A stretch of DNA of 37,358 nucleotides from Nakamurella sp. GTDB lineage: Bacteria > Actinomycetota > Actinomycetes > Mycobacteriales > Nakamurellaceae. The stretch covers positions 1 through 37,358 of the forward strand of contig JADGOY010000016.1 of NCBI GenBank assembly GCA_017882715.1, written 5' to 3'. This document shows, one piece after another, positions 1 through 37,358 of this stretch. Within the stretch, counting starts at the first letter, position 1, and each line of letters starts with the position of its first letter. The notes beneath the pieces are model-generated. The model saw only the letters and a list, made by a program, of their open reading frames with translations, was not told the DNA's origin and searched no databases. The translations under genes and the position numbers were made by a program.

Positions 1-456
1 GAGCATCTTGGTGTTCTGGCTGAGCACCTCGGCGGTGAAGCGGCGGATGCCGCGCTCCTGGGCGGCCGCGGCCAGGTGCTCCAGCAGGATCGAACCGAGC
101 CCGCGGCTCTGCTGCGAATCCTCGACCAGGAAGGCGGCCTCGGCCTCGTCGGAGTCCCCGACGGGATAGCGGTGGTAGGTCCCGGCCGCGATGATCTCGC
201 CGCCCAGTACGGCGACCAACCCGACCCTGGAGTCGTAGTCGACATCGGTGAAGAACTCGATCTGCTGGTCGGAGACCGTACTGACCGTCGAGAAGTACCG
301 CAGGTACAGCGTGTTCGCGCTCGACCGGCCGTGCATGGCGCGGATGGCATCCGTATCGGCCGGACCCGAGGGCCGCAGGTGCGCGACACCGCCGTCGGCG
401 AGCAGTACGTCGGCCTCCCAATCGAGCGGGTACCCGGTGGTCGGTGCAACGGTCAC
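1..456 (-). CDS. GNAT-domain protein, N-terminal part (probable acetyltransferase/acyl-CoA ligase fusion), cut by window edge
   Basis: This is the 5' part of a minus-strand gene that leaves the window at base 1; 152 codons are visible. The start is GTG at 456-454, preceded by a purine-rich Shine-Dalgarno (GGGAAAGGGA). The N-terminus reads YPLDWEADVLLADGG then HLRP, followed by TLYLRYFSTVS, FTDVDYDSRVGLVAV and the acetyl-CoA loop region QSRGLGSILLEHL at about residues 115-127. In actinobacteria this arrangement (YP-x-WEADV, DGG, LRP, LRFF, DY-x-xR) is typical of the GNAT half of long proteins whose C-terminal half is an ADP-forming acyl-CoA synthetase, some of which acetylate lysines of metabolic enzymes. 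The ligase half would lie outside the window, so the fusion is inferred. A free-standing GNAT enzyme is the alternative. Confidence 0.8.
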   Translation of the reverse strand, partial: MTVAPTTGYPLDWEADVLLADGGVAHLRPSGPADTDAIRAMHGRSSANTLYLRYFSTVSTVSDQQIEFFTDVDYDSRVGLVAVLGGEIIAAGTYHRYPVGDSDEAEAAFLVEDSQQSRGLGSILLEHLAAAAQERGIRRFTAEVLSQNTKML

Positions 457-1064
457 GAGCGTCCCTTTCCCGGCTGTGGCCACGACCCGGTCAGCGGGCT
501 GTGATATCGGCGGTTGCTGCGAGTGTCCTGGATGGCGCGATCAACGGCCAGGTCTACCGTCCCCGTGCTGGTTCGGGTCCGCGTCCGGGCCGGACGCCGA
601 ACCGTGAACAACCGCCGCCGAAGAGCGCCCGAACATGGGTGGGAGCGTTGCGCGAGAGGATCGTCCCAGCGGTCCGAGGGGGGCGCAGCCGGCACCGACC
701 GAGCTGGGCGGCGGCGTCGTCCATCTCCGTCCGGGCGCGCCAAGCCGGCACCGACCGAGCTGGGCGGCGGCGTCCATCCGATGCTGGGCAACACGCCGGC
801 TCCTGCGTTGTCAGGTTTCACGATAAGTGCAGGGATTGATCGAATTTCTTGGCACGTCTTGGTCGAATTATGGCCGCACTGGGGTGTCGTACGGCCTCCA
901 GGAGGTGCTGAGGTGATGATCCCGGAACGTCACGCTGGGAACGAAGTGAGGTGCATCTGAGTTGGTGAAAAAGTCCGGTTGGGGCATCGGGACAAAGTCC
1001 GTTCTGCCACCATGCCACCAGGCCACCAGGGATCTTGGTTTCATCTCGGGGCCCGCCGTTGTGC
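457..1064. other. Gene-free stretch with a hairpin and a 31-bp direct repeat
   Basis: No convincing gene is seen. The stretch holds an inverted repeat at 570-603 (GGTTCGG/CCGAACC outer arms and GTCCG/CGGAC inner arms), a 31-bp direct repeat at 688-774, and AT-richer sequence around 830-960. Several overlapping open frames exist, but they have low-complexity Arg/Pro/Gly composition and no family resemblance. Confidence 0.5.
688..774. repeat. Two identical 31-bp direct repeats
   Basis: The same 31-base sequence, beginning GCCGGCACCGACCGAGC and ending GGCGGCGTC, occurs at 688-718 and 744-774, a period of 56 bp. The intervening 25 bp is unrelated. It lies upstream of the GNAT gene, outside any recognised gene. 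Confidence 0.85.
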
Positions 1065-1695
1065 TCAACGGTAGTCGATGCGATTTTGGCGGGCCTGGGT
1101 CAGTCCGTCCCGGCGTGCCTGACGGATCGCCTCACCGCGACCGCCTGTTCGGCACCGGGCGGGACATGTCCGATCGCCGCGTGGAGCCTGTACTGCAGCC
1201 GTGCCCGGTCCAGTTCGAGTTCGAGTTCGCCGGGGTCGCGGATCTTCTCCACGCGCGGCCGTCGCCTTTGACGTGTCCGAACAGATTTCCACGCCTGCTC
1301 GGTCGGCGTCGAAGGCCTGCCGAACTGTTGGGCGATCGCCAGGGCGGCCATGAACTCGCAGGTGGTGTCGGACCGCATCTTTGGGGCCGTTTGTCGCTGA
1401 CCGAGAGCAGCAAGGGGATCTGCCCGGCGGCGGTGAGCTCGGCCAGAGCGTCGTGGTCTCGGATTGCCAGCGCGCCTGCAACGCCGGGCTGGCACAGCTC
1501 TCGACCTGCTCGGCGACGTGTCCCGCAGCCGCTCCATCCCGGGCCCTGGCCGCCTCCATCGCCGCCTGCTCGCCGGATGTCCCGGCCGCCCCAACATCGG
1601 GGCGCCAATGCGCCCCGCTTGCCGACCCGGCGCACGTGCACCACCGACGAGCGATCCACCTCCCGCCGCTCGGCCGCCTCTAGCTGCTGGACCAT
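1065..1695 (-). pseudogene. Degraded IS3-like transposase (integrase core)
   Basis: Pieces of an IS3-type rve/DDE transposase can be followed through at least four frame changes on the minus strand. In order they are: DHDALAELTAAGQIPLLLSV then SDKRPQ (where SDNGPQ with a catalytic Asp is expected), MRSDTTCEFMAALAIAQQFG, RPSTPTEQAW, LFGHVKG, VEKIRDPGELELELDRARLQ, RLHAAIGHVPP, and finally GRGEAIRQARRDGL near 1100. The order and spacing match the C-terminal half of IS3-family OrfB proteins. The stretch near 1600-1695 (VDRSSVVHVRRVGKRGAL) resembles the helix-turn-helix of the first transposase frame. No intact frame remains, so it is a fossil. No terminal inverted repeats were identified. Confidence 0.65.
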
Positions 1696-1809
1696 TGTTC
1701 GTGCTGGTCGAACGGTATTCCCACGATGTGCCGCGTGGGGAAGCCGTCACCATTCGTCGAGTGGCGGCCGGGCACGCCAAGCATGGGCACGGCGGTCCAA
1801 GGGACACTG

Positions 1810-2370
1810 ATGGAGGTGCGGCCGATCGCGACGATATGCCTCCTCGGCCGGTTCGACCTCCGCCTCGGCGGCGACTTGGTGCCACCACTGGAATCCGTGC
1901 GCACCGAATCGCTGCTCGCCTTGCTGCTGCACCGTGATGCGCCGACACCCCGGCAGCGGATGGCACTGCTGAGGCCGGACTCGACGACGGCTCCGGCAAG
2001 GACGAATCTGCGGCACCTGCTGCACGACCTGCGCCGGCGCCTGCCGACGCCGACCGGGACCTGGAGATCACTCCAAGCACGCTTCGCTGGCGCGCCGAAG
2101 CCCCATGCTGGGTCGACGTCTCCGCCTTTGAGACCCTGCTGAACCCGGGACGCACCGAACCCACTGTCGGCGCCGACGGGACGAACGATACGGACGACCG
2201 GCGGACGGCGTTGACCAAAGCCGTCGAGATCCAATTGGGCGACCTGCTCGAAGCGTGCTATGACGACTGGGTTCTCGCGGCGACCGCAAACGTCTGCGCC
2301 ACCGATACCTGGAGGCGCTCGCCGAACTGGCGGGGTTGTTCGAAGTGCCGATCCAGCGTCATCCGCGCGC
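1810..2370 (+). pseudogene. Frameshifted, truncated SARP/BTAD-type transcriptional regulator
   Basis: From ATG 1810 the frame reads CLLGRFDLRLGGDLVPPLES, ESLLALLLHRDAPTPRQRMA and ARTNLRHLLHDLRRRLP. This is the N-terminal winged-helix DNA-binding domain of SARP-like regulators. Around 2045 the reading continues one frame over (DLEITPSTLRWRAEAPCWVD, then VEIQLGDLLEACYDDWVLA), the start of the BTAD domain. Around 2275 it shifts again (RDRKRLRHRYLEALAELAGL) and stops at about 2370. The nucleotide-binding and TPR regions expected after the BTAD domain are missing. It is a dead 5' fragment and probably has no function. It is followed directly by palindromic element A. Confidence 0.7.
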
Positions 2371-2445
2371 ATGAAGATGTTGACTCGCGTCACACCAGTC
2401 CCACAAGAGCCAGGTTGACGCGCGCCTGGGAAGTTGATCCGCGCC
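2361..2445 (+). repeat. Dispersed palindromic element, copy A
   Basis: It shares the segments GCGCGCATGAA, GTTGACTCG, CCAGTCCCA and GGGAAGTTGATCCGCGCC, in the same order, with the reverse complement of copy B at 9193-9270. It also shares the right arm with copy C at 18305-18393. The left arm is degraded here. It overlaps the end of the SARP remnant. Confidence 0.65.
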
Positions 2446-2540
2446 GGAAAAGCGGACGGAGCGGCGTGGCGCACCGACGAGCTCGACAAGCTCCGCCCCG
2501 ATGCGGCGGCGGCCACCCGGGATGGGGGAACCTTGTTCGC

Positions 2541-3818
2541 ATGCAATTGGCGGACCTTCCTTCCGATTCCAGTGACGCACCCGTCGCCTGGCTGGCCCTG
2601 ACGCTCGTCGTCGCCTGCCTCGTCGCGCTGGTGACCGCCGTGCTCATCGGCGTGATCCTTCGCCGGCTCGCCAGGCGGTGGCCGGTCGCGGTCGAGGCAT
2701 CCAGCCGCGGGCGGATCCCGTTCCGGCTCCTGCTGGTGCTCATCGCGATCCGTCAGGTGATCGCCTCGACCACGGTGCTCGGCGGCTGGCAGGAACCCCT
2801 CGTCACCATCGCGCAACTGGCGATCCTGGCCGTCTGCGGCTGGTTGCTGGCCGTGCTGGCCTTCGTGCTGGAAGACCTGACACTGGCCAGGTTCCGGATC
2901 GACGTGGCCGACAACCGCAAGGCCCGACGGGTTCGCACCCAGGTCACTCTGCTACGCCGGCTCACGGTTGCGGCGATCGTCACGCTCGTCATCGCGTCGA
3001 TGCTGCTGACCCTGCCCGGCGCCCGGGAAGCGGGCGCGACCATCCTGGCCTCCGCCGGTGTCATCGGCATCGTCGCCGGTCTGGCCGCGCAGTCGTCGTT
3101 GTCCAACCTGTTCGCCGGCCTGCAGTTGGCGTTCACCGACGCGATCCGGGTCGACGACGTCGTCGTGGTGGAAAGCGAATGGGGCCGGATCGAGGAGATC
3201 ACCCTGACGTATGTGGTCGTCCACATCTGGGACGACCGGCGGCTGATCATGCCCTCCACCTATTTCACCACCACCCCGTTCCAGAACTGGACCCGGAAGG
3301 AGTCCGCAGTCCTGGGCGCCGTGGAACTGGACGTCGACTGGCGGGTACCCCTCGACGAGCTGCGCACCGAGCTCGACCGGACGCTGCAGGCATCCGCGAT
3401 CTGGGATGAACGGGTCGGGATCCTCCAGGTCACCGACGCGGTGGGCAGCGTGGTCCGAATCCGGGTGCTGGTCTCGGGCATCGACGGGCCGACCGTTTTC
3501 GACCTGCGCTGCGAGGTCCGGGAGGCGCTGGTCGGCTACCTGCAACGCGAACATCCCGAATCACTCCCCCGGATCCGGGTGGAGAGCCTGGAGTCCGTCC
3601 CGCAAGCGCTGGCCACCGGGGATGGGAGGCCGGGAGACGACACCCTACCGATGTCGCGGCCGCGCGGCACCGCGTCGCCCGCCGAGACCGAGTCCGAATC
3701 GACCCACACGCAGGGCCTGTTCACCGGCAGCCAAGAGGCGATCCAGCGGGCCCGCGAGTTCACCGGTTCCAGCGCGGCCGAACCCGCGGATCCGCACGGG
3801 CGCGTCCACCGGTCGTGA
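2541..3818 (+). CDS. MscS-family mechanosensitive ion channel
   Basis: A 425-residue integral membrane protein of the small-conductance mechanosensitive channel family, which gates in response to membrane tension and protects against hypo-osmotic shock. Hydrophobic segments are at about 15-41, 60-80, 88-110 and 142-160. The Gly/Ala-rich pore helix (GATILASAGVIGIVAGLAAQ) is at 165-184, followed by SSLSNLFAGLQLAFTD and the beta domain (VVVVESEWGRIEEITL, MPSTYFTTTPFQNW). The C-terminal tail from about residue 355 is polar and probably disordered. The frame is open back to 2211, but that part reads through the SARP remnant. ATG 2541, with GGGGAA about 10 bp upstream and directly before the first membrane segment, is the credible start. 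It is the only intact gene between two patches of decayed regulators. Confidence 0.9.
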   Translation: MQLADLPSDSSDAPVAWLALTLVVACLVALVTAVLIGVILRRLARRWPVAVEASSRGRIPFRLLLVLIAIRQVIASTTVLGGWQEPLVTIAQLAILAVCGWLLAVLAFVLEDLTLARFRIDVADNRKARRVRTQVTLLRRLTVAAIVTLVIASMLLTLPGAREAGATILASAGVIGIVAGLAAQSSLSNLFAGLQLAFTDAIRVDDVVVVESEWGRIEEITLTYVVVHIWDDRRLIMPSTYFTTTPFQNWTRKESAVLGAVELDVDWRVPLDELRTELDRTLQASAIWDERVGILQVTDAVGSVVRIRVLVSGIDGPTVFDLRCEVREALVGYLQREHPESLPRIRVESLESVPQALATGDGRPGDDTLPMSRPRGTASPAETESESTHTQGLFTGSQEAIQRAREFTGSSAAEPADPHGRVHRS

Positions 3819-3860
3819 TGTGCAGCAGGCGGAGCGTCGTCCCGTGTGCATGGCAACCTT

Positions 3861-4870
3861 CTACAGTGCCTTGGATACACCGGGCCAGGTCATCGTTCCC
3901 AGCCGGTCGACCAGTTGGTCCGCATCGCCGGCAAGGGTCGCCGCGCGCAGATAGTTGGCCCACGAGGGCAGGGGTCCGAGTGCGTCACCCGTCGCAGTGG
4001 CGGCCAACCCGTCGGTGAATGCTTCCGTGACAGGCATTGTCGCGGATAGGCATTCTCGCGGATAGGCATTCTCGCGCCCACTTGACCGCGCCGGTCCGCA
4101 GGATGCGATCCATCAGGTCTCTGCACCGGCCTTGACGAATGCCGGCTCGCCCAGCGCCTCGGTGACGGGCAGCCCGTAGCGCGTCTGCCAACGGTTGCAT
4201 CCCTGGCCAGAAAAGCGCTCCCACGACTTGCCGCGCCGCACTGGATGCACCGATCAGCCGAGCGGAAACCTCTGGTGCGCCGAGACCAGAGCGAGCGCAG
4301 ACCCCGAAGGCCGTAGGCCGAGCCTTCCAGGTCCAGCGCTCTGACGTTCAGGAATGCGGCGGCACTGTAACGGCTTCGGGCGGTTGACACATCTCCCATC
4401 CGCGACGGCGTCGAGCCCGAGTATGTCGAGGACCTGAGTTCGAAGCTGATCGTTGTCGACCGCATTCGCTGCTCGCGCTTCCAGATGCATGGACTCCGCC
4501 GCGATGGCGTCGCCGCTGAGCAGGACGATTTGTCCGCGATGCGAGTGGATAGCGTCAACGACAAACCCAACGGTTGTCCAACTGCGGAAAGATCACCGCA
4601 GCCTGATCCAACAACTGGCCGGCCTCGAGAAAGTTGTCATGCGTGCTGATCCAGCCCAGTCCGAGGAATGCGTAACCCGCCAGCCATAGCTCGTCGAGAT
4701 TCTCGGCCGTGTCAAGCAGGCTGCGCCGCAACGGTTCTGCCTCGACGGTCGAACCGATCATGATCAGCGGCATGCCTCGTGCGCATAGCAGCAGAGCGGC
4801 CGCCTCCGGTGTCAGCTGGGCAGCGAACGGCAGCCGGGCGATTCGCTCCGCGAAGGCGCTGGTCGACGGG
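3861..4870 (-). pseudogene. Decayed ATPase/TPR-type transcriptional regulator (C-terminal part)
   Basis: Coding-like pieces in changing minus-strand frames form the helical-repeat C-terminus of a large LuxR- or AfsR-type regulator. In order they are FAERIARLPFAAQLTPEAAA, LLLCARGMPLIMIGSTVEAE, LWLAGYAFLGLGWIS (4560-4860), MHLEARAANAVDNDQLRTQV (near 4430-4490), AAFLNVRALDLEGSAYGLR (near 4300-4350), FWPGMQPLADALRA (near 4200) and LPSWANYLRAATLAGDADQL, ending at TAG 3863-3861. Frames change at least four times, and a 16-bp tandem repeat interrupts it at 4031-4078. The NTP-binding and DNA-binding parts are absent. Family assignment rests on the pattern of Leu/Ala-rich helical repeats and is moderate. 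Confidence 0.5.
4031..4078. repeat. 16-bp tandem repeat, three units
   Basis: The unit TAGGCATTCTCGCGGA occurs three times end to end, at 4031-4046 (two mismatches), 4047-4062 (exact) and 4063-4078 (two end mismatches). It lies inside the decayed regulator and disrupts its frame. Confidence 0.85.
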
Positions 4871-4911
4871 AGCAGCCCGCTGGTGCGGCGAGTTCGGCCT
4901 CGCGGCGGCGG

Positions 4912-5098
4912 TGCGCGTCGAGCTGATCGCGTACACCCAGTGCCACCCCTTGGCCCGCTCCAGCGTGTCGATGTCGGCGGGCGGCAGCCCCGCTGTGCGC
5001 GCCTCGACGACCGGCCGCTCGAATTCGACCGGGGCGGCGTCCCGGGCCAGTAGATCGAGCAGGTGACAGACCCCGTCCGCCATGCCCATGGGCGCCAT
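4912..5098 (-). pseudogene. N-terminal remnant of a GAF/PucR-type regulator
   Basis: From ATG 5098-5096 the frame reads MAPMGMADGVCHLLDLLARD, then FERPVVEARTAGLP and DIDTLERAKG. After a frame change it continues HRRREAELAA. This resembles the short helical N-terminus of actinobacterial regulators that continue with a GAF domain and a PucR-type helix-turn-helix. Those domains are absent, because the sequence runs directly into the neighbouring TPR-regulator remnant. It looks like a deletion junction between two unrelated dead genes. Confidence 0.45.
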
Positions 5099-5138
5099 GG
5101 TGCCACCGGTGTCGGCCGCCGCTCCCGCGGCGATCAGC

Positions 5139-5219
5139 GCCGTGGCGTTCGTCAGTTGAACCGTGCCGGCGGTCAGCCGAGCCGTGGCGTTCGTCAGCCG
5201 AGCCGTGCCGGCGGTCAGC
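5139..5219. repeat. 21-bp tandem repeat, four units, over the bdhA stop codon
   Basis: Four degenerate 21-bp units alternate between GCCGTGGCGTTCGTCAGCCG and GCCGTGCCGGCGGTCAGC types, so the pattern is two 42-bp units at 5139-5180 and 5181-5219. The last unit overlaps the stop codon of the adjacent dehydrogenase gene (5217-5215). In the minus frame past the stop it would read LTAGTARLTNATA twice. Confidence 0.8.
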
Positions 5220-5997
5220 GGGCGCCCCAGCCGCCATCGAGCACCAGGTCCGATCCGGTGATCGAATCGCTGCCGGGAGAGCACAGGTACAGAGCGGCCA
5301 CGGCGATCTCGTCGGGATCGATCAACCGTTTCACCGGTGACGACGCGAGAATCACCTTGCTGAGTACCTCGTCCTGCGACAATCCATGCGCCGCAGCCTG
5401 ATCGGCGATCTGCGCCTCGACCAACGGGGTCCGCACGTACCCGGGGTTGATGCAATTGCTGGTGACGCCACGCTCGGCGCCTTCCAGAGCGATCACCTTG
5501 GACAGCCCCTCCAGCCCGTGCTTGGCCGTCACGTAGGCGACCTTGAACGGACTCGCCCGGCGACCGTGCGCGGAGGAGACGTGCACGATCCGCCCCCAGC
5601 CGCGCTCGTACATCCCGGGCAGCACGGCCCTGGACAGCACGAACGGAGCGGTCAGCATGATCCGCAGGATCGTCTCGAAATCGGCGATCGGGAAATCCTC
5701 CAACCGTTCGACATGTTGGATACCGGCGTTGTTGACCAGGATGTCGACGGTGCCGGCGACCCCCTCGATGGCGCCAGGCAGGGTGTCGATGTCGGACAGG
5801 TCGACCACCAGCGGCGTCGCGCCGATCTGCTCGGCGAGCGCATGCAGCGCGCCGGCGTTCCTGTCCACCGCGATGACGGTCGCGCCGTCGGCAGCGAACC
5901 GGGTTGCGATGGCGCGGCCGATGCCGCTTGCGGCGCCCGTGACCAGGGCGGTGCGGCCGGCAATCGGTCGGCTCTGCTGCTCGGACAGCGTCGTCAT
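5215..5997 (-). CDS. bdhA: 3-hydroxybutyrate dehydrogenase (SDR family)
   Basis: A 260-residue classical short-chain dehydrogenase, predicted to interconvert D-3-hydroxybutyrate and acetoacetate with NAD in the cytosol. It has the cofactor motif TGAASGIG (about 18-25), NNAG within VDILVNNAGIQHV, the catalytic Ser in VSSAHG and the YxxxK pair in AYVTAKHG. The loops NNAGIQHV, GYVRTPLVEAQI and the C-terminus VLDGGW are characteristic of 3-hydroxybutyrate dehydrogenases rather than SDRs in general. ATG 5997-5995 (MTTLSEQQ) gives the family's normal length; the frame is open further upstream, but that part has no SDR similarity. The Shine-Dalgarno is weak. It is divergent from the hydrolase-LuxR gene. 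Substrate choice is inferred from family similarity. Confidence 0.82.
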   Translation of the reverse strand: MTTLSEQQSRPIAGRTALVTGAASGIGRAIATRFAADGATVIAVDRNAGALHALAEQIGATPLVVDLSDIDTLPGAIEGVAGTVDILVNNAGIQHVERLEDFPIADFETILRIMLTAPFVLSRAVLPGMYERGWGRIVHVSSAHGRRASPFKVAYVTAKHGLEGLSKVIALEGAERGVTSNCINPGYVRTPLVEAQIADQAAAHGLSQDEVLSKVILASSPVKRLIDPDEIAVAALYLCSPGSDSITGSDLVLDGGWGAR

Positions 5998-6125
5998 ACC
6001 GCGAGCGTAGGCCGACCCGTGAGTGGACCACCATGGCTCGGGTTCACACCGCCACCGAGCGGAAAGGTCCGGGCGGCACATCATCGAGGGCATCGCACGT
6101 GTCGTGCCTGCGGCGGCGGGAGTTC

Positions 6126-6173
6126 ATCCGCGCGGATAAGCCCGAACGGATCGGGCCTGCGGTGGACTAGCGT
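6126..6173 (+). promoter_or_regulatory. Putative leaderless promoter and operator-like inverted repeats before the hydrolase-LuxR gene
   Basis: A perfect 12-bp palindrome ATCCGCGCGGAT lies at 6126-6137, and an inverted repeat GCCCGA-N5-TCGGGC at 6140-6156. The hexamer TAGCGT at 6168-6173 fits the actinobacterial -10 pattern TANNNT and ends 7 bp before the ATG, with no Shine-Dalgarno between. This suggests a leaderless transcript whose -35 region is covered by the inverted repeat. The function is inferred. Confidence 0.35.
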
Positions 6174-6180
6174 CTCAGCC

Positions 6181-7335
6181 ATGGGGCGCCAGATGCCTGT
6201 CCAAACCATCCGCTTCTGCCGTTCGGCCGACGGCGTGCGGGTCGCCTTCGCGCGCCTGGGGCAGGGTCCGCCGCTGGTCATCTCCACCTGCTGGCTCAGC
6301 CACCTGGAATACGACCTGGAGAGCCCCGTCTGGCGGCACTGGGTCGAGGGAATGGCCGGGATCGCCACGACCATCCGGTACGACGAGCGAGGCTTCGGGT
6401 TGTCGGACTGGCAGGTACCGGACTTCTTCTTCGAATCGCGGATCAACGACCTGGAGGCGGTGATCGAGGCGTCCGGCCTCGATCGGTTCGCGTTGCTCGG
6501 GATGTCGCAGGGCGGCCCGGTGGCGATCGCCTATGCGCTGCGCCACCCGGAACGGGTGACCCGGCTCATCCTGCACGGCAGTTACACGGCGTATGTCGGC
6601 CCCACGCTGGAGTCCGCGGAGCTCGAGGAAGCCTTCACCCGGATGATCGAGGTCGGATGGGCCCGCCCCGAAGGACGGTTCCGGCGGGTGTTCACCGACA
6701 TGCTGATGCCGGGTGCGACGCCCGAGCAGATGACCTGGGTGGACGGCCTCATGCGCATGTCGACCTCGACCGCGAACGCGGTGACCTTCCGTCAGCAACG
6801 CCGCGATGTCGACGTGGGGGACCTGCTCCCGCAGCTCGACCTGCCCACCCTGGTGCTGCACGCCAGGGGTGATCAGATGAACGATTTCTCCGAGGGCCGG
6901 CGGTTGGCCGCGGAGATCCCCGGCGCGAGACTGGTGACTCTCGAGTCCGACAACCATGTGCTGCTGGCGGATGAGCCGGCGTGGCCGGTGTTCCTCGCCG
7001 AGGTCGATGCTTTCCTCGAACCCGACCGGGAGACCGCTCGGCAAGAGCCGTCCCACACGGGAAACGGTGGGAACGTCGGACCTTCCGCGGCTGCGCTGGA
7101 CACGCTGACCGCGCGGGAAAGGGAAGTGCTGCAACTTGTCGCCGCCGGCCAGGACAACCGCGACATCGCCGCGACGTTGACGCTGAGCGTCCGCACCGTG
7201 GAACGTCACCTGCAGACCGTTTACCGCAAACTGGATCTCGCCGGATCGGCGCAACGCACCGCCGCCGCGGCGATGCTGCTCGCGGCCGACGGCTACGCGT
7301 CCACCGCCTCCGCGGACACCCTTGGCCGACGCTGA
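6181..7335 (+). CDS. Alpha/beta-hydrolase fused to a C-terminal LuxR-type DNA-binding domain
   Basis: A 384-residue two-domain protein. Residues 8-280 form an alpha/beta-hydrolase with nucleophile elbow GMSQGG (Ser109), candidate acid Asp231 (ARGD) and His259 (SDNH), so the triad looks complete. Residues about 303-365 form a LuxR/GerE helix-turn-helix (TAREREVLQLVAAGQDNRDI, then VRTVERHLQTVYRKL). Such fusions are predicted one-component regulators in which the hydrolase fold binds or turns over a small ligand; no ligand is known here. ATG 6181 is chosen because the hydrolase fold begins within about 10 residues; the open frame upstream to 5386 is antisense to bdhA. There is no Shine-Dalgarno, consistent with a leaderless message. 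The methyltransferase gene follows after 107 bp on the same strand and may be a target or partner. Confidence 0.85.
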   Translation: MGRQMPVQTIRFCRSADGVRVAFARLGQGPPLVISTCWLSHLEYDLESPVWRHWVEGMAGIATTIRYDERGFGLSDWQVPDFFFESRINDLEAVIEASGLDRFALLGMSQGGPVAIAYALRHPERVTRLILHGSYTAYVGPTLESAELEEAFTRMIEVGWARPEGRFRRVFTDMLMPGATPEQMTWVDGLMRMSTSTANAVTFRQQRRDVDVGDLLPQLDLPTLVLHARGDQMNDFSEGRRLAAEIPGARLVTLESDNHVLLADEPAWPVFLAEVDAFLEPDRETARQEPSHTGNGGNVGPSAAALDTLTAREREVLQLVAAGQDNRDIAATLTLSVRTVERHLQTVYRKLDLAGSAQRTAAAAMLLAADGYASTASADTLGRR

Positions 7336-7442
7336 CTTACGCGTCGGCGCGCTGTCGCCGTACAGCCCGAGTTTCCTATCGTCGAGGTCATCAACGACCC
7401 GATACCGGAGAACCACCGCCGGCAGGAGACAAGGACACTCGC

Positions 7443-8279
7443 ATGACGACAACGATCGGGGCGGTCGACACCGACCGGCTCCTCAAGGCCAAGCACCGCG
7501 CGATGTGGGCGCTGGGCAACTACCCCGAACTGGCCACCGATCTGATCTCCGGCCTCGGCCCCGCGCTGGTCAACGCCTGCAAGGTGCGCCGCGGTGATCG
7601 GGTGTTGGACGTCGCGGCCGGGTCGGGCAATGCCGCAATTCCCGCGGCCCTGATCGGCGCCTCCGTCGTCGCTTCCGACCTGACACCGGAACTGTTCGAG
7701 TCGGGCCGATCCCAGGCCGCGGCTCGCGGCGCGGAGCTGGAGTGGGTGAGCGCCGACGCGGAGTCGATGCCCTTCCCCGACAGCGATTTCGACATCGTGA
7801 TGTCCTGCGTCGGTGTCATGTTCGCCCCGCACCACCAGAGCGCCGCCGACGAGTTGATCCGGGTCTGCCGGACTGGCGGGACCATCGGCCTGCTGAGCTG
7901 GACACCGGGAGGCTTCGTCGGGCAGCTCTTCGCGACGATGACGCCGTACGCCCCGCCGCCCCCTCCCGGGGCGCAGCCGCCGCCGCTGTGGGGCAGCGAG
8001 GATCACGTGCGAGAGCTGCTCGGTGATCGGGTGACCGACATCGCGGCCCGGACCGGGACCGTCACCATCGACCATTTTTCCGCGCCTGCGGACTTCCGTG
8101 AGTACTTCAAGTCCCATTACGGGCCGACCATCGCGGTGTATCGGGCGATCGCCGGGGATCCCGAGCGGGTCGCCGACCTGGACCGGGATCTCGACGCATT
8201 GGTGACGCGAGTCCAGCGCGCCCCCGGCACCGCCGTGATGGATTGGGAGTACCTGCTGTTGACCTGCACGAAGGTGTGA
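7443..8279 (+). CDS. Class I SAM-dependent methyltransferase
   Basis: A 278-residue Rossmann-fold methyltransferase. Motif I is RVLDVAAGSGNAA at about 53-65, followed by the acidic post-motif VVASDLTPEL, ADAESMPFPDSDFDIVMSC and the motif III-like RTGGTIGLLSWTPGG. This is the UbiE/Methyltransf_11 type, which methylates small molecules; the substrate cannot be told. A proline stretch (PPPPPGAQPPP) sits near residue 175, where many relatives have a lid loop. ATG 7443 has AAGGA about 8 bp upstream. It follows the hydrolase-LuxR gene on the same strand, so co-regulation is plausible. Confidence 0.82.
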   Translation: MTTTIGAVDTDRLLKAKHRAMWALGNYPELATDLISGLGPALVNACKVRRGDRVLDVAAGSGNAAIPAALIGASVVASDLTPELFESGRSQAAARGAELEWVSADAESMPFPDSDFDIVMSCVGVMFAPHHQSAADELIRVCRTGGTIGLLSWTPGGFVGQLFATMTPYAPPPPPGAQPPPLWGSEDHVRELLGDRVTDIAARTGTVTIDHFSAPADFREYFKSHYGPTIAVYRAIAGDPERVADLDRDLDALVTRVQRAPGTAVMDWEYLLLTCTKV

Positions 8280-8319
8280 CACAGTCACCCGCGCAGGAGG
8301 ATTCGTCGAAACGGTGGCG

Positions 8320-9110
8320 TCAACCCGACCGGTGACGCCACCGCGACCACCAGCGCGCGAAGATGTCACGCGCCTTCCTGGGCACGGTCGGCGTTAGGCG
8401 GTACGGAGTCCAGCAGGGCAGGAAGTCGTTGAAGACGACCGCTTTCCCTGATGTCCCGGTGACCGCTGATGCCGGAACCGAGGTCGTAGGCGTTGTGGGT
8501 CGCGCCGTCCCAGCGTGCCGGTACCGGGGTTCTGCGCGTCGATCACCGTTTCCAACGCACAGAAATAGCTGCGTGTGCGACATCGGCGCCGTGGTCCGCG
8601 GTTTGCCCTTGCCGAACGGGGTTTCGCAGCCACTGCCGGTGGTTTCGGCGAGCAGTTCGTCCATGAACCCCCTGCCGGTGATCTATTCCCCGGCCGACCC
8701 GGCGCCGAGGCCGTGGAATGCTCCTGCCAGCGAGACGAACGTTCCGACCTGGTGCCCGCGCGTCGGCTGACTCCAGGTGATCGGCGCGGTTCGCCGGTCA
8801 AGGCCGCGGAAGACCGAATACATCAGGGTGCAACCCAGGGAATGGGCGATGACGTCGACCACGTCGACGCCCACGTAGGCGCAGACGGCCTCGAGTAATC
8901 GCGGACGTCGTTGACGTTGTTGGTATGCGGCGTGAACAGGTCCACGGTGCCTGATCCGAGATAGCTCGGCGCCCAGATCAGCTCCGACGGGAAGCCCACG
9001 GCCAGCAACCTCCGGTTGAGGTCCAGCATGTCCCACGCCGCCGAAGCCACCCACCGGCCCGGTCCCCCTTCCCGTTGGTCCACGGCAACGGGGGAGCGGC
9101 CCGGTCCCAA
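8320..9110 (-). pseudogene. Frameshifted lipase-like alpha/beta-hydrolase
   Basis: Minus-strand pieces in order are RWVASAAWDMLDLNRRLLAV, SELIWAPSYLGSGTVDLFTP, VCAYVGVDVVDVIAHSLGCT (nucleophile elbow AHSLG), YSVFRGLDRRTAPITW, VGTFVSLAGAFHGLG, MDELLAETTGSGCETPFGKG, and GKAVVFNDFLPCWTPYRL near the end. This is the order expected of a secreted lipase or esterase-like hydrolase. The pieces lie in different frames, with shifts near 8900, 8690 and 8560, so no full protein is made. No signal peptide could be traced. It is convergent with the methyltransferase gene. Confidence 0.65.
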
Positions 9111-9192
9111 AGGATCAAGGGGCTGAAATCCGCCGGGTGCTTGCCCTTGGGTTCCTCTCCGGGCCCCGCATTTCGCGCGGATCAACATAGAC

Positions 9193-9270
9193 GGCGCGGA
9201 TCAACTTCCCGGTCATGGGACTGGAGTGACACGAGTCAACCAGTTCATGCGCGCGTTGGTAGTTGATCCG
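9193..9270 (-). repeat. Dispersed palindromic element, copy B
   Basis: The plus strand has left arm GGCGCGGATCAACTTCCCGG and right arm GTTCATGCGCGCGTTGGTAG followed by TTGATCC; the outer parts are inverted (GGATCAACTTCC versus GGTAGTTGATCC). Its reverse complement matches copy A through GCGCGCATGAA, GTTGACTCG and CCAGTCCCA. An extra GCGCGGATCAAC half-arm precedes it at 9175-9186. It lies between the dead lipase and the ndh repeat array. Confidence 0.65.
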
Positions 9271-9360
9271 AGCGACGTCCGTGGGTTTGTCGTGCACGGC
9301 GAAGGCAGGAGAGATTCCGTGCGGGTCGCCCCACGGCAGATGCCGGCCCAACCTGCCGGC

Positions 9361-9476
9361 CTGCCCAGCCTGCCCAGCCTGCCCGGCCTGCCGGCCTGCC
9401 GGCCTGCCGGCCTGCCGGTCTGCCGGTCTGCCGGTCTGCCGGTCTGCCGGTCTGCCGGTCTGCCGGTCTGCCCAGC
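9361..9476. repeat. 8-bp microsatellite-like array just after the ndh stop codon
   Basis: From 9361 there are three 9-bp units (CTGCCCAGC, CTGCCCAGC, CTGCCCGGC), three CTGCCGGC (9388-9411), seven perfect CTGCCGGT (9412-9467) and a closing CTGCCCAGC (9468-9476). It ends 2 bp from the ndh stop codon (9481-9479), so it would lie in the 3' untranslated part of the ndh message. Confidence 0.92.
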
Positions 9477-9478
9477 CT

Positions 9479-10879
9479 TCACCCGGTACGGTTGGCCAAC
9501 TGACTGGGCGCTGCCGAATTCCCTTCTGCGGCAGGTCTTTTCGCGGGAAGGATCGGGGCGGGTCGCCCGCTGGGCGGCAGATCCGAGGTCAGTTCGTCAC
9601 CTGCCTGCTCGAAGGTGATCACCCGGTGGCCCCGATTGTTGGAGAACCACATCGCGCGCGCCCAGGTGTACAAGGTTCCCAGTCGGTTTCCCCAGCCGAT
9701 GAGATACAGGCAGTGGATGAATCCCCACATCACGTACCCGATCAGGCCGGTGAACTTCATGCCGAACGCATCCGCGACCGCCGCCTTGTGCCCGACGGTG
9801 GCCATGCTGCCCTTGTCGAAGTACTTGAACGGTTCCGGCGGCGCCTCGCCGGCGACCCTGGCCTTGATCACCCTGCCGACGTAGGTGCCCTCCTGCATTG
9901 CGGGTTGGGCGACCCCGGGCAGCTTGTTGAGCGAGACCATGTCGCCGATGGCGAACACCTCCGGTCGGCCCGGGAGCGAGCAGTCGGAGTTCACCGGGAT
10001 GCGGCCGGCTCGGTCCGTCTCGGCTCCGGTCTTCTCGGCCAGCATCTTCGCCAGCGGAGAGGCCTGGACGCCCGCGGCCCAGATTCGGGTACGGGTGCGG
10101 ACCGTCTCAGGGCCGTCCGGGCCCTTGAAGGTGATCGAGTCGTGGTCCATGTCTACGGCCATGGTGTTCAGCCGGACCTCGACCCCGAGACTCTCCAGAT
10201 GCTTCTGGGTGTATTTCTGCAGCTTCGGGTCGAACGGCGGGAGCACCGCCGTCGCGCCCTCCAACAGCAGGATGCGCGCCTCCCGCGTGTTGACCGACCG
10301 GTACTCCTGCGGCAGCACCTTGTGCGCCAGTTCGCCCAGCTGGCCGGCCAGTTCGACACCTGTCGGTCCGGCGCCGATCACCACGAACGTCAGGTACTCG
10401 GCGCGCTCGGCGGGATCGGTGCTCATCTCGGCCATCTCGAACTTCGACAGGATCCCGTCCCGCAGATACCGCGCGTCCTCGACGGTCTTCATGCCCGGCG
10501 CGAACTCCGCGAAGTGGGCGTTGCCGAAGTACGAGTGCGATGCGCCGGCGGCGACGACCAGCGTGTCATACGGCAGCTCGAGGTCCCGCCCGTCCGGCCC
10601 CTTGGCCCGGACGACCTTGTTGTCCAGGTCCAGGTCATACACATCGGCGAGCAACGCCTGGGCGTTCCGCTGCTTCTTGATCACAGTGCGCAGTGCCGGC
10701 GCGATCAGCCCGGGCGGCAGGATGCCGGTGGCCACCTGGTACAGCAGCGGCTGGAAGAGATGGTGGTTCGTGCGGTCCACCATGGTGACCTTCACGTCGG
10801 CACTCGCCAGGCCTCGGGTGGCGTTCAGACCGCCGAACCCGCCGCCCACCACCACCACGCGATGCAGCTCGCTCGCCAT
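9479..10879 (-). CDS. ndh: Type II NADH dehydrogenase
   Basis: A 466-residue single-subunit NADH:quinone oxidoreductase, a non-proton-pumping flavoprotein bound to the inner face of the membrane that feeds electrons into the quinone pool. The FAD dinucleotide motif is GGGFGG at 12-17, the NADH-binding motif GAGPTGVELAG at 169-179, and the second FAD contact FAIGDM at 309-314, followed by GVAQPAMQEG. The region 365-400 (GLIGYVMWGFIHCLYLIGWG) is the usual membrane-contact part. Length fits the family (about 430-470). ATG 10879-10877 is preceded by AGGAAGG. The last 30 or so residues are Pro/Ala-rich and end right at the repeat array, so the C-terminus may have been altered by it. Confidence 0.92.
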   Translation of the reverse strand: MASELHRVVVVGGGFGGLNATRGLASADVKVTMVDRTNHHLFQPLLYQVATGILPPGLIAPALRTVIKKQRNAQALLADVYDLDLDNKVVRAKGPDGRDLELPYDTLVVAAGASHSYFGNAHFAEFAPGMKTVEDARYLRDGILSKFEMAEMSTDPAERAEYLTFVVIGAGPTGVELAGQLGELAHKVLPQEYRSVNTREARILLLEGATAVLPPFDPKLQKYTQKHLESLGVEVRLNTMAVDMDHDSITFKGPDGPETVRTRTRIWAAGVQASPLAKMLAEKTGAETDRAGRIPVNSDCSLPGRPEVFAIGDMVSLNKLPGVAQPAMQEGTYVGRVIKARVAGEAPPEPFKYFDKGSMATVGHKAAVADAFGMKFTGLIGYVMWGFIHCLYLIGWGNRLGTLYTWARAMWFSNNRGHRVITFEQAGDELTSDLPPSGRPAPILPAKRPAAEGNSAAPSQLANRTG

Positions 10880-11299
10880 GAGTTACCTTCCTGTCGAGAT
10901 AGGACACAACAGTTGTCGGGGAGGTCGCCATCGTCCCGCGGTGCGCTGGATTGCGACACCCAGCACACGGTCGACGCGGCATTATGGCAACGGACACACC
11001 TGGGACCGGCGTTTTTTACCGTTCAGTGGAAGCGCCGGGAATTCCGGTCAATCGCCATCTGCAGAAGTCCAAGAATAATGCCCGCCGCGGGTTGGTGAGC
11101 CCGGGCACCGGAGTATCGCCTGGTCAGCAACTGCTTCAGCTGGACCATGCGGTCCTGAGGATCCCCGTCGCCGGGTTGCCCCGCAGGGACAGGTGCACTT
11201 TCGATCTGCTCGCGGAGCCCGTCCGGCCGGGCCGCCTCGGCGTCGTCCGCCCGTTGGTCGTCCCCGACCCTGCGGCGCGGAGCAGGTCACCGGTGGCGG
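10880..11299. other. Gene-free stretch upstream of ndh
   Basis: This stretch lies upstream of ndh, whose promoter must be here, but no clear -35/-10 pair stands out. Open frames here have mixed composition and match nothing recognisable. The left end has the AGGAAGG Shine-Dalgarno of ndh. Confidence 0.4.
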
Positions 11300-11700
11300 T
11301 CAGCGCGCCGTCGGCACCCGTGATACGTGCCGGAGGAACAGGTAGAGCGGCACCAGGGTCAGCGCGCCCAGCGCTGCGAACGCCGGAACCATCGCCAGGG
11401 ATCCCTCGGGCGAGGGCGGATCCGCCTGGTGCCGAACCACTGATCCGCGGCAACGCTCGCCCCCTCGATCACCCAGGTGGTCAGCAGCGCACCGATGACC
11501 AGGTACCCCCAGGGTCGGAGGCGCTACCACCACCCGGAGGCGACCATCGTCAGCGGCAACACCACGCCAGATCCTGCACGAACGTCGGGCTGATGGTCAG
11601 TCCCATGCCGTGCAGGAACGAACTCGGCGTGTCCGAGCGGATCGCCGGGATGATCGTGCGCAGCCAGATCAGCGTGTTGAGCACGGCGACGATCATGGCT
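11300..11700 (-). pseudogene. Decayed multi-spanning membrane protein
   Basis: The minus strand from 11697 reads MIVAVLNTLIWLRTIIPAIR, SDTPSSFLHGMGLTISPTFV and QDLAW, then changes frame (LPLTMVASGWWW). It continues in further frames as WGYLVIGA-like, HQADPPSPEGSLAMVPAFAA and LGALTLVPLYLFLRHV, ending near 11300. The pieces match the layout of a conserved actinobacterial membrane protein of unknown function (helix, loop with HGMG, helix pair, helix). At least three shifts are needed to read it, and the N-terminal helices are missing. Confidence 0.55.
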
Positions 11701-11842
11701 TGTTCTGCTGACCGGCGTCCGGGGTCACCACGAACGTGACCTCGCGCCCCTGCACGTTCGAACGCTTGCCCGGTGCCGTCGTATGCGGCGACTTCCGTGT
11801 GCGTCGGGTGGACAGGTCCTTTCTCGCTGCCCTGGCGTTACA

Positions 11843-11899
11843 CGTCCTGCGGGCAGAGCAACGTCCTGCAGGCAGAGCAACGTCCTGCGGGCACAGCGA
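11843..11899. repeat. 19-bp tandem repeat, three units
   Basis: ACGTCCTGCGGGCAGAGCA is repeated at 11843-11861, 11862-11880 (one change) and 11881-11899 (two changes). It lies 57 bp beyond the dhaK stop codon on its 3' side, outside recognised genes. Confidence 0.85.
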
Positions 11900-11955
11900 C
11901 GGCGGGCAGCCAGCCAACGTCGGAAAGTCCGCATCGGCGGGACCAGTTGCGCTGG

Positions 11956-12951
11956 TCAGAAAACGCGGATGGCAACCTCCGCCGAGGCGGCGAGCAGGGC
12001 CTCGATCTCGTCGTCCAACTTGACCAGGGTGATCGACGCGCCGGCCATGTCCAGGGACGTGCAGTACTCCCCGACGTAGCTGCGCTTCACGGTGATGCCC
12101 TGCTCGGCGAGCCGCTGGTGGGCGTGGCGGTACAGGATGTAGAGCTCACTGATCGGGGTGCCACCGAGGCCGTTGATCATCAGCGCCACGTTGTCGCCGG
12201 ACCTGTACGGCAGGTCGGTCACCACGGCGTCAAGCACCTCGTCGACGATGGCGTCGGCCTCGACCAGCTTCTTGCGTTCCCGGCCGGGTTCGCCGTGAAT
12301 GCCGACACCCATTTCGATTTCGTCGGCGCCGAGTTCGAACAGCGGGGAGCCTTTGGCCGGTGGGGTGCAGGCGGTGAGCGCGACACCCATGGTGCGCGTC
12401 ACGTCGTTCACCTTGCGCCCGATGCGGATGCACTCGTCCAGGTCGGCGCCCTGCTCGGCGGCCGCGCCGACCGCCTTGATGACGAAGAAATTCCCGGCCA
12501 CACCGCGACGGCCGATCGTGTAGGTCGAGTCCTTGACGGCGACATCGTCGTTGATCGTGAGGATCTCGACCTTGATGCCCTCGGATTCGGCCATTTCCTT
12601 GCCCATGTCGAAGGCCATCCGGTCGCCGGTGTAGTTGTTCACCAGCAGCAACACGCCCTTGTCGGAGGCCAGCCTCTTCGTGGTCTCGTAGACGTAATCC
12701 ATCGGCGGGGCGGCGAAGACGTCGCCGGGACATGCGGCGTCCAGCATGCCCTTGCCGACCACCATCACATGCGCCGGCTCGTGACCAGATCCGGAACCCT
12801 GGACGATCGACACCTTGTCGGCGCGGGGCGCGTCCGATCGCATGATGAGGTTGTATTCAGGCACATAGGTGAGCGTGCCCGGGTTGGCCAGCGCGATGCC
12901 CTCCAGCATCTCGGGGACGAACTGCTTCGGGTCGTTGACGAACTTCTTCAT
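11956..12951 (-). CDS. dhaK: Dihydroxyacetone kinase substrate-binding subunit DhaK
   Basis: A 331-residue DhaK-family protein that binds dihydroxyacetone or a related short ketose covalently through a histidine; DhaL carries the nucleotide. The substrate loop GSGSGHEPAH is at 52-61 (GGGSGHEPAH in most relatives). VGKGMLDAA follows, and the covalent His is His219 in GIHGEPG. ATG 12951-12949 has GAGGGAG just upstream and overlaps the dhaL stop by 4 bp (ATGA), so translation is coupled. This is the last gene of the aldolase-HAD-dhaL-dhaK set. No DhaM phosphocarrier is present in the window. The real substrate may be another ketose such as erythrulose, since DhaK homologues with such activities are known. 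Confidence 0.88.
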   Translation of the reverse strand: MKKFVNDPKQFVPEMLEGIALANPGTLTYVPEYNLIMRSDAPRADKVSIVQGSGSGHEPAHVMVVGKGMLDAACPGDVFAAPPMDYVYETTKRLASDKGVLLLVNNYTGDRMAFDMGKEMAESEGIKVEILTINDDVAVKDSTYTIGRRGVAGNFFVIKAVGAAAEQGADLDECIRIGRKVNDVTRTMGVALTACTPPAKGSPLFELGADEIEMGVGIHGEPGRERKKLVEADAIVDEVLDAVVTDLPYRSGDNVALMINGLGGTPISELYILYRHAHQRLAEQGITVKRSYVGEYCTSLDMAGASITLVKLDDEIEALLAASAEVAIRVF

Positions 12952-13592
12952 GACACTCCCTCGGTTGGCCACGCCTGGTTGACGTGTTCGACGATCACGG
13001 CCACCGCCATCGCACCGGCGTCGACCGAACCCCTGCTGCGCTCCCCCGTGTACGACGCACGCCCACGTTTGGCCACCATGTCGGTGGTCGCCTCGGCGGC
13101 CTCCCTGGCGGCGACCGCCGCCGCTGCCAGTACCCCCGACGGGTCCGTTCCCGACCGCAATTCGGATTCGATGCGATCGGTCATCGGGATCAGCGCGTCC
13201 AGCAGGGTCTTGTCGCCGACGTCCGACTGACCCCGCATCTTGATGCCGTCGGTCGCCGCCCGCAGCATTGCGACGACGTCTTCGCCGGTCAGCATCTGCG
13301 CGGTTCCCGCGGTGATCCCGGCCTTCATGAACGCTGTACCCCAGATGGGCCCCGAGGTACCTCCGATCCGGGAGCTGACGATCATCCCCACCTTCTTCAG
13401 GAAGGTCCCCGGGTTGGCGCGGTCGATGCCGTCCCAGCCCTCGATCACCTTCTCGAAGCCACGTGCCAGCGAGTACCCGAAGTCCCCGTCACCGACGACG
13501 GAATCCAGGTCACCGAAATAGGTCTCGTTGTCGACCGCGGTCTGCGCGATCGTTCGGACGACGAGATCCACCTGCTGTTGCGTGTCGGTCAC
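12948..13592 (-). CDS. dhaL: Dihydroxyacetone kinase nucleotide-binding subunit DhaL
   Basis: A 214-residue, all-helical DhaL-family subunit, the usual size. The Mg-nucleotide site is visible as Asp30, Asp35 and Asp37 in DSVVGDGDFG. The residue after the last Asp is Phe where many relatives have His (GDGDHG). RIGGTSGPIWGTAFM and the C-terminal VDAGAMAV segment are also characteristic. The start is GTG 13592-13590 with GGGAGG upstream. It overlaps the HAD gene stop by 4 bp (GTGA) and the dhaK start by 4 bp. In PTS-type systems DhaL holds ADP that DhaM re-phosphorylates; in two-subunit ATP-dependent systems ATP exchanges directly. Which applies here cannot be read from the sequence. Confidence 0.86.
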   Translation of the reverse strand: MTDTQQQVDLVVRTIAQTAVDNETYFGDLDSVVGDGDFGYSLARGFEKVIEGWDGIDRANPGTFLKKVGMIVSSRIGGTSGPIWGTAFMKAGITAGTAQMLTGEDVVAMLRAATDGIKMRGQSDVGDKTLLDALIPMTDRIESELRSGTDPSGVLAAAAVAAREAAEATTDMVAKRGRASYTGERSRGSVDAGAMAVAVIVEHVNQAWPTEGVS

Positions 13593-14410
13593 CCGGCACC
13601 TCCCTGTGCTGGTTCGCTCGGCCCGGCGGGCGGCGTGCCGACGCCGACGCATGCCCTGAGGTCGTCGAGCATGAGGTAGTCGCCGGGTCTGGCGGGTCCC
13701 CGGTTGGCGAGCACCTCGATCGGCGCACGGCCGGGGTCGCCGATCTCGGACACCACCAGCACGGCCTCGTCGAAGGCTTCGTCACGGGTGTATCCGCTCA
13801 CCGTGACCAGGCAGGCTAGCCCCGCTCGGGTCGCGGCGAGCAGACCGTTGCGGGAGTCCTCGACGGCCAGCGTGTCGGCCGGGTCGAGGCCCAGCCGGTC
13901 GACCGTCAACAGGTAGATCGCCGGGTCCGGCTTCTTGGCCGGGACGATGTCGCCGGAGAAGATGCTGACCCGTTGGGCGGTCTCGGCCCCGACTGCGTGC
14001 TGCAGGACGGCGTGCACGGATTCCGGCGCCGAGGTGGAGGCGACCGCGACGGTCCAACCGGCATCCAGCGCGGTCGTGATGATCCGCGCGATGCCGGGAC
14101 GCGCCGGGATCTCGCCGTCGGCGACGAGTCTGCCGAACCACGCGGTCTTGCTCCTGTGCCAGGTCGCGAGCAGTGTTGCGCGGGCTTCCGCATCGTCCGG
14201 AATTCCGGCGGCCTCGACGAAACGCGGATCACCGAAAAGGCTGGCCATCCGCTCCTTGCCGCCGCCGATCTTGAGCCGCAGGCCGTACTCGGCCTCGTCC
14301 CAGTGGGCCGGCAGGCCGTACTCGTCGAAGGTGGCGTTGAAGGCCGGGAGGTGTCCGTACCGTTCGGTGTCGGCCAGCACGCCGTCACAGTCGAAGATCA
14401 GTGCCGTCAC
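13589..14410 (-). CDS. HAD-family (CbbY-like) phosphatase or phosphoglucomutase-type hydrolase
   Basis: A 273-residue HAD subfamily IA protein. The nucleophile is Asp7 and the acid/base Asp9 in FDCDGVLAD. Motif II is ASTSAPESV, the motif III lysine lies in PAKKPDP, and motif IV is VEDSRNG. The cap region (GLPAHWDEAEYGLRLKIGGG) resembles CbbY and beta-phosphoglucomutase-like enzymes, which act on small sugar phosphates. The start is GTG 14410-14408, overlapping the aldolase stop by 4 bp (GTGA). The C-terminal 25 residues are Pro/Gly-rich and not part of the fold. Its place between the aldolase and the kinase subunits suggests removal of phosphate from a product or inhibitory sugar phosphate. 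Exact substrate unknown. Confidence 0.82.
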   Translation of the reverse strand: MTALIFDCDGVLADTERYGHLPAFNATFDEYGLPAHWDEAEYGLRLKIGGGKERMASLFGDPRFVEAAGIPDDAEARATLLATWHRSKTAWFGRLVADGEIPARPGIARIITTALDAGWTVAVASTSAPESVHAVLQHAVGAETAQRVSIFSGDIVPAKKPDPAIYLLTVDRLGLDPADTLAVEDSRNGLLAATRAGLACLVTVSGYTRDEAFDEAVLVVSEIGDPGRAPIEVLANRGPARPGDYLMLDDLRACVGVGTPPAGPSEPAQGGAG

Positions 14411-15267
14411 CAGGCACGCCCGGAACTGCCGAAGATCCGCATGTGCTCGCGTGCCATGTCGGTCACCGCCGCGGTCTGGGCTTTGAACAGCGACGGGGGG
14501 TCCCATTTCCGTTTCTCCTCCGCGCCGCGGAGAAACTCCAGACTCGACTTCATGTAGCACTCTTTCAACGCGGTGGAGATGTTCACCTTCGCGCAGCCAC
14601 GGGCGATCAGGTCCTGGAACTGCTCGGCGCTCATCCCGGTGCCGCCGTGCAGGGCCATCGGGATGCCGGTCGCCTCGACCAGGTCGGTGACGCGCTGGTG
14701 GTCGAGCACCGGCGCGGCCTTGTACTGCCCGTGCGCATTACCGATGGCGGGAGCGAAGCAGTGCACCCCGGTGCGCTCGATGAAATCCACCGCAACATCC
14801 AGACTCTGCTGTACGGAGGCGCTGTCCGAGCCGACTCCGTCCTCGACTCCCTGGATGCCTTCGATCTCGCCTTCCACGTGCGCGCCGTGGGCGGCCGCTT
14901 CCTTGACGACTTCGGTGGTCTGGATGAGGTTCTCGGCAACGTCGAGCTCGTGGGCGTCGAACAGCACCGAGTTCCACCCACCGTCGAGGCAGTCGGTGAT
15001 GACCGAACGTTGCGGGCAGTGGTCAAGATGCAGGGTCACCGGCACCGGTACGTCGCGGACCAATGCGGCGAAGATCCCGAACAGCTGATCCCGCCCGTAC
15101 ATCATCACGGTCTTGACCGACGTCTGCAGGATCACCGGCGACTTCTCCCGCACGGCGGCGGCCAGCACCGCGTCGATCGTCAGGTCGTTGATGATGTTGA
15201 ACGCCGGAACCCCGAACCGCTGCGCGAACGCTCGGTCCAGCGTGTCCTTCAGCGAGACGACCGGCAC
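14407..15267 (-). CDS. Class II (zinc-dependent) ketose-bisphosphate aldolase
   Basis: A 286-residue member of the FBA/GatY class II aldolase family, which splits a ketose (bis)phosphate into dihydroxyacetone phosphate and an aldehyde. Zinc ligands and catalytic residues are recognisable: Asp82-His83 in HLDH, Glu134 in VEGEIEG, His179 in GNAHGQ, His207 in LHGGTG and Asn229 in KVNI. It is shorter than glycolytic actinobacterial FbaA (about 340 residues) and closer in size to GatY/KbaY-type aldolases, so a peripheral sugar pathway is more likely than core glycolysis. GTG 15267-15265 follows GGGAGG. It is the first gene of the operon and is coupled to the HAD gene by a 4-bp overlap. Confidence 0.87.
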   Translation of the reverse strand: MPVVSLKDTLDRAFAQRFGVPAFNIINDLTIDAVLAAAVREKSPVILQTSVKTVMMYGRDQLFGIFAALVRDVPVPVTLHLDHCPQRSVITDCLDGGWNSVLFDAHELDVAENLIQTTEVVKEAAAHGAHVEGEIEGIQGVEDGVGSDSASVQQSLDVAVDFIERTGVHCFAPAIGNAHGQYKAAPVLDHQRVTDLVEATGIPMALHGGTGMSAEQFQDLIARGCAKVNISTALKECYMKSSLEFLRGAEEKRKWDPPSLFKAQTAAVTDMAREHMRIFGSSGRAW

Positions 15268-15348
15268 GTGACCTCCCGGGGTGAATGTCCGGCGGTGGAC
15301 CGCCGGGCCACGCACGGTCAGTCAAATACACCTGCCGCTCCGACAGAA

Positions 15349-15364
15349 TGGGGGAAATCCCCCA
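15349..15364. promoter_or_regulatory. Operator-like inverted repeat upstream of the aldolase operon
   Basis: A perfect inverted repeat TGGGGG-AAAT-CCCCCA lies 82 bp upstream of the aldolase GTG. The position suits a regulator site, or a small hairpin in the leader. Neither has direct support. Confidence 0.35.
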
Positions 15365-15434
15365 CTGGCCGCCGGACGCAGCCGCGGTTTCGCGCGTGAC
15401 CCGGCGTCGACATGCCACCGTCCGACTGTCGACC

Positions 15435-15587
15435 GTCGCAACACCGGGCATCTTCGACCCCTCCTGCGACGAACGGTTGGGTGCTCCGCGCGGTCGGTGG
15501 CGACCGGGTTGGACCCCAGCACACGAGCAACGCTGGGTGAACCGCGGCAAAGTCGCAACACCGGGCATCTTCGACCCCTCCTGCGAC
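15435..15587 (-). repeat. Two identical 36-bp repeats containing a ribosome-site-like sequence and ATG
   Basis: The copies at 15435-15470 and 15552-15587 are identical and separated by 81 bp. On the minus strand each reads GTCGCAGGAGGGGTCGAAG, then ATG, then CCCGGTGTTGCGAC. So each carries GGAGGGG about 6 bp before an ATG, and each is bounded by the inverted hexamers GTCGCA and TGCGAC. They lie between the GAF-LuxR gene and the aldolase operon. Confidence 0.85.
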
Positions 15588-15599
15588 ACGCGCCCAGGA

Positions 15600-16943
15600 T
15601 CACCCCGGGGCAGGCGACCCCGACGGCAACCACCCCCGCTCGAGGGCGCGCATCACGGCGGCAGTCCGGTTGGTCGTCCCGGTCTTCCGCAGCAATGCGC
15701 CGACATGTTTCTCGACTGTCTTCGGCGAGATCACCAGCGCCTTGGCGACCGACCGGTCGGTCAACCCCCGCGCCAGCAACCCGGCGACCTCCTGCTCCCG
15801 CGGGGTGAACGGGGACGGGTCAGGTTCGGCGCGCTGTGTCGACGCGGTGTGAGTCGAACTGCTGCGGTTCGAGGCGCTGTCGTTCGATCCGATGTGGGGC
15901 GACCCGAAGTGGCGCGACCCGAAGTGGCGGGACCCGAAGTCGGGCGACCCGAAGTGGCGGGACCCGAAGTCGGGCGACCCGAAGTGGCGGGACCCGAAGT
16001 CGGGCGAACCGCCGTGAGTCGACCAACTGCGGGTCGATTCTCGAGGTGTCGCTTCTCCGAGGGTGGCCTCGTAAGGCAGGTCCGCGCGCACCAGCGTTCC
16101 CCAGCCGGCGACGTGTTCGACGCTCACTCCCCCGCCCGTACTGTCGACAAGCTCCTGCCAGCCGTGGTCGCCCAAGCCCGCCTGATGGATCGAGGCGCCG
16201 CCGGGCGGGTCGGCCGCGTCGTCGTAGACGAGTAACCGCAGACCATCGGCCCGGTGCACGACCGCGACATGCAGCCGGGCCGTCGGTTCGCGTCGAGCCG
16301 CGGCACGTTCGGCCAACGTCACGAGGTCCAGGGCTACTCCGGCGACCGACGGTGCCACCGGACGGGCCCGGCCGACCTCGGTGACGACGGTGCGCAGTCC
16401 GTCGACGGCGGCGTCCTGCCGTCGATACTCCCGGATCATGTTGGCCAGCGACGGGTCGCTCGCTCCCGCCTTGACAATGCCGGGCGCTGCCAGCTGCGTG
16501 AGCAGCTCGAGGCTGTCGACCTCCTGCGCGGTGAATCGCCGTTCTCGGCCGGCGAAGGTGACGTTCACCCCGATGACGTCCCCACGCCACCAGATCGGGA
16601 CGGCGACCACCGCGCCGCGGCCGGCCGGGTGGCCGTCCGGCAGGTGCCCGGCCGAGATCTCCTGATAGCTGCTCAGCACCACCGGCCGGCGCCGCGCGAC
16701 GACCTGTCCGGTGACTCCCTGGTCCAGCGGGAACGTCTGGCCCAGCTGGCAGGAGGCGCCACGCTCGGCCATCTTGGTGTAGTGCTCTCGCGGCGAATCG
16801 ACGAGTGAGATGCTGCCTGCGACCGCTCCCAGCAGGTCACCACTGCGGGTGAGCAGGCGACGAAGAAACGGCGAGAGTCGGAGGTCGGAGTAGAACTCGG
16901 CCGCGACCAGGTCGAGCTCCAGCCCGAGCTGTTGTTGCCTCAT
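15600..16943 (-). CDS. GAF-domain LuxR-type transcriptional regulator with repeat linker
   Basis: A 447-residue predicted regulator. Residues about 20-155 form a GAF-like sensor (GDLLGAVAGSISLVD, LDQGVTGQVVARRRPVVLSS, VVAVPIWWRGDVIGVNVTF). Residues 165-290 resemble a degenerate histidine-kinase region ending in a GHKL-like tail (HGWQELVDSTGGGVSVEHVA, GWGTLVRADLPYE) without clear catalytic motifs. A linker of 5-residue repeats (GSPDF/GSRHF) follows at about 312-347, then a LuxR helix-turn-helix (FTPREQEVAGLLARGLTDRS, PKTVEKHVGALLRKTG). The start ATG 16943-16941 lacks a good Shine-Dalgarno. It lies 332 bp upstream of the aldolase operon on the same strand and is a reasonable candidate for its regulator, by position only. 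Confidence 0.8.
   Translation of the reverse strand: MRQQQLGLELDLVAAEFYSDLRLSPFLRRLLTRSGDLLGAVAGSISLVDSPREHYTKMAERGASCQLGQTFPLDQGVTGQVVARRRPVVLSSYQEISAGHLPDGHPAGRGAVVAVPIWWRGDVIGVNVTFAGRERRFTAQEVDSLELLTQLAAPGIVKAGASDPSLANMIREYRRQDAAVDGLRTVVTEVGRARPVAPSVAGVALDLVTLAERAAARREPTARLHVAVVHRADGLRLLVYDDAADPPGGASIHQAGLGDHGWQELVDSTGGGVSVEHVAGWGTLVRADLPYEATLGEATPRESTRSWSTHGGSPDFGSRHFGSPDFGSRHFGSPDFGSRHFGSRHFGSPHIGSNDSASNRSSSTHTASTQRAEPDPSPFTPREQEVAGLLARGLTDRSVAKALVISPKTVEKHVGALLRKTGTTNRTAAVMRALERGWLPSGSPAPG
15901..16005. repeat. In-frame 15-bp tandem repeat in the GAF-LuxR gene
   Basis: Seven 15-bp units alternate between GACCCGAAGTGGCGG and GACCCGAAGTCGGGC, so the higher-order period is 30 bp. They encode the GSRHF/GSPDF linker between the sensor region and the DNA-binding domain. 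All units are multiples of three and keep the frame. Confidence 0.92.
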
Positions 16944-17524
16944 CCGCGCTCGGGAATCGCCGGATGGCCGGCTCGACCGGTCAGCTCACCACGACCAGAC
17001 CATGACGGACAGTCGGAGACGCCGTCGGGCTGGCGGTCTGACTCCAGCGTCATGGATCCAAAGTAGGCCGGATCGCCGCGGCGATCGATAGTCCGCGGGA
17101 TCCAGCGTGCGATACCGCCGATTCGAGCCGCCGGGGAGTTCGAGGCGAGGACAACCGACCCGTGGGCGCCCGCCTGATGGGCCGATCGAGCTTTTCTTGG
17201 GTCAGCGAAGGGGCCGGTCCGCCGCGCTCCGGGGACCGCGGGACTTGCGGCAGCGGTGGCCGCGGCACGGAACGGAACGGGGCCGGGGTACGCGCATCGA
17301 TCGACGCCACGAGTGGTGCGGCCGCCCGCAACCGTGCCGCGCGCGAGGGAGACGGATATTCATGGCGCAGAATGCATCCGGCGCTGCCGGAGCGATTCGT
17401 CCGCAGTGAGGCGCGGCACATTTCCGCCGAATTGTTCGCACCCGATCATGCCCGGAGCAGGCGTGTTGCCGCGGAGGGTCCGCGCCGTAATCTGGCAGTG
17501 ACCCCACCGACACGGGCGAAAATG
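16944..17524. other. Divergent intergenic region, no gene recognised
   Basis: About 580 bp between the divergent GAF-LuxR gene and the unknown gene at 17607. Overlapping open frames run through it on both strands, but they are Arg/Ala/Gly-rich and match nothing recognisable. It must contain the GAF-LuxR promoter; no clear -10/-35 was found. Confidence 0.4.
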
Positions 17525-17554
17525 GTTAGCACTCTTAGGGTCTTGTGTGCTAAC
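17525..17554 (+). promoter_or_regulatory. CIRCE-like operator (HrcA-type inverted repeat)
   Basis: TTAGCACTC at 17526-17534 is a perfect CIRCE left half. After a 10-bp spacer comes GTGTGCTAA (17545-17553), matching GAGTGCTAA at 8 of 9 positions. Consensus CIRCE has a 9-bp spacer, so this is one base longer. The outer arms GTTAGCAC and GTGCTAAC are perfectly inverted. A second small palindrome, CACAATTGTG, follows at 17554-17563. The site lies 53 bp before the ATG of the gene at 17607. CIRCE is the binding site of the heat-shock repressor HrcA, normally before groES/groEL or dnaK. Confidence 0.6.
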
Positions 17555-17606
17555 ACAATTGTGATTCACCATGAACCATCCGGCCGGCCCGCGATGGAGG
17601 TTGACC

Positions 17607-18143
17607 ATGAACGATCCCGAGGCACCACCGTCAGTCGAAGTGTCACCGTTTCACGCCGATGGCCTGCTCAGTGGCTTCCTGGTGTCCGGCCGGTGGCCCG
17701 CCTCGACGATCGAATGGGCGCGTTTCCTGTTGCTGGCCGTCCGGGTCGCGAGTGTGCCCGGGATGCTGCACACCAGCACTGTCTTCCGGGTCCGGGAGGA
17801 ACTTCCGGACGAGCCGGCGCCCGGCACCGTTGGGCTGGTGATCGCGGAGGGCACGATCGTCGGAGAGAATGCCGTCAGCCCGGGACAGTTCGCCGCCCAT
17901 CAGCCGCCCGGACTGATCGTGCTGCATCCCCCGACCGAGATCCGCCCGTCGTTGCCGGAGTACGACGAAGTCGCCTCGGGCTGCGTGTTGCTGCCGGGTC
18001 TGCCCCACCTCGGCTTGGACCATCGCGCTGCATGGGTGGAGGCCGATCACCGCGGCAACGTGACCAGCATGATCAGCAGGGCCGGCATCAACGTCAACGA
18101 CGACGCGGACACAGCCGTGCTGGCGTTGTTCCTCGCTGCCTGA
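17607..18143 (+). CDS. Protein of unknown function behind a CIRCE-like site
   Basis: A 178-residue protein, not recognised. ATG 17607 has GGAGG at 6 bp spacing, better than the in-frame ATG at 17571, which has no ribosome site. It has no signal peptide or clear membrane helix. Stretches such as SGRWPASTIEWARFLLLAVR, PGMLHTSTVFRVREELP and CVLLPGLPHLGLDHRAAWVE look like a compact soluble domain with a mixed alpha/beta pattern and an acidic character. It stands alone between the CIRCE-like repeat and a tandem repeat whose first unit contains its stop codon. If the operator is real the gene would be heat-shock induced. Confidence 0.6.
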   Translation: MNDPEAPPSVEVSPFHADGLLSGFLVSGRWPASTIEWARFLLLAVRVASVPGMLHTSTVFRVREELPDEPAPGTVGLVIAEGTIVGENAVSPGQFAAHQPPGLIVLHPPTEIRPSLPEYDEVASGCVLLPGLPHLGLDHRAAWVEADHRGNVTSMISRAGINVNDDADTAVLALFLAA

Positions 18144-18261
18144 GTTCTGCCGGGCCTGAGTTCTGCCGGGCCTGAGTTCTGCCGGGCCTGAGTTCTGCCG
18201 GCCTGACTTCTGCCGGCCTGACTTCTGCCGGCCTGACTTCTGCCGGCCTGACTTCTGCCGG
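18139..18261. repeat. 15/16-bp tandem repeat starting at a stop codon
   Basis: There are eight units: three of CCTGAGTTCTGCCGGG (16 bp, 18139-18186), one CCTGAGTTCTGCCGG and four CCTGACTTCTGCCGG (15 bp, to 18261). The TGA of the unknown gene (18141-18143) lies inside the first unit, so every unit carries the same TGA. Confidence 0.92.
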
Positions 18262-18304
18262 CGGTCGCACCCACCGCGGCGGCACCGGAGTCCCCTGAAC
18301 TCAG

Positions 18305-18393
18305 CTTCCAGCGCGCGGATGAACTTGTGGTCTTTCGCCTCATCCGTCCCAGAATCGACGCGTTCATCCGCGCGCTGGAAGTTGATCCGCGCC
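18305..18393 (+). repeat. Dispersed palindromic element, copy C (perfect 20-bp inverted arms)
   Basis: The left arm CTTCCAGCGCGCGGATGAAC (18305-18324) is exactly the reverse complement of the right arm at 18362-18381, with 37 bp between. The right arm continues TTGATCCGCGCC, as in copies A and B. Transcribed, it would form a long hairpin. No open frame or transposase is inside, so it resembles a REP- or MITE-type element. Confidence 0.8.
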
Positions 18394-18431
18394 GGTCCGG
18401 ACGCGATGATCACTTCCAGCGCCGGGCGCAC

Positions 18432-18722
18432 TCAGATCCGCAGCAGCCCGTTCGGCGTCACAGAAACCGTGAAAGGTGTTGTGACGGAGACGATGTCGTC
18501 ATGTGTGCCGCTCGCGGAGAGCCGGTACGCGTCCTCGTGAAGCTCACAGATCTCGATCGACGGCACGCTGGGATCGACGATCCAGTACTGAGTCACGCCG
18601 CCTTCGGCGTATCGGGAGGACTTCACCGTACGATCGAATCGCACCGAGCTCGGGGAGAGGTCCTCCGGCAGCGTGTCGAGCAGATCGACCGTCCACTCGC
18701 CGACGACGAAAAGCCCGCCACG
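18432..18722 (-). pseudogene. Uma2-family (DUF820) nuclease-like gene with internal deletion
   Basis: The frame reads EWTVDLLDTLPEDL, which resembles the start of Uma2 proteins. It jumps directly to VRFDRTVKSSRYAEGGVTQY then WIVDPSVPSIEICEL, the C-terminal third of the family. The middle part, with the acidic residues of the PD-(D/E)XK-like core, is missing, and no ATG/GTG start precedes the first part before an in-frame stop at about 18723. It looks like a remnant of an about 190-residue gene reduced to some 95 codons. Confidence 0.6.
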
Positions 18723-18725
18723 ATC

Positions 18726-19332
18726 TCAACCGGGCTCGAGGGGAGGTGCAATCGTGCGAATGTTGCGGATGGAACCAGTCAGTACCTCATTCCCTCGAAC
18801 AGCGACCAGGCAGCGTGGTTGACCGTCGTTGGGATCCGTTGTTGCGAGCACCAGTACTTTGAGCCGACCCGAGACTTGCTCAAAGCTCAGATTCATGAGG
18901 CGCGACGCGGCCGCTTCACAGCCGGCCTGATCTTCAACCCGCCCCGGCAGGTGAGCCGATGTACTCACCCGTATGAGGTGAATCGCATCCAACGTCGACC
19001 GCCGCGCTCCGGTCGTCTCGACACAACCGAAAGGAATCTCCTGTCGATTCCTCGAGAATTCCTCGAATCGACGTCGTACGGTCAGCATCGTCGGCGCCCG
19101 AAACCAGGCAGTAGGTGACGCCGGCGTCGGCCGTCTCCACGACGAAACCGGCTCGGATGAGATCGAGTGCGCGGGATGGACCTCCTGACAACAATGCCCG
19201 CCATCCTCGACTTCGGTGATCCGCGAGCGCCTTACCGGGCTTCTTGTTCGGATCCGGAGCTTGCGACGACTTGTCGCCGGCATTGCCGGAATCGGGCACC
19301 TGTCCGCCCGAATGTTCGGGGTCACCGCCCAT
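18726..19332 (-). pseudogene. Septum-formation-domain-like protein, frameshifted
   Basis: The ATG at 19332-19330 overlaps the last base of the lipoprotein stop codon (TGATG), so translation is likely coupled. Frame one gives MGGDPEHSGG, ALDLIRAGFVVETADAGVTY and VGCDSPHTGEYIG, and stops at 18936-18934. The neighbouring frame continues without a gap: VEDQAGCEAAASRLMNLSFE, QVSGRLKVLVLATTDP, PRCLVAVRGNEVLTGSIRNI, ending at 18726. The CDxPHTGE motif, the later Cys and the PRC-x-VAVRG-x-VLTGS ending resemble septum-formation domain proteins of actinobacteria. The total length is 607 bases, one more than a multiple of three. It may be a true pseudogene, a sequencing error or a ribosomal frameshift; the shift lies near 18940-18960. 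Confidence 0.5.
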
Positions 19333-20144
19333 CAGGATACGGTCAGGCCTTCCACGACGACGACGACGCCTTGATTCGAGCACTTCGCTGGATCGAGTTG
19401 GAAGGCAATCTTCAGAGAATTCGCGTCGGTGACGTCTTCCTTGAATGGCTGAACGACATCGAATGCGACACCTTGGCTGTCGATTTTCGTGCCGTTCTTG
19501 ACGACATCCACGACGACGACGTCGTCCGAGGTCATGGAGTTGTTGGCCTGGCCGACTTTCATCTGCAATGTGCTGAAGCGATGGGCCAGTCGGAGTTCGA
19601 GCTGGACGCCGCTGCCACCGCAAGAGCTCAGCGTAGTCGCCATACCAAAAACGTTGCTGGTGTCGGAGATGTCGTACCGCTCCTCCTTCCATTCGCCGAC
19701 GGTCGAAAAGATGTCCGCCAGGCCCAGCGTTCGACCACTGGCGCTGGTTGGGACGACCTGGGGCCCATCGGTGGAATCCCCCGATCCCGGCTCACCGGTC
19801 AAGTCGGATGATGCGGCCGTTCGCGAACCGCTGGCGGAGGAACCGGTGGACGACGTCGACGTGCTCTTGGTGCTGATCGACGGCGAGGACGAGGGTGACG
19901 GTGACGGTGACGATGAGGACAGGGTCATCGAGCTGTCGGTCGTCGATGAGGAAGTCGGCGAGACCGACGAGGCAACCGATGCGACCGGAGTCTGCGCGGT
20001 CTGTGACCAACACCCCGCAATAGCGAGCAGAGCCGCGCCGCTGACGAAAATGGTGGCCACGGTGCCCAGGCGTCGCTGGGAACGAGTTGCATTCCGATCC
20101 GGCCGCCCCTGAACACTCGGCGACAGGCTGGACAACGAGTCCAT
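19332..20144 (-). CDS. Lipoprotein with Ser/Thr-rich linker and NPCBM-like C-terminal domain
   Basis: A 270-residue predicted lipoprotein. A charged N-terminus leads to a hydrophobic segment (about 28-44) ending in lipobox IAGC, with lipidated Cys45. A long Ser/Thr/Pro linker (about 50-135) would span the wall. Residues about 140-270 form a beta-rich domain (LADIFSTVGEWKEERYDISD, VQLELRLAHRFSTLQMKVGQ, VVVVDVVKNGTKIDSQ) that resembles NPCBM carbohydrate-binding modules. It may bind peptidoglycan or surface glycan. ATG 20144-20142 has GGAGGGG 7 bp upstream, inside a potential hairpin. It follows ftsQ by 188 bp, where ftsZ normally lies, and is coupled to the next gene. Domain assignment is moderate; the lipoprotein nature is clear. 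Confidence 0.72.
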   Translation of the reverse strand: MDSLSSLSPSVQGRPDRNATRSQRRLGTVATIFVSGAALLAIAGCWSQTAQTPVASVASSVSPTSSSTTDSSMTLSSSSPSPSPSSSPSISTKSTSTSSTGSSASGSRTAASSDLTGEPGSGDSTDGPQVVPTSASGRTLGLADIFSTVGEWKEERYDISDTSNVFGMATTLSSCGGSGVQLELRLAHRFSTLQMKVGQANNSMTSDDVVVVDVVKNGTKIDSQGVAFDVVQPFKEDVTDANSLKIAFQLDPAKCSNQGVVVVVEGLTVS

Positions 20145-20222
20145 ATGCTGACCCCTCCATTTGGCGTAGTGCAGCTTGCGCTACGCATGGAGGACGGCCC
20201 TACACGCCTCCATAATGGAGTT
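20145..20222 (-). promoter_or_regulatory. Leader with alternating complementary segments that can bury the Shine-Dalgarno site
   Basis: On the plus strand CCTCCAT (20154-20160), ATGGAGG (20187-20193), CCTCCAT (20207-20213) and ATGGAG (20215-20220) alternate. In the minus-strand RNA the segment at 20160-20154 is ATGGAGG and contains the lipoprotein Shine-Dalgarno. It can pair with CCUCCAU at 20193-20187, extended by GCGUAG/CUACGC (20186-20181 with 20169-20164), hiding the ribosome site. The same CCUCCAU can instead pair with the upstream AUGGAGG at 20213-20207, freeing it. This is a mutually exclusive layout of riboswitch or attenuator type. No ligand or U-tract is evident, so translational control is the likelier mode. 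Function inferred. Confidence 0.5.
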
Positions 20223-20332
20223 GATATCACACCTATCCGGGTCTCCGGTAGCTCACTGTTAGATTCCAGTCGGTCATTCGCGCAGGCAGGGTTCGGTCCC
20301 TGCTGGCACTGCCAGGCCGCCACCTCAGCGGC

Positions 20333-21181
20333 TCAGCGCACGCTCACCAGTGTCGGATCCGAGATATTGTACGCCGTCCCCTGCTGCGCGAGCACCGCGG
20401 GCAATATCTCCATCTTCTGCGCGGAATCCGACGCCTCGCCCCAGATCACCGATCGCCCGTCGGTCAGCTTCAGCTCGATGTCGTAGGACGTGCGCGCCGA
20501 CAGATCCGCGACCTGCGAGCGGAAATCGGGCGTCAATGCGCCCACCACCGTCAATGCCGCGACGGTCGCCGGGTCGCTCACTCCGGGCGTCGCGAGCTTC
20601 ACCGTCACCAGGCCCGCCGGGGGCGTGTCGACCGCGAGGTAGGGATCGCCGGTGCTGTCCATCAACCAGAACCGCCCGTTGGCGGACGTGACCGCCAACG
20701 GGACCCGCGGGGTCACGGTCACGGCGAGGGTGGCCGGCCAATTTCGGGCGACCTCGACCTCGGCGATCTCAGAGATCGCGTTCACACGCTCGGCGACAGC
20801 GTCCAGGTCGACTCTGGCCAGCGGTGTGCCGACCGGAACATCGACGGCGCCGCGGACCTTGACGCTGACGGAATCAGTCGCGCCGGTGATGCTCACCGCC
20901 CGCACCCCGAGCAGCGGGCTGAAGAACACCGCGTACACCGCGCCGGTCATCAGCACGATCGCCAGCACCAAGGCGAGAATCCACGGCCAGCGACGGGGAG
21001 CCCACCGCGGATCGGTTGGTCCGGCCGTTACTGTTGGCTCGGCCGTTCCTGCTGGCTCGAAAGGTGCCTGCTCCCGGTGGGAGAACCTTCGCCGCAGCCG
21101 GGCTCGAATCCCCCGCCGCGTCGGTGCCGTTTCCGGTTCGGCGGTGGTACGCGGATTCCCGCCCGTCGTTGCGGTGCTCAC
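20333..21181 (-). CDS. ftsQ: Cell division protein FtsQ
   Basis: A 282-residue bitopic divisome protein. A cytoplasmic Arg-rich N-terminus (about 1-65) precedes one membrane helix (WILALVLAIVLMTGAVYAVFF, split here only for reading, about 70-90). The POTRA domain follows at once (LLGVRAVSITGATDSV, VPVGTPLARVDLDAVAERVN), then the FtsQ/DivIB domain (VEVARNWPATLAVTVTPRVP). GTG 21181-21179 overlaps the murC stop by 4 bp. FtsQ links early and late divisome proteins at the membrane. In most actinobacteria ftsZ follows; here it does not. Confidence 0.93.
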   Translation of the reverse strand: MSTATTGGNPRTTAEPETAPTRRGIRARLRRRFSHREQAPFEPAGTAEPTVTAGPTDPRWAPRRWPWILALVLAIVLMTGAVYAVFFSPLLGVRAVSITGATDSVSVKVRGAVDVPVGTPLARVDLDAVAERVNAISEIAEVEVARNWPATLAVTVTPRVPLAVTSANGRFWLMDSTGDPYLAVDTPPAGLVTVKLATPGVSDPATVAALTVVGALTPDFRSQVADLSARTSYDIELKLTDGRSVIWGEASDSAQKMEILPAVLAQQGTAYNISDPTLVSVR

Positions 21182-22719
21182 GGTGCCTCCAACAGGGTCA
21201 GCAGTTCCGGGCCGACAGTGGTGATGTCGCCGGCTCCCATGGTGATCACCACGTCGCCTGGTCGCGTCAGACTCGCCACGAATGACGCGGCCGATGCCCG
21301 ATCGGCGTGGTAGAGCACGGCAGACGTCGGATTCCCGACACGGACAGCGCGGGCGACCAACTCGCCGGTCACCCCGGGCCGCGGATCTTCCCGTGCCCCA
21401 TAAACGTCCAGTACCACAACGACATCCGCGCCGCCCAGCGCCACACCGAACTCGGCGGCGAAAGTTTCGGTGCGGGAGTAAAGGTGCGGCTGGAAGACCA
21501 CGATCAGCCGTCCGTGCCGGGAGTCGGTACGCGCGTCGGATTCCACCCCGATGACGGCCGAAACCGCCTGGGCCGTCGGCGAACCGAGCAACCGAGCAGG
21601 AAGGACGCCGCGGGCCGCGTGGATCTGCGCCGCCACCTCGGTCGGATGATGGGCGTAATCGTCGTACACGGTGACGCCGCCGGCAGTGCCCTTGAGCTCG
21701 AAACGCCGGCGCACCCCGGTGTAGGAGGCGAGCCCGTCCGCCATCTCCTGCGGGTCGACGCCCAGTTCCACCCCGGCTGCGAGCGCGGCCGCGGCGTTGA
21801 GCATCATGTGCTCGCCGGGCACCGACAGTCGCAGCAGAACCGGCTCGTGTCCGGGAAGACCTACGGTGGCAGTATTCTCGAGCGCCCCGGCCCCGGCCAC
21901 CGCAGGAGCTGGTACGCCCGGATCTCCGGTCGGCCGCACCCGCACGGACGCGGCCGGATCCGTCCCGTAGGTGATCACCCGGCGCAGCGACACTCGCCCG
22001 GCCAGTGCAGCGGTACCGCGATCGTCGACGCAGATCACCAGGAACCCGCCGGCCTCGATCCGGTCGACGAACTGGTCGAACACCGCCGTGTACGCCTCGG
22101 CAGTCCCGTGATGGTCGAGATGGTCGGGCTCCAGATTGGTGATCACCGCGCCGTGCGGCGTGAACGACAGGAACGAGCCATCGGACTCGTCGGCCTCCGC
22201 GACGAAGATGTCGCCGCTGCCGTGGTGTGCGCCGAGCCCGGATCCGGTGAGCTCGCCACCGATCGCGAACGACGGATCCAGACCGGCGTGCTGCAGGGCC
22301 ATGGTCAGCATCGACGTGGTCGACGTCTTGCCGTGGGTACCGGCAATGCAGACTCCGCGACGGCCGGACATCAACGCGGCCAACGCGTCCGCGCGCCGCA
22401 CCACGGGAATACCGCGTTCCCGGGCGGCGAGCACCTCCGGATTGTCCGGGCGCACGGCGGTGGACACCACGACCGCGGTCGGGCCACCGGGGAGCAGGTC
22501 CAGGTGCGCGGCGTCATGGCCGACCGCGGTGATCACGCCCCGAGCGGCAAGCCCGGTCACAACCGCGGAATCCCGTGCGTCCGACCCCGACACCGGGAGC
22601 CCGCGGTCGGCCAGGATCCTGGCGATACCGCTCATCCCAGCGCCGCCGATCCCGACCAGGTGCGCACGTTCGAGCGAGACACCCTGCGCCGTCACCGGTC
22701 CCGCCGCCGCGGCGATCAC
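21178..22719 (-). CDS. murC: UDP-N-acetylmuramate--L-alanine ligase
   Basis: A 513-residue cytosolic Mur ligase adding the first residue, L-Ala, to UDP-MurNAc. The UDP-binding Rossmann start is [14 protein letters not shown] (24-37), the ATP loop GTHGKTSTT (127-135), and later motifs include [19 protein letters not shown] and [11 protein letters not shown] (the Mur ligase HHP signature). Length is slightly above the usual 460-490, owing to Ala/Pro-rich inserts near 270-285. GTG start 22719-22717 overlaps the murG stop by 4 bp. Confidence 0.95.
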
Positions 22720-23825
22720 CCCCGGTGACCCCCGGCCGGGCGCCCGGTTGCCATCGCATCCAGGACCATCTTCGCGAGCACCTCGTCGACCGGGCGGGAT
22801 GCGGTCGATGCGGCGGCCGCCGTCATGCCGTCCCGGACGACCCCGTCGAGCACCAGTGGCGCGACCTGCTCGGCCACCGCAATGCGATCCAACGCCGCGT
22901 CGTCGATGATGATCGCAGCGCCGCTGGCCAGCTGGGCCGTGGCGTTCAGCCGCTGCTCGCCGTTGCCGTGCGGCAATGGCACGTAGACCGCTGGCAGCCC
23001 GACCGCGGCGATCTCCGCCACCGTCATCGCGCCCGACCTGGCGAGCACCAGATCGGCTGCCGCGTAGGCCAGATCCATCCGATCCAAGTACGGCACCGCG
23101 ACATACGGGGGCGCGCCGGGAGTGGGCGGCGGAAGGGTGATCTCGTTCCGTCGGCCGTAGGCGTGCAACACCCCGATGCCGATCTCGCCGAGGTCGGTCG
23201 CCGCCTCGGATACCGCGGCGTTGATCCGCTGTGCGCCCTGTGATCCGCCGAACACCAGCAAGGTGGGCGCGACGGGATCCAACCCGAAGAACTCCCGGGC
23301 CTCCGACTTGAGCGCCGCGCGATCCAGCTGGGACAGGCTGCGCCGCACCGGGTTTCCGACCACCGCGGCGCCCTTCAGGCCGGAGCCTTCGACGGCCGCG
23401 GCGACCGCGGTGGCGAACCTGGCGCCGATCTTGTTGGCCAGCCCGGCGCGGGCGTTCGCCTCGTGGATGACGATCGGAACCCGTCGGCGGGCCGCAAGAT
23501 ACGCGGGCAGCGCGACGTATCCGCCGAAGCCGACGACGACATCGACCTGGCGCTCCGTCATGATCGTGCGGGTGGCCCTGACCGCGGACCGCATCCTGGT
23601 CGGCAGCGTGAGGATGTCCGCGGTGGGCTTCCGGGGCAGCGGCACCGCGGGAATCAGCCGCAACTCGTAGCCGCGTTCGGGGATCAGCTTGGTCTCCAGG
23701 CCGCGCTCGGTGCCCAACGCGGTGATGCGGATGCTCGGATCACCGGCAGTCAGCGCGTCTGCCACGGCCAACGCCGGCTCGATGTGGCCGGCGGTGCCGC
23801 CGCCGGCGATCAACACACTGCTCAC
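22716..23825 (-). CDS. murG: UDP-GlcNAc:undecaprenyl-PP-MurNAc-pentapeptide GlcNAc transferase
   Basis: A 369-residue GT28 glycosyltransferase that turns lipid I into lipid II at the inner membrane face. The N-terminal glycine loop is [18 protein letters not shown] (8-25). [27 protein letters not shown] and the donor-site region [11 protein letters not shown] follow, then [20 protein letters not shown] and [16 protein letters not shown] start with 4-bp overlaps with ftsW and murC. The actinobacterial IEPAL version of the loop is present. Confidence 0.95.
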
Positions 23826-25678
23826 CCGCCGCCCCGTCTGCCCAGCCAGCCCCTGCGCTTGCCGGCATCGCCAGGCTGCGCGACCGTTCGCCCTGGTGCC
23901 GAGCCGGGCGCCCGCTCACGTCCCCCCGACCGCGCAGGACCAGGCGTGACAGCCGGATCGTGCGACGGTCCGGGGCGCCGCGATGGCGCGGGACCCTGGG
24001 CCGGTGGTCTGCCTTGACGACCGTCCGTGACCGGACCGCGACGATTCTCGTCCCGCCGTGGATCAACGGCCGTTCGTGCAACTCTGGACCGAGGATCTCC
24101 GGACCAAGAATCTCCGGACCGACGATCGGCCGACCGCGGGTCTGCCATCCGCGGGTCGGTGCCGGGTCGAGCTCCGGGGGCGTTGCGGCGCTCCCGATCC
24201 GCGGACGACCGCTTGTCGCTGGACCAGCGCTGCGGCGGCACTGCGGCTCGACCCGCGCGCGGGGCGGGCGCCGGTGGGGGGGTCGCCGGCCGGCGACGCA
24301 GTCGCAGCGCGCGGCGCCGTCGTGGCGCACCGCGCTCCGAGCGGGTCGACGGATGCATACCCAGGAAACGCGCCAATGGATGACCGCCGCCGGCCTGCAG
24401 CGCCGCCGCGGCCTGCGGTTCCCGGCGCGCGAAGTTCGCCAGTAGCCCGAACACCACCATCGTGATCAGCAGCGAGGTGCCGCCAGCCGAAATCATCGGT
24501 AGCGGGATTCCGGTGACGGGCAGCAACCCGACGACGTAACCGATGTTGATCGCAGCCTGTCCGACCAGCCAGACGGTGGCCGCCGAGGCGACGATCTTGA
24601 CGAACGGGTCGACGTTCCGGCGGGCGATCCGCAGACCGGTGTAGGCCAGCAGCGCGAACAGCAGCAGCAGGATGCCGGCACCGATCAGGCCGAGTTCCTC
24701 CCCGACGATCGCGAAGATGAAGTCCGAATCGGCGTTGGGCAGGTAACTCCACTTCGCCCGGGACTGGCCAAGGCCGACACCGAACCAACCGCCGTTGCCC
24801 ATCCCGTACAGGCTCTGCAACAGCTGATAACTGACGTCGGGATGCGCCTCCGGGTTGATGAACGACAACAACCTGGCGAGCCGGTAGTCCGCTGACATGG
24901 CCAACGCGAAGAATCCCAGCAGGCCTGCGGTGCCAAGACCGGCGAACATCCACCAGGGAGCACCGGCGAAGAACAACACCGCCATGAACACGATCGTCAG
25001 TGCCACCGTGGTACCCAGGTCGGGCTGCATCATGATCAACGCGGACATCAGCGCGAACACCGGCAACACCGGGATGAGCAGGGCCCTGGGTGACCGCAGA
25101 GTCGACCGGCGGGCCGCCAGCACGTGCGACATCCACACCAGCAGAGCAAGTTTGGCGACCTCGCTGGGCTGGAACTGCAGGCCGCCGAGCCGGATCCAGC
25201 TCTGCGCCCCGTTGACGAGCGCGCCCACGCCCGGGACCAGCACCGCGACCAGCAGGGCCAGCGAGACGATCACCGCCGCGGTGGAGAACGTGCGCAGTAT
25301 CCGGACCGGCACGTACTGCGCGGCGCCGAAGCAGATCAACCCGACGACGGCGTAGGTGGCCTGGTTGGAGAACACCGAGAACGACGAGCCACCGTTGCGG
25401 AACGCCGCCACCGACGACGACGAGAGCACCATCAGCAGCCCGAATCCGAGCATCAACGCGAAGATCGCCAGCACCAGGTGCAGCGACGTCATGGGCCGGT
25501 CGAGCCAGTCGGCGGCGAGTCGGGAGACCGACTGGCGCGACTGACGCAACCGCCCTCGCAGCCCGGATTGCTCGCGGGTCCGTCTGCTGGGGGTCCTGGC
25601 CGGTCGCGCGGACGGGCTTTCCGGGGGGTCCTCGTCCGGTGCCGACGGTCCGGCCGCCGGGGACGATGTCGTGGTCAC
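23822..25678 (-). CDS. ftsW: Septal peptidoglycan polymerase FtsW, with long basic tail
   Basis: A 618-residue SEDS-family glycosyltransferase that polymerises lipid II at the septum with its partner class B PBP. About ten membrane helices lie between 65 and 418. Hallmarks are [12 protein letters not shown] (171-182), QPDLGT (218-223), [20 protein letters not shown] (309-328) and [15 protein letters not shown] (390-404). The core ends near 420, and about 200 residues of Arg/Pro/Asp-rich low-complexity tail follow, much longer than usual; part is built from 15-bp repeats (24086-24130). GTG 25678-25676 overlaps murD by 4 bp. Confidence 0.94.
24086..24130. repeat. 15-bp tandem repeat in the ftsW tail
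   Basis: GGACCGAGGATCTCC, GGACCAAGAATCTCC and GGACCGACGATCGGC follow each other. They encode Ser-Gly-Asp-type five-residue repeats in the FtsW C-terminal tail. The surrounding tail is also locally repetitive (DPR, ADRRS). Confidence 0.7.
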
Positions 25679-27195
25679 GTCGTCTGCCTCCCGGGTTCGA
25701 CGGCGCCAGTGGGTTCGACGGTGCCGACAGCCCCGAGAGCCAGAGCGGCATCGGCGAACGCGTCACCCCTGGCGGCGTACGAGGAGTACATGTCCAGGGA
25801 CGCAGCGGCGGGCGCCAGCAACACGACGTCACCTGGCGAGGCCATCGCGACGGCCGCACTCACCACCTTCAGCATCACGTCATCGTCCTTGCCCGCCACC
25901 ACCAGCCGGGGGACATCCGGGGCGTGTCGGGAAAGAGCGCTGTCGATCATGGGCGCGTCCGCGCCGAGCATCACCACCCCGGCCAGCCGATCCGCCACCC
26001 GGACGAGAAGGTCGTCGACCGCGGCGCCCTTGAGCTGCCCCCCGGCGATCCACACCACCCTGGGGTAGGCCAGCAACGAAGCGAGCGCCGCGTGTGGGTT
26101 GGTCGCCTTGGAGTCGTCGACGAACAGCACCCCGCCGGCCGCGCGATCAAGCCTTCCGATGACCACGTTCCGGTGCCCGCCCGGCTCGAACGCCAGCAGG
26201 CCGTCCCGGACGTCGGCGGCCGTGGCACCGGCCGCGAGCGCCAACCCGGCCGCCGCCAGGGCATTGGTGACGTTGTGCTCGCCGACAGGCCGGACGTCGG
26301 CGGTCCCCATCGTCACGCCCTCGCCCGATCCAGCGCCAAGACCCGAGCCGAAAGCGTCATCGACGAGCAGGCCCGAGCGCAGACCCAGGCCGCCGCTCGT
26401 CGGCTCGCCGGCCGTGATCGGGATCGTGACCTCGGCCGGCGAGGCATCGAGCAACGCCGCGGCGCCCGGATCGTCCACCACCGCCAGGGCGATCTGCCCG
26501 CTGAGCGCACGGGCCTTGTCCGCCGCGTAGGCCGCCATCGAGCCGTGCCAATCGAGGTGATCCTCGGCCACGTTGAGCACCACCCCGGCCGCCGGGCGCA
26601 CGCTCGGCGCCCAGTGCAGCTGGAAGCTGGACAGCTCCACTGCGATCAATTCCTGCCGGGGGGCGGCCGTCACGGCCTCGATGACCGGCCAGCCGATGTT
26701 GCCGCATGCCGTCACCCGCCGGCCGGTCTGCCGCAGGATGGCCTGAAGCATGCCGGTGGTGGTGGTCTTGCCGTTCGTGCCGGTGACCACCAGCCAGGGC
26801 CGCGGACCCAGCGGGTCGCGCTGGTCGATCCGCCAGGCCAGTTCGACCTCGCCGATCACCTCGATGCCGCGTTCGGCGGCCGCGCGCAGCAACCCGTGGC
26901 TCGGCGGCAACCCCGCGGAGGTGATCACCGTGCCGGTGCCCGCGGGCGGTTCTGCGAGATCACCCGCGAACCGCACGTCACCGGTGATCTCGTCCAGAGC
27001 GGCCGGTGCGGCCCGGTCCGAAGTGACGACCACCCGGACGCCGATCCCGGCCAGGTAGCGCACCACGGGCAGACCCGTGACACCGGCCCCGGCGGCCACC
27101 ACCAGGTCACCGGCGCGTGGCAGCGCCTGCTCGCCCGGCTCGGACGTGTCGGGTCCGGGCAGAGTCGACCCCGCGGGGTGCGTCGGGTCAGCCAC
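25675..27195 (-). CDS. murD: UDP-N-acetylmuramoylalanine--D-glutamate ligase
   Basis: A 506-residue Mur ligase adding D-Glu as second stem residue. The N-terminal Rossmann part is [17 protein letters not shown] (about 32-48), the ATP loop TGTNGKTTT (138-146), and central residues include NIGWP, ELSSFQL and [10 protein letters not shown]. The C-terminal domain has [11 protein letters not shown] and [10 protein letters not shown], typical of actinobacterial MurD. GTG start 27195-27193 overlaps the mraY end by 8 bp and the ftsW start by 4 bp. A Gly/Ser-rich insert near 285-300 lengthens it slightly. Confidence 0.95.
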
Positions 27196-28282
27196 CGGTC
27201 AGCGACAGCCACTCGGCGTAGAACAACCCGAGCCCGAGCGCCGCCGACATCGCGGCCAGCAACCAGAACCGCACCATCACCGTTGTCTCGGCCCAGCCTG
27301 CGAGCTCGAAATGGTGATGGAACGGCGCCATCTTGAAAACCCGGACGTGTCGAGTCTTGAACACCGCGATCTGGATGATCACCGACAGCATCTCCACCAC
27401 GAACAGCCCGGCGATCACCACCAGCAGCAGCTCGGTCCTGGTCAGGATCGACAGCCCGGCGATCAACCCGCCCAGCGCGAGGGACCCGGTGTCGCCCATC
27501 ATGATCCGGGCCGGGTGCGCGTTCCACCAGAGGAACCCGATGCACCCCCCGAGCGCGGCGGCGGCGATCGAGGCGAGGTCGAGTGGATCCCGCACGGTGT
27601 AACAGCCGGCCACGGCGGCATCGGTCAGGTACGGCGCCCAGCAGGCGTTGCGGAACTGGAAGAAGCCGATGGCCACGTAGGTGCCCAGCACCATCACCGA
27701 AGAGCCGGCGGCCAGGCCGTCGAGTCCGTCGGTGAAATTCACCGCGTTCGACCACGCGGCCACCAGCAGCCAGGCCAGGATGACGAACCCGACGGCGCCG
27801 AAGGACAGGAAGGCGATGTCCCTGGTGTAGGACAGGGACGTCGAGGCGGGCGTCAGGTCGGACCCGTTGCGGAAGAACAGCGCGCCGACGCCGAAGGACA
27901 GCGCCACGAACGTCTGGCCGAGGAACTTCATCCGCTTGTTGAGTCCGAGGTTGCGCTGCTTGCGGATCTTGATGAAGTCGTCCAGGAACCCGACGACGCC
28001 CATGCCGGTGGTCAGGTACAGCAGCAACCAGGCGGAGGCAGTCGGCCCGCCGCCGCCGGTGGCCCACTCGACGCCGGACGCCACCAGGTAGCCGACCCAC
28101 ATCGCGATGATGATGGCCGCGCCACCCATGGTCGGGGTGCCGCGCTTGGACTTGTGGTGGGCCGGCCCGTCCTCGCGGATTTCCTGACCGAATCCCTGGC
28201 GGGAGAACACCTTGATCAAGTACGGGGTGAACAAGATCGACACCCCGAGAGCGACGATCGCCGCGATCAGAATCGTCTTCAC
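27188..28282 (-). CDS. mraY: Phospho-N-acetylmuramoyl-pentapeptide transferase
   Basis: A 364-residue polytopic membrane enzyme that makes lipid I from UDP-MurNAc-pentapeptide and undecaprenyl phosphate. Signature segments are [13 protein letters not shown] (42-54), the DD pair Asp101-Asp102 in [33 protein letters not shown] (179-191), [10 protein letters not shown] and [13 protein letters not shown]. About ten hydrophobic helices. GTG 28282-28280 is the start and overlaps the murF stop by 4 bp; the open frame further upstream is antiphase to murF and not coding. Confidence 0.95.
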
Positions 28283-29757
28283 CGGCGAGCCCGCTCGGTC
28301 CGCGATCCGCGATCCGCGATCAGCCGCAGCGCCACCCGCTCCAGTCCGGCCGACCGCGAGGCCTTGACCAACACGACATCTCCTTCGGCCAATTCCGCAT
28401 CGAGGATCTCGGTCGCTTCCACGACATCGGCGACGGGCAACGACTCGCCGCCCCACGACCCTTCCAGATGCGCACCCAGGTGTAAGGCCCTTGGCCCGCT
28501 GCCGGCCCTGGCCGGGCTGGCCCCGACCACGATCAGCCGGTCGATTCCGAGCCTGACCACCAGCCGGCCGATCTCGTCGTGTGCGGCGATGGTCTGCGGA
28601 CCCAGCTCGGCCATCTCGCCGAGCACGGCCCAGGTGCGCCGGCCCTGGCCGATCTGGGACAGCGCCTGCAACGCCGCCCGCATCGAGTGCGGGTTGGCGT
28701 TGTAGGCGTCGTTGATCAGGGTGATCCCGCCGGGCAGCTCGGTGATCTCCATCCGCCACCGGGAGGTGGCCCTCGCGCCGGACAGCGCGGCAGCGATGCC
28801 TGAGACGTTCATCCCGACCGCCCGGCCGACCGCGGCGGCCGCCAGGGCGTTCCCGATCTGATGCGCGCCGATGACGCCGAGCGCAACCTCTGCGCTGCCC
28901 TCGGGCGTCACCAGGGTGAACCGGGCGCGGGCGCCAGCACCCAGGGTGACGTCATCGGCCCTCACGGTCGCGTCGGGACCGGTGCCGACCGTCACGACCT
29001 CTGCGGGCGTCACCGACGCCATCGCCAGCACCAACGGATCGTCGGCGTTCAGGATCGCAACGCCGCCCTGCGCCGCCGCCGGAAGCGCCTGCACCAGTTC
29101 GGATTTCGCTGTTGCGATGGCCTGCACCGAGCCGAATTCGCCGATGTGCGCCGACCCGACGTTCAGCACGGCGCCGATCCGCGGCGGTGCCACCCGGGCG
29201 AGCGAGGAAATATGCCCGATGCCGCGCGCGGACAGCTCCAGCACCAGGAAACGCGTGTCCGGCGTCGCCCGCAACGCGGTGTAGGGGTGGCCAAGTTCGT
29301 TGTTGAAGGATTCCGGCGGCGCGATCACCTGGTCGGGCGCATCGACCGCACTCGTGAGCACCGCCGCGATCAGGTCCTTGGTGGAGGTCTTCCCGGACGA
29401 GCCGGTCACCCCGATGACCTCGAGCCCGTGATCGCGGACCAGTTCGGTGACCGACGCCCGTGCCAGGGCTGCGAGCGCGGCCAGCACGCCGGTGTTGTCG
29501 GGATCGTCGGCGACCCGCAACAGCGGCAGGTCCGCATCGATCGGCGCGGAGCCCAGCACGGCCGCGGCGCCCGCGTTCGCCGCCGCCGCGGCGAAGGAGT
29601 GACCGTCGGCGTGCTCGCCGTGCAGCGCGACGAACAATGCGCCGGGAGTGATGCGCCGGGTGTCGAATTCCACCGAACTCACGCAGACGTCCGCCCAGCC
29701 GGACTCGACGGGCAGGCCGATCGCGTCGGCGACCTGCGCGAGGTTCATCGCGATCAT
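28279..29757 (-). CDS. murF: UDP-MurNAc-tripeptide--D-alanyl-D-alanine ligase
   Basis: A 492-residue Mur ligase that adds D-Ala-D-Ala and completes the cytosolic precursor. The uridine-binding N-domain begins [20 protein letters not shown] (32-51), the ATP loop is [11 protein letters not shown] (117-127), then [24 protein letters not shown], and [15 protein letters not shown] at the C-domain. ATG 29757-29755 overlaps the murE stop by 4 bp (ATGA); a second in-frame ATG three codons later is possible. Confidence 0.95.
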
Positions 29758-31469
29758 GCGCCGGCACCCTGCTCGGCGGAGGTCGAGCCGCCGGCTGCCG
29801 GGCCGCGCGGCGCTTCGGTCAGTGCCGCGGTCAGCGCTGCTCTGAGTTCGGTGCGATCGGAGAACGGGTGGACGACGCCGTCGACGTCCTGGCCCTGCTC
29901 GTGACCCTTCCCGGCGATCACTACCGCGTCACCGCTGCGCGCGGCCTGCACCGCGGCCCTGATGGCCTCCCGCCGGTCCGCGATCTCCACCACCTGCACC
30001 GCTCGGCCGCTGCTGTTCGCAACCTCGCGGGCACCGTCCAGCACTTGCCGTCTGATCTCCGCCGGATCTTCCGATCGTGGGTTGTCGTCGGTGACGATGA
30101 CCAGGTCCGCACGCCGCGCGGTCTCCGCGCCCATCATCGGCCGTTTGCCGGGGTCCCGCGCGCCGCCGGCTCCGATCACAACGATCAGCCGGCCCGTCAG
30201 ACTCTGCGAGATGGCGGCGAGCACCGCCGCGAGTGCGGCCGGTTTGTGCGCGTAGTCGACCACCGCCAGAAAGTCCTGGCCCACCGATACCCGCTCCATA
30301 CGCCCCGGCACAGCCACCGTGGCCAACGCCCTCGCGGCCTGCTCGACGTCGCGGCCCAGCGCGTCGACGCAGGCCAGGGCGAGCGCGGCGTTGGCTACGT
30401 TGAAGCCCCCGGGCAGGGCCAGCTCCAGGCTCACCTTCCGGCCACCGGGGCCCAGCAGCATCACGTGCTGCACTCCCCCGGCCCGCTGCACGACGCCCCG
30501 AACGGACCAGTCGGCGGGCCGGTCCACGGCGGAAACCGTCAGCGCCTCCGGATGGGCAGCGGCCAACCGCTCGCCCCACACGTCGTCGACCATGATCACA
30601 TGCCGGGCCGCGCGGCCGTCGAACAGCATCGACTTGGCGGCGAAGTACTCGTCCATGTCGTGGTGGAAGTCCAGATGATCCTGGCTGAGGTTGCTGAAGG
30701 CGCCGACCGCGTAGGACGTGCCGGCCACCCTGCCCAGCGAGAGTGCGTGGGAGGAGACCTCCATCGCCACCACCCGCACCCCGCGCTCGACCATCGCCGC
30801 GAACAGCGCCTGTAGGTCCGGTGCCTCCGGCGTGGTCAGGGCGCTCGGTGCGACCTCACCGCCGATCCGGGTTTCCACGGTGCCGATCAGTCCGGTCGTC
30901 GAACCATCGGCGGCCAACGCAGCCTCGAGCAGGTAACAGGTGGTGGTCTTGCCTGCGGTTCCGGTCACCCCGACCACGGCCAGGTGCCGGCTGGGGTCTC
31001 CGTAGATCGCCGCAGCCACGGATCCCAGCACGGCGCGCGGCTGGTCGACAACGAGAACGGGGGCGAGCCGGGCTGTTCCGGCTGTCGGCTGGTCGGCTGG
31101 CGGCTGTCGGTCTGCCGGCCGGTCGGCTCTCGGCTGTCGGTCTGCCGGCCGGTCGGCTGTCGGCTGTCGGTCGGCCGGCCGGTCGAGTCCCGACCCGAGC
31201 GCGGCCGCACCGGCCGGGTCGGTCAGTACCGCGACGGCACCGGCCCGCACCGCGTCGGCGGCGTAGCTGGAGCCGTGCACCCGCGATCCGGGCAGCGCGG
31301 CGAACAGGTCCCCGGGCCGCACATCCTGCGCGCGCAGGGTGATCCCGGTGACCGTCAGATCGGCCGCGGCGCCGGCCGCTGTCCCCGCGCACTCGGCGAC
31401 CAGGCCGAGGGTGACCCCGACGGGATGCCTGGGACGCAGCGACGACGCAGGCAGAGCGGAAGGGGCCAC
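29754..31469 (-). CDS. murE: UDP-MurNAc-tripeptide synthetase, meso-diaminopimelate-adding type
   Basis: A 571-residue Mur ligase adding the third stem residue. The ATP loop is VTGTAGKTTT (168-177), with HALSLGRV, NLSQDHLDFH, VVDYAHKP and the amino-acid selecting DNPR at 462-465, which marks meso-DAP rather than lysine. Residues about 96-129 are three to four repeats of ADRPADRQP inserted between N-terminal-domain strands, absent from normal MurE (about 500-535 residues). GTG 31469-31467 is chosen; the frame is open further up, but that part overlaps pbpB. The gap to pbpB is 20 bp and contains inverted GGCGGG/CCCGCC. Coupled to murF by ATGA. Confidence 0.93.
   Translation of the reverse strand: MAPSALPASSLRPRHPVGVTLGLVAECAGTAAGAAADLTVTGITLRAQDVRPGDLFAALPGSRVHGSSYAADAVRAGAVAVLTDPAGAAALGSGLDRPADRQPTADRPADRQPRADRPADRQPPADQPTAGTARLAPVLVVDQPRAVLGSVAAAIYGDPSRHLAVVGVTGTAGKTTTCYLLEAALAADGSTTGLIGTVETRIGGEVAPSALTTPEAPDLQALFAAMVERGVRVVAMEVSSHALSLGRVAGTSYAVGAFSNLSQDHLDFHHDMDEYFAAKSMLFDGRAARHVIMVDDVWGERLAAAHPEALTVSAVDRPADWSVRGVVQRAGGVQHVMLLGPGGRKVSLELALPGGFNVANAALALACVDALGRDVEQAARALATVAVPGRMERVSVGQDFLAVVDYAHKPAALAAVLAAISQSLTGRLIVVIGAGGARDPGKRPMMGAETARRADLVIVTDDNPRSEDPAEIRRQVLDGAREVANSSGRAVQVVEIADRREAIRAAVQAARSGDAVVIAGKGHEQGQDVDGVVHPFSDRTELRAALTAALTEAPRGPAAGGSTSAEQGAGA
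31081..31187. repeat. 30-bp tandem repeat inside murE
   Basis: Near-identical 30-bp units at 31101-31130, 31131-31160 and 31161-31187, plus a shorter degenerate unit before them, are built from GGCTGTCGGTCTGCCGGCCG followed by GTCGGCT. They encode ten-residue DRPADRQP-type units in frame. Confidence 0.9.
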
Positions 31470-31489
31470 GGCGGGCAAGATTACCCGCC

Positions 31490-33556
31490 CTAGCTCACGT
31501 ACAAGTCGTAGATCGGCGCCTCGGAGGTGGAAGGCGGTACGTCCGCAGCACGCAGGGCGTACGCCGCAACGTCGTGGAACAGTGGAGCGCAACTGGTGGT
31601 GCCTGCGGGCGAGTTCCCCTTCGGATCGTCGAGCATGATCGCGACGACGTACTTCGGATTGTCCGCGGGCACCACTCCGGCGAAGGTCGAGGTGATCGCG
31701 GTCTGCGAGTAGTCGTTGGTGTTGGGGTCCACCTTCTGCGCGGTTCCGGTCTTGCCCGCGACCTGGTACCCGGTGATCGCCGCCTTGGGCGCGGTGCCGC
31801 GGTGGTTCAGGTCACCGCTCTGGATCGTCCCGCGCAACATGTCCAACAACGTGTGGGCGTTCGTCGGGCTCATCACCTGGGTGCTCGAGCCGGGTGGCGT
31901 CACCGTGGTCTGACCGCCGACGCTGGTGCTGGCAACGATGCTGGGCGCCACCCGGACGCCGCCGTTGGCGATGGCCTGGTACATGCCGGCCAGTTGCATC
32001 AAGGTGATCGACACTCCCTGCCCGATCGGCAGATTGCCGAAGGTGCTGGTCGACCAGGTCGACTGGGCGGGGAGCACGCCCGACGATTCGGCGGGCAGCT
32101 GGATGCCGGTCCGGGTGCCCTGGCCGAGCTTCTTCGCCTCGTCCAGGAAGGCATCCGGGCCCACCTTCTGGGCGACCATCAGCGTGCCCACGTTCGACGA
32201 CTTGGCCAGGATGCCCGTCGCCGTCATGTCGATCGGTCCGTGCGCCCAGGCGTCATGGACGGTGATGCCACCGACGTCGATCGAGCCGTCCACATTCAGC
32301 ACGGTGTCCGGCTTGATCACGCCCTTCTCCAACGCGGCCGCGAAGGTGACGACCTTGTTCACCGAGCCGGGTTCGATCGAGTCGGTGACAGCGCGGTTAC
32401 CGGTTTCCCTGGTGCTCTGGCCGGGCTGGTAGCAGGCCATCGCGGAGACCTGCGCATCGGCGACCGTCATGACGACCACGCATCCGGAGTTGGCCTGCGA
32501 GAGGTCGACGTACTTGCTCAGCATGTTCAGGGTCGTGTACTGAAGGTCGGAATCGATCGTCAGATTGACGTCCATCCCGCTCCTGGCGTCCACCTGATCG
32601 CGGGCGCTGCCCGGAATGATCAGGTGGCGGGCGTCGACATCGACCACCCGGCTGCCGTCCTTGCCGGCCAGCTTGGTGTCGAACTTGGCCTCGACGCCGG
32701 ACAGTCCGTTGCCGTCGTAGTCGGTCCCGCCGACCAGCGCCGCGGACGCCGAACCGTCCGGATACTGGCGCAGATCCTGACGTTCGGTGACGACCGCGTT
32801 GCGGTGATCGGTGTCGAACAGCGACGCGATCTTCTCCATGATCGCGTCCGCCTGCGCCGGCATCAGGTTGCGGACCAGGTACACGTAGGTCTTGCCGGAG
32901 GTCAGCTTGGCCATCACCTCGTCGACGGTCAGGGCGGCGGCGGCGCCGGCAGCCCCGGCGGCCCCGGCGGCCCCGGCGGCCCCGGCGACGATGATCGCGG
33001 CGACCTGACGGCGCTGCGCGTCGTCGGTGAACAGGGCGGGCCTCGCGGCGACCGCACGGCCCTCCACGGTGAACGCGAGCGGGATCCCGTTCCGGTCGGC
33101 GATCGTGCCGCGCTGCGCCAGCAACGGGATGGTCCGGGAGCGCTGCGCCTCGCTCTTGGCCGCGTAATCCGCGGTGTCGATGCCCTGAATGGTGATCAGC
33201 CTGACCAGCGCGATTGCCAGCATGGCCAGGAGCACGACGAGTGCGATCCGGCCGCGCGCGCGGAGATTGGCGTTCCCCGCGGCGGTGCGTCGTCGCCGAC
33301 GTCCACGCACCGAAGCGGGTTGACTGCCTGGTCGCGATGGACGCTCGGATGTCTGGGCGCGCGGTACTCGACGCGGCGCCGGGCCGGTCGCCGCGGCGCG
33401 GGCCCTGGGCGCCGTCGGCGTGCCGGTGGCAGGCGCGGGATTTCCCGCTCGTCCGTCGGGCCGGCGGCGCTCCCCAGGTCCGGTCGCTTTGGCGCCGGTC
33501 CGCGATGCGGCCGCCCGGGTGGTGTCCCGAGGGTCGCTGGCTGAGCCTGATCTCAT
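31490..33556 (-). CDS. pbpB: Division-specific class B penicillin-binding protein (FtsI/PbpB)
   Basis: A 688-residue septal transpeptidase that works with FtsW. A basic, Pro/Ala/Arg-rich cytoplasmic part (1-100) precedes one membrane helix (about 104-122). The dimerisation domain follows (LLAQRGTIADRNG, LRQYPDGSASAALVG). The transpeptidase motifs are SVNK (Ser398-Lys401), SSN (453-455) and KTG (602-604). No PASTA repeats. Residues about 189-207 are a VAGAAGAAGAA-type insert made of 9-bp repeats, in a loop before LTVDEVMAKL. ATG 33556-33554 overlaps the ftsL stop by 4 bp. Confidence 0.94.
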   Translation of the reverse strand: MRSGSASDPRDTTRAAASRTGAKATGPGERRRPDGRAGNPAPATGTPTAPRARAAATGPAPRRVPRAQTSERPSRPGSQPASVRGRRRRRTAAGNANLRARGRIALVVLLAMLAIALVRLITIQGIDTADYAAKSEAQRSRTIPLLAQRGTIADRNGIPLAFTVEGRAVAARPALFTDDAQRRQVAAIIVAGAAGAAGAAGAAGAAAALTVDEVMAKLTSGKTYVYLVRNLMPAQADAIMEKIASLFDTDHRNAVVTERQDLRQYPDGSASAALVGGTDYDGNGLSGVEAKFDTKLAGKDGSRVVDVDARHLIIPGSARDQVDARSGMDVNLTIDSDLQYTTLNMLSKYVDLSQANSGCVVVMTVADAQVSAMACYQPGQSTRETGNRAVTDSIEPGSVNKVVTFAAALEKGVIKPDTVLNVDGSIDVGGITVHDAWAHGPIDMTATGILAKSSNVGTLMVAQKVGPDAFLDEAKKLGQGTRTGIQLPAESSGVLPAQSTWSTSTFGNLPIGQGVSITLMQLAGMYQAIANGGVRVAPSIVASTSVGGQTTVTPPGSSTQVMSPTNAHTLLDMLRGTIQSGDLNHRGTAPKAAITGYQVAGKTGTAQKVDPNTNDYSQTAITSTFAGVVPADNPKYVVAIMLDDPKGNSPAGTTSCAPLFHDVAAYALRAADVPPSTSEAPIYDLYVS
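32942..32988. repeat. 9-bp tandem repeat inside pbpB
   Basis: Five units related to CCCCGGCGG (32945-32988) encode Gly-Ala-Ala triplets in frame within the extracytoplasmic dimerisation region of PbpB. Confidence 0.88.
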
Positions 33557-34533
33557 TGCTGGGCTCCCTGGGCTGGCGCGGCGGCGGGATCGGGGGTGGC
33601 AGCGGGGTCGGCGGCGGCCGGGTCCGGGGCGGCCGTCGTCGGAGCGGCTGCGTTTGCCGGATCGGAGGTGGCAGCGGGGTTCGCGGCGGGGCTTGCGGTG
33701 GCTCGGCCCGGGTCCGGGACGGGCGTCACCGCGGCGGCTGCTGCGGCGGGTGTTCCCGGCGCAGCGGCACTCGGAGCGGCGGCTGCCGGAGCAGCGGCAG
33801 CCGGAGCAGCTGGCGTGGTCGGAGCCGGAGAAGCGGCTGCCGGGGCGGCTGGCGTCGTCGGAGCCGGGGCCCCGGCTGCCGGGGCGGGCGCAGCAGCCGG
33901 CTCCGGGGTGGCCGGCGGCACCGGTCCGGGCACGGCCGAGGGCGTGCCGATCACCGACCCGGCACCAGAGGCGTCCACCACCAACATGGCGGCGTCACCG
34001 ACCGGCACCATGCCGAGCGCGGACGCGGCGTCGGCGATACGCGGCGTGGCATCCAGGTTGGCGACGTCCCGTTGCAGCGCCTCGATGGTCAGCCGCACGT
34101 CCGTGGACGAACTTCGCGCGGTGGACGTCCGCATGCCGGCCTCGTCCGTCAGCGTGTTCAGCCACAGCACGGTGGCGATCCCGCCACCCAGGATCGCGAT
34201 CAGCACCACCACGAACGGCGCCCGATTCAGCGCCGAGGCGACGGGCTTGCCCGGGGTGACAATCCGGGTTGCGGACATCTTTTCCCGGCGCTTCTGCCGC
34301 CGGGCGTACGCCCGGCGAGAGGAGGCCGTGCTGGGCGTTGGCGCCGTCGCTCCGAGTGCTGCCGATTCGGAGGCGGCCGATCCGGAGACGGCCGATCCTG
34401 ACGCGGCCGATCCTGACGCGGCCGATCCGGAGACTCTCGACCCGGAGGGTCTCGACCCGGGCACAGCGGATTGCGCGGTGGCCGATCTCCCCCGGTCGCC
34501 GGAAGCCTTGTCGAGGGTCTGCTCGGTGGTCAC
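33553..34533 (-). CDS. ftsL: FtsL-type septum protein with Pro/Ala-rich tail
   Basis: A 326-residue bitopic protein, recognised mainly by position between rsmH and pbpB and by layout. It has a basic cytoplasmic part ([13 protein letters not shown], 73-85), one membrane helix ([20 protein letters not shown], 105-124) and a short heptad-like stretch (about 131-170). About 150 residues of Pro/Ala repeats follow ([13 protein letters not shown]), expected to lie outside the membrane. FtsL forms a complex with FtsQ and FtsB and activates FtsW-PBP. GTG 34533-34531 with GGGAGG upstream, overlapping the rsmH stop by 4 bp. A Ser/Gly five-residue repeat region occupies about 25-60. Sequence divergence is normal for FtsL, so the symbol leans on context. 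Confidence 0.8.
34361..34465. repeat. 15-bp tandem repeat inside ftsL
   Basis: Seven 15-bp units of the type GCCGATCCGGAGACG run from 34361 to 34465. They encode [10 protein letters not shown] pentapeptides in the cytoplasmic N-terminal part of FtsL. Confidence 0.9.
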
Positions 34534-35537
34534 GATGCCGCCTCCCTGGTGCGCTGCGCAGCCCGCAGGCGCGCTGATGCCGCCCGCGGGTTCGCCTGGA
34601 TCTCCTGCTCGGTGGGGGTTTCTGCTCCCCGGGTGAGCCATGCAAATTCCGGTTCGTGGCCGGCGAGTTCGACCGGAAGGTCGAGCGGGCTGGTGGACAC
34701 CGTCAGCGGAGCGATGGCCCGTTTGACGATCCGGTCCTCCAGCGACTGGTAGGACATCACGACGATCCGGCCAGCCACCGACAGGTGTTGCAGCGCAACA
34801 GGAATGGCCCTGCGCAGTGCGCCCAGCTCGTCGTTGACCTCGATCCGCAAAGCCTGGAAGGTGCGTTTGGCCGGGTTTCCGCCGGTGCGCCGGGTGGCCG
34901 CGGGGATGGCAGCCCGGACCAGCTCCACCAGCCGCGCACTGGTCGTGAACGGCTGGCGGGCGCGTTCGGCGACCACCGCGGAGGCAATGCGACCGGCGAA
35001 CCGTTCCTCGCCGTACTCTCGCAGGATGCGGGTCAGCTCGGCGCCCGGATAGGTGTTGACGACTTCCGCCGCCGAAATGCCGACAGTCGGGTCCATCCGC
35101 ATGTCCAGCGGCGCGTCGTGCGCGTAGGAGAACCCGCGGTTCGGCACGTCCAGCTGGACCGAGGAGACGCCGAGATCGAACAGCACGGCGCGGACCAGAC
35201 CGGAGCCGACCCGCTCGGCAATCACCTCGCCGATCCGGTCGTAGACCGCGTGCACCAGCTCGACGCGCCCGGCCATCCCGGCCGTCTGCAGCCGCTCGCC
35301 GGCGATCCGCAGTGCCTCGGGATCGCGGTCGATGCCGATCACCCGCAGGCCGGCATGGGCCGACAGCAGAGCGAGGGTGTGCCCGCCCATGCCGAGGGTG
35401 GCGTCGACCAACACGACGTCGCGGGCGCCGGACGAGGTCGCGGCCTTGATCGCGGGAGCGAGCAGTTCGTCGACCCGCCGCACCAGGACCGGCACATGAC
35501 CGACGAACTCGCTGTCGTCGGTGTGCTGCCCGCCCAT
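34530..35537 (-). CDS. rsmH: 16S rRNA (cytosine1402-N4)-methyltransferase
   Basis: A 335-residue SAM-dependent enzyme (formerly MraW) that methylates N4 of C1402 in 16S rRNA. It shows [14 protein letters not shown] at the start, SAM motif [10 protein letters not shown] (46-55), [20 protein letters not shown] and [16 protein letters not shown], with the final [12 protein letters not shown] (SFHSLEDR in many relatives). ATG 35537-35535 has GAGGGG upstream and starts right before the conserved domain; the frame is open above it, but only through the tandem repeat leader. It overlaps ftsL by 4 bp. Confidence 0.94.
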
Positions 35538-35873
35538 CGGCACCCCTCTTCTTGTCTGGCCTGATCTCGGCGGCAGCTGGTCGGTGACGATGGCTGCCTG
35601 ATCTGTCGGGGACGGTTCCGGGCTGATTCGGGTGCTGGCTCGGCTGATTCGGGTGCTGGTTCGGCTGATTCGGGTTCGGCTGATTCGGGTGCTGGTTGGG
35701 TCTGGTTCGGGACGGTGGGTTCGGATGACGTCGGGCCTCGGCGCTTCGGCGGGGATCCGCCGGAGTTCCTGCTTCCTGGTCCCCACCCGCGTCGGTCCTG
35801 GCACGGGGGAAGTCGTGTCAGGGCCGATGCAGGTGCGGGCCGGGCGGCAGGAGCAACCCCGCCGGTCCGTCGG
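35538..35873. other. Long mraZ-rsmH gap filled by tandem repeats
   Basis: This gap of 336 bp between mraZ and rsmH holds the 21-bp tandem repeat at 35620-35697 and no recognised gene. An in-frame extension of rsmH through it would give TRISR-type repeats and is unlikely to be protein. A secondary promoter for rsmH-ftsQ could be here; none is obvious. Confidence 0.45.
35620..35697. repeat. 21-bp tandem repeat upstream of rsmH
   Basis: Units of CGGCTGATTCGGGTGCTGGT followed by T occur at 35620-35640, 35641-35661 and 35677-35697, with a 15-bp shortened unit at 35662-35676. Confidence 0.9.
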
Positions 35874-36305
35874 TCAGGCGAGCAACCCCCTTTCCGGCTC
35901 GGCGTAGGCCGCCTCCTGGCGGGCCTCGTAGGCCTGCCACTCCGCGGCGTCCCAGATCTCCATGCGCAGGCCGATGCCGGTTATCACGATGTCCTTGGAC
36001 AGCTGCGCGTACTCCCGCATCCGGGCCGGGATGGAGATCCGCCCCTGGGTATCCGGCTGCTGTTCGTCGGTATTGGCCAACATGTACCGCTGGTAGCCGC
36101 GCGCCCGTTCGTCGGTGATGGGTGCGTTGATGGCGGCTGCGGCGAACTCGGCGAATCCCTCGGGGGTGAAGACGAACAGGCAGTGGTCCTGCCCGCGTAT
36201 CAACATCACGCCCCCGGCGAACTCCTTCCGGTAGCGCGCCGGCAACGTCACCCGCCCCTTGTCGTCCATCCGCGGCGTGTAGGTGCCGAAGAAGCCCTGG
36301 AGCAT
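35874..36305 (-). CDS. mraZ: MraZ, transcriptional regulator of the dcw cluster
   Basis: A 143-residue protein of two SpoVT/AbrB-like halves, each with the DxxGR motif: DDKGRVTLPARYR (about 14-26) and DTQGRISIPARMREYA (85-100). MraZ forms rings that bind short GTGG-type direct repeats before its own gene and usually represses the dcw cluster. ATG 36305-36303 is preceded by GGGAGG at 6 bp; the open frame above is non-coding. Normal length. It is the first gene of the cluster. Confidence 0.95.
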   Translation of the reverse strand: MLQGFFGTYTPRMDDKGRVTLPARYRKEFAGGVMLIRGQDHCLFVFTPEGFAEFAAAAINAPITDERARGYQRYMLANTDEQQPDTQGRISIPARMREYAQLSKDIVITGIGLRMEIWDAAEWQAYEARQEAAYAEPERGLLA

Positions 36306-36392
36306 CTCGCACCTCCCGCCGGTCAGGAACCGCCGCACTGATCCGTTGCTGTGGTTCGCGGCTTCCCGGCCTGACGGGTCGGGGTCCGGCGT

Positions 36393-36438
36393 CCCAAGTA
36401 GCGCCACTCTACCCCACCTTCTGCCACCAGATGCCACC
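36393..36438 (-). promoter_or_regulatory. MraZ-box operator and probable mraZ promoter
   Basis: CCAC occurs on the plus strand at 36404, 36414, 36424 and 36434, exactly 10 bp apart, so the minus strand reads GTGG in register; a weaker fifth box lies near 36394. This is the known MraZ operator layout (GTGG/TGGG boxes, 10-bp period). The hexamer TAGAGT (36412-36407, minus) fits a TANNNT -10 element inside the boxes, about 100 bp before the mraZ ATG, so MraZ binding would block it. Confidence 0.7.
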
Positions 36439-36894
36439 TCGACCCCCACTGGTGGGGGGTGTCGCGTCATCTGCGCACGTCAGACCGGTGGGAATGGTGG
36501 GCTGTCCGGCCTTCGTCCGGGCTTTCGTGCCCGGCGAGGAAGAAGCCAGCGGCGCATCCCGTGCGGACCGCAAACGCACGAAGAGGCGTCTGTGCAGGTC
36601 AGAGCACCGAGCAGCGACGCATCGGCGGATCGTTGCGCACTGCGGAGGCGGCGGTGGGGCATTGTGGGGCGGCGCGGTGGCGGCTGTGCCGACGGATTTC
36701 GGGTCGGGTTGCTCCCACACCTTCGATCGCGAGGGAATCGCGTCGACCTTCGGCTCGGGAATGCCAGGCATGCCGGTCCGCTCGGGTAACGTCCTGCCAC
36801 ACAGGCGACGCTGCCGGCACCGCGCGCAGACATGCTCCTCGAATTTGCAGGGAGCCAGCATCAGACAGCCCTCACGTAGACAAGGACCCTGCGC
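36439..36894. other. Divergent intergenic region between mraZ and the sugar dehydrogenase
   Basis: About 450 bp in which no gene is recognised. A minus-strand frame of 150 codons (36861-36409) has a Cys cluster near its start but runs into the MraZ boxes and resembles nothing known. The plus-strand promoter for the dehydrogenase should be here. Confidence 0.4.
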
Positions 36895-37358
36895 ATGTCC
36901 GCTATGCCGAACGGACCCTCACCGAAGTTCACCAACGACATCGTGGTGATCGGCGGCGGTGGTCATGTTGGTCTACCGCTGGCAATCGCCTTTGCCGACC
37001 GGGGCGCGAGAGTCGTCATCTACGACATCAGCCAGCAGGCAGTCGACATGATCAACAACGGAGAGCTGCCGTTCGTCGAGCCGGGCGCCGAGGAACTGTT
37101 GAACAAGGGGCTGGCCGCCGGCCGGATCCTGGCTTCCACCGATCCTGCCGTGGTGGCCACCGCGGAGAACCTGGTCGTCGTCGTCGGAACTCCTGTCGAT
37201 GAGCACCTCAACCCCGACCCGCGGGCGATTCCCCGGGCACTCGCGCAGTGCGCACCGTTCTTTCGGGACGGGCAATTGCTGGTCCTGCGTAGCACCGTGT
37301 ACCCGGGCGTCACGGCGCTGGTCGAACGGATGATCAAAGAACTCGGCGTCGACATCGA
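36895..37358 (+). CDS. Nucleotide-sugar dehydrogenase, N-terminal part, cut by window edge
   Basis: The first 154 codons of a UDP-glucose/UDP-ManNAc dehydrogenase-family enzyme, which oxidises C6 of a nucleotide sugar with two NAD. NAD-binding loop VVIGGGGHVGLPLAIAFADR (about 17-36), then VIYDISQQAVDMINNGELPF with VEPGAEELL, and VVVVGTPVDEHLNPD, RSTVYPGVT. The GTPVDE and STVYPGVT segments favour the WecC-like UDP-N-acetylmannosamine dehydrogenase side of the family over UDP-glucose dehydrogenase, but the catalytic Cys lies outside the window. ATG 36895 has AAGGA 9 bp upstream. It probably opens a separate surface-glycan locus. Confidence 0.85.
   Translation, partial: MSAMPNGPSPKFTNDIVVIGGGGHVGLPLAIAFADRGARVVIYDISQQAVDMINNGELPFVEPGAEELLNKGLAAGRILASTDPAVVATAENLVVVVGTPVDEHLNPDPRAIPRALAQCAPFFRDGQLLVLRSTVYPGVTALVERMIKELGVDI

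Follow-up and report, generated by a model that had tools for sequence, protein, structure and literature searches.

A leader hairpin predicted to sequester the Shine-Dalgarno sequence of a lipoprotein-like gene downstream of ftsQ in Nakamurella sp.

The leader of a lipoprotein-like gene in Nakamurella sp. carries four short segments that alternate with their own reverse complements and end on the gene's Shine-Dalgarno (SD) sequence. Such an arrangement raises the question of whether the RNA could switch between a fold that hides the ribosome site and one that frees it, as the initial annotation had proposed. The segments lie on the minus strand of the window (the whole 37,358-nucleotide stretch of DNA that we analyzed, to which all positions refer unless another source is named), between ftsQ (20333 to 21181), which encodes POTRA_1 and FtsQ_DivIB_C domains and whose stop codon falls 112 nt before the first segment, and the lipoprotein-like open reading frame (ORF) (19332 to 20144), which starts with an ATG at 20144. 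In minus-strand order the sequence runs ...TGATATCAA CTCCAT T ATGGAGG CGTGTAGGGCCGT CCTCCAT GCGTAG CGCAAGCTGCA CTACGC CAA ATGGAGG GGTCAGCAT ATG.... The alternation spans 20220 to 20154 and comprises S1 (CTCCAT, 20215 to 20220), S2 (ATGGAGG, 20207 to 20213), S3 (CCTCCAT, 20187 to 20193), and S4 (ATGGAGG, 20154 to 20160). S4 overlaps the SD sequence GGAGGGG (20158 to 20152), and S3 is the anti-SD arm. S1 can pair with S2 in a 5-bp hairpin or, as CTCCATT, with the AATGGAG of S4; S2 can pair with S1 or S3, and S3 with S4 (its dominant partner) or S2. Pairing of GCGTAG (20186 to 20181) with CTACGC (20169 to 20164) extends S3:S4 across a 3-nt bulge and forms the upper stem and loop (20164 to 20186) of a 42-nt hairpin (20152 to 20193; −23.3 kcal/mol). 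Reading the minus strand bore out the four complementary segments, their coordinates, and the lengthening of one pairing by GCGTAG/CTACGC. The segment said to come first and to overlap the SD does overlap it, but it is the last one on the minus strand and is first only in plus-strand order.

To ask which folds compete, we computed minimum-energy and suboptimal structures of the leader. The minimum-energy fold (−47.7 kcal/mol) combines S1:S2 with S3:S4 and its upper stem, and the main alternative (−45.0 kcal/mol) is a three-way junction in which S2:S3 and the GCGTAG hairpin lie inside S1:S4, the upper stem and loop being present in both. Two competing folds within ∼3 kcal/mol exist, as had been claimed, but neither frees the ribosome site. 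A division into one hiding and one freeing fold is unsupported because S1 takes S4 when S2 takes S3, so that the SD is paired in the junction as well (CTCCATT/AATGGAG, 7 bp). The best SD-free fold reaches only −36.5 kcal/mol, and forbidding SD pairing costs 11.2 kcal/mol. What stands is the hiding itself: S3:S4 is predicted to cover the SD, both in the minimum-energy structure and across the ensemble. As modeled, the two folds are not an on/off pair, unless S1 is left untranscribed or a ribosome or protein intervenes.

Pairing, occlusion, and dependence on the ends of the transcript are all computed properties of this leader. As the 3′ end grows, minimum-energy folding prefers the junction for partial transcripts ending from ∼20154 to ∼20122 and the S3:S4 fold from ∼20118 on, the SD being paired in either. 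Among the transcript starts tested at and upstream of 20193, all but 20232 leave S3:S4 dominant; with that one again set aside, the SD bases have a mean unpaired probability of 0.002 to 0.03 for starts between 20332 and 20193. A transcript from 20232 divides about evenly between the two folds, and its SD is unpaired with a probability of 0.13. A contest between hiding and freeing may be possible only where S1 is absent or masked, yet even then S3:S4 is predicted to be more than 98% populated (starts 20216 and 20213). From start 20190 on the SD is more open, with an unpaired probability of 0.24 there and of 0.39 at 20187.

The leader is more stably folded than expected (z = −3.3 for 111 nt; z = −2.3 for 211 nt), and opening its SD takes 8.4 kcal/mol; for 107 plausible, SD-bearing starts from the same genome the mean is 3.9 kcal/mol, and 3 of them reach 8.4. 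With 100 nt of upstream context folded, this places the gene in the top 3 to 4% for SD occlusion; with 70 nt the rank is weaker, and 18 of 138 starts have an SD opening energy as high. The plus-strand version of the hairpin is more stable still (−26.6 versus −23.3 kcal/mol), so the stability of the stem gives no hint that the sense RNA has been under selection.

We give roughly even odds (about 0.5) to the reading that best accommodates these results, namely, that a hairpin private to this lineage covers the lipoprotein SD in the 5′ leader and acts as a static brake. Its action in the cell, and the reason for it, we infer as follows. The four segments would form either S3:S4 with the small S1:S2 hairpin or the S1:S4 plus S2:S3 junction. 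With the SD occluded in either fold, little translation is expected from transcripts whose 5′ end lies at 20193 or farther upstream, any read-through from ftsQ among them, and the hairpin would then restrain read-through or basal expression. Relief could come from transcription that begins downstream of 20187, or from melting of the stem by a protein or by a ribosome on the leader. The structure accordingly has the look of a conventional translational brake, or in part of a chance feature, and not of a new riboswitch. If it acts, it would be one more SD brake, leaving a gene beside the division operon untranslated from read-through.

SD-sequestering leader hairpins prevent full-length or read-through transcripts from being translated, and such hairpins resemble this one in placing an anti-SD arm on the SD and in letting the start or end of the transcript set accessibility. 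They differ in that the present hairpin is a single occurrence, known here from sequence and predicted folds. Metastable SD-hiding structures in a type I toxin mRNA are one example (PMC6733600). In the present case neither processing, an antisense RNA, nor a toxin is involved.

The comparison with other genomes bears on how private this feature is. FtsQ was present in all 16 congeners (42 to 59% identity), but the sequence that follows ftsQ in them is different, with ftsZ there in several and unrelated sequence in others. No orthologous leader was found in the 16 congeners, in 200 genomes, or in the genomes of 84,980 species; the four-segment pattern was likewise absent from the last set, which may not include the genomes closest to the source. 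A DNA search of 61 relatives gave short, weak matches only, and the arm pattern CCTCCAT..ATGGAGG occurred in a single congener (G009), in which the rest of the stem differs. The gene downstream of the hairpin appears similarly isolated. Its 270-amino-acid product has an LAIAGC lipobox and a Ser/Thr-rich linker, received no family assignment in Pfam, NCBIfam, or PDB sequence searches, and had no relative among the 84,980 genomes and no clear one within the genus. Its single homologue in the samples is distant (36% identity, or 42% over the C-terminal domain) and comes from a different family of the same order; it was the sole match besides the source in 200 genomes, and the leader of that homologue lacks the S1 to S4 elements. 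Judged by these searches, the gene is poorly conserved, and the best reading of the hairpin is that it is lineage-private.

The dcw cluster is broken after ftsQ here (at 20333) and, among loci L020 to L035, in several congeners. In the broken clusters ftsZ is not the next gene within the stretch read, whereas other congeners keep ftsQ-ftsZ.

Part of the hairpin feature may possibly be due to chance. The strongest competitor of the brake, to which we assign a clearly smaller probability, is that partial self-complementarity has arisen around one SD in a GC-rich genome with GGAGG-type SDs, without selection and with little effect. In a background of 337 kb from the same genome (the window and 20 further stretches), a four-fold alternation of a 6-mer with its reverse complement inside 80 nt is seen 10 times. 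Because dinucleotide-shuffled copies of the window yield a mean of 0.5 such alternations, finding one in a 37-kb stretch is not surprising. Loci with a hairpin of equal or greater stability number 1,011 on the two strands of the 337 kb, although just 10 of them are as AT-rich (GC content of ≤0.62); the three equally occluded starts noted above show that the occlusion has equals, and nothing is conserved. Against chance, none of 5,000 shuffles of this 232-nt leader reproduced the four-fold alternation, and GCGTAG/CTACGC prolongs a stem that falls exactly on the SD. The S1 to S4 feature is thus locally strong but globally not unique.

The segments had alternatively been suggested to be four half-sites for a DNA-binding protein, in this case a regulator of the lipoprotein gene, and this we regard as unlikely. 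S1 and S2 do form a perfect dyad (CTCCATTATGGAG), a 6-1-6 palindrome. Exactly two occurrences of the palindrome CTCCATNATGGAG exist in the genome, and the second also continues with GCGTG. This second copy of the extended sequence CTCCATNATGGAGGCGTG (positions 1501 to 1518 of locus L037, equivalent to C264:17197-17214 of the same genome) lies a short way upstream of what may be the GTG/ATG start of a hypothetical ORF. Two copies, however, do not make a regulon: at ≤1 mismatch there are 7 sites versus ∼10 expected by a rough estimate, which is no enrichment of the kind that a regulon's operator would show upstream of several genes, and an exact copy was absent among the matches listed in congeners. 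The 3-nt asymmetric bulge and the unequal spacing also fit a dyad array poorly. Nor is the leader a site of the FtsR motif given in PMC6683498, with a best match of 14/25 here versus 15/25 elsewhere in the window. Upstream of ftsZ in five other loci (L026, L027, L029, L030, and L031) we did observe a conserved TTGACATAACTATAA...GGTTNAGGGTT-like element, which by eye resembles that motif.

A still less probable account is a translational attenuator of the ermC type, in which a ribosome on a short upstream ORF (uORF) would occupy S3 and open the SD. The candidate uORF (MEACRAVLHA*, 20181 to 20213, minus strand; 10 codons) runs from S2 into the 5′ arm of the hairpin, covering S2 and S3 and stopping inside the arm, and any function for it is putative. 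Masking a ribosome footprint raised SD accessibility from 0.008 to 0.37 for a transcript starting at 20213, and TGATATCAA, by eye, offers an extended −10-like site 7 nt upstream of the uORF ATG. A −35 box is not evident, though, a promoter scan gave no site, and nothing of this arrangement is conserved. Because the uORF has no SD, only leaderless initiation is left for it. When S1 is transcribed, a ribosome at the uORF stop drives S4 into pairing with S1, leaving the SD largely occluded (accessibility 0.21); in these computations a masking ribosome opens the SD only if S1 is untranscribed or the ribosome is mid-ORF. In the ermC four-segment scheme, S2:S3 pairing frees S4. The leader shares with erm-type attenuators, of which ermB is one example (PMC8274638), the four alternating segments, the short upstream ORF, and an SD in the last segment. 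Here, unlike in ermC, S4 finds a complement in S1, which covers the SD again, and unlike in erm systems the leader peptide lacks its own ribosome site and no resistance gene follows. That a leaderless 10-codon uORF at S2 and the S3:S4 hairpin form a compact attenuator, with leader translation opening the lipoprotein SD, we consider slightly more doubtful again. More generally, a switch should not be proposed from alternating complementary segments until pairing of the outer two (S1 with S4) has been checked.

Least probable is a riboswitch that senses a ligand by exchanging an SD-hiding fold for an SD-freeing one: two folds do compete within ∼3 kcal/mol, with about equal occupancy from start 20232, but the SD is hidden in both, which largely refutes it thermodynamically, an aptamer core is not evident, the pattern does not recur in 84,980 species, and the leader matches no Rfam family, in agreement with the earlier statement that it belongs to no described riboswitch class. 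No Rfam covariance model reached its gathering score on the leader, the best hits being at a chance-level 16 to 17 bits. Cis-regulatory RNAs in Rfam, riboswitches and thermometers among them, sit like this leader 5′ of a gene and over an SD; the stem here, by inference, looks too stable for an RNA thermometer, and we rejected that class. An intrinsic terminator was set aside as well, the leader having no predicted site and no U tract after the stem. CsrA, whose sites present GGA in loops, was a further candidate considered for this leader.

Elsewhere in the window, the dcw cluster begins with an Rfam mraW RNA (RF01746; 35757 to 35858, minus strand), which scores 54.1 bits versus a cutoff of 50. 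A repeated stretch at ∼15400 to 15600 gives VATPGIFDPSCD twice in a plus-strand ORF (15285 to 16235) and a repetitive GSPDFGSRHFGS stretch in a GAF-LuxR protein encoded on the minus strand (15600 to 16943).
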